Part shown: positions 1-36,026 of the stretch, in pieces
Numbering within the stretch: the first letter of the stretch is position 1
How the letters are laid out: every line of letters begins with the position of its first letter
Source: Bacteroidota bacterium
GTDB taxonomy: Bacteria > Bacteroidota > Rhodothermia > Rhodothermales > UBA10348
Assembly (NCBI GenBank): GCA_029262835.1
Contig: JAJCYQ010000057.1
Span: 1 to 36,026 of the forward strand
DNA length: 36,026 nt
Reading direction: 5' to 3'
Made by a program: the position numbers and the translations under genes
The notes under the pieces: model-generated
What the model was told of the DNA's origin: nothing
Database searches by the model: none
The model's input: only the letters and a program-made list of their open reading frames with translations

Positions 1-21
1 GATCCGAGCAGCCCAGCGACT

Positions 22-1946
22 GCCTCAATCGCACCTGCTGGTATTGAAAGTCGGGTATGCCCACCGCACTTGACACGCCCGTTGTGCCTCAATCGCACCT
101 GCTGGTATTGAAAGTCTCCAGCTCCGTCATGCGGGCCAGCATGGGCGTAAAGCCTCAATCGCACCTGCTGGTATTGAAAGTCGTGGTATCCCCGGTTGAG
201 CACATACATTTTCTCTTGCCTCAATCGCACCTGCTGGTATTGAAAGTCAGGTGACGGTATTGCTGAGAGTTCTTCCGATCTTGCCTCAATCGCACCTGCT
301 GGTATTGAAAGAGTCCGGGAACCCCCCAGACTGTACGGCTATTGCCGCAGCCTCAATCGCACCTGCTGGTATTGAAAGGTAAACCGGGTGCCCTTGCCAA
401 AGGTTTTATGAGACGCCTCAATCGCACCTGCTGGTATTGAAAGTCGTTATTCACGTTCCGCTGGCCAAATCCCAAATGGCCTCAATCGCACCTGCTGGTA
501 TTGAAAGGCCTGTATGCCGACGTGCCGGACGAGGATTATTTCGGCCTCAATCGCACCTGCTGGTATTGAAAGCATGGTGGGAAGAGGCGCTAAGGCGGGA
601 AGAGGTGAAGGCCTCAATCGCACCTGCTGGTATTGAAAGGAGCGTGGCCGTGCGCGAGCGTCACGGAAAAGTTGCGCCTCAATCGCACCTGCTGGTATTG
701 AAAGTGTCGAAGGCTGGCGGCTCTGGCCCGTGGCGCGACTGCCTCAATCGCACCTGCTGGTATTGAAAGGCTTTACCACGCGAGACATCCAGCGGATAGT
801 CGGGAGGCCTCAATCGCACCTGCTGGTATTGAAAGTGATCTTTGCGGTCGGTGGGTGGGGTTTCATCCTCGGCCTCAATCGCACCTGCTGGTATTGAAAG
901 GTCATTCTTGCGGATCTCGAAGCGTTTAGAGCCATTGCCTCAATCGCACCTGCTGGTATTGAAAGTCATTTTCGTACTATGGCTCATGTCGCTGGTGATT
1001 GGCCTCAATCGCACCTGCTGGTATTGAAAGGCTTCTGGAACCTGATGTGACGATACACGCCGTCGTTGCCTCAATCGCACCTGCTGGTATTGAAAGCCAT
1101 ACCACGTGCCGCCATACCACGTGCCGTCCTCCGCCTCAATCGCACCTGCTGGTATTGAAAGTTTGCTTCAGCGCTTTGTTCTCTGGCCGCTTCATCGCCT
1201 CAATCGCACCTGCTGGTATTGAAAGTTTGGAATAGCGTACATCAGCGCCAGTTCAGGATACCGCCTCAATCGCACCTGCTGGTATTGAAAGTTGAGCGTG
1301 TTGCGGATGAGACGGCCACCAGCGTTTGCCTCAATCGCACCTGCTGGTATTGAAAGCTGCACCGGCTTGACACGGGCTATGCTGAGTGGGTCAGCCTCAA
1401 TCGCACCTGCTGGTATTGAAAGGCTGGTGGTGACGCGCGCGTGACGCTGTGGGGAACGAGCCTCAATCGCACCTGCTGGTATTGAAAGTCGTAATGCCCG
1501 ACTATCAAGGCGTAGGAATCGGCAGCCTCAATCGCACCTGCTGGTATTGAAAGGTACGCCGTGCAAATCGCACGCGATGGAAAATGGCCGGCCTCAATCG
1601 CACCTGCTGGTATTGAAAGCCCCGAATACGCCACGTATTCAGAATGGGTCGCTGCTAGCCTCAATCGCACCTGCTGGTATTGAAAGTGGGTCGAGGTCGC
1701 CCGGCGCGGCGCTTTTTCGAAGCCTCAATCGCACCTGCTGGTATTGAAAGCCCTACCAGAGGACGCCCGTCGCATTCTCGGTAAAGAGCCTCAATCGCAC
1801 CTGCTGGTATTGAAAGTACGTGACCGTGCCTTCCGCGTCTACGGTACGCGGGCCTCAATCGCACCTGTTGGTATTGAAAGCCTCTTCGATGGGTGTCCAG
1901 CGGGGAGGGGTAGGCATGCCTCAATCGCACCTGCTGGTATTGAAAG
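22..1946 (+). CRISPR. CRISPR array, 30 repeats, leader-distal part
   Basis: Thirty copies of a 29-nt repeat (begins GCCTCAATCG, ends GGTATTGAAAG) start at 22, 86, 152, 218, 283, 350, 415, 479, 544, 611, 676, 741, 807, 872, 937, 1002, 1068, 1133, 1197, 1263, 1328, 1394, 1460, 1525, 1591, 1658, 1722, 1788, 1852 and 1918. Spacers are 35-38 nt and all different. All copies look identical except the one at 1852, which has C to T at 1868. The repeat can fold with TCAAT/ATTGA and ACC/GGT pairs. The ATTGAAAG end is the usual crRNA 5' handle of type I-B and type III systems, so transcription is probably rightward. The leader and any cas genes would then lie left of the window, where bases 1-21 are a cut spacer. 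A mutated repeat near the right end agrees with that being the old, distal end. The subtype is inferred from the repeat only. Confidence 0.98.
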
Positions 1947-2004
1947 GTTGTATGGGTGCACTCTTATGCACCGAAATGCCACGTACGGCTGATTTCGAGC
2001 CGTG

Positions 2005-2742
2005 TCAAGCACTGCTTCCAAGCGTCGTGTGCAGTTGTGACCTCAGCGAGTCAAAGTTTTCTGCAAAGAGCCGTACGCGGTGTCCGTTGGCACCGGATGG
2101 GTGTGGAAATCCTGAGAGCCACCGATCTGGGTCGATAAGGCGCTCTGCAGTGAGTCGCCGTAGGACCCTCTCAACCGAATTTCCAAAGGGCACGATAACT
2201 GCACTCGGGATTTGCTCGAGTTCACGCACGAGTAATCGGCGAGCGAAGTCCATCAGCAAAGCGGAGCGGTCCGCGTGCGGATTCGTTCCATTATAGTTTC
2301 GAGTCGCCAGAAAAACAGGATACCGAATCGCCGACGTCGTGTGCACGAACGAGCGAGCGGCACCAAATAGCTCTGCCGACGATTGGATACCGAAAAACTG
2401 CGGTAAATTGAGGGCGTCGAGCATTGAGATGAGATTATTTCGCATGCTGCCCGCAAAACTCGCCGTCTGTTTGACCTTGAGACATGCAGTTTCCCAGGAC
2501 ACACCGGCAACAAGTTCATTTCGAACGGTCCGGCTGGCTATCTCCATTTGTGTCCAGCCGGGAGTAATTCCGAGTAGAATCAGCTTCGCATCGGAATTAA
2601 TCGAATCGAATGGTCCGTAGAATACCTTCAGCCGATGTTCCTCAGCGATCTGCAATGCAGGGACAAGGAGATCGGCTTTTTCGTACCGGGCTTTTGGCGG
2701 GAGTGATCGCAGAAAAGGACTGTATTTGCCAAGCATGGACAT
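2005..2742 (-). CDS. Uracil-DNA glycosylase superfamily protein
   Basis: 245 residues. Two motifs place it in the uracil-DNA glycosylase fold: GITPG at 58-62, comparable to the water-activating motif I (GINPG in MUG/TDG), and PHPSGANGHR at 213-222, comparable to the DNA-intercalation motif II (HPS/NPSG). It lacks the GQDPYH of classic Ung, so the base it removes cannot be stated. The ATG at 2742 follows GGAAG; a second ATG two codons on (2736) is also possible. It runs toward the CRISPR array and ends 58 bp from the last repeat. It starts only 17 bp after the stop of the permease gene, so co-transcription is possible. By eye it is less G+C-rich than the permease gene, suggesting acquisition. 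UDG-fold glycosylases that attack modified phage DNA (the Brig1 type) are known, so a defence role is possible but unproven. Confidence 0.75.
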   Translation of the reverse strand: MSMLGKYSPFLRSLPPKARYEKADLLVPALQIAEEHRLKVFYGPFDSINSDAKLILLGITPGWTQMEIASRTVRNELVAGVSWETACLKVKQTASFAGSMRNNLISMLDALNLPQFFGIQSSAELFGAARSFVHTTSAIRYPVFLATRNYNGTNPHADRSALLMDFARRLLVRELEQIPSAVIVPFGNSVERVLRRLTAERLIDPDRWLSGFPHPSGANGHRVRLFAENFDSLRSQLHTTLGSSA

Positions 2743-2759
2743 GGTTTCTTCCGAAGAGC

Positions 2760-5165
2760 CTACTCCGACCTCAGCGCCTTCACAGGCTGGGCGCGGACGG
2801 CGCGCAGGGCCTGGAGACTGACGGTGGCTATCACCACAATGAGGATAATGCCAGCGGCGGCGAGGAAGGGTGCCGGGCCGAGGTCGGTGCGGTAGGCGAA
2901 CGAGTCGAGCCAGCGCGATCCGGTAATCCAGGCGACGGGGGCCGATAGGGCGAAGGCTATGCCGACGAGTAGCGCAAAATCCCGTACGAAGAGCGAGACG
3001 ACGCTCGTGGCCGATGCTCCGAGCACGCGGCGGATGCCGATCTCCTTGGTGCGGCGGGCGACAACCGTGGCGGCGAGACCCACGAGCCCCATGGCACCGA
3101 TCAGGACGGCGAGCAGTGCGCCGATCGATGCCACGTCGGCCGTGCGGCGTTCCTGCCGGTACTGGGCGGCGAGGTCATCGTCCACGAACTGCGGATTGTA
3201 GGCAATGTCGGGGGCCACGCGCTTCCACACGTCGCCAATGGCGGCGATGGTCGCATCTACGTCTGACCCCACGAGCGGCACGATGATGCTGGGCCGGAAC
3301 CCCCCATCAAAATCCGATATGCCGGACGAGAGCAGGCGCGAATTTATGGCCATGACCGCGGGCTGGATGGATTCGTGGAGCGGCGCGTAGTGGAAATCGC
3401 GCACGACGCCCACAATTTCGTGTTCGTCCCACGGGCCGGGGAGCGTCTCGCTGAGCGGATCGGTCCAGCCGTAGGCTTCGACCAGGGCTTCGTTGACCAT
3501 GAAGCCCCGCAGCGTATCGGCCGGCGTGAAGGCCCGGCCCTCGGTTACCGTGAGGCCGAGCGCTGGCACGAAGTCCGCATCTACCAGATTGGCATGGAAA
3601 CGGCGGTAGGAGCCGTCATTGGCCGTGTAGCCGGCCCTGCCCCAGCCCCGCTCGCCGAACAGTGTGGTCGCGGCGGCGACGCGCTCAATGCCCGAGCGGC
3701 CCTCGAGCTCGGAGCCGAGGCGCTCGGCGAGTGCCTGGGTAGCAGTCCAGCCCTGGTTGGTGTTGACGTACATGACCTGGCGGGCATCGAAGCCGAGGTC
3801 TTTCTGTTCCATGTACTGCAGCTGACTGCGCACAATGACGGTGCCGCTGATAAGGATCATGGCGAGCGCAAACTGCACCATGACGAGGGCGCGCCGGGCC
3901 GTGTGGCTGCTGGCTTCGCGGCCGACTTCTCCGCGCAGGCTGCTGACGGCGCTCAGCCGCGAGAGCAGGGCGGCCGGGTAGAGCCCGCCGGCGACGGAAA
4001 GCAGAAGGAACAGCCCGGCTCCGACGCCGAGCGTGAGGGTTGACAGCCCGATGTCGACCACCTGGCCCGTGAGTTCGTTGAACACCGGCGCCAGGAGGTG
4101 GGCCACCGCGAATCCGGCGAGTACGGCAAAGAGCGTGACGAGCATGCTCTCGCCCCAGAAATGGCCAAGCAACTGCGAGCGCGTGGCGCCGGTGGCCTTG
4201 CGGACCCCGATTTCGCGCGCCCGGCTGAAGAGGCGGCTCAGCGAAAGGGTTACATGATTGATGCTCGCCACAGCAAGCAGAAGCCCCGCAATGCCAAGCA
4301 GCAGATACACATACACAGGGTCGGCAACGCTCGCAAGGCCGCGCGGAACGTCCGTGTTCAGGTGGATGTCGGTGAGCGGTTGCAGCCCGAGGGTGAATTC
4401 CACCTCGCGCTCGCCTCCTACCTCCTCGCGCTGGATGATCTGGGCCATGCCGGTCTCGGCACTTTCCGTGTGGGCGCCCGGTCGCAGCTGGGCATAGGTT
4501 TCGGGCGAAACGTTGAACCAGGCCGTCAGAATGCGCTCCGGATAGACAAGCGGGGCGAGGTCGTAGGAGAGCAGCATGTCGAACTGGATCGATGACGTGC
4601 GGCGCGGCGTTTCAACGACGCCGGCAACGGTGACGGTCATGGCCGAATCGGCCAGCGTGAGCGTCAGCGTCTCGCCAAGCCCCGGCGATTCACCGAACCA
4701 GTCGGCCCGCGCCCGCTCGGTGATGACGATATCATGGGGGCCGCGCATGACGGGCGGGGCGGGGCCTTCCAGGACGTCATGGGGGAAAATGTTGAAAAAT
4801 CCCGGATCGACCATCCGGAAATCGGCGAGTTCGCGGCGGGCGCCCCGCTCCAGGTAGCCTCCTTTCGGATCGAACCGCGTCCAGTTTTCCACGGCTGGGA
4901 CATTGGCGAGCACCGTGGGCCCGACGCGTACGGGCGTCGTGGCGTTGAAAAACTGCTGATCGGGACCCCAGTCCTCCTTGACCCACACGCGGTACGTCCG
5001 GTCATGGTCCTCGAAGTGCCGGTCGTAGCTGAGCTCAGAGAGGGAAAAAACCAGCATGAGGACGGCCGCGCCAACGGCTACGGCGAGGCCGCCGATGGTG
5101 ATGGCGGCAAAGCCGGGCCGGCGGCCGAGGCCGCGAAGCGTGGACGTGACAATTTGTCGGAGCAT
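2760..5165 (-). CDS. FtsX/MacB-type ABC transporter permease
   Basis: 801 residues with the architecture of the large FtsX-like permeases common in Bacteroidota and Rhodothermota. There is an N-terminal membrane segment (about 19-43), then a large periplasmic MacB-like domain, three membrane segments from about 284 to 400, a second membrane-periplasm module beginning near 425, and three C-terminal membrane helices from about 680. The conserved cytosolic loop REIGVRKATGAT occurs after the first core, and KEIGIRRVLGAS after the second. Such proteins move or extract substrates at the inner membrane, driven by a separate MacB/LolD-type ATPase; none lies nearby. The frame is open up to 5423, but I place the start at 5165 (MLRQIVTSTLRGLGRRP) because the upstream residues are low-complexity and not membrane-like. 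No Shine-Dalgarno site is visible. Confidence 0.9.
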   Translation of the reverse strand: MLRQIVTSTLRGLGRRPGFAAITIGGLAVAVGAAVLMLVFSLSELSYDRHFEDHDRTYRVWVKEDWGPDQQFFNATTPVRVGPTVLANVPAVENWTRFDPKGGYLERGARRELADFRMVDPGFFNIFPHDVLEGPAPPVMRGPHDIVITERARADWFGESPGLGETLTLTLADSAMTVTVAGVVETPRRTSSIQFDMLLSYDLAPLVYPERILTAWFNVSPETYAQLRPGAHTESAETGMAQIIQREEVGGEREVEFTLGLQPLTDIHLNTDVPRGLASVADPVYVYLLLGIAGLLLAVASINHVTLSLSRLFSRAREIGVRKATGATRSQLLGHFWGESMLVTLFAVLAGFAVAHLLAPVFNELTGQVVDIGLSTLTLGVGAGLFLLLSVAGGLYPAALLSRLSAVSSLRGEVGREASSHTARRALVMVQFALAMILISGTVIVRSQLQYMEQKDLGFDARQVMYVNTNQGWTATQALAERLGSELEGRSGIERVAAATTLFGERGWGRAGYTANDGSYRRFHANLVDADFVPALGLTVTEGRAFTPADTLRGFMVNEALVEAYGWTDPLSETLPGPWDEHEIVGVVRDFHYAPLHESIQPAVMAINSRLLSSGISDFDGGFRPSIIVPLVGSDVDATIAAIGDVWKRVAPDIAYNPQFVDDDLAAQYRQERRTADVASIGALLAVLIGAMGLVGLAATVVARRTKEIGIRRVLGASATSVVSLFVRDFALLVGIAFALSAPVAWITGSRWLDSFAYRTDLGPAPFLAAAGIILIVVIATVSLQALRAVRAQPVKALRSE

Positions 5166-5273
5166 GGAGCGGAAGGGTCTTGGATTATTGTGATTCCGTG
5201 ATGGAGCAACATCCGTGCCGACCGACGGAGTGCGTGCCCGCCGTGCGGTAGAGCACGGCGCGGGGAGCGTAGG

Positions 5274-5289
5274 TGTCCGCTGGCGGACA
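5274..5289. promoter_or_regulatory. Palindromic operator-like site TGTCCGC-TG-GCGGACA
   Basis: A perfect inverted repeat with 7-bp arms and a 2-bp centre lies in the 234-bp gap between the divergent permease (start 5165) and lipoprotein (start 5400). Size and position fit a homodimeric regulator site. No regulator is encoded next to it, so the binding protein is unknown. A GCGGCC/GGCCGC hairpin follows at about 5351-5365. Confidence 0.4.
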
Positions 5290-5399
5290 GTTCCTGTTCG
5301 CTGCCGTTCATCCACGTCAGGCTGCTGTTCGCCCCAAAAGGGGTAACCATGCGGCCGCCGGCCGCGTAATTTTGCGGCGAGATCAAACCACACCTGCAC

Positions 5400-5828
5400 A
5401 TGAATCTGTACATGAATCTGCACCTCAGAATCTTACTCATACTCCTCTCTGCTACGCTCCTTGCTGCCTGTGACAGCGACAGCGACGACGCGGCCCCCGA
5501 CGAAGACGGAGCCGTATTCGTTGTCGAAGTGGAATCGGGCGAGCAGTTCCGCGTGCTGTTGCGCGATGAAGCGCAGATCGCGGAAGCCGAAGCGCTGATC
5601 GGCGCATCGACCCAGAAAATCGTGAATGGCGCGCTGTTGCCGGGCGACGGCGGGTTCAACGCGCCCTGGAGCTGGCATATGGATCCGGACGGTGTGGAGC
5701 TGGCCGACCTTACGATAGAGCTGTGTGACGGCCGCCCTTCCATGGTTGAAGCCGATCTCGATATGTGGTTGAACACTGTGGGCCGGTTCTGTCCGTGGTC
5801 GTCCCGGATTGTGGTGCGCGAAAGATAA
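5400..5828 (+). CDS. BP74-domain-like lipoprotein
   Basis: 142 residues. A lipoprotein signal peptide is clear: a hydrophobic stretch ends in the lipobox LLAAC, with Cys at residue 24, followed by an acidic DSDSDD linker. The mature part carries the pattern of the BP74 N-terminal domain family: EQFRVLLRD, then DGGFNAPWSWHMDP, then VELADLTIELCDGRPS, and GRFCPWSSRIV near the end. The family is named after a Dictyostelium protein, and its bacterial role is not established. Two starts are possible, ATG at 5400 and ATG at 5412; they differ by only four residues before the signal helix. It is divergent from the permease gene and probably monocistronic. Attachment to the outer or inner membrane is inferred from the lipobox. 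Confidence 0.8.
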   Translation: MNLYMNLHLRILLILLSATLLAACDSDSDDAAPDEDGAVFVVEVESGEQFRVLLRDEAQIAEAEALIGASTQKIVNGALLPGDGGFNAPWSWHMDPDGVELADLTIELCDGRPSMVEADLDMWLNTVGRFCPWSSRIVVRER

Positions 5829-5874
5829 ATTTGGAAATGATGTAACCTTTGGGTATCATCACGTAACCTATGAC

Positions 5875-5907
5875 TCCCAATATGGGAATCGTGTGTCACA
5901 TGACACA
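5875..5907. promoter_or_regulatory. Two inverted repeats upstream of the membrane protein/XRE operon
   Basis: TCCCA-ATA-TGGGA lies at 5875-5887 and TGTGTCA-CA-TGACACA at 5892-5907, both perfect. They sit 33-65 bp before the ATG at 5940. They are reasonable operators for the XRE regulator encoded as the second gene of this operon. Autoregulation is inferred. Confidence 0.4.
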
Positions 5908-5939
5908 AGTTACTCGTGAACCTATCCAAAGGATACACA

Positions 5940-6416
5940 ATGTCATCTTCCAACACCGTGTCGACAGCCGACCTGGCTGACCGTCACCGACAATTTTTCG
6001 CGCTCGCCCTGCTCGGCGTGGGCCTCATTTATCTGGCGAAAGCGGCCGAGCAAGTAGCAACCGGCGCCCTGGCCGAGTATCTGGACCACACTATCCTGGT
6101 ACTTGCTGCACTGGTGATTCTAAGCATGATGCCCGCCGTTATCGCGAAGCTTCGTCTGCCGAAGAATCAAAAACTGGTCTATTACAGCGAGGACGGGTAT
6201 GTAGCCCAGCTGCTGAGGCGTGCATTCAAAGCCTCGTGGGCAACGACCTTCATCAGTCTCGTTGTGCTCGAGGTCGTTGCCCGGGATGTGGATACCGATC
6301 TGCCCCCCGTCTTCTTCATCCAGGTGGGGCTCTTCATCATGCTCTCGGTAATGAGCGTCACGTTCCTCGTCCTGAACTGGAGCGCCACGAGAGATGCCAT
6401 GGGGGACGACGCATGA
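5940..6416 (+). CDS. Four-helix membrane protein paired with an XRE regulator
   Basis: 158 residues with four hydrophobic segments: FALALLGVGLIYLA, TILVLAALVILSMMPAVIA, ATTFISLVVLEVVA and VFFIQVGLFIMLSVMSVTFLVL. A loop rich in Lys and Arg lies between helices 2 and 3, and there is a short acidic tail. I choose the ATG at 5940 because AAAGGA ends seven bases before it; a GTG at 5916 would add eight residues. The stop overlaps the start of the next gene in an ATGA, so the two are translationally coupled. Small membrane proteins coupled to a short XRE regulator are a recurrent pair (for example the DUF2975/YozG type), often thought to sense or respond to membrane stress. I do not recognise the exact family, and the function is unknown. 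Confidence 0.8.
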   Translation: MSSSNTVSTADLADRHRQFFALALLGVGLIYLAKAAEQVATGALAEYLDHTILVLAALVILSMMPAVIAKLRLPKNQKLVYYSEDGYVAQLLRRAFKASWATTFISLVVLEVVARDVDTDLPPVFFIQVGLFIMLSVMSVTFLVLNWSATRDAMGDDA

Positions 6417-6631
6417 CGGAGAATATCACGCTTTCGAACCGCATCCGCGTCTTTCGCGCCGAGCACCGCATGAGCCAGGATGATCTGGCCACAGCCATCG
6501 GTGTTTCGCGCAAGACCATCAGCACCATCGAGGTTGGCCGCTTCGTGCCGTCGACCATCATTGCCATGCTCATTGCAGAGCACTTCGGCGTTGCCGTCGA
6601 AGACATCTTTACCATTGAACGCGCCTCCTGA
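6413..6631 (+). CDS. Small XRE-family DNA-binding regulator
   Basis: 72 residues, almost entirely one helix-turn-helix domain: RIRVFRAEHRMSQDDLATAI, then GVSRKTISTIEVGRFVPST, then a hydrophobic helix ending HFGVAVEDIFTIE. This is the YozG-like class of XRE regulators, with no effector domain. The ATG overlaps the stop of the upstream membrane-protein gene (ATGA), which implies coupled translation and probably a functional pair in which the membrane partner modulates the regulator. The inverted repeats at 5875-5907 in front of the operon are candidate binding sites. The next gene begins about 15 bp downstream and may belong to the same transcript. Confidence 0.9.
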   Translation: MTENITLSNRIRVFRAEHRMSQDDLATAIGVSRKTISTIEVGRFVPSTIIAMLIAEHFGVAVEDIFTIERAS

Positions 6632-6646
6632 GGGGGAATATTGACC

Positions 6647-7825
6647 ATGAAATACCTTCTTCTACTGGCGGGCCTCATGCTTGCCGCATCCACTTCTTTC
6701 GGCCAGCAGGCTACGCGCACGGCCGAGCACACCTTGACCTCTGAATCGCTCGCCGGTGAGCGCACGGTTACCGTGCAGCTTCCAGCGTCGTATGCTGCCT
6801 ATGCGGAGACCCGGTTTCCGGTGCTCTACCTGCTTGATGGCGATGCGAACCTCGCGCACGCTGGTCCCGTCGTTGATTTTCTCGCTGAAAATGGGAAAAT
6901 CCCGGAAATGATTATTGTGGCCATCCACACGGGGTCCACGCGCCAACAGGACTTCATGCCGACCGGAGCCGGTCAGGATGGCGCCCAGACGGGGGCGGCG
7001 GCCTTCCTCTCGTTCATGGAGGGCGAACTCATGCCGTTCGTGGACGCCGAGTACCGCACGGCACCGCTCCGTCTCGTCTCGGGGCACTCGCTCGGCGGCC
7101 TGTTCACGACGTGGGCCATGGCGTCGGGGAGCGATCTGGCCGTAGGCTGGCTCGCGCAGAGTCCCTACCTCGTGCCGCCTGTCGGACAAAGCGTGCTCGA
7201 TGCGGTCAGCGCCATGGACTTGTCGCCGGGCGCGGGGTCAGCGTCGGCCAGCGAGGAGACGTTCTACTACGCAAACCTGGGCGATGAGCCGGATATATCG
7301 GCGAATTTCGATGCCCTCGAGGAGCAGCTCTCGGGCGCTGACGCCTCCGCGCTCACGTGGAGCCTCGAGCGGATGCCAGCCGAAGGGCACATGTCAACGC
7401 GGCTCATCGGGCTCTACGACGGCCTGTCTGGATATTTTGAAGGTGTCTGGGGGATGCCCTCGGCGGCGCTCGTCGAAGGCGGCGTAGATGGGCTTGCGGC
7501 GCACGTGGATGGACTCGCCGAGCGGTTTGGCTACGCGGTGCTCTACAGCGAGCAGCCGTTCCAGGAACTCACGCAGCGCTTCCTGCAGCAGCGCGACGTC
7601 GCGTCGGCGCGCGCGGCGGCGGCGCTCTACGTGAAGCACCACGATCCCTCTGTCGTGGCCCACTTCCTCCACGGCGTGGCGCTGGCGTCCTCGGGGCAGC
7701 AGGCCGAGGGCCTGGAAGAGGTGAACCGGGCTATTTCCCTGTATGAGGCCAATCCAGATCCTGACCTCGCGCCCATGTACGCCCAGCTTCAGCAGCTCCG
7801 AAGCCAGCTTGGAGGCGGACAGTGA
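6647..7825 (+). CDS. Secreted esterase-D-like alpha/beta hydrolase with helical-repeat tail
   Basis: 392 residues. A Sec signal peptide (MKYLLLLAGLMLAASTSFG) indicates export. The body matches the putative esterase family of IroE/EstD type: RFPVLYLLDGD, then the nucleophile elbow GHSLGG with Ser148, and a catalytic-His candidate in EGHMS (His248). Residues from about 300 form helical repeats resembling TPRs, such as DPSVVAHFLHGVALASSGQQ. This arrangement is common in Bacteroidota-type periplasmic hydrolases of unknown substrate. The ATG at 6647 is preferred because it opens the signal peptide; a TTG at 6641 lies closer to AGGGGG. The last codon overlaps the next small gene (GTGA). The substrate cannot be predicted; siderophore, sugar and acyl esters are all possible. 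Confidence 0.85.
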   Translation: MKYLLLLAGLMLAASTSFGQQATRTAEHTLTSESLAGERTVTVQLPASYAAYAETRFPVLYLLDGDANLAHAGPVVDFLAENGKIPEMIIVAIHTGSTRQQDFMPTGAGQDGAQTGAAAFLSFMEGELMPFVDAEYRTAPLRLVSGHSLGGLFTTWAMASGSDLAVGWLAQSPYLVPPVGQSVLDAVSAMDLSPGAGSASASEETFYYANLGDEPDISANFDALEEQLSGADASALTWSLERMPAEGHMSTRLIGLYDGLSGYFEGVWGMPSAALVEGGVDGLAAHVDGLAERFGYAVLYSEQPFQELTQRFLQQRDVASARAAAALYVKHHDPSVVAHFLHGVALASSGQQAEGLEEVNRAISLYEANPDPDLAPMYAQLQQLRSQLGGGQ

Positions 7826-7968
7826 AGAGCAAAAACTCCAGACTGGTAGCTTTTGGAGCCGGGCTCGGCATCATTTTCGGGGCGGCCCTCGGTAGCGCCG
7901 CCTCGGGAATGGTGCTAGGGGCGGCGGCAGGCCTCCTGCTGGGCAGGCAGCAAAAACCAACAACTTGA
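7822..7968 (+). CDS. Small glycine-zipper membrane protein (48 aa)
   Basis: A 48-codon frame starts at GTG 7822, overlaps the stop of the hydrolase (GTGA) and ends in TGA at 7966-7968. After a basic start (VKSKNSR) it has two hydrophobic stretches rich in Gly and Ala, with motifs GAGLGIIFGAALG and GAAAGLLLG, then a polar QQKPTT tail. The GxxxG-like spacing is that of glycine-zipper membrane peptides. The overlap, the composition and the short gap to the VOC gene (ATG at 7974) support a real co-translated gene. It may sit in the membrane as a small partner of the hydrolase; the function is unknown. Confidence 0.6.
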   Translation: MKSKNSRLVAFGAGLGIIFGAALGSAASGMVLGAAAGLLLGRQQKPTT

Positions 7969-7973
7969 TTCCT

Positions 7974-8351
7974 ATGCGAATGACACTCGCCTACGTAAAT
8001 ATCTTCGTCTCCAACCTTGACCGTTCTGTTGCCTTCTACCGGGATGTAATCGGTTTGGATCTCATTTTTTCATCTGCTGAGTATCGCTTCGCGTCGTTTT
8101 CGGCTGGTTCTCTACGTGTTGGCCTTGCGGTAGCGGGTAAGGAGCACGAAGATCTGGTTGGCCGTCACACCGGCGTCGGCTTTGAAGTAGCGGATGTAGC
8201 CGAAACGTTCGATCGATTGATTGAACAAGGAGCGACATCCGTCATGGCGCCATCGAGCCAGCCCTGGGGTGGTTTCATGGGCCTTATCTCCGATCCGGAC
8301 GGAAATGTATTTTACCTGGACGAGGAAAAAGGCAAAAGGCCAGATGCATGA
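7974..8351 (+). CDS. VOC-superfamily (glyoxalase/bleomycin-resistance fold) protein
   Basis: 125 residues, a single VOC domain made of two beta-alpha-beta-beta-beta halves. The first half is AYVNIFVSNLDRSVAFYRDVIGLDL and the second begins GVGFEVADVAETFDRLIEQGA, ending in the typical ISDPDGNVFYLDE. The final acidic residues are in the usual metal-ligand position; the first-strand position usually occupied by His is Asn here, so it may not be a true glyoxalase I. Members isomerise, cleave or simply bind small molecules, and the substrate is not predictable. I use the ATG at 7974, five bases after the preceding stop; ATG 7980 is an alternative. It is probably co-transcribed with the hydrolase and the glycine-zipper gene. 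Confidence 0.8.
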   Translation: MRMTLAYVNIFVSNLDRSVAFYRDVIGLDLIFSSAEYRFASFSAGSLRVGLAVAGKEHEDLVGRHTGVGFEVADVAETFDRLIEQGATSVMAPSSQPWGGFMGLISDPDGNVFYLDEEKGKRPDA

Positions 8352-8440
8352 CAGTCAGTCGCTGACGGGCGAGTACGAAGCACCACCAACTACAAATGAC
8401 GATATTGGGCGGAGACAGCGTGTGCAAATCTCCAAACATT

Positions 8441-8965
8441 ATGCGTAGAGTTGTTGGTGACGGGCTTTTCCTTCTGGCACTGATTGCCATGGTCTCCGTA
8501 GACATTGCGTGGGCGCAGCCCGCAGGCGGCTCCGGCCTCAGTGCGGGTCCGGCCGCCGATCCGGCGGACGTGGCAACGATCGATGCCATTGTCAAAGCGT
8601 ACTACGAAGTGGTCTCCGGACCCGCCGGAGCCCTGCCCGACGTGCAGCGGGACCTCTCGCTTCATCACAGGGACGCCTGGGTGGCCATTGCCGGTAGCAA
8701 TGACGATGGGAAACCGGTCGTCAGCGTCATGACGCTCCTCGAGTTCTACGGCGAAAATGCGCCCCGCGAAGAGGCCTTCTGGGAGTGGGAAACGGACCGC
8801 GTCGTAAGCCGCTCCGGCAACATGGTCCACGTCTGGAGCGCTTATGCGGCGGCCCGCGAGCCCGGCGGCGAGCCGTTCGACACGGGCACGAACAGCATTA
8901 CGCTGTTTCACGATGGTTCGCGCTGGTACATCATGGGCTGGATGTTCGACCGCGACGCGGACTGA
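8441..8965 (+). CDS. Secreted SnoaL/NTF2-like protein
   Basis: 174 residues from the ATG at 8441, which opens a signal peptide (RRVVGDGLFLLALIAM, cleavage near AWAQP). The frame is open to 8396 but the added residues are not signal-like. The mature part looks like an NTF2/SnoaL cone fold: DVATIDAIVKAYYEVVSGP for the first helix, a middle part FWEWETDRVVSRSGNMVHVWSAY, and the typical end NSITLFHDGSRWYIMGWMF. Catalytic NTF2 members vary widely, and secreted ones of this type are mostly uncharacterised. The position after the VOC gene, 89 bp away, may or may not reflect an operon. Confidence 0.75.
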   Translation: MRRVVGDGLFLLALIAMVSVDIAWAQPAGGSGLSAGPAADPADVATIDAIVKAYYEVVSGPAGALPDVQRDLSLHHRDAWVAIAGSNDDGKPVVSVMTLLEFYGENAPREEAFWEWETDRVVSRSGNMVHVWSAYAAAREPGGEPFDTGTNSITLFHDGSRWYIMGWMFDRDAD

Positions 8966-9164
8966 GTAGCTGACTCCTATGGATGCAGCCTGTATGGATT
9001 CCCGACAACGGGTGACATCCCAGGATAATCTGCGTCCTATACAGGACAGCTTGGAATACCGCCGATCGGACGCATTTTGCGTTCACTGCGCTCACTACAA
9101 ATGCGCCGGTTACGGCTGGCGTTATACAGTTTATCGGCTTTGGAAACCAGGCTCCATGGCTGAC
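8966..9164. other. Intergenic stretch before the toxin-antitoxin pair
   Basis: About 200 bp with no convincing gene; a 66-codon frame here has no protein-like features. The sequence ACTACAAATG at 9094-9103 also occurs at 8389-8398, which may be chance. The region must carry the promoter of the toxin-antitoxin operon. Confidence 0.5.
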
Positions 9165-9180
9165 GTTATGACGTCATAAC
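9165..9180. promoter_or_regulatory. 16-bp perfect palindrome, probable antitoxin operator
   Basis: GTTATGACGTCATAAC is a perfect palindrome ending 16 bp before the ATG of the ribbon-helix-helix antitoxin. Antitoxins of this fold normally repress their own operon through such sites. Confidence 0.65.
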
Positions 9181-9196
9181 AATAAAGTGTTTAGTC

Positions 9197-9430
9197 ATGG
9201 CAGTCAAAACGAAGCGATCAACCATCTATCTGGAGCCCCATCTGCATAAAGCACTCCGTTTGAAGGCGGCAGAGCTCGAGGCATCCATGTCGGGCATCGT
9301 CAATGACGCACTCCGTGCTGTGTTTGAGGAAGACGCGGAGGACTTGATGGATATCAAGAAGCGTCGGTCCGAAAAGTCCGTCTCTTTCGATGATTTTGTG
9401 ACTGAGCTCAAGGCAAGTGGCCAGTTATAA
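9197..9430 (+). CDS. Ribbon-helix-helix antitoxin
   Basis: 77 residues. The N-terminal ribbon-helix-helix domain is plain: KRSTIYLEPHLHKALRLKAA, then ASMSGIVNDALRAVF. The acidic, disordered C-terminal part (EEDAEDLMD through KSVSFDDFVTEL) is the toxin-wrapping tail typical of CopG/RelB-type antitoxins. It overlaps the toxin gene by 14 bp, the usual antitoxin-first order, so the two form one operon. The palindrome at 9165-9180 is a likely site for autorepression. Confidence 0.9.
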   Translation: MAVKTKRSTIYLEPHLHKALRLKAAELEASMSGIVNDALRAVFEEDAEDLMDIKKRRSEKSVSFDDFVTELKASGQL

Positions 9431-9677
9431 GATCGAAATCAAACGTAGCGCGCAAAAGGAGATCCAAGCCGTCGGCACCAAGAAAGACCGGTATCGCATT
9501 GTCAAGCGCATTAAGGAATTAGCAGCGGATCCCAGGCCACCGGGCGTCGAAAAGCTCTCCGGAAGTCCTTGCTACCGGGTAAGGCAGGGCGCGTATCGCA
9601 TTGTGTACGAGATTCAGGATGATGTACTCATTATTCACATCCTGAAGGTTGGTCACAGAAAAGACGTCTACAGATAG
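9417..9677 (+). CDS. RelE/ParE-family toxin
   Basis: 86 residues starting at GTG 9417 inside the antitoxin gene. It shows the RelE/ParE pattern: YKIEIKRSAQKEI at the N-terminus, helices ending ELAADPRPPG, then KLSGSPCYRVRQGAYRIVYEI, and the terminal IHILKVGHRKDVYR. The Arg residues of YRVRQGAYR and the HRKDVYR end correspond to the catalytic region of RelE-type ribosome-dependent mRNA endonucleases, so RelE-like activity is more likely than gyrase poisoning. That is inference. The module probably stabilises this accessory region or acts in stress or phage response. Confidence 0.9.
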   Translation: MASYKIEIKRSAQKEIQAVGTKKDRYRIVKRIKELAADPRPPGVEKLSGSPCYRVRQGAYRIVYEIQDDVLIIHILKVGHRKDVYR

Positions 9678-9702
9678 ATCTGAAACCAGTTACTTTCTGG
9701 CA

Positions 9703-9734
9703 GGTGGGCGTCAGCTCGCCCTAAATCGCCCACC
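9703..9734. repeat. 8-bp inverted repeat after the toxin gene
   Basis: GGTGGGCG (9703-9710) pairs with CGCCCACC (9727-9734) around a 16-nt loop, 25 bp after the toxin stop. No T-run follows, so it is only a weak candidate for a transcript-end structure. Confidence 0.35.
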
Positions 9735-9828
9735 GATAGCGCGCAGACTATGAGTACGTGCCGGGGCCGACCTGGACGCCGGGCCCGCGGAACTGACGCG
9801 GCGACGGCTGTATAACCGCCCTCTACGG

Positions 9829-10515
9829 ATGGCCGAACGCATGACATATCAATCGATGGAGGGAGCGGTACGCCCTGGTCCTGATCGGGACCGTTCGGGA
9901 CCAGTCCCACCCGCCCCACCAGCCGAACTGTACGGGTTGGTGCTCGCTGGCGGGTACAGCGAGCGAATGGGCCGCGACAAGTGGGCCATGGAATACATTC
10001 CGGGCACGACGCAGCTTGAGCGCACGGTCGAGCTGCTTTCCGGCGTTTGCCAGGGGGTGTTCATTTCCAAACGGCCCGGGCAGGAGCTTCCCGTCGTTCC
10101 AGGTGCGCTCCAGATTGAAGATGCCTTTCCGTTTCGCGGTCCCCTCGTGGGGCTGCTTTCGGCCATGCAGGTCCGTCCGGAATCGGCCTGGCTCGTCGCT
10201 GCCTGCGATTTGCCGCTCCTGGATGCAAGTACGGCTCGTGACCTCGTTCAGCGTCGCAATCCACATCGCCTTGCGACCGCGTATGAGAGCCATCGTGACG
10301 GTCTTCCTGAACCACTTTTTGCCATCTGGGAGCCTCATGCGCTGGAGTACATCCACGACGCCCTCGAGCGTGATCTGCGCTGTCCGCGGCGCATTCTCAT
10401 GCAGACGGGTCCGCAGCTGCTGACGCTGCCCAATCCGCGCGCGCTGGACAATGCAAATACGCCAGGCGAAGCCGACGCCATCCGAAACGAAATCAGGATG
10501 CGCTGCGGCGCGTGA
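9829..10515 (+). CDS. mobA: MobA-like nucleotidyltransferase (molybdenum cofactor)
   Basis: 228 residues. The nucleotide-binding signature LAGGYSERMGRDKWAM and the Mg-binding CDLPLL are those of the MobA-like NTP transferase family. MobA joins GMP from GTP to molybdopterin to make the guanine dinucleotide cofactor; relatives add CMP (MocA). ACDLPLLDASTARDLV and PLFAIWEPHALEYI fit MobA, which usually has PLxALY. About 32 Pro- and Arg-rich residues precede the conserved domain, so the start is uncertain: ATG 9829, 9841 or 9856. The extension codes an inverted repeat (CTGGTCC/GGACCAG), which also hints that it may be partly untranslated. It converges on the large fusion gene with 9 bp between stops. 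No other cofactor gene is near. Confidence 0.8.
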   Translation: MAERMTYQSMEGAVRPGPDRDRSGPVPPAPPAELYGLVLAGGYSERMGRDKWAMEYIPGTTQLERTVELLSGVCQGVFISKRPGQELPVVPGALQIEDAFPFRGPLVGLLSAMQVRPESAWLVAACDLPLLDASTARDLVQRRNPHRLATAYESHRDGLPEPLFAIWEPHALEYIHDALERDLRCPRRILMQTGPQLLTLPNPRALDNANTPGEADAIRNEIRMRCGA

Positions 10516-10524
10516 CGGGTCGGC

Positions 10525-13500
10525 TCACGTGCCGGCCGCCGCCCGGCAGAAGTCTTCTCCCAGAATCCGGTCGAGCGTGGCAATAAGGTATTCGGCGTTC
10601 TGCTCGGTGAAGACCATGGGGGGCTTGATCTTGATGACGTTGCCGTCGGGGCCGTCGGTGCTCGTCAGGACGCCCTCGTCGGCGAGTCGGTTCACAGCGT
10701 AGCGGGCGGCCGTGCGGAGGGGGGCGAGCGAGCCGCCGGGACGCACGAGTTCGACACCGATGAAGAGGCCGGCGCCGCGCACGTCGCCGATGATGTCGTG
10801 CCGCGAAGCGAGCCCCCGCAATTCCGCGAGGAGCTTGCCGCCGACCACGCGGGCGTGCTCCTGCAGTCCTTCCGACTCCAGAACCTCCAGCACCGCGAGC
10901 CCTGCCGCTGCGCTTACCGGGTTGCCGCCGAACGTATTGAAATATTCCATGCCGTTGTCAAATGCATCGGCTATGGCGCGCGTCGTAACGACGGCCGCCA
11001 GCGGGTGCCCATTCCCAATGGGTTTGCCGACGACGACGACATCCGGCACCACGTCCTGGAGCTCGAACCCCCAGAAAGCATCTCCAGCCCGACCGAGACC
11101 GATCTGCACCTCATCGGCGATGAAGAGCCCGCCTGCGCCGCGCACATGCGCCGCCGCGGCCTTGAAATATCCCGGCGGCGGCACAATCTGTCCGCCGCAT
11201 CCAGGGACCGACTCGGCAATGAACGCGGCGATGTGGCCTTCACCAGCCCGCTCATCGCCCTTTGCCGCCTGCTCCAGCGCAACGCGGACCGTGTCCGAAT
11301 ACGCCGCCCCGGTCTCCGCCGTCATGCCGCGATACCGCCCCCGAAAGGCATCGGGCATGGGGACAACGTGCGTGCCCGGCGGCCTCCCCTGGCCGCCCGG
11401 CCCGTCAAACTTGTACGGGCTGATCCCGATGAGCGACGTCAAATGCCCGTGATAGGCGCCGCCCAGCACCATGATGTCCTCGCGCCCCGTAGCCGTGCGC
11501 GCCAGGCGCAGCGCCAAATCGTTCGCTTCGCTTCCCGAGTTCACGGCGTAGACTACGTCGAGCCCCTCGGGCAGCGTCGTCGCCAGGCGCTCGGCAAAAT
11601 GCAGCACGGCCGCGTGCAGATAGCGCGTGTTCGTGTTCAGCGCCCGGTACTGGCGCGTGACGGCATCCACGACGCGCTCATTCTGGTGCCCCACATGCGG
11701 CACATTATTGACCGCATCGAGATAGGCGCGCCCCGTGGGGTCGTACAGATACTGCATGTAGCCCCGCACCATGTGGCGCGGTTCGCGGTAGGCCAGGCTC
11801 AGGTTTGGCCCGAGTACGCGGCGCCTTTTTGCCAGCAGTTCTTCGGTAGATGCAGGCGTCGGCGCCGAGAACCCCCGCTCTGCGCCCTTCGCTTCCACTT
11901 CCGATTGGGCCACTTCCGGTCCTTCCGCGGTCGCGCCGTACGCCCCCGCGAGCCCTGCCAGTAGCGACGGATCCGGGCACAGGCTCCGCCACACCGCCTC
12001 GCGGCTCGGCGGCGCAACACCCGGGAACGTGGCATGCCGGCCAAGCATGTCGGTAATAATCTGCATGTGCAGATGCGGCACCCATCCACCGTTTTCATCG
12101 AACGCCCCGAGCGCCGCAAACGCCTCTCCCGCAGCGACTTCCTGCCCAATCTCGACGCCCAGAACCGATTCGTGCGACAAGTGCCCGTAGAGCGACCAGA
12201 ACCGCTGCGCATCGGCCTGGTGCTCGAGAATTATCACGCCGCCGTAGTCGAACGCCTCCTCATGGATGTGTTTCGAATGGATGCGTCCGCCGAGCGGTGC
12301 GTGCACGGGCGTGCCCGCCGGGCGGAACAGATCGAGCCCCACGTGCAGCGTGCGCATCTCGCCCCAGTCGGTAGCGAACTGCACGCCCGAGTAGGCCAGG
12401 CGGTATTCGCCGTATCGACCAATTCCTACGGCGTCTCCGGTTCGCCGCCATATTTCGTCCTCGGCAAGGCCCGGCACGGTCAAATCGCGCGGCCGGAATT
12501 CGAGGCTCTGGGTGCTGAAATCAAAAACGACGGGCGCAAGACCCGGCACCGCTGGCCGGACAACGGGCTCGAGGCGGCCTTCCCGGGCGCATTTCTTGAT
12601 GCGACGCTCAATGTACGTGCGGACACGATCTGCGCCCGGTACGGGCTCGAGGCCGCAGGCTCCCCGCATGACAAAGATATTCAGTGCGGCCGGTTCACCG
12701 CCCAGCTGCCGAAGCAGCGTCCAGGCCGGCCGCTCACTCACGCTCAAGTACGCATTCTCCGGCTCGAGGCTGCGCTGGTAGGCCGACATGACGACACTCA
12801 CCGCGAGCCGCGTCCGGACAAGCCACGGGATGAGCTCAATCTCCGTTTCGGTGAGCGGCCACTCCTCGTGCCACGCCGCCGCGACCTCGCGCACGGCGGC
12901 CACGGGATCGGTCCGGCCAAGCGCCAGGTACGCGGCCGCCACCGCCAGATCCACGACGCGAGGCCCCACGACGCAGTCCCCGAAATCAATCAGGCCCGTG
13001 ACGGGCGCCATGCCGTCTTCACCGGGCGCGCCCACCAGGATGTTGTGATCATTGGCGTCGTTGTGGATAATCTGCCGCGGGAGCGCAGAGAGCCGGGGCT
13101 GCGTGTGGGCCCGGTAGGATGCGAGGACCTCTTCAAGAGTCTCACGCGCCTCCTCGTCCGAAATCAAATGAAGGTGCTTCTCGATGGTGCGGTCCGCGTG
13201 GAGCAGGTCCCAGGCGAAGGGGTCGGCGGGCTGCGCCGCCCCCACTGTTTCCGCCGCTCCGACTGACTCGCATTCGGCGCCCGTCAGGGCCCGCGCCGTG
13301 CGCGCCATGAGGCGTCCGACCTGCCGGGCATGCTCGGCCAGGATGGGCCGCGCGTGCGCCAGCTTCCGGCCCTCGACCCAGGAAGTGGCCAGAACGAGCC
13401 GCGCTGGTGCGTTTCGGTCGTCGCCGTCCGCACCGCTCCCGTTTTTGCTGCCTGCACCGCTGTCGCCCCCGCTCCGCTCCATTTCGCTCCCAATGGCCAC

Positions 13501-13884
13501 CTGGCACGGCGTCGGCTCGAGCACCTTCGGTACCGGAAGGCCGTCGCGGCCGGCTGCCGTGAGCGCCCGGACAATGCGGTCCACGTCGGCTTCGGACGTC
13601 GCGCGAGAGCAGACCTTGAGCATGGCCACGGGCCTCACTTCATCACTTGGATGTCCGTGCTCGCCGGGCGCTCCCGTACGGCCGTCGAGCCGCCAATTCG
13701 AATCCCGGTCGCCCTCGAGCGGATGCGCCGACTCGATGTGGTTCCAGCCCCAACGCCGCACAAGCTCCATGACCTGGCGCTCGGTGACCAGGGGGCGCTG
13801 GCTCTGGGCGGCCTGGTCCCGGGTTGTCTGGTCCCGGGCCATCTTGTCCTCGAGCGGCTGATTCCTGTCTGGGGTATGCGTCAT
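10525..13884 (-). CDS. Trifunctional fusion: APH-type kinase / M23 peptidase / class III PLP phospholyase
   Basis: 1119 residues. Residues about 35-425 are an aminoglycoside-phosphotransferase-type kinase with HNDANDHN at 274-281 and DFGD at 300-303. Residues about 450-620 are an M23 metallopeptidase domain with HVGLD (His514, Asp518), YGHLS (His568) and HLH (604-606), all zinc/catalytic positions kept. Residues about 690-1119 are a class III PLP enzyme with NSGSEANDLALRLAR, ADEVQIGLGR and the lysine in VGKPIGNGHP (Lys954). The PLP part strongly resembles vertebrate ETNPPL/PHYKPL, which split phosphoethanolamine or 5-phosphohydroxylysine into aldehyde, ammonia and phosphate. The kinase resembles hydroxylysine kinase. 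The fused steps would thus phosphorylate and then cleave hydroxylysine (or ethanolamine). Neighbouring hydroxyproline genes favour hydroxylysine. The job of the M23 part is unclear. The start at 13884 is chosen; the frame is open to 14067 but runs into a repeat. Confidence 0.9.
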   Translation of the reverse strand: MTHTPDRNQPLEDKMARDQTTRDQAAQSQRPLVTERQVMELVRRWGWNHIESAHPLEGDRDSNWRLDGRTGAPGEHGHPSDEVRPVAMLKVCSRATSEADVDRIVRALTAAGRDGLPVPKVLEPTPCQVAIGSEMERSGGDSGAGSKNGSGADGDDRNAPARLVLATSWVEGRKLAHARPILAEHARQVGRLMARTARALTGAECESVGAAETVGAAQPADPFAWDLLHADRTIEKHLHLISDEEARETLEEVLASYRAHTQPRLSALPRQIIHNDANDHNILVGAPGEDGMAPVTGLIDFGDCVVGPRVVDLAVAAAYLALGRTDPVAAVREVAAAWHEEWPLTETEIELIPWLVRTRLAVSVVMSAYQRSLEPENAYLSVSERPAWTLLRQLGGEPAALNIFVMRGACGLEPVPGADRVRTYIERRIKKCAREGRLEPVVRPAVPGLAPVVFDFSTQSLEFRPRDLTVPGLAEDEIWRRTGDAVGIGRYGEYRLAYSGVQFATDWGEMRTLHVGLDLFRPAGTPVHAPLGGRIHSKHIHEEAFDYGGVIILEHQADAQRFWSLYGHLSHESVLGVEIGQEVAAGEAFAALGAFDENGGWVPHLHMQIITDMLGRHATFPGVAPPSREAVWRSLCPDPSLLAGLAGAYGATAEGPEVAQSEVEAKGAERGFSAPTPASTEELLAKRRRVLGPNLSLAYREPRHMVRGYMQYLYDPTGRAYLDAVNNVPHVGHQNERVVDAVTRQYRALNTNTRYLHAAVLHFAERLATTLPEGLDVVYAVNSGSEANDLALRLARTATGREDIMVLGGAYHGHLTSLIGISPYKFDGPGGQGRPPGTHVVPMPDAFRGRYRGMTAETGAAYSDTVRVALEQAAKGDERAGEGHIAAFIAESVPGCGGQIVPPPGYFKAAAAHVRGAGGLFIADEVQIGLGRAGDAFWGFELQDVVPDVVVVGKPIGNGHPLAAVVTTRAIADAFDNGMEYFNTFGGNPVSAAAGLAVLEVLESEGLQEHARVVGGKLLAELRGLASRHDIIGDVRGAGLFIGVELVRPGGSLAPLRTAARYAVNRLADEGVLTSTDGPDGNVIKIKPPMVFTEQNAEYLIATLDRILGEDFCRAAAGT

Positions 13885-13921
13885 GGCGCCTAGAAGCGGG
13901 TTGAACGAGTAGCGGGCCTCT

Positions 13922-14148
13922 CGAACGAGGGTCTTACGAGGTGCAGACAAGGAAGGGCGACGACGCGATGCCGTAGCATCGTGGAGGAGCCATGACGAAG
14001 TATGCGCCCGTAACCCCCTCGTTCCCTTCGGGTTCGGGCGGCATGACAACATCTTCTGCGTTGTCACGCCTATCCGTAGCTACGGCTACGCAGACGTCGT
14101 GACGCCTGGAATCTGTTGTCATGGCGCTCCGAACGAGAGGTCTTCTAC
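13922..14148. repeat. Nested inverted-repeat element with flanking near-direct repeats
   Basis: This lies in the 342-bp gap between the fusion gene and the RHH gene, which has no convincing gene of its own. Outer arms CATGACAACA (14042-14051) and TGTTGTCATG (14114-14123) pair over 10 bp. Inside them are GTCACG (14063-14068) and CGTGAC (14098-14103), with the perfect palindrome CCGTAGCTACGG (14074-14085) at the centre. A further hairpin, CGATGC-CGTA-GCATCG, lies at 13976-13991. The stretch is flanked by CGAACGAGGGTCTT (13922-13935) and CGAACGAGAGGTCTT (14130-14144), which differ by one inserted base and resemble a worn target duplication. It looks like a REP- or MITE-type intergenic element. 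Copies elsewhere in the genome would confirm this. Confidence 0.55.
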
Positions 14149-14226
14149 TTGTTCAACACGCTTCTAAACTACCCCAGCGCGATGCATCTTCAAAGGCAAC
14201 TGACGTGCCCTGGTTAGAGGCCCCAG

Positions 14227-14421
14227 CTACACCTGAATAAAATCGTCCTCACGAGGCTCTACGTCGGGAATACGCCTGAGTGCCGCCTCGAACAGCTTTC
14301 GGTCGCCCCTCGCGGCGCGCTCAGCCAAATAGTCGCCCGTCATCAGCGTCGACACTTTCTCGGCCAGCCTACGCACCCGATTGTCAAGAGAATTGGAAAG
14401 TCTGATGCTCAGTTTGCCCAT
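14227..14421 (-). CDS. Orphan ribbon-helix-helix protein
   Basis: 64 residues from the ATG at 14421 (MGKLSIRLSNSLDNRVRRLAE). The start fits the beta-strand of a ribbon-helix-helix domain, while the longer open frame to 14547 does not look like protein. After the strand comes one helix, RVRRLAEKVSTLM, a second with YLAERAARGD, and an acidic tail PDVEPREDDFIQV. This is antitoxin-like, but no toxin gene adjoins it on either side. It may be a stand-alone regulator or what remains of a toxin-antitoxin pair. An inverted repeat ACGAGGG/CCCTCGT (14466-14472, 14485-14491) about 45 bp upstream could be its operator. Confidence 0.65.
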   Translation of the reverse strand: MGKLSIRLSNSLDNRVRRLAEKVSTLMTGDYLAERAARGDRKLFEAALRRIPDVEPREDDFIQV

Positions 14422-14533
14422 AACACGCTCTCTTTGCTTCAGAGAAACTACGATTTTCGCTGCATACGAGGGCAAAAATCCGTCCCCTCGTTGACTTTGA
14501 CGGTCTGCCAAGTGTTGGTTGCCAGCATCCATC

Positions 14534-14629
14534 ATGAGTTGCTCCACGCTGCCCGGCGGCGTCTACATAATTCGGCTGATAACGCCCACGGGCACGGACA
14601 CGGTGCCGGTGACGGTGATCAATAAGTGA
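14534..14629 (+). pseudogene. Possible remnant of a secreted-protein C-terminal sorting domain
   Basis: A 31-codon frame ends at 14629. Its residues LPGGVYIIRLITPTG and then TDTVPVTVIN-K* look like the end of a type IX secretion C-terminal sorting domain (LPxGVYxxRL ... short strand, basic end). Nothing protein-like lies upstream in frame; a stop occurs at 14498. I read it as the stump of a lost gene next to the repeat element and the RHH gene. The resemblance is short and could be chance. Confidence 0.35.
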
Positions 14630-14641
14630 CTCGCCCGGCCT

Positions 14642-15904
14642 CTACGAAAACCGCCCGGGCGCGAAGGGTTTGGGGTCCAGGATGGGCGACCGGCCCGAGA
14701 TGAGGTCGGCGACCATACGTCCGGTCGCGGGGGCCTGGGTGACGCCGAGCATTCCGTGGCCGGAGGCGACAAGAAAGCGCGCGGCGCCAGGTACGGGGCC
14801 AATGATGGGCAGCCCGTCGGCCGATGCGGGCCGGAAGCCGGTCCAGACGGCGGGTTTTTCGATGGCGAGCGAGGGCCCGGCGTAGAGCTGGGCAAGGCGG
14901 CGAATGGTTTCGAGGCGACGCTCCTCCACGCGACGGTCAAAGCCCGAGAGCGTGAGCGTGCCCGAAAAGCGGAGGACGCCGGCCATTGGCGTGACGGTAA
15001 TGCGCTCATCGAGCATGACGCAGGGAATGCGGATGGTGGCCTCGTGCGTGTTTACGGTCAGGCTGTAGCCGCGCGCGGGCTCAACAGGGAGGCTGAGGCC
15101 CGTTCCGAGGGTTTTTACGAGGCTGGGGGTCCAGGCGCCGGCCGCAACCACGACGAAGTCGCCCCCGACGGACCGGCGCCCGTCCTCGGCCGCGCCATCG
15201 AGAACCACGCCGACCTGGCGGTCAAGGCGGAGCGCCGTGGCATCGACAAACTGGACGCCGCGCGCACGGAGGGCCGCTTCCATGGCCGAGAGGAAGCGCT
15301 CGGGGTGGATGGCGGCGTCGGTGGCGTAGAAGACGCCGCCGGTGATGTCGGTGCGGATGTCGGGTTCGAGGGCGCGGGCTTCAGGTTCGGAGAGCCTGCG
15401 CAGGTCGAGCCCCGCGCCCTCCGCGAGGTCCGCTTCGTGCAGATTGTCCCGCCGGGCCGTGTCGCCGCGGTGCAGCATGAGCAGGCCCGTCCGGCTGTAT
15501 CCTGTTCCGGGCAGCGGGGCTGCGTCGCCGCAGAGCGCATCAAAAAGCCGGAGGCTCTCCATCGAGAGGTCGCGCAGGATGGGAATGCCGTAGGCGACGT
15601 GCTGCGGCGTGGCGTGGCGCGCGAAGAGGTAGAGCCAGCGCAGGAAGTCGGCGCTGAGGCGCGGGGAGATGTGGAAGGGGCTGCTCGAGCTGAGCATCCA
15701 GCGGAGGCCCTTTGAGATCACGCCGGGAGCGGAGAGTGGGATGACGTGACTGGGGACCAGCATGCCGGCGTTTCCGGTGGAGGCCTTGTCATCGGCGCTC
15801 GTCCGGTCAACAACGGTGACGCGCGCGCCTGCCTCCACCAGGTACCAGGCGGTGGAGAGCCCGACGGCGCCGCCACCCACGACCACGACGTCGGAACGAT
15901 TCAT
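14642..15904 (-). CDS. FAD-dependent D-amino-acid oxidase/dehydrogenase, probable cis-4-hydroxy-D-proline oxidase
   Basis: 420 residues of the DadA-like FAD oxidoreductase family. The FAD Rossmann motif VVVVGGGAVGLSTAWYL is at the N-terminus with GxGxxG at residues 10-15, and the closing flavin motif is FRPASADGLPIIGPV followed by ASGHGMLGVTQAP. In hydroxyproline breakdown this enzyme oxidises cis-4-hydroxy-D-proline, the product of the epimerase, to 1-pyrroline-4-hydroxy-2-carboxylate, giving electrons to the respiratory chain or O2. The substrate is assigned from its place 34 bp after the 4-hydroxyproline epimerase gene in the same operon, not from its sequence alone. The start at 15904 (MNRSDVVVV) is preferred over the longer open frame, which has an Ala/Arg-rich, Thr/Ser-rich extension. 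Confidence 0.85.
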   Translation of the reverse strand: MNRSDVVVVGGGAVGLSTAWYLVEAGARVTVVDRTSADDKASTGNAGMLVPSHVIPLSAPGVISKGLRWMLSSSSPFHISPRLSADFLRWLYLFARHATPQHVAYGIPILRDLSMESLRLFDALCGDAAPLPGTGYSRTGLLMLHRGDTARRDNLHEADLAEGAGLDLRRLSEPEARALEPDIRTDITGGVFYATDAAIHPERFLSAMEAALRARGVQFVDATALRLDRQVGVVLDGAAEDGRRSVGGDFVVVAAGAWTPSLVKTLGTGLSLPVEPARGYSLTVNTHEATIRIPCVMLDERITVTPMAGVLRFSGTLTLSGFDRRVEERRLETIRRLAQLYAGPSLAIEKPAVWTGFRPASADGLPIIGPVPGAARFLVASGHGMLGVTQAPATGRMVADLISGRSPILDPKPFAPGRFS

Positions 15905-15938
15905 CGACGGACGTACTGACGGTGGGGCCGCGCCAGCC

Positions 15939-16937
15939 TCAGAGAACCTGGAATCCGTGGGCATAGGGGTCGTCGTCGTCGATGAGGATGTTGTTGTATC
16001 CGGTAATGCGCGCCCAGCCGCCAATGCTGGGCACGATGGCGTCAAACTCCCCGACGCGGGCCAGGCGTTCCACCCGTCCTTCGAAAAGCGAGCCAATAAT
16101 GCTTTCGTGCACGAACATATCGCCCTCGGCGAGCTTGCCGAGCGCGGCCCACTGGGCCATGCGGCTCGACGTGCCCGTGCCGCACGGGCTGCGGTCAATG
16201 GCCTTGTCGCCGTAAAACACCGCGTTGCGGGCCGTGGCGCCTTCCACGGTCGGCGCGCCCGTCCAGAGGATGTGGCTGCACCCGCTGATCCGGCTGTCGA
16301 GAGGGTGTACGAACTCGCAGGCGGCGTTGAGCCGCTCCCGGATGACGCCGCTCATGCGAACGAGCTCGCCGGCCGTGAAATAGGCCATGTCCTGGAAATT
16401 CTCCTGCGCATCGATAATGGCGTAGAAATTGCCGCCGTAGGCGACGTCGATTGAAAGCAGGCCCAGGTCGGGACTCTCTATCGGAATACCGCTCCTGTAG
16501 AGGAACGAGGGAATGTTGACGAGGCGGACGCTGGCCACGCGCTCGCCGTCCATCTCGTAGTAGGCATCGACCCGTCCGGCGGGCGTCTCAAGCCGCAGCA
16601 GGCCGACTTCGGCAGGCTGTGCCAGATGCTCCTCAATGATCACCGTCACCGTGCCGATCGTGCCGTGCCCGCACATGGGCAAGCACCCGCTCGTTTCAAT
16701 GAACAGGATGCCGACGTCGCAGTCGCTGCGCGTGGGCTCGTAGAGGATGCTTCCCGACATCATGTCGTGCCCGCGCGGCTCGAACATCAGACCGCGCCGA
16801 ATCCAGTCGTATTCGGCCAGGAAATGGGCGCGGCGCTCGAGCATGGAGGCGCCTTCAAGCTTGGGCCCGCCTTCCACGACGACCCGGACGGGATTGCCGC
16901 AGGTGTGCGCATCTATACACGAAAAACGGCTTTTCAT
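15939..16937 (-). CDS. 4-hydroxyproline 2-epimerase (proline racemase family)
   Basis: 332 residues. Both catalytic cysteines of a two-base epimerase are present: Cys89 in PMCGHGTIG and Cys252 in DRSPCGTGTSSRMA. DAHTCGNPVRVVVEGGP at the start and MFEPRGHDMMSGS are typical of hydroxyproline epimerases. The reaction converts trans-4-hydroxy-L-proline to cis-4-hydroxy-D-proline at C2. Neighbours that act before or after it (FAD oxidase downstream, deaminase and GntR regulator upstream) strongly support hydroxyproline rather than proline as substrate. It is cytoplasmic, with no signal peptide. Gaps to the neighbours are about 32 bp each, so this is one operon. Confidence 0.93.
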   Translation of the reverse strand: MKSRFSCIDAHTCGNPVRVVVEGGPKLEGASMLERRAHFLAEYDWIRRGLMFEPRGHDMMSGSILYEPTRSDCDVGILFIETSGCLPMCGHGTIGTVTVIIEEHLAQPAEVGLLRLETPAGRVDAYYEMDGERVASVRLVNIPSFLYRSGIPIESPDLGLLSIDVAYGGNFYAIIDAQENFQDMAYFTAGELVRMSGVIRERLNAACEFVHPLDSRISGCSHILWTGAPTVEGATARNAVFYGDKAIDRSPCGTGTSSRMAQWAALGKLAEGDMFVHESIIGSLFEGRVERLARVGEFDAIVPSIGGWARITGYNNILIDDDDPYAHGFQVL

Positions 16938-16969
16938 TCGGGTCAGACCTCAGGGGAATTGGATCGGAG

Positions 16970-17647
16970 TCAGAAGTCGAGCGCCCGGCGCGTGAACGCG
17001 TCGAGGTAGTTTGAGAGGTCCCGGCTGGCGCGCTCGGCGGCTCCTTCGTTCCCATCGGCGACGGCGAGCAGCATGGCCGCGTGGAGCACGGCGCTCTCGA
17101 GCGCATCGTCCGCGTGGCGGTGCCGGAACCAAAAACGTCGGCTGTGGGCGTGCAGCGGCCGCACGGCATCCATCGCGAACGGATTTCGGGCGGCGCGTCC
17201 GAGCGCCTCGTCACATTGCCGGTCAAGCGCCATGAACTGCTCCGTGTCGTCCGCAGCCACGGCCTGCTGCATGAGCGCGGCGCACTCGCTCAGTTCGCTG
17301 CGATCCTGTGGCGTCGCGCGCCGGGCGGCCTGCCCGGCCAGGAGTTCGTCTAGCACGGCCCGCGTATCGAGCGCGTCGAGGTAGGCGAGCCCGTCAATCT
17401 CCGTAATCCGGATGCCGACGCGCGGCACAATGCGCACGAGGCGGTCGGCCTCCAGCCGCTGCAGCGCCTCGCGCACGGGCGTGCGCCCCAGCCCGACCTG
17501 TGCGGCCAGATCCTGTTCGCTGTGCGTCGACCCAGGCTCCAGGCGCAGCGTTACAATCTGCTCCTCGAGCCGGTCGTAGGCGCTGTCGGTTTTGGTCGGG
17601 AGGTCTGTCCGGGTAGATGCGTCCGTTGCGCTTTCCTGTGCATTCAC
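16970..17647 (-). CDS. GntR-family (FCD) transcriptional regulator of the hydroxyproline operon
   Basis: 225 residues if it starts at GTG 17647; no better in-frame start is visible and the frame continues upstream into the deaminase gene. The winged helix reads LEEQIVTLRLEPGSTHSEQDLAAQVGLGRTPVREALQRLE in pieces near residues 25-65, the classic GntR signature. An FCD effector domain follows, with ALDTRAVLDELLAGQAA, then DRQCDEALGRAARNPF and a His-rich HSRRFWFRHRHADD. In many FCD members a His sits where Asp of CDEAL is here, so metal binding may differ. Sitting inside the operon, it probably controls it in response to a hydroxyproline-derived ligand. The AT-rich palindrome at 18642-18673 is its likely operator. 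Confidence 0.88.
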   Translation of the reverse strand: MNAQESATDASTRTDLPTKTDSAYDRLEEQIVTLRLEPGSTHSEQDLAAQVGLGRTPVREALQRLEADRLVRIVPRVGIRITEIDGLAYLDALDTRAVLDELLAGQAARRATPQDRSELSECAALMQQAVAADDTEQFMALDRQCDEALGRAARNPFAMDAVRPLHAHSRRFWFRHRHADDALESAVLHAAMLLAVADGNEGAAERASRDLSNYLDAFTRRALDF

Positions 17648-17690
17648 GGGTTCATCGGTTTTGATTAAGACAAGGCTGGAAGGTGCGCCA

Positions 17691-18599
17691 TCATACGTAG
17701 TCCGATACGTCGGGGCGGTTGTCGAGTGCCGTGCGAATGACGTTTTCAACGTACGTCCGCTCCTCGCCAACAAGCGGGAGCCGGGGCGGGCGGACGTGCT
17801 CTGTGCCGAGGCCCACCATTTTCTCGGCCAGCTTGATGTTCTGTACGAGCTTGGCGTGCACGTCGAGGTCGAGGAGCGGCTTGAACCAGCGGTAAATATC
17901 ACGCGCTTCGGCGAGCCGTCCGGCCTGCACCAGGTTGTAGATGGCGACCGTTTCGCGCGGGAAGGCGCACACGAGACCCGCCACCCAGCCGACGGCGCCC
18001 GCCGCCAGGCTTTCAAGGGCGATGTTGTCAACACCCGTAAAAATCTGATACCTGTCGCCGCATGCATTGTATATGTCGGTCACGCGGCGCACATCGTCCG
18101 AGCTCTCCTTGAGCGCGACGAACATCTCTTCGTCGGCGAGCTCGGCGAACATCTCGGGCGTCGTATCGACCTTGTAGAGCACCGGATTATTGTAGATCAT
18201 GATGGGCTTGCCGCTGGCGCGCGCCACCGCCCGGAAGTGGACCATCGTTTCGCGGCGATCGCTCGCATAGAGCATGGCGGGCAGCACCATGAAGCCGTCC
18301 GCGCCATTGACCATGCCGTCCTCGACGGCCTGGCAGGCGCGCTGCGTCGTGGTTTCGGCGATTCCCATGAGGACCGGAACGCGGCCGTTCACGGCTTCGG
18401 CTACAATGCGCAGCACCTCCTGCTTCTCCTCGAACGAGAGCGAACCGTTCTCGCCGAGCGTACCCGTCACGACAATGCCGTGCACGCCGCCATCGAGCTG
18501 GGCTTCAACATGGCGCTCCATGGCGCCGTAGTCGAGCGAGAGATCTTCCTTGAACTTGGTGGTAATGGCGGGGAAAACCCCCTTCCAGGGTGTAGACAT
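17691..18599 (-). CDS. DapA-family 1-pyrroline-4-hydroxy-2-carboxylate deaminase
   Basis: 302 residues of the dihydrodipicolinate synthase/N-acetylneuraminate lyase family. The Schiff-base lysine is Lys164 in VALKESSDD, the helper tyrosine is Tyr136 in PIMIYNNPV, and the carboxylate-binding TGTLGEN is at 45-51. In the hydroxyproline pathway this enzyme deaminates and decarboxylates 1-pyrroline-4-hydroxy-2-carboxylate to 2-oxoglutarate semialdehyde. The following dehydrogenase step has no gene in this window. The role is assigned from the operon with epimerase and oxidase; without that context KDG-type or other DapA relatives would be possible. ATG 18599 is the first gene of the leftward operon, directly downstream of the palindromic control region. 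Confidence 0.88.
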   Translation of the reverse strand: MSTPWKGVFPAITTKFKEDLSLDYGAMERHVEAQLDGGVHGIVVTGTLGENGSLSFEEKQEVLRIVAEAVNGRVPVLMGIAETTTQRACQAVEDGMVNGADGFMVLPAMLYASDRRETMVHFRAVARASGKPIMIYNNPVLYKVDTTPEMFAELADEEMFVALKESSDDVRRVTDIYNACGDRYQIFTGVDNIALESLAAGAVGWVAGLVCAFPRETVAIYNLVQAGRLAEARDIYRWFKPLLDLDVHAKLVQNIKLAEKMVGLGTEHVRPPRLPLVGEERTYVENVIRTALDNRPDVSDYV

Positions 18600-18641
18600 G
18601 TGTTGAAGTGGCGTTTTTGAGGGATTCTGGGTGGTTTTTGC

Positions 18642-18673
18642 TGATATATCATAGATATATCTATAATATATCA
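18642..18673. promoter_or_regulatory. AT-rich palindromic control site of the hydroxyproline operon
   Basis: A perfect 14-bp palindrome ATAGATATATCTAT (18651-18664) is framed by TGATATAT (18642-18649) and ATATATCA (18666-18673), so the whole 32 bp is nearly symmetrical. It lies 43 bp upstream of the deaminase ATG and overlaps the stop codon of the ATPase gene. Its AT-rich run stands out in G+C-rich surroundings. It is a good candidate for GntR binding and/or the core promoter. Confidence 0.55.
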
Positions 18674-20143
18674 GTCCTCCGCGTTGGATGCAATCGGAAT
18701 CATGTTGGCACGTTGACGACCCGGTATCACGTTGTACCCGACGGAGAAACAGTAGACGCTGGCAGGAATGAACAACAACTCAATCCCCCGCCGCCGAACG
18801 CTACGACGCTTTGTTTTGGACGTGATTACAACGCGATCAAGCCCGTTCTGCAGAGCAAAGTCTACGTACCGGTCACATTCTTCAGGGCGATCAGCGAATC
18901 GATCCGTCCATTTGAATTCGGTAACCCAGGCTACCTGCTGCCTCGCATCCAGACACACGAGGTCCAGTTCGCCTGCCTTCCATCGTGCGTAGTAAAGCGG
19001 GGTATGGGGCTCGTGAAACCACTGGGAGAATGCGGCCGTCTCTACAAGGTCTCCGGCCGCCTCGTCAGATTCAATAATTGGCGCAAAGAGCGCGGACCGC
19101 ATGGACGGGTTGGCCAGATAGACCTTGAAGTAGTTCTGCCTTCTGAACCGCTTCGCGTTCTGGTCTACGCGATGGATGATCTTGATCAGAAACGCGGCTT
19201 CGAGGTATTCGATGTATCGCTTGATGGTATTCTTGGCAACCCCGGAGTTTTGCGACAAGCCCTCAAGTGACACTTCCTGGGCCGTATTGAATGCCAGGGT
19301 TGAGAACAGGTAGTTCAACTCCTGTATGTCTCGAATGCCGTACAGACTGGGCAAGTCTCTCAGGAGCACCTTGTCCACGATGTCGCTCTTGATGAACCGC
19401 GCCATGTCCTCCCGGATGGCGCTGGAAAGAACCACCTCTGGATATCCGCCAAAGTTGATGTAATCGACGAAGTGCGCATTCAATGCTTCGAGATCTGATG
19501 AGGCAAAATAGCCATCTGCTTCCTCGTCACGATCCGTGTCAACAAGGTCAGGTCTTCCAACGAGGACCAGGAATTCGTAAAAGGTCAAGGGAGGGAGGAA
19601 GAAGTCGGTAAAACGCCCTGCGCCACTTTCAGTAGACTGCATGCGGAGGGCCGCTGCCGCGGACCCAGATGCAACGATCTGTACGTTCTGTTGACTGTCG
19701 ACGATTGCCTTGAGGTACTTCTCCCAGTCTCGGAGATACTGAATCTCATCGAAGAAGACATACTGCAGGCTTCCATCTTCCGGTTGAGCCGTTGTCCGGT
19801 ACAGTTTCACGAAGCTGTCGAGGTCCAGCCCGGTGTAGATGGGATGATCTACTGATATATAACAGATACGGCGAGGCGAAACTCCGGAAGCGATGAGTCT
19901 GGAAACGGCGTGATGGATCATGACCGTCTTCCCGACGCGTCTCGGGCCCATCAGAACCACAGCCCGATTGACCTCTGACTTCTCGACGAATGGATAAAAC
20001 AGATCGAGGTACGGCCTCGGAGTGAGCTTCCGGAGCCCCTCCTGGACGTCACCGGATGCCCACCAGGGATTCTCGGTTTCCAAACGGGTCCGAATCTGTA
20101 TTTCTGATATCCCACGCATGCGTGTATTTGCATCTTGAATCAA
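18671..20143 (-). CDS. AAA_14/DUF4143 ATPase
   Basis: 490 residues. Walker A is GPRRVGKT (66-73), Walker B is YVFFDEIQYL, and a sensor-like ASGSAAAAL follows, as in the AAA_14 family. The C-terminal DUF4143 part includes INFGGYPEVVLS, the winged-helix-like LSQNSGVAKNTIKRYIEYLEAAFLIKII and an endonuclease-like fold end with GELDLVCLD ... VTEFKWTDR. The ELD...EFK spacing recalls PD-(D/E)xK nucleases, though activity is unproven. Such ATPases are widespread, often strain-specific, and of unknown function; some are thought mobile or defence-linked. It is less G+C-rich by eye than the hydroxyproline genes, which suggests transfer. ATG 20143 or the ATG eight codons on (20119) are possible starts. 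Confidence 0.88.
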   Translation of the reverse strand: MIQDANTRMRGISEIQIRTRLETENPWWASGDVQEGLRKLTPRPYLDLFYPFVEKSEVNRAVVLMGPRRVGKTVMIHHAVSRLIASGVSPRRICYISVDHPIYTGLDLDSFVKLYRTTAQPEDGSLQYVFFDEIQYLRDWEKYLKAIVDSQQNVQIVASGSAAAALRMQSTESGAGRFTDFFLPPLTFYEFLVLVGRPDLVDTDRDEEADGYFASSDLEALNAHFVDYINFGGYPEVVLSSAIREDMARFIKSDIVDKVLLRDLPSLYGIRDIQELNYLFSTLAFNTAQEVSLEGLSQNSGVAKNTIKRYIEYLEAAFLIKIIHRVDQNAKRFRRQNYFKVYLANPSMRSALFAPIIESDEAAGDLVETAAFSQWFHEPHTPLYYARWKAGELDLVCLDARQQVAWVTEFKWTDRFADRPEECDRYVDFALQNGLDRVVITSKTKRRSVRRRGIELLFIPASVYCFSVGYNVIPGRQRANMIPIASNAED

Positions 20144-20404
20144 CGTACTGACTCAAGGTAACATGTTGGTCGCTTAAGATCAACATGATGATCTTGATAG
20201 GGTACTGGAACGCCATCTGCTGCACGGTTGTGAAAGTCAGCCGGAACGGCGCAGGCTGAGCCTTCAAAACCTGGGTAGTTGATATATGCGCTTCTGACAG
20301 GTCCGCCAAGGAAGCAAGCTCAGGTTTCAAAGTCTGAAGGATGAGCCTGCGTCTTTGGCCCACCCTCGCCAGCGCGATATGTTGCTGCTTCGATTTATAC
20401 AGGC
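20144..20404. other. Gap between ATPase and amidohydrolase genes, with imperfect palindrome
   Basis: 261 bp without a convincing gene. AAGATCAACATGATGATCTT at 20176-20195 is a 20-bp palindrome with two symmetric mismatches, 33 bp upstream of the ATPase start, and could be a regulator site for it. Confidence 0.4.
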
Positions 20405-21694
20405 TCATCTTTCATGGGCCTGCCCATCTCGTGCATACCACGCCTCAATCTCCGCGAGGCGGGTGTCGATCTCGGAGCGGGGCACGAAGCGGCCGCGAAG
20501 CATGACGCCTTCGATGGCATCGATGGCGCGGATGTCTTCGAGCGGGTTGGCAGCCAGAAGAACGAGGTCGGCGCGGTGGCCTTCGGCGACGAGGCCGAAG
20601 GTGTCGTTGTCCTTGAAATAGCGGCCGACATCGCGCGTTCCGGATACCAGGACCTCGTAGGGGGTCATGCCGGCCCGCACCATGTAGGCGACTTCGCGGT
20701 GGAGAGAAAAGCCGGGAATGGAGAACTGCTGCGGGGCGTCGGTGCCCATCAGGATGGGCACGCCGCCATCGGAAAGCGCCTTCAGGATGATTTTGCGGTT
20801 TTCGGCCATCTGCTGACCACTCGGCGGGGCGTTTTCGAGGCGCGTGCGGTAGGCCCGCGTCCACGCGGCGACGTTTTGCGGCGAGGTGTACCGGAGCTCG
20901 GGCCTCGCTCTCATTTCGTCGAGCGATGCAACGCCCAGGAAGAGCTCCCAAAGCACGCTCGTCGGGACAATCCAGGCGCCCGCCTCGCGGGTTTTTTCGA
21001 CGATCGCGCGGAGATCGGCCGCGTCCGGCGGACCGTCCGTGCCGAGGTGCGCGCCGAATCCATCCATATGATCGAACGTCTCCTGACCGGTCTCCAGTGC
21101 GTGCAGGAGGCCGACATCCTGGGGCACGTGCCCGCCGAACCGGATGCCGAGGCGGGCCGCTTCGTCCGCCATGGCGTCGTAGACGCCCCGCGAAAGGCCC
21201 GGGTGGACTTTGAGAAGATCCCACCCTTCAGCGACCTGCGTGCGCACACGGGCTCGGGCCTCCTCGGGGGTCTGGACGGTCTGGCCCGAGAAGCTGGGAC
21301 CTGCCAGGTAGAGCATGGGCGAGAGAAGCTGTCCCGTGCGCACCTCTTCCCTCAGCTCGAGTTGTCCGGGCCATCCCAGCATGCCGCGGACGGTCGTAAT
21401 GCCGTTGGCCGCATAGAGAAAGAGCACGGCTTCGATTTCTTCCCGGGGCTGGGTAGGGGGTGGAATGTGCCCATGCATCTCGGCCAGCCCCGGCATAAGC
21501 CACATCCCCGACCCATCAATGACCGTTGCTCCAGCGGGCACGTCGACCTCGGAAGTGGGTCCGACCGCCACGATCCGGTCGCCGTCCACGATGACCGTAT
21601 GGCGCGGAAGTACGCGCTCGCTGTCCATGGGCAGCACATTCACGTTCACAAACGCGGTCACAGCCGCCAGAAAAGTCAGTAGAAGAGGCATCAT
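20405..21694 (-). CDS. Exported COG1228 amidohydrolase, prolidase/imidazolonepropionase-like
   Basis: 429 residues. The hydrophobic N-terminus (MMPLLLTFLAAVTAFV) suggests export. All binuclear-metal ligands of the amidohydrolase superfamily are present: MHGH (His74, His76), the lysine to be carboxylated in LLKVHPGLS (Lys162), GGHVPQD (His189), FDHMDG (His209) and MGTDAP (Asp319). This is the imidazolonepropionase-like group that contains Xaa-Pro and Xaa-Arg/Lys dipeptidases. Given the adjacent hydroxyproline genes, cleavage of Xaa-Pro or Xaa-Hyp dipeptides in the periplasm is attractive, but family members have many substrates. It is transcribed divergently from the 3-hydroxyproline dehydratase gene with 87 bp between starts. 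Confidence 0.85.
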   Translation of the reverse strand: MMPLLLTFLAAVTAFVNVNVLPMDSERVLPRHTVIVDGDRIVAVGPTSEVDVPAGATVIDGSGMWLMPGLAEMHGHIPPPTQPREEIEAVLFLYAANGITTVRGMLGWPGQLELREEVRTGQLLSPMLYLAGPSFSGQTVQTPEEARARVRTQVAEGWDLLKVHPGLSRGVYDAMADEAARLGIRFGGHVPQDVGLLHALETGQETFDHMDGFGAHLGTDGPPDAADLRAIVEKTREAGAWIVPTSVLWELFLGVASLDEMRARPELRYTSPQNVAAWTRAYRTRLENAPPSGQQMAENRKIILKALSDGGVPILMGTDAPQQFSIPGFSLHREVAYMVRAGMTPYEVLVSGTRDVGRYFKDNDTFGLVAEGHRADLVLLAANPLEDIRAIDAIEGVMLRGRFVPRSEIDTRLAEIEAWYARDGQAHER

Positions 21695-21705
21695 GATGTT
21701 GCTGC

Positions 21706-21718
21706 AATGTGTTACATT
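21706..21718. promoter_or_regulatory. Short inverted repeat AATGT-GTT-ACATT between divergent genes
   Basis: Perfect 5-bp arms in the 87-bp space shared by the amidohydrolase and 3-hydroxyproline dehydratase promoters. This is a weak operator candidate; short repeats of this size also arise by chance. Confidence 0.25.
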
Positions 21719-21781
21719 TCCATTTGAACCCGACCCGCAAGATCATGCTTTTTGGTGAATGGTGCGCACACGTTTCGGCTC

Positions 21782-22933
21782 ATGACCTCGCCTGAACGCA
21801 TTACCGTCGTTGATGCCCACACGGAGGGCGAGCCGCTGCGCGTCATAACGGGCGGGTATCCGCAGCCAAGCGGCGAGACGGTACTGGAGCGCCGCCGCTA
21901 TGCAAAGGCGCATCTGGACCGCTACCGCACGGCGCTCATGTACGAGCCCCGGGGGCACGCGGACATGTACGGCTGCCTGATCATGCCGCCCGTGTCGGCA
22001 ACGGCGCATTTCTCGGTACTTTTCCTGCACAACGAGGGGTACTCGACCATGTGCGGGCACGGTATTCTGGGCGTTACGCGCGTCGTGCTGGAGGAAATTC
22101 TGGGAGATGCGGCGCACGGCGTGGAGGCCACCGCGCGCGGCCGGGTGGACCACGCGCTGGACGCGAGGCACGCCATTCGGGATCTTGCGCCAGCGGCATC
22201 GTGTCCGGACGGCGATGTCGAGGTTCGGATAGATACGCCGGCGGGTCTTGTAACGGCCCGCGCGGCGGTCGCGGCCGGGCGCGTACATACCATCCGGTTC
22301 AGAAACGTGGCCTCGTGGGCCGCGGCGCTGGACGCCGAAGTTGATGTACCGGGACTCGGCCGCGTGCGGTACGACATCGGGTACGGCGGCGCGTTTTATG
22401 CGTTTGTCGACGCCGAGCCGCTTGGTCTCACGCTTACGCCGCCGCATGCGCGGCAGCTGATTGACGCCGGCATGCGCATAAAACGCGCCGTCATGCGGGC
22501 CCATCCACTCACGCATCCGGAGTCCGAGGACCTGGCGTTCCTCTACGGTACTATTTTCACGGGGCCGCCCGCGCGCGCCGAGAACCATTCGCGGCATGTC
22601 TGCATTTTCGCCGAGGGCGAGCTCGATCGCAGCCCGACAGGAACAGGCGTGAGCGCGCGGGCGGCCCTGCTCGCCGCGCGGGGCGCGCTCCAGGTGGATC
22701 GAGGGGCGCACGATGCGCCGACGAGCGTATCGATAGAAAGCATTCTCGGGACGACCTTCACCGTCCGGATTGTGGATGCGGCAGGCGGTGATGGCGGTGC
22801 GCGTGAGGCGGGCGGCGCGTGTCCTGCGAACGCTGTTATTCCCGAAGTCGGTGGCCGCGCGTACATTACGGGTCATTCGACGCTGCTTCTGGATGCGAAC
22901 GATCCGCTTCGTGACGGTTTTCTGATCCGATGA
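21782..22933 (+). CDS. trans-3-hydroxy-L-proline dehydratase (proline racemase family)
   Basis: 383 residues of the proline racemase fold. The first catalytic cysteine is kept (Cys91 in STMCGHG), but the second is a threonine (Thr286 in DRSPTGTGVSARAAL). This Cys/Thr pair marks trans-3-hydroxy-L-proline dehydratases such as human L3HYPDH, which form 1-pyrroline-2-carboxylate, rather than epimerases. The N-terminus DAHTEGEPLRV also fits. There are unusual insertions around residues 108-145 and in the C-terminal part (GGDGGAREAGG). I use the ATG at 21782; TTG 21752 and GTG 21755 would add ten or nine residues. A reductase giving proline from the product would be expected elsewhere. The downstream membrane-protein gene begins 36 bp later. 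Confidence 0.88.
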   Translation: MTSPERITVVDAHTEGEPLRVITGGYPQPSGETVLERRRYAKAHLDRYRTALMYEPRGHADMYGCLIMPPVSATAHFSVLFLHNEGYSTMCGHGILGVTRVVLEEILGDAAHGVEATARGRVDHALDARHAIRDLAPAASCPDGDVEVRIDTPAGLVTARAAVAAGRVHTIRFRNVASWAAALDAEVDVPGLGRVRYDIGYGGAFYAFVDAEPLGLTLTPPHARQLIDAGMRIKRAVMRAHPLTHPESEDLAFLYGTIFTGPPARAENHSRHVCIFAEGELDRSPTGTGVSARAALLAARGALQVDRGAHDAPTSVSIESILGTTFTVRIVDAAGGDGGAREAGGACPANAVIPEVGGRAYITGHSTLLLDANDPLRDGFLIR

Positions 22934-22969
22934 CACGACATCTGACACGGCGATGACCGGACTTCCGAC

Positions 22970-23572
22970 ATGACGACGCTCGATGCGCTCGACATCGTGG
23001 GCACGTTCGTGTTCGCGGTCGCTGGAGGGTTCCGGGCGACGCGTCACAACCTGGATCTGCTCGGCGTCATGGTGCTCGCCGTGGCGACGGGGGTCGGGGG
23101 CGGGATGATCCGCGACATGCTGCTCGGCGCGACGCCCGTGGCGGCGCTCGAGAGTGAGCTTTACCTGGGCGTGTGCCTCATTGGCGGCGGCGTGGCGTTT
23201 GTGGCGTCATCGCGCGTCGCAACCGAGTGGAACCGGGTCATGATTGCCGATGCCGTCGGGCTCGGCGTGTTCGCGGCCATCGGGGCGATGAAGGCGCTCG
23301 CGTTCGGTCTCGGTCCTATTGGCGTCATGATGATGGCGGCGCTTACGGCTACGGGCGGCGGCGCCGTCCGCGATGTGCTTGTGCGAGAAGTCCCGGCCGT
23401 TGTCCGCCACGATTTTTACGCGACGGCCGCGCTTATCGGCGCCGCCGCCCTTCTGGGGGCCGAAGCCGCTGGCTTCGGCCCCACCTTCCAGATATGGACC
23501 GCCATTGTCGTCACCTCGGGGCTCCGTTTCTACGCCATGTTCCACGGCGTGGATTTGCCGAGGGCCCGCTGA
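22970..23572 (+). CDS. TRIC / UPF0126 (glycine transporter family) membrane protein
   Basis: 200 residues, seven predicted helices made of two similar halves. Each half has a Gly-rich motif: TGVGGGMIRDMLLG in the first and TATGGGAVRDVLV in the second. These are hallmarks of the UPF0126/trimeric intracellular cation channel family (E. coli YicG/YadS). Bacterial members are named TRIC channels by structure and a glycine transporter domain in Pfam. Co-directional and 36 bp after the 3-hydroxyproline dehydratase, it may move an amino acid such as glycine or a hydroxyproline product, or balance ions during uptake. That role is inference from context. Confidence 0.85.
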   Translation: MTTLDALDIVGTFVFAVAGGFRATRHNLDLLGVMVLAVATGVGGGMIRDMLLGATPVAALESELYLGVCLIGGGVAFVASSRVATEWNRVMIADAVGLGVFAAIGAMKALAFGLGPIGVMMMAALTATGGGAVRDVLVREVPAVVRHDFYATAALIGAAALLGAEAAGFGPTFQIWTAIVVTSGLRFYAMFHGVDLPRAR

Positions 23573-23576
23573 ACCC

Positions 23577-23594
23577 GGGCCTGGCAACAGGCCC
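23577..23594 (+). promoter_or_regulatory. GCAA-tetraloop hairpin upstream of cutC
   Basis: GGGCCTG and CAGGCCC form a 7-bp stem closed by the GNRA-type loop GCAA. It lies between the membrane-protein stop and the CutC start, 15 bp before the ATG. No T-run follows, so it is more likely an RNA stability or translation element than a terminator. Confidence 0.45.
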
Positions 23595-23609
23595 TGAACA
23601 CCAATTCCC

Positions 23610-24272
23610 ATGCTGAATCCCGATACCGTGCTCCTTATTGAAGCCTGCGTAACGACACTCGAAGAGGCCCAGGCTGCCCAGGCCGCCGGTGCACACCGGC
23701 TCGAACTCTGCCGCCGGCTGGACGTCGGCGGCCTCTCGCCCTATCTGGAGCTGTTCAACGACATCCTGAATACGGTCGACTTGCCCATCAGTGTCCTTGT
23801 TCGCCCCCGGGAAGACGATTTTCGGGCCGATGAGGCGCAGCGTGCCCGCCTCATCCGGGAGGCAGAGCGTTTTTGCGACGCGGGAGCGGACGCCATTGTG
23901 GTGGGTGTTCTCGACGAGGATGATCAGCCGGATGCCGAAGCCATGACCGAGCTCGTAAGCGCCGCCCTGCCCGTTCCGGTCGTGTTTCACCGGGCGTTCG
24001 ACCGTTGCCCGCGTCCGCTCGATGCGCTGGAGGTGCTCTTTGACGCGGGCGTTGACCGGATTCTGACCGCTGGCGGTCCCGGCTCGGCATGGGAGAACCG
24101 GGACGCACTCAAGGATCTCGCTGACGCCGCCGAGGGCCGGATGACGATCATGGCCGCAGGCGGCGTGCGCGCGGACCACGTCGAGGAGCTGCTCTCGCAC
24201 ACGGGAATCCTGGACGTGCACGCGCGGGCATTGGCCATCCCGGGCATCATCACAGCGCTGAAGACCGTATAA
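23610..24272 (+). CDS. cutC: CutC family protein
   Basis: 220 residues, a TIM-barrel protein with the CutC signature: LLIEACVTTLEEAQAAQAAGAHRLELCR near the N-terminus in pieces, then DVGGLSPYL, VLVRPREDDF, VVGVLDEDDQPD, VFHRAFDRC and RILTAGGPGSAW. Every usual strand motif is present and the length is close to typical bacterial CutC (about 210-250). CutC was named for a proposed copper-homeostasis role, which is not well supported in bacteria; its real substrate is unknown. It is followed after 10 bp by the histidine kinase gene, so the two may be co-transcribed. The ATG has no visible Shine-Dalgarno site. Confidence 0.9.
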   Translation: MLNPDTVLLIEACVTTLEEAQAAQAAGAHRLELCRRLDVGGLSPYLELFNDILNTVDLPISVLVRPREDDFRADEAQRARLIREAERFCDAGADAIVVGVLDEDDQPDAEAMTELVSAALPVPVVFHRAFDRCPRPLDALEVLFDAGVDRILTAGGPGSAWENRDALKDLADAAEGRMTIMAAGGVRADHVEELLSHTGILDVHARALAIPGIITALKTV

Positions 24273-24282
24273 TGGGCACCAC

Positions 24283-26769
24283 ATGAGGCGTCTTTGCATT
24301 GCCATATTGCTTTGGCCGTTTGTGGTGGTCGGTCCTGGAAGGGCCGACGGCGTGGACGTGCGGACCGAAGCCGCGCGGACCGCGGCCGAACGGACCGTGG
24401 CCGCAGTGACCGACACGACACAGGCGCAGGTCGATACCACGAGCGTCCGAACCGTTCGCGTGGGCATTTATCAGAACAAGCCCAAACTGTTTCTGGATGA
24501 TAATGGGACGCCATCCGGGATTTTTGTCGACGTACTGGGCGCCATTGCCGAGCGCGCCGACTGGCAGGTCACGTGGGTGCCGTGTACGTGGTCCGACTGC
24601 CTGGACAGCCTGCGTGTGGCCCGGATTGATCTGATGTCGGACGTGGCGTGGTCGGAGGACAGGGACGCGTGGATGGATTTCCACGAAGATGAAGTGCTGG
24701 AGAGCTGGTCACAGGTCTTCGCCAATCCTGGTGCAGACATAGAGCACTGGGCGGACCTTGATGGCAAGCGGCTGGCGGTGCTCCGGGGATCCATCCAGGA
24801 AGAGTCGCTGGCCGGCCTGATCCGGGGACTGGGGTACAGCACGGAGTTTGTACCGGCCGACTCCTGGGAGGAGGCGTTCGACCTTGTTCGAACGGGGGCG
24901 GCCCATGCGGCGGCGCCGAACCATTTCTTCGGCAATTATTTCTATCGTGAATACGGTCTGGAGCGGACCTCGATTGTTGCAGAGCCCCAGGCGCTCTATT
25001 TCGCGGCAGCAGCGAGCGCGCAGCCGGAGTTGTTGCAGGTCATTGACGAGCATCTGGCGGGGCTCAAATCCGAGCCTGGCTCCGCGTACTACGCGTCGCT
25101 CACCAGGTGGCTCGAGCGACCGGCACCGTCCGGCCTGCCGTTGTATTTCCTGTGGCTGTTGGCCCTCGGAGGTGGCATGCTGCTCTGGGCCGGGTCCACG
25201 ATCTACATCTTGCGCCACCGCGTGCGATCGCGCACCCGCCACCTGGCCGAGGCCAACTGGGCGCTGACCGAGAGCGAGCGCAAGTTCCGCAGCCTGTTCG
25301 AGCACAACGCGGCGGTCAAGCTGCTGGTAGACCCGGAGAGTGGGCGCATAGTAGAGGCCAACCAGGCGGCTGTAGCTTATTACGGCTGGCCGAAAGACGA
25401 GCTCCTGTCCCGAAGCCTCGAGGACCTGGCGGAAACGGGGGGAGATGCGGCGTCGCTTCAGCGTGTTCTGGCCTCCGGGGGCGGTCGTTTTGAACAGCGA
25501 CACCGTGTGAGGGATGGCTCTACGCGCGACGTGGAGGTGTTTGCGGCCGAAGTGGATATCCATGACGCGAAGTGTCTGCACATGATTGTCTATGACATCT
25601 CCGAGTATCGCCGTGTTCAGGAGCAGTTGCGACAGGCGCAGAAAATGGAGGCCGTCGGGCGACTGGCGGGCGGCGTGGCGCACGACTTCAACAATTTTCT
25701 GGGCGTCATTATCGGGCACGCCGAGCTCGGCCTGCACAACCTGGCGGCAGATGGGGATGCATCGTCGCCCGTCAGAACAAATTTGTCCGAAATCCTGGCA
25801 TCCGCCAACAAGTCGAAACGCGTCACCGAGCAGCTCATGGCCTTTGCGCGCAAGAGCGTGGCGCGGCCGGTCGTGATGGACGTCAATGCCCGCATCCAGG
25901 ACATGTACAAAATCCTGAAGCGACTGATCGGAGAAGAGATAGACCTCACATGGTCTCCGTGCGGCCGTCGCTGCGCGGTGCGGATGGATCCGTCCCATCT
26001 TGACCAGGTGTTGGCCAATTTGTGCGTGAATGCGCGCGATGCCATTCGTGGGGTGGGTTCGGTCGAGATTTCCACATCGTGTGCCGTAACGCATATCTGT
26101 CTGTCAGTCCGGGACGATGGATGCGGGATGGACGCGGAAACGGTGGCGAACATATTCGAGCCGTTCTATACGACCAAGGATGTGGGGCACGGCACCGGCC
26201 TCGGCCTCGCGACCGTATACGGTATTGTGGAGCAGGCAGGCGGCAGGATTGACGTGGAGAGCGCGCCGGGCGAGGGGACAACGTTCCGGATTTATCTGCC
26301 GAAGTATGTGGCGGAGCCCGGGCCCTCGCCGAATGCCGGTGACGGAGCTGGGGTCGGGGGCGCCGCGGACGGCGACGCCATGCCTTCCTCTCGTCCACAG
26401 GCCCGCGGAGAGACCATTCTTCTCGTGGATGACGAGGCCGCGATCGTGGATATGACAAAATTGGCGCTGGAAACGCTTGGATATGAAGTCATGACGGCCG
26501 GTTCGCCGGGTGAGGCGCTGGACGTGTTGGAGCGTGCCGCCGTTTCTCCCGCACTGCTCATGACCGATGTCGTGATGCCCGAGATGAATGGGCGGGAGCT
26601 GGCCACGCGGGTGTGTGACCGGTATCCGCACGTAAAGGTACTCTACATGTCGGGCTATACCGACAATATCCTGGAAGACCGGGGCGTTGTTGACGGGGAC
26701 GTACACCTCATCCAGAAGCCGTTCTCCATGGCTGATCTTGCGGACAAGATCAGGGAAATAATGACATAG
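24283..26769 (+). CDS. Hybrid sensor histidine kinase with periplasmic solute-binding sensor
   Basis: 828 residues. Order: signal peptide (1-21); a repetitive Ala/Thr/Arg linker; a bacterial SBP-3 type solute-binding domain (about 58-285, GIYQNKPKLFLDDNGTPSGIFVD); one membrane helix (286-310); PAS (about 330-445); HisKA with the phosphorylated His467 in GGVAHDFNNFLG; HATPase with N box NLCVNARDAI, DDGCGMD and GHGTGLGLATVYG; and a C-terminal receiver with phospho-acceptor Asp762 in MTDVVMPEMNG and the conserved Lys in QKPF. Thus the ligand, probably an amino acid or other small polar solute, is sensed outside the cytoplasmic membrane. No output regulator lies next to it, so phosphate must pass to a distant protein. 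It follows cutC by 10 bp. Confidence 0.92.
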   Translation: MRRLCIAILLWPFVVVGPGRADGVDVRTEAARTAAERTVAAVTDTTQAQVDTTSVRTVRVGIYQNKPKLFLDDNGTPSGIFVDVLGAIAERADWQVTWVPCTWSDCLDSLRVARIDLMSDVAWSEDRDAWMDFHEDEVLESWSQVFANPGADIEHWADLDGKRLAVLRGSIQEESLAGLIRGLGYSTEFVPADSWEEAFDLVRTGAAHAAAPNHFFGNYFYREYGLERTSIVAEPQALYFAAAASAQPELLQVIDEHLAGLKSEPGSAYYASLTRWLERPAPSGLPLYFLWLLALGGGMLLWAGSTIYILRHRVRSRTRHLAEANWALTESERKFRSLFEHNAAVKLLVDPESGRIVEANQAAVAYYGWPKDELLSRSLEDLAETGGDAASLQRVLASGGGRFEQRHRVRDGSTRDVEVFAAEVDIHDAKCLHMIVYDISEYRRVQEQLRQAQKMEAVGRLAGGVAHDFNNFLGVIIGHAELGLHNLAADGDASSPVRTNLSEILASANKSKRVTEQLMAFARKSVARPVVMDVNARIQDMYKILKRLIGEEIDLTWSPCGRRCAVRMDPSHLDQVLANLCVNARDAIRGVGSVEISTSCAVTHICLSVRDDGCGMDAETVANIFEPFYTTKDVGHGTGLGLATVYGIVEQAGGRIDVESAPGEGTTFRIYLPKYVAEPGPSPNAGDGAGVGGAADGDAMPSSRPQARGETILLVDDEAAIVDMTKLALETLGYEVMTAGSPGEALDVLERAAVSPALLMTDVVMPEMNGRELATRVCDRYPHVKVLYMSGYTDNILEDRGVVDGDVHLIQKPFSMADLADKIREIMT

Positions 26770-26789
26770 GGGCACGGGCTGGCGTGCCC
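26770..26789 (+). terminator. Weak terminator-like hairpin after the kinase gene
   Basis: GGGCACG/CGTGCCC form a 7-bp stem with a 6-nt loop directly after the kinase stop. There is no T-run, so it is a poor intrinsic terminator. Confidence 0.3.
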
Positions 26790-26873
26790 TGCCGTATCTT
26801 CGCCGGGCGCAGCCTTTCACCCGGTGGCTGCGGCGCTACCCACCTCTCCCACCCACTTCCGGAGCCACCCCCC

Positions 26874-27974
26874 TTGCAAACCACCGCAACGACCGCATCC
26901 ACCAGGAAAATTCGTTTCAACAACAAGAATGTGCAGGATTTCGTGCCGGAAGTGCGGCGACGGGTCCAGGCGCATTTTGATCAGACGGGGCGGAGCCAGA
27001 AGGCGAATGCGCCCATGGTCATCAAGACGGTGCTGCTCCTCGGCGGAACGACGGGGCTGTATGTGCTCATACTGACGGGTGGATTTACGCCGCTTCAGAT
27101 GCTCGGTATGGCCGTGCTCCTGGGTATGGGCATGGCGGGCATCGGGTTTTCGGTTGCGCACGACGCGCTGCACGGTGCCTACTCGTCGAGTCCGTTTGTT
27201 AATCGGATGCTCGGGTATTCGTTCGATCTGCTTGGGGCCAACGGGTACATGTGGAAAATCACGCACAACGTGATCCACCACACTTATACGAACATTACGG
27301 GTGTGGACGAGGACCTCACGGTGTCGCCCATCCTGCGCCTGTCGCCGGACGCGCCCCGCAAATGGTATCACCGGTTCCAGTCGTGGTACTGTTTTCTGGC
27401 CTACAGTTTTGCCACGCTGAACTGGTTGTTTGTCAAGGATTTCCAGCAATTCATGAAGCGTGATATCGGCCCGTACACCGACAAGCGGCATCCGGCGTCT
27501 GAGTGGGCGACGCTGGTGGTGGGCAAACTGACAGCGCTCGGCCTCGTTCTGCTGCCGTTTTTTGTACTGGATATCACGTTCTGGCAGTACGTGGTGGGCG
27601 TTCTTGCGGCGCACCTGACGGCCGGCATGATCCTGGGCGTCATTTTTCAGCTTGCGCACGTAGTGGAGGGGCCGGAGTTTCTGGCGCCCGACGAGGATGG
27701 GCGCATGGAGCACGCCTGGCTCATCCATGAAATGCACACAACGGCCAATTTCGCGGCCGACAACCACCTGCTCTCGTGGTACATCGGTGGGCTCAACTAT
27801 CAGATTGAGCATCACCTGTTTCCGCAGATCTGCTCCATCCACTATCCAGAGCTGAGTCCGATCGTTCGGAAGACGGCCGAAGAGTACGGTGTGCCCTATC
27901 ACTACAACCCGACGCTCACCGCAGCCATTGCATCGCACCAGCGCATGTTGCGCGCGTTCGGACAGGCGGCCTGA
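26874..27974 (+). CDS. Membrane fatty acid desaturase (linoleoyl-CoA/front-end type)
   Basis: 366 residues from TTG 26874, chosen because the conserved part begins just after (TRKIRFNNKNVQDFVPEV) and GGAG lies 9 bases upstream; the upstream frame is Pro-rich. Three di-iron His boxes are visible: HDALH (96-100), HNVIHHTYTN (131-140) and QIEHH (310-314). QIEHH, with Gln before the last box, is typical of front-end desaturases that act between an existing double bond and the carboxyl end. Four membrane helices surround them (AVLLGMGMAGIGFS, FVLDITFWQYVVGV and others). It would need ferredoxin or a similar electron donor, as there is no fused cytochrome b5. It makes membrane lipids unsaturated, as in cold or salt adaptation. 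Confidence 0.9.
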   Translation: MQTTATTASTRKIRFNNKNVQDFVPEVRRRVQAHFDQTGRSQKANAPMVIKTVLLLGGTTGLYVLILTGGFTPLQMLGMAVLLGMGMAGIGFSVAHDALHGAYSSSPFVNRMLGYSFDLLGANGYMWKITHNVIHHTYTNITGVDEDLTVSPILRLSPDAPRKWYHRFQSWYCFLAYSFATLNWLFVKDFQQFMKRDIGPYTDKRHPASEWATLVVGKLTALGLVLLPFFVLDITFWQYVVGVLAAHLTAGMILGVIFQLAHVVEGPEFLAPDEDGRMEHAWLIHEMHTTANFAADNHLLSWYIGGLNYQIEHHLFPQICSIHYPELSPIVRKTAEEYGVPYHYNPTLTAAIASHQRMLRAFGQAA

Positions 27975-27997
27975 ATTCACTCTGTATTGCACGTTAT

Positions 27998-28366
27998 ATG
28001 GAAAAAACAACACATTCGCTTGCGCAGGAACTCCTTTCGCCACTCAGCGAGTCGCTACTCTATAAGGACCGCCAGGCGCTTAGGGATGGGGACGTTCTGG
28101 GCGTTGCCCGACGCATCCGGCGCCGTGCCCGCGTGCAGATGGGTCTGGGGACAGCATTCGGAGCGTTCATGGTTCTTCAGGGCGTGATGACGCTGATGGA
28201 GTATCCGGCCAGCCAGTCCACGTTCGGTCTCTTTTTCGGGATAACTGCTGTGGTGTTCGGTCTGGTGGTGACGTTTTTCTGGACGCGGCACAGCACGCAG
28301 ATGGAGAGTCGGGCCGCGTTGGCACTGGAAATCCAGAACAGTGGCACCGCTTCCCAAAACCAATAG
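27998..28366 (+). CDS. Hypothetical two-helix membrane protein
   Basis: 122 residues with no recognised family. A charged N-terminal helix region (DRQALRDGDVLGVARRIRRRARVQ) precedes two hydrophobic segments, LGTAFGAFMVLQGVMTLM and TFGLFFGITAVVFGLVVTFFW. The tail is polar and ends NSGTASQNQ. It begins 23 bp after the desaturase stop in the same direction and could share its transcript. Its end converges on the permease gene with only 4 bp between stops. Confidence 0.65.
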   Translation: MEKTTHSLAQELLSPLSESLLYKDRQALRDGDVLGVARRIRRRARVQMGLGTAFGAFMVLQGVMTLMEYPASQSTFGLFFGITAVVFGLVVTFFWTRHSTQMESRAALALEIQNSGTASQNQ

Positions 28367-28370
28367 GCGT

Positions 28371-30791
28371 CTACTCGTGCCGGATGGCTTCGGCCGGGTT
28401 CAACCGCGCGGCTTTGACAGATTGATACCCGACCGTGGCCCAGGCGATGATAATGGCCAGAAGCCCGGCCACAGCGAAAATCCACCATGAGAGTTCTGTT
28501 CGGTAGGCGAACCCGCTGAGCCACCGGTTCATCATGAACCAGGCCACAGGAAAGGCGACGACAGCCGCGAGCCCGACAAGCAGCGTGAACTCGCGCGACA
28601 GGAGGCGAACGACACTCGGTACCGATGCGCCGAGCACCTTTCGGACGCCGATTTCCTTTGTTCGCTGCACGGTCACGTACGATGCCAGCCCGAACAGCCC
28701 CAGGCAGGCGATAAGTACGGCGAGGACGGAAAACAGCGTGTAGAGTGAGCCCAGGCGGGCTTCCTGTTCGTGCAAGGACATGAAATCCTCGTCGGCGAAA
28801 TAGTAGTCAAATGGAAAGGCGGGTTCCAGGTCGGCGTACGCATCGCGGAGCATGGGCAGCACGCGGTCCATGTCACTGGCCGCAACGCGAACCGGGACGT
28901 AGCGGGCCCATCCCTGCCCCGAGAGCACGGCCGGACGAACCGCCGTGTGCAGCGACTCGTAGTTGGCGTCACGGAAGACGCCAATGACGGGGCCACCCGC
29001 GTCCTCGGCGTTTTCCACGTCTGGCTGAAAGAGCCGCATGCCAATGATGTCGTCGGGCGCGTGACCCATGCGCCGCGCGGCTTCCTCGTTGATGACCCAT
29101 GCTGTGGAATCGGCCGGTCGGGCGGGGTCGAAATCCCGGCCGGCTACCATTTCGAGACCCATGGTTTCCACGTAGTCAAACGACACGTTCCCCGTCATGG
29201 CAATCAGCATATCATCGGGCGGCATGCCCTCGAGCTTGAATCCGGTGGTGTTGTGGATCCGGTGCTGCCCGGGCATGATGGATGATTTGGCGGCGTTGTG
29301 CACCGATGGGTGGGTGAGCACGGCCGACCGGAACGACTCAAACCGGTCCATGCCGCCACCGGTGTGCAGTGGCAGCACAACGAGCTGCTCGGCCGAGAAA
29401 CCGAGTTCGCGGTTCTGGATGAAGTCCACCTGCCGGTAGACAACGAGCGTACTTACAACCAGCGTTATGGAAATGGCGAACTGGAATACGACGAGCGCTG
29501 CGCGCAGCCGCACGCCGCCCCGGCCACCTCCTGCAATGCTTCCTTTGAGCACGTCGGCAGGCTGGAACGAGGAGAGAACGAGCGCCGGATAGGAGCCGGC
29601 TACGAGTCCCGTAATGACCACCGTTCCGGCCATGAGCGCGACGAGCCACCATGCAAAGTGGAGGTCGACCTGGGCAAGGTCGTTGAAATAGGGGACGGCC
29701 AGAGCCGCCATGCCAAGCGCGAGTACCATGGCCACGAGGGCCGTGAGCGTCGACTCGCCAAGAAACTGCTGCATGAGCTGCCGCCGATCACTGCCCATCA
29801 CCTTTCTGAGCCCCACCTCGCGTGCACGGCCTGCGGCCCGCGCTGTGGCCAGGTTCATGAAGTTGATGCAGGCAATGAGCAGAATGAACGCGGCGATGGC
29901 GCCGAGAATGTAGACATAGCGGGCATTGCTCGTGCGGCCGAGCTGATCTTCCGCCTCGTTGTGCAGATAGAGATCCTGCGCGGGCTGGAGTACCCAGTCG
30001 TACTTGAGTCCGGACGCCAGTGCTTCGTCGAAACTTGCACCCGTGAACTGTTGGATGCTCTCGGCGACGTACTTCCTTACGGCCGCGGGCATTTTGGCCT
30101 CGAAGGGGCCCGCTGCGTCAGCTTCGCGGAACATGACGTACGTATGAAACGAGTTGTTCAGCCACTCGGTGTCGCCCGCCCGGGATGAGGTGTGGAAAGA
30201 GGCGACCATGACGGGGTCGAAATGAGCGTTCCTGGCATCGCGCCGGAATATTCCGGTTACCTCGTAGTCGCGTTCGTCGTCTATTCGGAGGGTCTGGCCC
30301 ATCGGGTCCTCGTCGCCGAAATACTTCCGGGCTGTTTCCTCGGATACAATAATGGCACCCGGCTCCGTGAGCGCGGCCGCCGCATCTCCCCGAATGAGGT
30401 CGATGGCGAACACGTCAAATACGGTCGAGTCGGCGAAATGGATTTCGGGCTCAATGAACGACACATCGCCGCGCCGGACGAGCGATCCGCTCCAGGTATT
30501 GACGCGGACGGCGGTTTCAATTTCTGGATATTCCTCCCGGAAGGTCGGCGCCATGACCGCCGGGGAACTGGCGGTGCGTACGGCCTGCCCGCTGACAACG
30601 GCATCGAGCTGCACCTGGAATGTGCGCCCTGTGCCCGGATGGTGCTGGTCCATGCCGAGCTCGGCGACGACGAAGAGGGCGATCAGGACGAAGGCCGCCA
30701 TACCGGTCGCCAGCCCGAAAATATTGATGAACGCGTAGCCCTTCTGGCGTGCCATATTGCGCCAGGCAATGCGCAGATAATTGGAAATCAT
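28371..30791 (-). CDS. FtsX/MacB-type ABC transporter permease (second copy type)
   Basis: 806 residues, starting MISNYLRIAWRNMARQKGYA, a very typical opening for Bacteroidota/Rhodothermota FtsX-like permeases; the frame runs on to 30899 but that part is not conserved. Membrane segments: about 20-45, a central set with AAFILLIACINFMNLATARA and AREVGLRKVMGSDR, and a C-terminal set with LAVLIACLGLFGLAS and KEIGVRKVLGAS. A large periplasmic MacB-like domain follows the first helix. It has the same architecture as the gene at 2760-5165 but clearly differs in sequence. It lacks a nearby ATPase. It shares orientation with the K+ channel gene upstream (100-bp gap) and is probably separate from it. 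Confidence 0.9.
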   Translation of the reverse strand: MISNYLRIAWRNMARQKGYAFINIFGLATGMAAFVLIALFVVAELGMDQHHPGTGRTFQVQLDAVVSGQAVRTASSPAVMAPTFREEYPEIETAVRVNTWSGSLVRRGDVSFIEPEIHFADSTVFDVFAIDLIRGDAAAALTEPGAIIVSEETARKYFGDEDPMGQTLRIDDERDYEVTGIFRRDARNAHFDPVMVASFHTSSRAGDTEWLNNSFHTYVMFREADAAGPFEAKMPAAVRKYVAESIQQFTGASFDEALASGLKYDWVLQPAQDLYLHNEAEDQLGRTSNARYVYILGAIAAFILLIACINFMNLATARAAGRAREVGLRKVMGSDRRQLMQQFLGESTLTALVAMVLALGMAALAVPYFNDLAQVDLHFAWWLVALMAGTVVITGLVAGSYPALVLSSFQPADVLKGSIAGGGRGGVRLRAALVVFQFAISITLVVSTLVVYRQVDFIQNRELGFSAEQLVVLPLHTGGGMDRFESFRSAVLTHPSVHNAAKSSIMPGQHRIHNTTGFKLEGMPPDDMLIAMTGNVSFDYVETMGLEMVAGRDFDPARPADSTAWVINEEAARRMGHAPDDIIGMRLFQPDVENAEDAGGPVIGVFRDANYESLHTAVRPAVLSGQGWARYVPVRVAASDMDRVLPMLRDAYADLEPAFPFDYYFADEDFMSLHEQEARLGSLYTLFSVLAVLIACLGLFGLASYVTVQRTKEIGVRKVLGASVPSVVRLLSREFTLLVGLAAVVAFPVAWFMMNRWLSGFAYRTELSWWIFAVAGLLAIIIAWATVGYQSVKAARLNPAEAIRHE

Positions 30792-30891
30792 GGAAAAATC
30801 CGGTGGATTGGATGCAGACCTGACGGGAACGCCGGCGAAAATGTTACATACACTGACGCCGAAATTGATCTGGCGCGGATCTTCCGAATTG

Positions 30892-32592
30892 CTATGCAAA
30901 CATGTCCGAAAAGGCCCTGGACTGGGAGTCTGTTCCTATGAAAACGAGCTCGGCACCAGCTTCCAGGACGGTGCTTCCGGGCGGTGCGGTCCTTGTGGCC
31001 GTATCCGACTTGATGGCGATAACATTCAGCCCGGTGCGTGCACCGATTCCACTTTCTGCCAGTGTCATTCCCTCGAGCGACCGGGGAACGGGTCGTCCTA
31101 TCAGGTCCACGCCCTCGCCGAGTACGATCAGATCACGATCGTTGATAATGGACATGATGACATCCAGCCCAAGCGTGGAGTAACTCAGGACGAAATCAGC
31201 CCCTGCACGGTATATGGCTTCGAGATTACGCTCGTAAGTTATTCTGCTTACAATGCGCAGGTCTCGATTCAGGCGGCGGCAATAGGCGGCGAGATACACA
31301 TTGATGGCATCGTCGTTGGTCGTCAGCAGCACCGACGGGGCTTCGGAAATACCGGCTTCCTGGAGGAGGTCGTAGTCCGATGCATCTCCATGAAAGACCT
31401 TGTGACACGTCGATCGTAGCAACTGGCACCTGCGAGCGTCACGTTCTACAAGGTGGACGCGTACCCCTTTTTTGGCGAGCGCTCTCGCTGCGGCTGCTCC
31501 AACCGTGCCACCACCGATCAGAAGCACCGCGTTCGGGTTCACATCATAGATGACCAGCATGTCATCGAGTTCCGATAACTGGTCCTCGTTTCCTGCCACC
31601 ACGAGCACGTGCTGTCCGGAGAGCCTCTTGTCTGGCAGCGCGGCGACAATGCGCCCTCGTTCCCACACGCCCACTATACTGACACCAGTCAGGTTGCGAA
31701 GACGTGTTTCGCGGATTGTCTTTCCAGCCAGCGGCGTATTGTGAACAGGCAGATCGGCTATCCGCAAATCCTCGTACACACCAATCGGGTAAAGACCGGC
31801 CGACTGGGCATTGATTCGATTCGAGAGTTGCTCGCCGAGCCATCGCTTGAGCGGAAGGACGTGCGTTGCCCCACTGAGTTCGAGAATGTCTACCGCGTCG
31901 TCATCATTCGTTATGGCAGCAATTGGTACATGCTCCGCCACCTCGCGCGCAGTGAGTGTAATATTGGTATTCACCATATCGCTTCGCCCCGCGACGACGA
32001 GGCGCGCGCTATCGGCCCGCATCCGGACGTAGGTTTCCTTGCTGTCGACGTCCCCGACGGCAGCGGAATAACCCTCTCCCACCCAGTCTGAAGCAGTGCC
32101 GGGATCCTCGTTGATGAGCACGTAGGGAATGTTTTCGCGTCGGAAGCGTGCCGTCAGGCCATCCGTCATGGCATCGCGGCTTGTCAGAATGACATGCCCG
32201 GTCATACCCTTTGGAAGTTCATTCGGTGCGCGGGAATGGATCTGCGCTTCAAGCCAGGGGGCGTAGAAGAAGCGAATGAACGCAAATGGCAACACGATCA
32301 GCAGCATGATAATGCCAGTTACCAGCACCACAACGCTGAAGAGCCGCCCAATATCCGATTCAAACGTGATGTCACCGAACCCGAGCGTACTCATCACGGT
32401 CAGCGTCCAGTACAGGCCCGTGATCCAGGAGTGTTCCTTGCCCTCAATGCGCCACATTATGACGTGAAACACGACAGTAAAAAGGACAATTACAAAAACC
32501 AACGCCAATAGATATTTTGCCAGAAGGCGCAGGTTCTGGCGCATTTCCACGTCGTGGAGAAAGAAGGACAGCTGGGTGCTGAGGGTTTTCAT
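30892..32592 (-). CDS. Two-transmembrane K+ channel with two RCK units
   Basis: 566 residues. Helices at about 24-47 and 82-108 flank a pore loop with the selectivity filter TLGFGD (69-74), a variant of TxGYGD with Phe in place of Tyr, seen in several K+ channels. Two cytoplasmic RCK units follow. The first begins GHVILTSRDAMTDG and continues to a TrkA-C part with NTPLAGKTIRETRL. The second begins NAVLLIGGGTVGAAAARAL, with a full Rossmann GxGxxG, and ends with TrkA-C near VPRSLEGMTLAES. The first lacks a clear Gly-rich nucleotide motif, so only the second may bind a nucleotide. It would open K+ flow in response to ligand or ions. Confidence 0.92.
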   Translation of the reverse strand: MKTLSTQLSFFLHDVEMRQNLRLLAKYLLALVFVIVLFTVVFHVIMWRIEGKEHSWITGLYWTLTVMSTLGFGDITFESDIGRLFSVVVLVTGIIMLLIVLPFAFIRFFYAPWLEAQIHSRAPNELPKGMTGHVILTSRDAMTDGLTARFRRENIPYVLINEDPGTASDWVGEGYSAAVGDVDSKETYVRMRADSARLVVAGRSDMVNTNITLTAREVAEHVPIAAITNDDDAVDILELSGATHVLPLKRWLGEQLSNRINAQSAGLYPIGVYEDLRIADLPVHNTPLAGKTIRETRLRNLTGVSIVGVWERGRIVAALPDKRLSGQHVLVVAGNEDQLSELDDMLVIYDVNPNAVLLIGGGTVGAAAARALAKKGVRVHLVERDARRCQLLRSTCHKVFHGDASDYDLLQEAGISEAPSVLLTTNDDAINVYLAAYCRRLNRDLRIVSRITYERNLEAIYRAGADFVLSYSTLGLDVIMSIINDRDLIVLGEGVDLIGRPVPRSLEGMTLAESGIGARTGLNVIAIKSDTATRTAPPGSTVLEAGAELVFIGTDSQSRAFSDMFA

Positions 32593-32619
32593 GCTTGCGG
32601 AGGTTGCTCTTGGGCCCGA

Positions 32620-32940
32620 TTATTCGACGACGACGGCTGTTCCACTCGCGGAAACCATCAGCATGCCGTTGCCCGCTCCGAGGACCTCGTAGTCAAGGTC
32701 CACACCGACAACCGCGTTGCCTCCCATGGCAGACGCGCGCTCCTGGAGTTCACGGAAAGCGATGTCCCGCGCGCGCTGGAGTTCGCGCTCATAGGTGGCT
32801 GAACGGCCTCCCACGAGGTCCCGAATGCCAGCAAACAGGTCTTTGAATACGTTTGCGCCCATAATGGCTTCGCCGGTCACGACGCCGCGATAGTCCGTAA
32901 TGCGGCGTCCTTCGATGGTATTGGTCGTGGTAATGATCAT
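32620..32940 (-). CDS. YbjQ/UPF0145 family protein
   Basis: 106 residues with the YbjQ fold signature: [25 protein letters not shown] at the start in pieces, then [21 protein letters not shown], and [16 protein letters not shown] near the end. The length matches the family (about 100-110). Members form pentamers and are sometimes called heavy-metal-binding, but the function is unknown. Its ATG overlaps the stop of the LuxR-type gene in an ATGA, so the two are coupled, and it is followed 27 bp on by the K+ channel gene in the same direction. Confidence 0.9.
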
Positions 32941-33470
32941 GGTTTGAGGGGTGTTGGTGAAAGCAGATCTTCAAGAAAGAACGCGGCCAGCTCCGCCCGG
33001 CCGCCGAGTTCCGATTTGGCATAGATGGCGATCGCGTGCTGGCGCACGGTACGTTCCGATCGGCCTGTGAGATACGCAATATCCCTGGTGCTGAAGCCTT
33101 TGATTAAAAAAAGGGCTATTTCCCGTTCGGTGAGGGTCAGTTGCCATGCGTCAAACTGCGCGTCCATTTCGTCGGCCAGGCCTCGTATGAAGTGTTCGGC
33201 CCGGCGGCGCCACGCGCGCGCCTCGGCATTTTCGCGCCCGAGTGCCTGCCGCGTCTCGTCAAGCTGCTGTCGCGACGCGCGGACGCGACGGAACAGGAAT
33301 GCGGCTGCCGCCAGGCTCGATACGATCAGGACCAGCTCGACCAGGATGTGGAATGAGAAGATGGTATCCGGGGCGTCGAGCACGACATCGGTTACCGCCG
33401 CGGCAGAGAAAATGAGCAGCAACCAGGCGACAATACGGTCATCAGGGGTCCTATCCGTCATTTGACGCAT
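32937..33470 (-). CDS. Membrane-anchored LuxR-type helix-turn-helix regulator
   Basis: 177 residues. Two helices at about 13-31 and 41-62 anchor it in the membrane, a basic coiled-coil linker ([21 protein letters not shown]) follows, and the C-terminal part (about 110-165) is a LuxR/GerE helix-turn-helix: [26 protein letters not shown] and [19 protein letters not shown] in pieces. No receiver domain precedes it, so it must sense through its membrane part or a partner. It is coupled to ybjQ by an ATGA overlap. It is divergent from the DUF2231 gene with 72 bp between them, which contains GGCGT-gctaat-ACGCC. Confidence 0.85.
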
Positions 33471-33542
33471 GCGCGCAGGGGGTGCAGGTGGGTATCATCG
33501 AAGGGAGGCGTGCTAATACGCCCTAACCAACCAGGAACTGCC

Positions 33543-34016
33543 ATGATTCCCGATCCACTCCATCCCGCTGTTGTACATCTTCCCATGGCGCTCGCCGTCT
33601 TGATGCCGCTTCTCGTACTGCTGGCCCTATGGCTGGGGCGCGGCGCCGATGAAGTCATTCCCGATAAACTGCGCGCCATATGGCTGCCCATCGTTTTTCT
33701 GGCTCTCCTCATGACCGGCTCCGGGTACTTTGCCCAGGAAACGGGCGAAGACCAGGAGGATCGCGTGGAGGAGGTAGTTTCACATGATACCATTGAAAGC
33801 CATGAAGAACGGGCCGAGCTCTTTGTGTGGGCCTCTGCGCTACTGCTCATTGCGTCGATTGCGGGTCTGGTTCCAGGCGCCACAGGGCGCTACGGCCGGT
33901 ATGTGACGCTTGCGCTCGCCATGGTCGTACTCGTGCTCGGCGTGCGCGTAGGCAGCACCGGTGGTGATCTTGTCTACACACACGGCGCGGCCCAGGTCTA
34001 TCTGGATTCCCGCTGA
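33543..34016 (+). CDS. DUF2231 membrane protein
   Basis: 157 residues. The family motifs LHPAVVHLPMALAVLMPLLVLL at the start and STGGDLVYTHGAA near the end match DUF2231. Four hydrophobic segments lie at about 12-32, 42-60, 91-109 and 117-136, with an acidic loop (ETGEDQEDRVEE) between the second and third. These proteins are inner-membrane proteins of unknown function. The ATG at 33543 is preferred over the longer frame from 33462 because the conserved part begins there. It is likely divergent from the LuxR-type gene, so one control region may serve both. Confidence 0.85.
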   Translation: MIPDPLHPAVVHLPMALAVLMPLLVLLALWLGRGADEVIPDKLRAIWLPIVFLALLMTGSGYFAQETGEDQEDRVEEVVSHDTIESHEERAELFVWASALLLIASIAGLVPGATGRYGRYVTLALAMVVLVLGVRVGSTGGDLVYTHGAAQVYLDSR

Positions 34017-34079
34017 CCCGCGATGTCAACACGCTCCGCCGAATCCAGCGGTTCTTGTCGTGGCGCGGTTGGCGTTCCG

Positions 34080-34128
34080 GCCTCAGCGCGGCGCGGGTGC
34101 CATTCGGGCCTCAGCGCGGCGCGGGTGC
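34080..34128. repeat. 21-bp direct repeat at a gene's 3' end
   Basis: A 21-bp sequence starting GCCTCAGCGCGG and ending GGGTGC occurs at 34080-34100 and again at 34108-34128, 28 bp apart. The right copy covers the last codons (APAPR) and stop of the lipoprotein gene, so the left copy is a duplicate just beyond the stop. Confidence 0.7.
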
Positions 34129-35091
34129 AATGCGTGCGTCTTCCGGCATAGCGAGCTGCGCCGGATTGAAAGGGCGGGAGAACGAAATGCTGTCGGCCCA
34201 GGCCTCGTTCTTGAATTCGCCCTGTGCGCCGTCCGCGAACTGGTACCCCCGGAAATGGGTCGCCACGGTGAGTCCGTCGACAGTCACCAGGTCTTCATAC
34301 GTGAAGAGTGTCTCCGACGGCGGGTTCTCCGGGTCCACACCCCGGCCGAACGTGACCGTATACCGGATGGCGCTGACCAGGCCCGATTCGGGATCTATAT
34401 ACAATGTATACGTATCGCCGGGGGCGTCGCCAATGTTGGCCTCAAACCCGACACGGACCATGTCGTGTAGCCGGCCGTCGAACTGTTCCTGCTCGAGACG
34501 CTCGTATGAGAGGCCGGGGTCGGCCAGAACGAAGGGAATCTGCTCGAAATAATATCCGGTGGTGGCCCAGAACCGGGGATTTACTTTTTCGATGGATGCG
34601 GGCCAGATCCACGCTTTTTCCCCATCCCAGGCCATCCGGCCCGTGATGTTGTCTGGCGAGCCGTAGGATCCCACGCTCATGAAATCGTGGTAGACGTGTC
34701 GGCTGCGGTTGTCGGCCACCAGATACGTTTTGAACTGCAGGTCGGCGCCGACATTGGCATATTCCCACGTGTAGGAGCTTGTCGCCGCCGCGTACCATGC
34801 CTCGAGCCCGCCGTGCGCCTCGATGGCGCCGAGCACCAGGCGTCCGCCCTCCGAGGCGGTCAGCCGCTCGCGCGCGGCCTCCACATTGGCTGCAATGTCT
34901 GCCGCGCGTGCGTTCTGCGCACTGGTTTCTGCTGGTGCTCCTCCAGGCGCGACTCCGTCTTCGGCAGACGGCCCGCCGCACGCGGTCAGAAAGAGTGTAC
35001 AAAGCACAATACTGGCGATGCGTGTGCTGGTCCTGGTTTTGATATTGCGCATTGCTCTATCCATGAGTCCGATATGGAATTCGTTATTCAT
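34111..35091 (-). CDS. Lipoprotein, DUF6503-like
   Basis: 326 residues. A lipobox LFLTAC ends the signal region (TRIASIVLCTLFLTAC), after which come low-complexity residues (GGPSAEDG to ETSAQNARA) and a beta-rich body. Motifs include EAHGGLEAW, TGRMAWDGEKAWIWP, DTYTLYIDPESGLVSAIRYTV and VATHFRGYQFADG. This resembles the DUF6503 family, a LolA/LppX-like half-barrel class seen in Bacteroidota-type genomes; a role in lipid binding is possible only by fold. I start at ATG 35091 (MNNEFHIGLMDRAMRN) because it overlaps the MGMT stop (ATGA) and follows AGGGAC. ATGs at 35064 and 35052 are alternatives closer to the signal helix. The 3' end carries a 21-bp duplication. Confidence 0.75.
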   Translation of the reverse strand: MNNEFHIGLMDRAMRNIKTRTSTRIASIVLCTLFLTACGGPSAEDGVAPGGAPAETSAQNARAADIAANVEAARERLTASEGGRLVLGAIEAHGGLEAWYAAATSSYTWEYANVGADLQFKTYLVADNRSRHVYHDFMSVGSYGSPDNITGRMAWDGEKAWIWPASIEKVNPRFWATTGYYFEQIPFVLADPGLSYERLEQEQFDGRLHDMVRVGFEANIGDAPGDTYTLYIDPESGLVSAIRYTVTFGRGVDPENPPSETLFTYEDLVTVDGLTVATHFRGYQFADGAQGEFKNEAWADSISFSRPFNPAQLAMPEDARIAPAPR

Positions 35092-35648
35092 TTTGTCCCT
35101 GCTTCCTGGTCGAACAAGGTACCGTGTCGCCACTGTTCATGCGAGAGGAGCCACTGCTTTCGCCGCAGTCCACCGCCGTAGCCGGTCAGCGATCCGTCCG
35201 ATCCTATGACCCGATGACACGGCACGATGATGGCGATCTTGTTGTCTCCGTTGGCGCGCGCAACCGCCCGAACGGCCTCTGGCCTGCCAATGGCAGCCGC
35301 CTGCGCGGCGTAAGAGCGCGTTTCTCCAGGCGGGATACGTAGCAGTTCGTGCCAGACTTCCTTCTGAAAGGCCGTACCGGTGAACTCGAGCGGCACGTCG
35401 AATGTGAGCGTCGCGCCGCTGAAGTAAGCAGCGAGTTGATGCTGGATGCGCCGAAGAATGTCCCGGGGCGCGGGCGACGCCAGATTGTCGGCAGTCGACG
35501 CCAGTTTCGTACCTGTATGGCGCTCCAACCGCTCCTTCTGAACAGGGAGCATGGGCCGGTCCTTGAATTCAAGCAGGCAGAGAGCCGAGTCGGTCACACC
35601 GGCCACCATGGCGCCGAGCGGGGTTTCTATTTCGCTGAGGTAGATCAT
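35088..35648 (-). CDS. ogt: Methylated-DNA-protein cysteine methyltransferase
   Basis: 186 residues. The active-site motif is IIVPCHRVIGSDGSLTGYGGGL with acceptor Cys144. FQKEVWHELLRIPPGETRSYAAQAAAIGRPEAVRAVARANG in pieces is the DNA-binding helix-turn-helix and Arg finger typical of the Ogt/Ada-C fold. The N-terminal ribonuclease-H-like part is present (YLSEIETPLGAMVAGVTD). It removes O6-alkyl groups from guanine, suicide-style. Length fits Ogt. Its stop overlaps the lipoprotein ATG (ATGA), an odd coupling that likely reflects chance of order. The start ATG at 35648 has the terminator 36 bp upstream, so it needs its own promoter. Confidence 0.95.
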   Translation of the reverse strand: MIYLSEIETPLGAMVAGVTDSALCLLEFKDRPMLPVQKERLERHTGTKLASTADNLASPAPRDILRRIQHQLAAYFSGATLTFDVPLEFTGTAFQKEVWHELLRIPPGETRSYAAQAAAIGRPEAVRAVARANGDNKIAIIVPCHRVIGSDGSLTGYGGGLRRKQWLLSHEQWRHGTLFDQEAGTK

Positions 35649-35683
35649 GCCGCAGCAACCTACAACAAAAATGGGGCGGAACG

Positions 35684-35719
35684 AAAAAGGGGCGGCGCCT
35701 TGCAGGCGCCGCCCCTTTT
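35684..35719 (-). terminator. Strong intrinsic terminator
   Basis: A 15-bp stem (AAAAGGGGCGGCGCC at 35685-35699 and GGCGCCGCCCCTTTT at 35705-35719) with loop TTGCA. Read leftward it ends in a run of five T, so it stops the gene that ends at 35786; rightward it ends in four T and could also act. Confidence 0.9.
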
Positions 35720-35785
35720 GAACCGGGATCTGAGCTGTGTGACCGGGCGTGTTGTCGCGCTTCGATCGTTTGGCTCGCGTTTCGA

Positions 35786-36026
35786 TCAGTTGTTCGTGAT
35801 CGTGTAGGTCACCGTGCGGCTTACGTTGTCGGGATCGGCTTCGACCGTGGCAACCGCTTCGTAGGTAAGGCCAAGGCCTGTGCCGCGGACCTGCTCAATC
35901 TTGGAAACGAGATCGACCGCTTTCTTCGAGAGGGCACGCTTGCCGGCGGACGTTGCGCCCTCGGGGGCATCCATCGTGGCGTTCAGCGTAAGGCCTTCAG
36001 GCATGTCCTTGTCGAGCTCGGCCGTG
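35786..36026 (-). CDS. Partial hypothetical protein, C-terminal end only
   Basis: The reading frame stays open to the window edge, so the gene starts to the right of 36026; an internal Met at 36004 is not likely to be the start. The 79 visible residues include MPEGLTLNATMDAPEGATSAGKRALSKKAVDLVSKIEQV in pieces and end DNVSRTVTYTITNN, a short beta-rich end. No family is recognised. It is followed 66 bp on by the strong terminator at 35684-35719. Confidence 0.65.
   Translation of the reverse strand, partial: TAELDKDMPEGLTLNATMDAPEGATSAGKRALSKKAVDLVSKIEQVRGTGLGLTYEAVATVEADPDNVSRTVTYTITNN

Follow-up and report, generated by a model that had tools for sequence, protein, structure and literature searches.

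A UDG-fold DNA glycosylase with a non-canonical active site inside an exchangeable CRISPR-Cas locus

Introduction

Glycosylase-based immunity is a recent discovery (Brig1 in 2024, Brig3 in 2026), and few of its substrates are known. Brig1 is an alpha-glucosyl-hmC DNA glycosylase (PMC11078745) and Brig3 a 5hmC DNA glycosylase (PMC13160076). In a 36,026-nt stretch of DNA from a Bacteroidota bacterium (the window), the gene for a 245-aa DNA glycosylase of an uncharacterised family in the UDG superfamily (2005–2742, minus strand) lies between a CRISPR array and an ABC permease gene. Does this enzyme serve immunity or DNA repair? An earlier note on the sequence had proposed an anti-phage role by analogy with Brig1, an interpretation that our analysis partly supports. 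The family, which is widespread, highly conserved and marked by a different active-site signature, lends itself to direct testing; if it is active, more phage base modifications would be known as base-excision targets of bacteria, and a new base-specific enzyme would be available.

Results and discussion

The glycosylase frame opens with ATG just 3′ of a plausible ribosome-binding site (GGAAGAA), and it is a real gene, since its active-site residues are nearly unchanged across 59 non-redundant homologs. The UDG superfamily profile PF03167 matches the protein at E 8.6e-5 with 23.1 bits, 1.2 bits short of the Pfam cut-off of 24.3, and matches all 14 members of our first family alignment (best E 1.2e-6). 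An AlphaFold2 model, calculated from 13 alignment rows with the plasmid copies left out, has a mean pLDDT of 94.2 and a pTM of 0.91. When this model was aligned to the PDB with VIA-align, UDG entries filled the whole top 50 rows (Z 10.6–12.3), headed by a family-4 UDG (4zbx; Z 12.3, rmsd 3.2, 160 residues), Thermus UDG (1ui0; Z 12.2) and human TDG (Z 12.1). Foldseek agreed, returning UdgX, SMUG1 and family-4 UDG. The earlier note had suggested comparison with MUG, SMUG and Brig1; TDG and SMUG1 are indeed among the matches, and no Brig entry appears in either match list, an absence that excludes nothing. PDB sequences searched with the single sequence and with a profile gave no match, the NCBIfam, PHROGs and PADLOC profiles gave no family match for the glycosylase, and where plasmid copies have a gene annotation, it reads only "hypothetical protein". 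There is good support for a UDG-fold enzyme whose active site is conserved and non-canonical; the likeness of a modelled fold does not by itself show function.

The glycosylase carries GITPG as motif A (residues 58–62) and HPSGANG at residues 214–220, as the earlier note had read them, and its statement that classic uracil-specific motifs are missing holds for families 1–4. Family 1 (UNG) has GQDPYH and HPSPLS where this protein has GITPGW and HPSGAN, and family 3 (SMUG) has GMNPG and HPSPRN in place of GITPG and HPSGAN. Family 2 (MUG/TDG; 4jgc, 4xeg) shares the fold (Z 12.1), and its GINPG is one residue apart from GITPG; however, its catalytic Asn is replaced by Thr60 in every one of the 58 homologs without a gap at this position, and motif B here contains a His. 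Family 4 (UDGa; 4zbx, 1ui0) is closest in fold and also has a motif-B His, but it is defined by GE(A/G)PG, HPA (HPAA against HPSGAN here) and four Fe-S cysteines, whereas our protein has one cysteine only and hence no Fe-S cluster. To judge from these motifs, GITPG combined with HPSGAN is the signature of no known UDG family.

Across the 59 homologs, which come from several phyla, Y42, P44, G58, T60, P61, G62, Q65, K91, R101, S137, G152, G187, H214, S216, A218, N219 and R222 are nearly invariant, giving the family signature GITPG-x-x-Q ... HPSGAN. The third residue of motif A, Thr60 here, is Asp in family 1 and Asn in family 2, and the loss of this water-activating residue would suit a UDG-fold protein that is catalytically dead or has been repurposed, such as a DNA-binding protein or inhibitor decoy. 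We consider that very improbable: families 4, 5 and 6 also lack the motif-A acid yet are active (PMC5387724), and residues as constant as His214, Gln65, Ser137 and Asn219 speak for catalysis. Alternatively, the protein could be an efficient uracil-DNA glycosylase whose motif is unusual and whose activity duplicates that of a family-4 enzyme. This would agree with the UDG fold and with the retained motif-B His, whose role in families 1 and 4 is to stabilise the leaving base (PMC5387724). This second alternative too is unlikely, given a Thr in motif A where Asp, Asn or Ala is expected and a Ser or Thr at the place of the uracil-reading Asn. Moreover, uracil repair is already covered, because a separate gene in the same genome encodes an ordinary family-4 UDG (GEAPG/HPAA). 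Since the genome keeps that enzyme, the likely substrate of the present protein is a base other than uracil.

How far does the active site resemble those of the known immunity glycosylases? Aligning our protein to three family-4 UDGs with hhalign gave no usable alignment (probability 1.3), so residues were mapped by motif order. On published Brig3 residue numbers, T60 would fall at N50, Q65 at E55, T136/S137 at D127 and A218-N219 at A224-N225. In Brig3, N225 is the Asn that enters the duplex, and E55 occupies the place of Q81 in Brig1 (PMC13160076). By these published numbers only, the motif-A Pro and the pocket spacing would correspond (N50-P51-S52-R53-x-E55 in Brig3, T60-P61-G62-W63-x-Q65 here), as would the Ala-Asn of the DNA-entering loop, with the equivalent of Brig3 N225 being Asn. 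The parallel would nonetheless be partial: catalytic Asn50 is replaced by Thr60 and Asp127 by Thr136 or Ser137, and there is no possible partner gene between array and permease here. Brig1 is likewise a single UDG-fold domain with a patchy distribution in defence loci, and its best PDB match is the family-4 UDG of Sulfolobus tokodaii (PMC11078745), the same as for our model. Compared by published residues, its pocket Gln (Q81) would have a counterpart in Q65, whereas its pocket acid E147 would be Thr or Ser here.

The array that the earlier note placed beside the gene is real. A repeat search found 30 repeats of 29 nt (GCCTCAATCGCACCTGCTGGTATTGAAAG; core 28 nt) on the plus strand at 22–1946, with spacers of 36–39 nt, cut by the contig end. 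From the last repeat, 58 bp (1947–2004) lead to the glycosylase stop codon, an interval in which a consensus scan found neither promoter-like nor terminator-like sites. All genomic copies of the repeat fall at two contig ends: 30 head this contig (C57) and 31 close another (C73). The array continues on C73 and, taken across the assembly gap, would be a single one of about 61 repeats. Ahead of the C73 array lie genes with matches to Cas6, Cas3, Cas4 and Cas1, forming a type I CRISPR-Cas operon that lay beyond the view of the earlier note; three further operon genes have no Pfam match, so the label type I-B is a reading of gene order, not a tested subtype. The 3′ end of the repeat (ATTGAAAG), the position of the cas operon and a degenerate repeat near 1852 are all consistent with a leader on C73. 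With leader and cas genes there, the glycosylase gene is leader-distal of the array and convergent with it. When the spacers were compared with phages, a single 37-nt match (E 4e-3) was found; it straddles a repeat–spacer junction and was taken as chance.

On the other side of the glycosylase gene, 17 bp (2743–2759) separate its start from the stop of a MacB/FtsX-type ABC permease (permease A; 2760–5144, minus strand). This is host backbone flank, with 89% DNA identity (2760–5078) to a genome of the same genus, G003. That identity runs to the permease stop codon and then ends exactly, which marks the 17-bp gap as the cassette boundary. In G003 (locus L137, contig C55, 2322–10195), what comes after permease A is another array, whose own repeat core is present in 42 copies, together with Cas1 and a 1210-aa Cas9-like protein with HNH and RuvC, and then permease B, which is also found beyond the cas operon on C73 (75.6% DNA identity). 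A further genome, G002, has permease A followed by unrelated genes. Because one genome has this CRISPR-Cas locus between permeases A and B and the other a Cas9 locus, the interval is a CRISPR-Cas exchange site, with the glycosylase inside it at the edge. The gene is therefore part of an exchangeable immunity locus, a defence-island setting established for this one locus of the family. Base composition divides in the same way. The earlier note had found the gene less G+C-rich than its permease neighbour, and the values are 53.3% against 66.4% (window, 61.7%; array, 55.2%); among 651 backbone stretches of equal length, 17 are as low as the gene or lower. The glycosylase gene shares its G+C with the CRISPR-Cas cassette at 53–56% (cas genes 54.1%, arrays 55–56%), not with backbone permeases A and B (66.4 and 65.4%). 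Two other genes lie nearby: the exchanged interval also holds a 472-aa ribonucleotide reductase small chain match, flanked by permease B and the cas operon (L138, 7168–8589), and a gene with a BP74_N domain (PF23621) adjoins the permease in the window (5400–5828).

A housekeeping family present in all relatives would, according to the earlier note, have spoken against defence. Within the phylum the distribution is the reverse: a good match was found in 1 of 60 relatives and 1 of 394 genomes, in both cases the source genome, with one other weak match that contains stops. Further afield, copies occur in 82 of 295 Paenibacillaceae genomes (28%), in 3 of the 87 genomes searched from one order of Bacteroidota, on 26 plasmids of several phyla and on eight IMG/VR viral contigs, some of them prophage-like. 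No E. coli homolog was found at the DNA level, and described phages searched with a Pseudomonas homolog gave no homolog. The tree places the window copy on a long branch of its own, within a clade that also holds Bacteroidota, Acidobacteriota and Bacilli copies; proteobacterial copies of plasmid or prophage-like origin lie apart from it. An Acidobacteriota copy falls among those of Paenibacillus with moderate support at the fork, a placement that suggests transfer between phyla. Where Paenibacillus copies are more than about 75% identical they have common neighbours, so the gene is mostly vertically inherited there; it looks like a stable chromosomal gene in Paenibacillus, and the family looks resident in parts of Paenibacillaceae.

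The expected link to defence loci also holds in part. The source locus is an exchanged immunity locus, but a simple scan of the other family loci read found no CRISPR array, and the array link is specific to the source genome, not a family trait. Single mobile loci have an Abi-like protein, an MvaI/BcnI restriction-modification set or toxin-antitoxin pairs as neighbours. Several proteobacterial copies, on plasmids or prophage-like contigs, have a small DUF4258-like gene (weak Pfam matches) beside the glycosylase (L011, 7666–7938; L012, 473–751; L098, 5699–5980; L018, 8736–9017), often together with an HTH gene of about 250–320 aa; the two could possibly form a regulated or toxin-antitoxin-like module. 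HEPN-domain and GIY-YIG-like genes lie directly upstream of the Acidobacteriota copy (L002, 6630–7346 and 7374–7874), and a GIY-YIG-like gene is also found upstream of a broken family copy (L006). On a Pseudomonas nitroreducens plasmid, a gene for an Exo_endo_phos protein with a weak Ada-like metal-binding C terminus (L095, 4793–5902) lies 33 bp upstream of the glycosylase. The Exo_endo_phos fold includes AP endonucleases, and this protein could cut abasic sites. PADLOC neighbour counts gave cytosine methyltransferases near three mobile loci and mostly generic-looking matches near Paenibacillus loci; since both gene sets are small and they are not matched to each other, we claim no enrichment. 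The defence and nuclease neighbours of mobile copies, uncounted against a control, are suggestive.

These contexts bear on the main rival explanation, a horizontally spread repair glycosylase for a non-uracil lesion (for example hydroxymethyl- or formyl-uracil, hypoxanthine or xanthine) whose CRISPR adjacency is incidental. The presence of the gene in 28% of Paenibacillaceae, in chromosomal contexts that are conserved inside clades and have no evident defence genes, would fit such a function. So would the DnaG-like primase gene that precedes the glycosylase in two Bacteroidota, the occurrence of TDG complexes with oxidised 5-methylcytosine and hmU products among the best structural matches, and the restriction of the array, among the family loci read, to the source locus. 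The gene is, however, absent from nearly all relatives, has copies on plasmids and prophage-like contigs, and lies inside an exchanged CRISPR-Cas cassette. We regard specialised repair as possible, if somewhat doubtful. A phage-modified base and a role in immunity remain the best single explanation, at about an even chance.

We infer catalysis, substrate and anti-phage role, and on balance find the case evenly poised for an active DNA glycosylase that acts, like Brig1 and Brig3, on a non-uracil and probably phage-modified base. The fold, the near-invariant active site, the separate family-4 UDG, the scattered presence, the exchanged cassette with its matching G+C, the Brig3 residue parallels and the neighbours of the mobile copies were counted for defence. 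Counted against it were the lack of an array at the other family loci read, the clade-conserved contexts in 28% of Paenibacillaceae, the lack of a PADLOC, PHROGs or NCBIfam match and the incompleteness of the Brig3 parallel. The predicted enzyme would flip the modified base out of the duplex, insert Asn219 where that base had been, and hydrolyse the N-glycosidic bond by means of motif-B His214 and a Thr60/Gln65 pocket; the resulting abasic sites would block replication of invading phage DNA. The gene may have come in with the CRISPR-Cas cassette of the source genome or been added to it, and could form a second line of defence against phages that escape sequence-specific nucleases with the help of modified bases. 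The defence lead of the earlier note is therefore worth testing. More tentatively, the signature GITPG-x-x-Q ... HPSGAN might define a widespread, undescribed family of anti-phage glycosylases, directed at a modified base outside the range of Brig1, Brig2, Brig3 and Dag and found on plasmids, in prophages, in Bacilli chromosomes and, in the present case, in a CRISPR-Cas cassette. The family may already be described in a preprint on diverse antiviral glycosylases (10.1101/2025.10.29.685425, as cited by PMC13216743).

The family also varies in architecture. In a Paenibacillaceae subgroup (G433, G451, G463, G484 and G504) the match is split between residues 120 and 133 within a longer frame of 327–455 aa, as if a segment of about 45–75 aa had been inserted at the split. 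Three copies extend at least 100 aa past the C terminus of the glycosylase domain (L021, 3980–5149; L023, 7989–9146; L098, 5992–7260), and L022 and L023 form a divergent pair in which motif B reads AHPSRS.

What the first reader, a model, noticed from the sequence alone, without database searches (positions are those of the whole stretch)
10525..23572. Candidate collagen-residue catabolic island: 4-hydroxyproline, 3-hydroxyproline and hydroxylysine genes together
Seen: a Cys/Cys epimerase, DadA-like oxidase, DapA-like deaminase and GntR regulator in one operon; a Cys/Thr proline-racemase-family protein; a fusion joining an APH kinase to a PHYKPL/ETNPPL-like lyase; a prolidase-type amidohydrolase; and a TRIC/glycine-transporter-family gene. 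Known: trans-4-hydroxyproline, 3-hydroxyproline and 5-hydroxylysine are all hallmarks of collagen. Inferred: the set lets the cell use collagen peptides. I know of no described locus that joins all three routes.
Basis: partly seen in the sequence, partly recalled or inferred. Interest (0 to 1): 0.82.

Follow-up and report, generated by a model that had tools for sequence, protein, structure and literature searches.

The report
Collagen hydroxy-amino-acid breakdown operon with fusion
A bacterium carries, side by side and partly behind one likely switch, genes to break down the unusual hydroxylated amino acids typical of collagen, including a three-part enzyme whose substrate in bacteria seems untested and which this operon suggests is hydroxylysine.

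Summary
The genes are really there. Candidates for the missing steps lie together on another contig: an ALDH nearest to alpha-ketoglutarate-semialdehyde dehydrogenase and a Pyr2C reductase above its curated cut-off. The strongest new evidence is conservation: the fusion lies behind hypE-dao in 21 of 27 genomes of this family (7 of 10 genera), overlapping or within 40 bp in 14 of 15 loci measured outside the closest species, and the operon is preceded by a palindrome TGATATATYA in 26 of 27 operons. So here the fusion is a regular member of a hydroxyproline operon. That favours hydroxylysine over ethanolamine as its substrate but does not prove it. The contiguous three-route cluster was seen only in this genus. 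Weak points: no M9 or U32 collagenase above cut-off, the 'prolidase' is unsupported, no linkage found outside the family, and an ~800-bp gap before the fusion in this genome. The parts are known; I found no description of the combination among the papers listed by ten searches.

The parts
10525..13842 (-). tri-domain fusion: APH-type kinase, M23 metallopeptidase domain, class-III PLP phospholyase (candidate hydroxylysine kinase / phosphohydroxylysine phospho-lyase)
   Evidence: Pfam; NCBIfam PRK06148 subfamily 1065 bits, just under cut-off 1128; PLP domain nearest PDB 6tor, human ethanolamine-phosphate phospho-lyase (50% identity); catalytic residues invariant in 32 of 32 aligned sequences; AlphaFold2 pLDDT 85.5, pTM 0.87
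13843..14641 (.). ~800-bp gap between dao and the fusion with a small ORF (14227-14547) of no Pfam family; in G001 an AAA_21 gene and a further ORF lie at this place
14642..15907 (-). dao: D-amino-acid-dehydrogenase-like FAD protein (candidate cis-4-hydroxy-D-proline dehydrogenase)
   Evidence: Pfam DAO 231 bits; operon position
15939..16937 (-). hypE: 4-hydroxyproline 2-epimerase, Cys/Cys
   Evidence: NCBIfam NF010578 561 bits over cut-off 376; motif
16970..17650 (-). gntR: GntR/FCD regulator, same domain type as Streptomyces HypR; start uncertain
   Evidence: Pfam GntR and FCD; PMC6608401 passages
17691..18599 (-). [quoted passage not shown]
   Evidence: Pfam DHDPS 187 bits; operon position
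18642..18673 (.). candidate operator: three ATATAT-centred palindromes at 11-bp spacing, upstream of dapA
20405..21694 (-). amidohydrolase, found next to the cluster only in the genus; function uncertain
21752..22933 (+). [quoted passage not shown]
   Evidence: motif CGHG/SPTGTG; nearest PDB 6r76 and 7qpo; homologues with the same motif lie directly before a gene 33-35% identical to the Pyr2C reductase in 3 of 3 loci looked at
22970..23572 (+). TRIC / Gly_transporter-family membrane protein; beside dapA in 8 genomes of other genera

Best explanation
This is a catabolic island for the hydroxylated amino acids of collagen-type peptides, in a Rhodothermales-like bacterium. Core operon (strong): hypE epimerises trans-4-hydroxy-L-proline, dao oxidises the D-isomer, the DapA-like enzyme deaminates to alpha-ketoglutarate semialdehyde, and an unlinked ALDH finishes; a GntR/FCD regulator acting at the TGATATATYA palindromes upstream of dapA probably controls it (inferred). 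Second route (good): the Cys/Thr protein dehydrates trans-3-hydroxy-L-proline to Pyr2C, which the unlinked reductase turns into proline. Third route (inferred): the fusion phosphorylates free 5-hydroxylysine with its APH domain and its PLP domain eliminates phosphate and ammonia to give 2-aminoadipate semialdehyde. The M23 domain looks catalytically competent and may trim peptides; its role is unknown. Shown: genes, residues, gene order, conservation of the palindromes. Inferred: every substrate, above all hydroxylysine, and the regulator-palindrome pairing.
For: 4-Hyp epimerase above curated cut-off. Pyr2C reductase above curated cut-off, 356 vs 322, beside an ALDH whose best NCBIfam models are 2,5-dioxovalerate and alpha-KGSA dehydrogenase, though below their cut-offs, 534/526 vs 750/770. 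Fusion follows hypE-dao in 21 of 27 family genomes, 7 of 10 genera; in 14 of 15 linked loci tabulated (G002 and 14 of other genera) its first possible start lies between 70 bp before and 36 bp after the dao stop; identity to our fusion is mostly 50-59%. Palindrome within 200 bp upstream of dapA in 26 of 27 operons (mononucleotide-shuffle mean 0.014, a control that ignores kinship) and in 4 of 4 further operons of the order in which dapA was in the stretch; of 18 genomes counted, TGATATATYA occurs only upstream of dapA in G011, G012, G019, G028 and G036 and only inside or upstream of the Hyp operon in G010. PLP domain falls with phospho-lyases (469 and 314 bits; the next solved chain 177). Cys/Thr homologues lie directly before a reductase-like gene in 3 of 3 loci.
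Against: 5 of 27 family genomes keep the fusion apart from the Hyp operon and 1 is unresolved at a contig end. Of 42 relatives outside the family with a match to the fusion (some to its PLP domain alone, some without a proline-racemase gene, many in fragments) none has the two within 10 kb. 75 of 80 named loci have no hypE in the flank held; the 5 that do are contigs of this family. So there is no independent, convergent linkage; the quick tree does not decide how often the linkage arose. The closest solved relative acts on phosphoethanolamine, and no EutB was found (0 of 28), so the fusion could be the cell's ethanolamine route. The C95 ALDH is under the cut-off of the L-piperidine-6-carboxylate (2-aminoadipate semialdehyde) dehydrogenase model (402 vs 730). 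In this genome the gap before the fusion is ~800 bp, and the ALDH-reductase stretch has no palindrome. In G002 the strict palindrome is missing at dapA. The t3HypD assignment scores below the NCBIfam cut-off (306 vs 540).
Confidence: 0.62

Rival explanations
1. The fusion is an ethanolamine kinase / phosphoethanolamine phospho-lyase for membrane-lipid head groups, placed behind the Hyp operon because both feed on animal-derived debris or by historical accident.
For: PLP domain 50% identical to human ethanolamine-phosphate phospho-lyase; the fusion is spread over many phyla without Hyp linkage in 75 of 80 named loci; no EutB in 28 genomes searched.
Against: Conserved tight coupling to the hydroxyproline operon in 21 of 27 family genomes and to its palindromes. 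No solved phosphohydroxylysine phospho-lyase was named among the 60 hits shown, so the nearest hit cannot discriminate. In Sinorhizobium the fusion lies beside an amino-acid ABC transporter gene.
Confidence: 0.27
2. Only a 4-hydroxyproline operon is functionally coherent; the Cys/Thr gene, amidohydrolase, TRIC and CutC are unrelated neighbours, and Hyp could come from plant or algal cell-wall proteins rather than collagen.
For: The Cys/Thr gene and amidohydrolase join the cluster only in the genus; no M9 or U32 collagenase over cut-off.
Against: Two hydroxyproline-type genes plus a Pyr2C reductase and an aconitase X pair in one genome; another family member, G007, keeps a trans-3-Hyp dehydratase over its cut-off elsewhere (647 vs 550); the fusion is operonic in most linked relatives.
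Confidence: 0.25
3. The TGATATATYA box is not an operator but a dispersed palindromic repeat.
For: 17 places in this genome; the 16 besides the window's are scattered by gene orientation (6 tandem, 4 convergent, 4 divergent, 2 inside genes).
Against: Present upstream of dapA in 26 of 27 operons, and found nowhere but at the Hyp operon in 6 of 18 genomes counted; the many extra copies are a feature of G000, G001 and G003, with a few in others such as G018.
Confidence: 0.12

Closest known systems
Bacterial 4HypE and t3HypD catabolic neighbourhoods (eLife 2014, PMC4113996; passages seen)
   Same: Epimerase, DAAO, DHDPS, ALDH and OCD genes and their pathway logic; neighbourhoods serving both 4-Hyp and 3-Hyp are already described
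   Different: The words hydroxylysine and phosphotransferase do not occur in its main text
Colwellia collagen-utilisation cluster (PMC7883544; passages and section 12 read)
   Same: 4-Hyp epimerase, D-amino-acid dehydrogenase, deaminase, KGSA dehydrogenase, pyrroline reductase
   Different: Has a secreted M9 collagenase, PPIase and transporters; the word hydroxylysine does not occur. Here no collagenase over cut-off, but a kinase-phospholyase fusion
HypR of Streptomyces coelicolor (PMC6608401; abstract and passages seen)
   Same: GntR/FCD regulator of hydroxyproline utilisation, regulon proposed to include collagen degradation
   Different: Different binding motif (CTNTGC(A/C)ATGTCAC)
Human hydroxylysine kinase and phospho-lyases AGPHD1/AGXT2L1/AGXT2L2 (Veiga-da-Cunha et al. 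2012; not held; title seen in a reference list; content recalled)
   Same: APH-type kinase plus class-III PLP phospho-lyase; that paper, as I recall, already noted bacterial bi- and tri-functional fusions
   Different: Bacterial fusion carries an M23 domain and, to my knowledge, has no tested substrate
PRK06148 / NF004799 family
   Same: Full-length match to this roughly 1,000-residue family, 1065 bits
   Different: Slightly under the cut-off of 1128; the family is described only as hypothetical protein

Membership tests
trans-4-hydroxyproline (HypE) pathway | 4-Hyp epimerase with Cys/Cys pair | tested here: met
   561 bits vs 376; MCGHG and SPCGTG
trans-4-hydroxyproline (HypE) pathway | D-Hyp oxidase/dehydrogenase and Pyr4H2C deaminase genes in the operon | tested here: met
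   DAO and DHDPS families, order conserved; activities not tested
trans-4-hydroxyproline (HypE) pathway | alpha-KGSA dehydrogenase | tested here: inconclusive
   Unlinked ALDH, best models 2,5-dioxovalerate and alpha-KGSA DH but under cut-offs
trans-3-hydroxyproline dehydratase | second catalytic Cys replaced by Thr | tested here: met
   rule stated in PMC4113996
trans-3-hydroxyproline dehydratase | NCBIfam equivalog cut-off | tested here: not met
   306 vs 540; G002 homologue 364 vs 540
trans-3-hydroxyproline dehydratase | Pyr2C reductase in the genome or next to homologues | tested here: met
   356 vs 322 in own genome, on another contig; a gene 33-35% identical to it lies directly after Cys/Thr homologues in 3 of 3 loci
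hydroxylysine kinase + phosphohydroxylysine phospho-lyase | APH kinase with conserved residues | tested here: met
   Pfam APH; K76, D262, N267, D286, D289 invariant in 32 of 32 aligned sequences; their catalytic roles are recalled
hydroxylysine kinase + phosphohydroxylysine phospho-lyase | class-III PLP domain of the phospho-lyase group | tested here: met
   K940 invariant
hydroxylysine kinase + phosphohydroxylysine phospho-lyase | substrate is 5-hydroxylysine | not testable with these tools
   needs enzyme assay
hydroxylysine kinase + phosphohydroxylysine phospho-lyase | 2-aminoadipate semialdehyde dehydrogenase in the genome | tested here: inconclusive
   C95 ALDH 402 vs 730 for the L-piperidine-6-carboxylate DH model; no other of the six ALDH genes showed it over cut-off in the lists printed
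collagenolytic system | M9 or U32 collagenase | tested here: not met
   U32 none; M9 20.5 bits under cut-off 26
amidohydrolase-type prolidase | Xaa-Pro dipeptidase model cut-off | tested here: not met
   92.8 vs 500

The most novel reading that the evidence does not exclude
The bacterial APH-M23-phospholyase fusion is a one-protein hydroxylysine pathway: its cytosolic M23 domain, whose metal ligands are invariant, cuts hydroxylysine out of glycine-rich (Gly-X-Hyl-Gly) collagen peptides, the APH domain phosphorylates it and the PLP domain breaks it down; in this family it is switched on together with hydroxyproline catabolism.
Probability: 0.2. Interest if true: 0.75.

Novelty: new variant of a known kind. 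Interest (0 to 1): 0.56.

Why it matters
The three-domain fusion is found in many phyla, yet no paper that tests its substrate was among those listed by my searches (lists were capped and most subscription journals are not held). A conserved operon that ties it to hydroxyproline, behind one set of palindromes, gives a specific substrate hypothesis that can be tested with one purified protein, and a route to the role of the odd M23 domain. It would also mark bacteria able to use all the hydroxylated residues of collagen or gelatin.

Tried and rejected
Prolidase reading of the amidohydrolase: rejected for lack of support. Neighbours of the fusion in other phyla as a guide to substrate: 60 of 99 adjacent same-strand ORFs were scanned (39 left out: those of this family, near-copies, very long or contig-edge ORFs, some second neighbours); of 90 families found the first 25 were shown, and the commonest was aldo/keto reductase, 3 of 60, so no guide. 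Box copies elsewhere in the genome as a collagen regulon: several lie near peptidase genes (S46, M20 twice, M19) and one behind aconitase X, but gene orientation around them is scattered, so a dispersed repeat is as likely. Motif regexes over the 80 named fusions were strict: 41 of 80 met all three, 9 had no suitable open frame; I relied instead on the alignment of 32 sequences (window plus 31 chosen from the 80 for a clear reading frame). The tree is the quick one because the careful search did not finish; 13 of 57 loci were lost to a motif filter, only 2 unlinked family rows remained, and ungrouped rows lie among the linked ones, so it does not show one origin. A longest-ORF gene caller gave spurious antisense genes around the boxes; replaced by a codon-usage caller trained on window genes. 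Of 10 further Hyp loci fetched, 6 had no dapA match in the stretch and no box; only the other 4 entered the count.
Full report
What is in the window. On the minus strand, dapA-like (17691-18599), gntR/FCD (16970-~17650), hypE (15939-16937) and dao (14642-15907) form a tight operon. HypE scores 561 bits against a curated cut-off of 376 for 4-hydroxyproline epimerase and has both catalytic cysteines. About 800 bp further lies the fusion (10525-13842). It has three domains, not two: APH kinase, Peptidase_M23 and a class-III aminotransferase fold. On the plus strand lie a second proline-racemase-family gene with a Cys/Thr pair (21752-22933), a TRIC-family gene and cutC. The window is contig C57 of a 3.45-Mb genome, 97.6% complete, and these are its only two proline-racemase-family genes.

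The missing steps. Candidates lie together on contig C95 (L164): an ALDH whose two best NCBIfam models are 2,5-dioxovalerate and alpha-KGSA dehydrogenase (534 and 526 bits, under cut-offs of 750 and 770), then a reductase that passes its curated cut-off (PRK06141, 356 vs 322), then a second DAO gene. The three-gene order recurs in G001 and G003. An aconitase X large subunit (441 bits) and swivel subunit (79 bits) lie on contig C5. Single-chain aconitase X is a cis-3-hydroxy-L-proline dehydratase (PMC5144071, abstract and passages); the activity of the two-chain form is not given in what I read.

The 3-hydroxyproline gene. Its nearest solved relatives are 6r76 (355 bits, deposited as proline racemase; [quoted passage not shown] a chain named proline racemase A follows at 204. 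It stays under the NCBIfam cut-off (306 vs 540). In three relatives of family f15 a homologue 50-51% identical, with the same Cys/Thr motifs, is followed directly by a gene 33-35% identical to the C95 reductase. Another member of the window's own family, G007, carries a different dehydratase, unlinked, over its cut-off (647 vs 550).

Conservation of the operon. I compared 27 genomes of the family (G000-G026). The fusion follows hypE-dao on the same strand in 21; in five it lies elsewhere (G005, G010, G012, G016, G019) and in one (G003) a contig ends between them. In G026 only the start of the fusion is on the contig. The 21 cover 7 of 10 genera. For 15 of the 21 (G002 and 14 of other genera) I tabulated the junction: in 14 the first possible fusion start lies between 70 bp before and 36 bp after the dao stop; in G009 the open frame overlaps further. 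In G000 the gap is ~800 bp and in G001 two ORFs lie between; G021, G022, G024 and G026 were not tabulated. In the five unlinked genomes the Hyp operon carries an ALDH gene of another type; three linked ones (G004, G008, G014) carry an alpha-KGSA-like ALDH between dapA and gntR. Outside the family, 42 relatives match the fusion, some in the PLP domain alone; none has it within 10 kb of a proline-racemase gene (in G066 the distance is 17 kb), though many assemblies are in fragments. Of the 80 best named loci (of at least 585 that encode a relative), 5 carry hypE beside the fusion, and all 5 are contigs of this family. Several of the 80 have short flanks. The quick tree groups 16 linked rows with one change against only 2 unlinked family rows, while rows of no group lie among them, so it does not settle the number of origins. 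My reading is one origin, kept through long divergence.

A shared switch. Upstream of dapA the palindrome TGATATATCA/TGATATATTA, often repeated at 11-bp spacing, lies within 200 bp in 26 of 27 operons (26 of the family plus G036; the exception, G002, has TAATATATTA). Mononucleotide shuffles give a mean of 0.014 operons, but kinship also helps such a count. Four of four further operons of the order whose dapA was in the stretch have it too. In 18 genomes counted with TGATATATYA, it occurs only upstream of dapA in G011, G012, G019, G028 and G036 and only at the Hyp operon in G010; G058, G087 and G100 have none; in some others (G002, G007, G013) the total is near the reversed control. In the window it is at 18642-18673. 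A GntR/FCD protein, HypR, controls hydroxyproline use in Streptomyces from a different site (PMC6608401). That the gntR product binds the box is inferred.

What the fusion does. The PLP domain falls with phospho-lyases: human ethanolamine-phosphate phospho-lyase 469 bits and the bacterial phospho-lyase 5g4i 314 bits, the next solved chain 177; the model agrees, 50% identity to 6tor. Kinase, M23 and PLP residues, including H500, D504, H590 and H592, which by the recalled HxxxD/HxH motif would be the M23 metal site, are invariant in 32 of 32 aligned sequences (window plus 31 from several phyla). AlphaFold2 gives pLDDT 85.5 and pTM 0.87. These data cannot separate phosphoethanolamine from phosphohydroxylysine. 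Operon context favours hydroxylysine, which is typical of collagen-like proteins (established knowledge). Against it stand the ethanolamine-type nearest structure and the absence of EutB in 28 genomes, which leaves the fusion free to be the ethanolamine route. A lead: in six f15 loci with the fusion, neighbours recur: a DHDPS-family gene (6 of 6), a galactokinase-like gene (4 of 6; the one tested, in L073, is over its cut-off, 278 vs 227), an FKBP-like prolyl isomerase (5 of 6) and an M24 Xaa-Pro-type peptidase (5 of 6); the last two are under the NCBIfam cut-offs where tested. Galactose is the sugar on collagen hydroxylysine, but this is only suggestive.

Limits. No U32 peptidase was found and M9 only under cut-off; six M24 matches exist. 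So use of peptides is likelier than attack on native collagen. The three-route cluster is on one contig in G000, G001 and G002 of this genus; in G003 it is split over two contigs.

Comparison with print. Neighbourhoods serving both 4-Hyp and 3-Hyp are known (PMC4113996) and a collagen cluster with 4-Hyp and proline genes is known in Colwellia (PMC7883544); the word hydroxylysine occurs in neither main text. Among the papers listed by my ten searches (several lists were capped) none describes a bacterial hydroxylysine kinase-phospholyase operon; the library lacks most subscription journals, and the key 2012 paper on the human enzymes is not held.

Noticed in passing
own genome, 17 places incl. 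window 18642-18673: The operator-like box has multiplied in this genus (46 strand matches in G000 against 1 for the reversed control; 17 in G001, 21 in G003, 4 in G002). Many copies repeat the local triple form, in scattered gene orientations: a palindromic repeat born from an operator, or a widened regulon. G018 shows the same with its own double form.
   Followed up: partly
L061, L064, L065, L069, L070, L073: In family f15 the same fusion sits near a galactokinase-like gene, a DHDPS-family gene, an FKBP-like prolyl isomerase and an M24 Xaa-Pro-type peptidase, which would suit galactosyl-hydroxylysine peptides.
   Followed up: partly
L224 4108-6060 (G000:C5): Two-chain aconitase X genes, followed at once by a box copy.
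   Followed up: partly
window 22970-23572 and relatives: A TRIC/Gly_transporter gene lies beside dapA in G010, G011, G013, G014, G017, G022, G023 and G025; glycine is a third of collagen.
   Followed up: partly
L049, L053, L055, L057, L180: A sodium:solute symporter gene follows the fusion in five genomes, a candidate transporter.
   Followed up: no
window 13843-14641; L040 3332-5340: The dao-fusion junction is an insertion spot in this genus: an AAA_21 gene and a further ORF in G001, a small unassigned ORF here.
   Followed up: partly
window about 20247-20420; L228, L230, L233, L235, L238: A dispersed DNA repeat of 115-184 bp (73-88% alike) at the end of the amidohydrolase gene.
   Followed up: no
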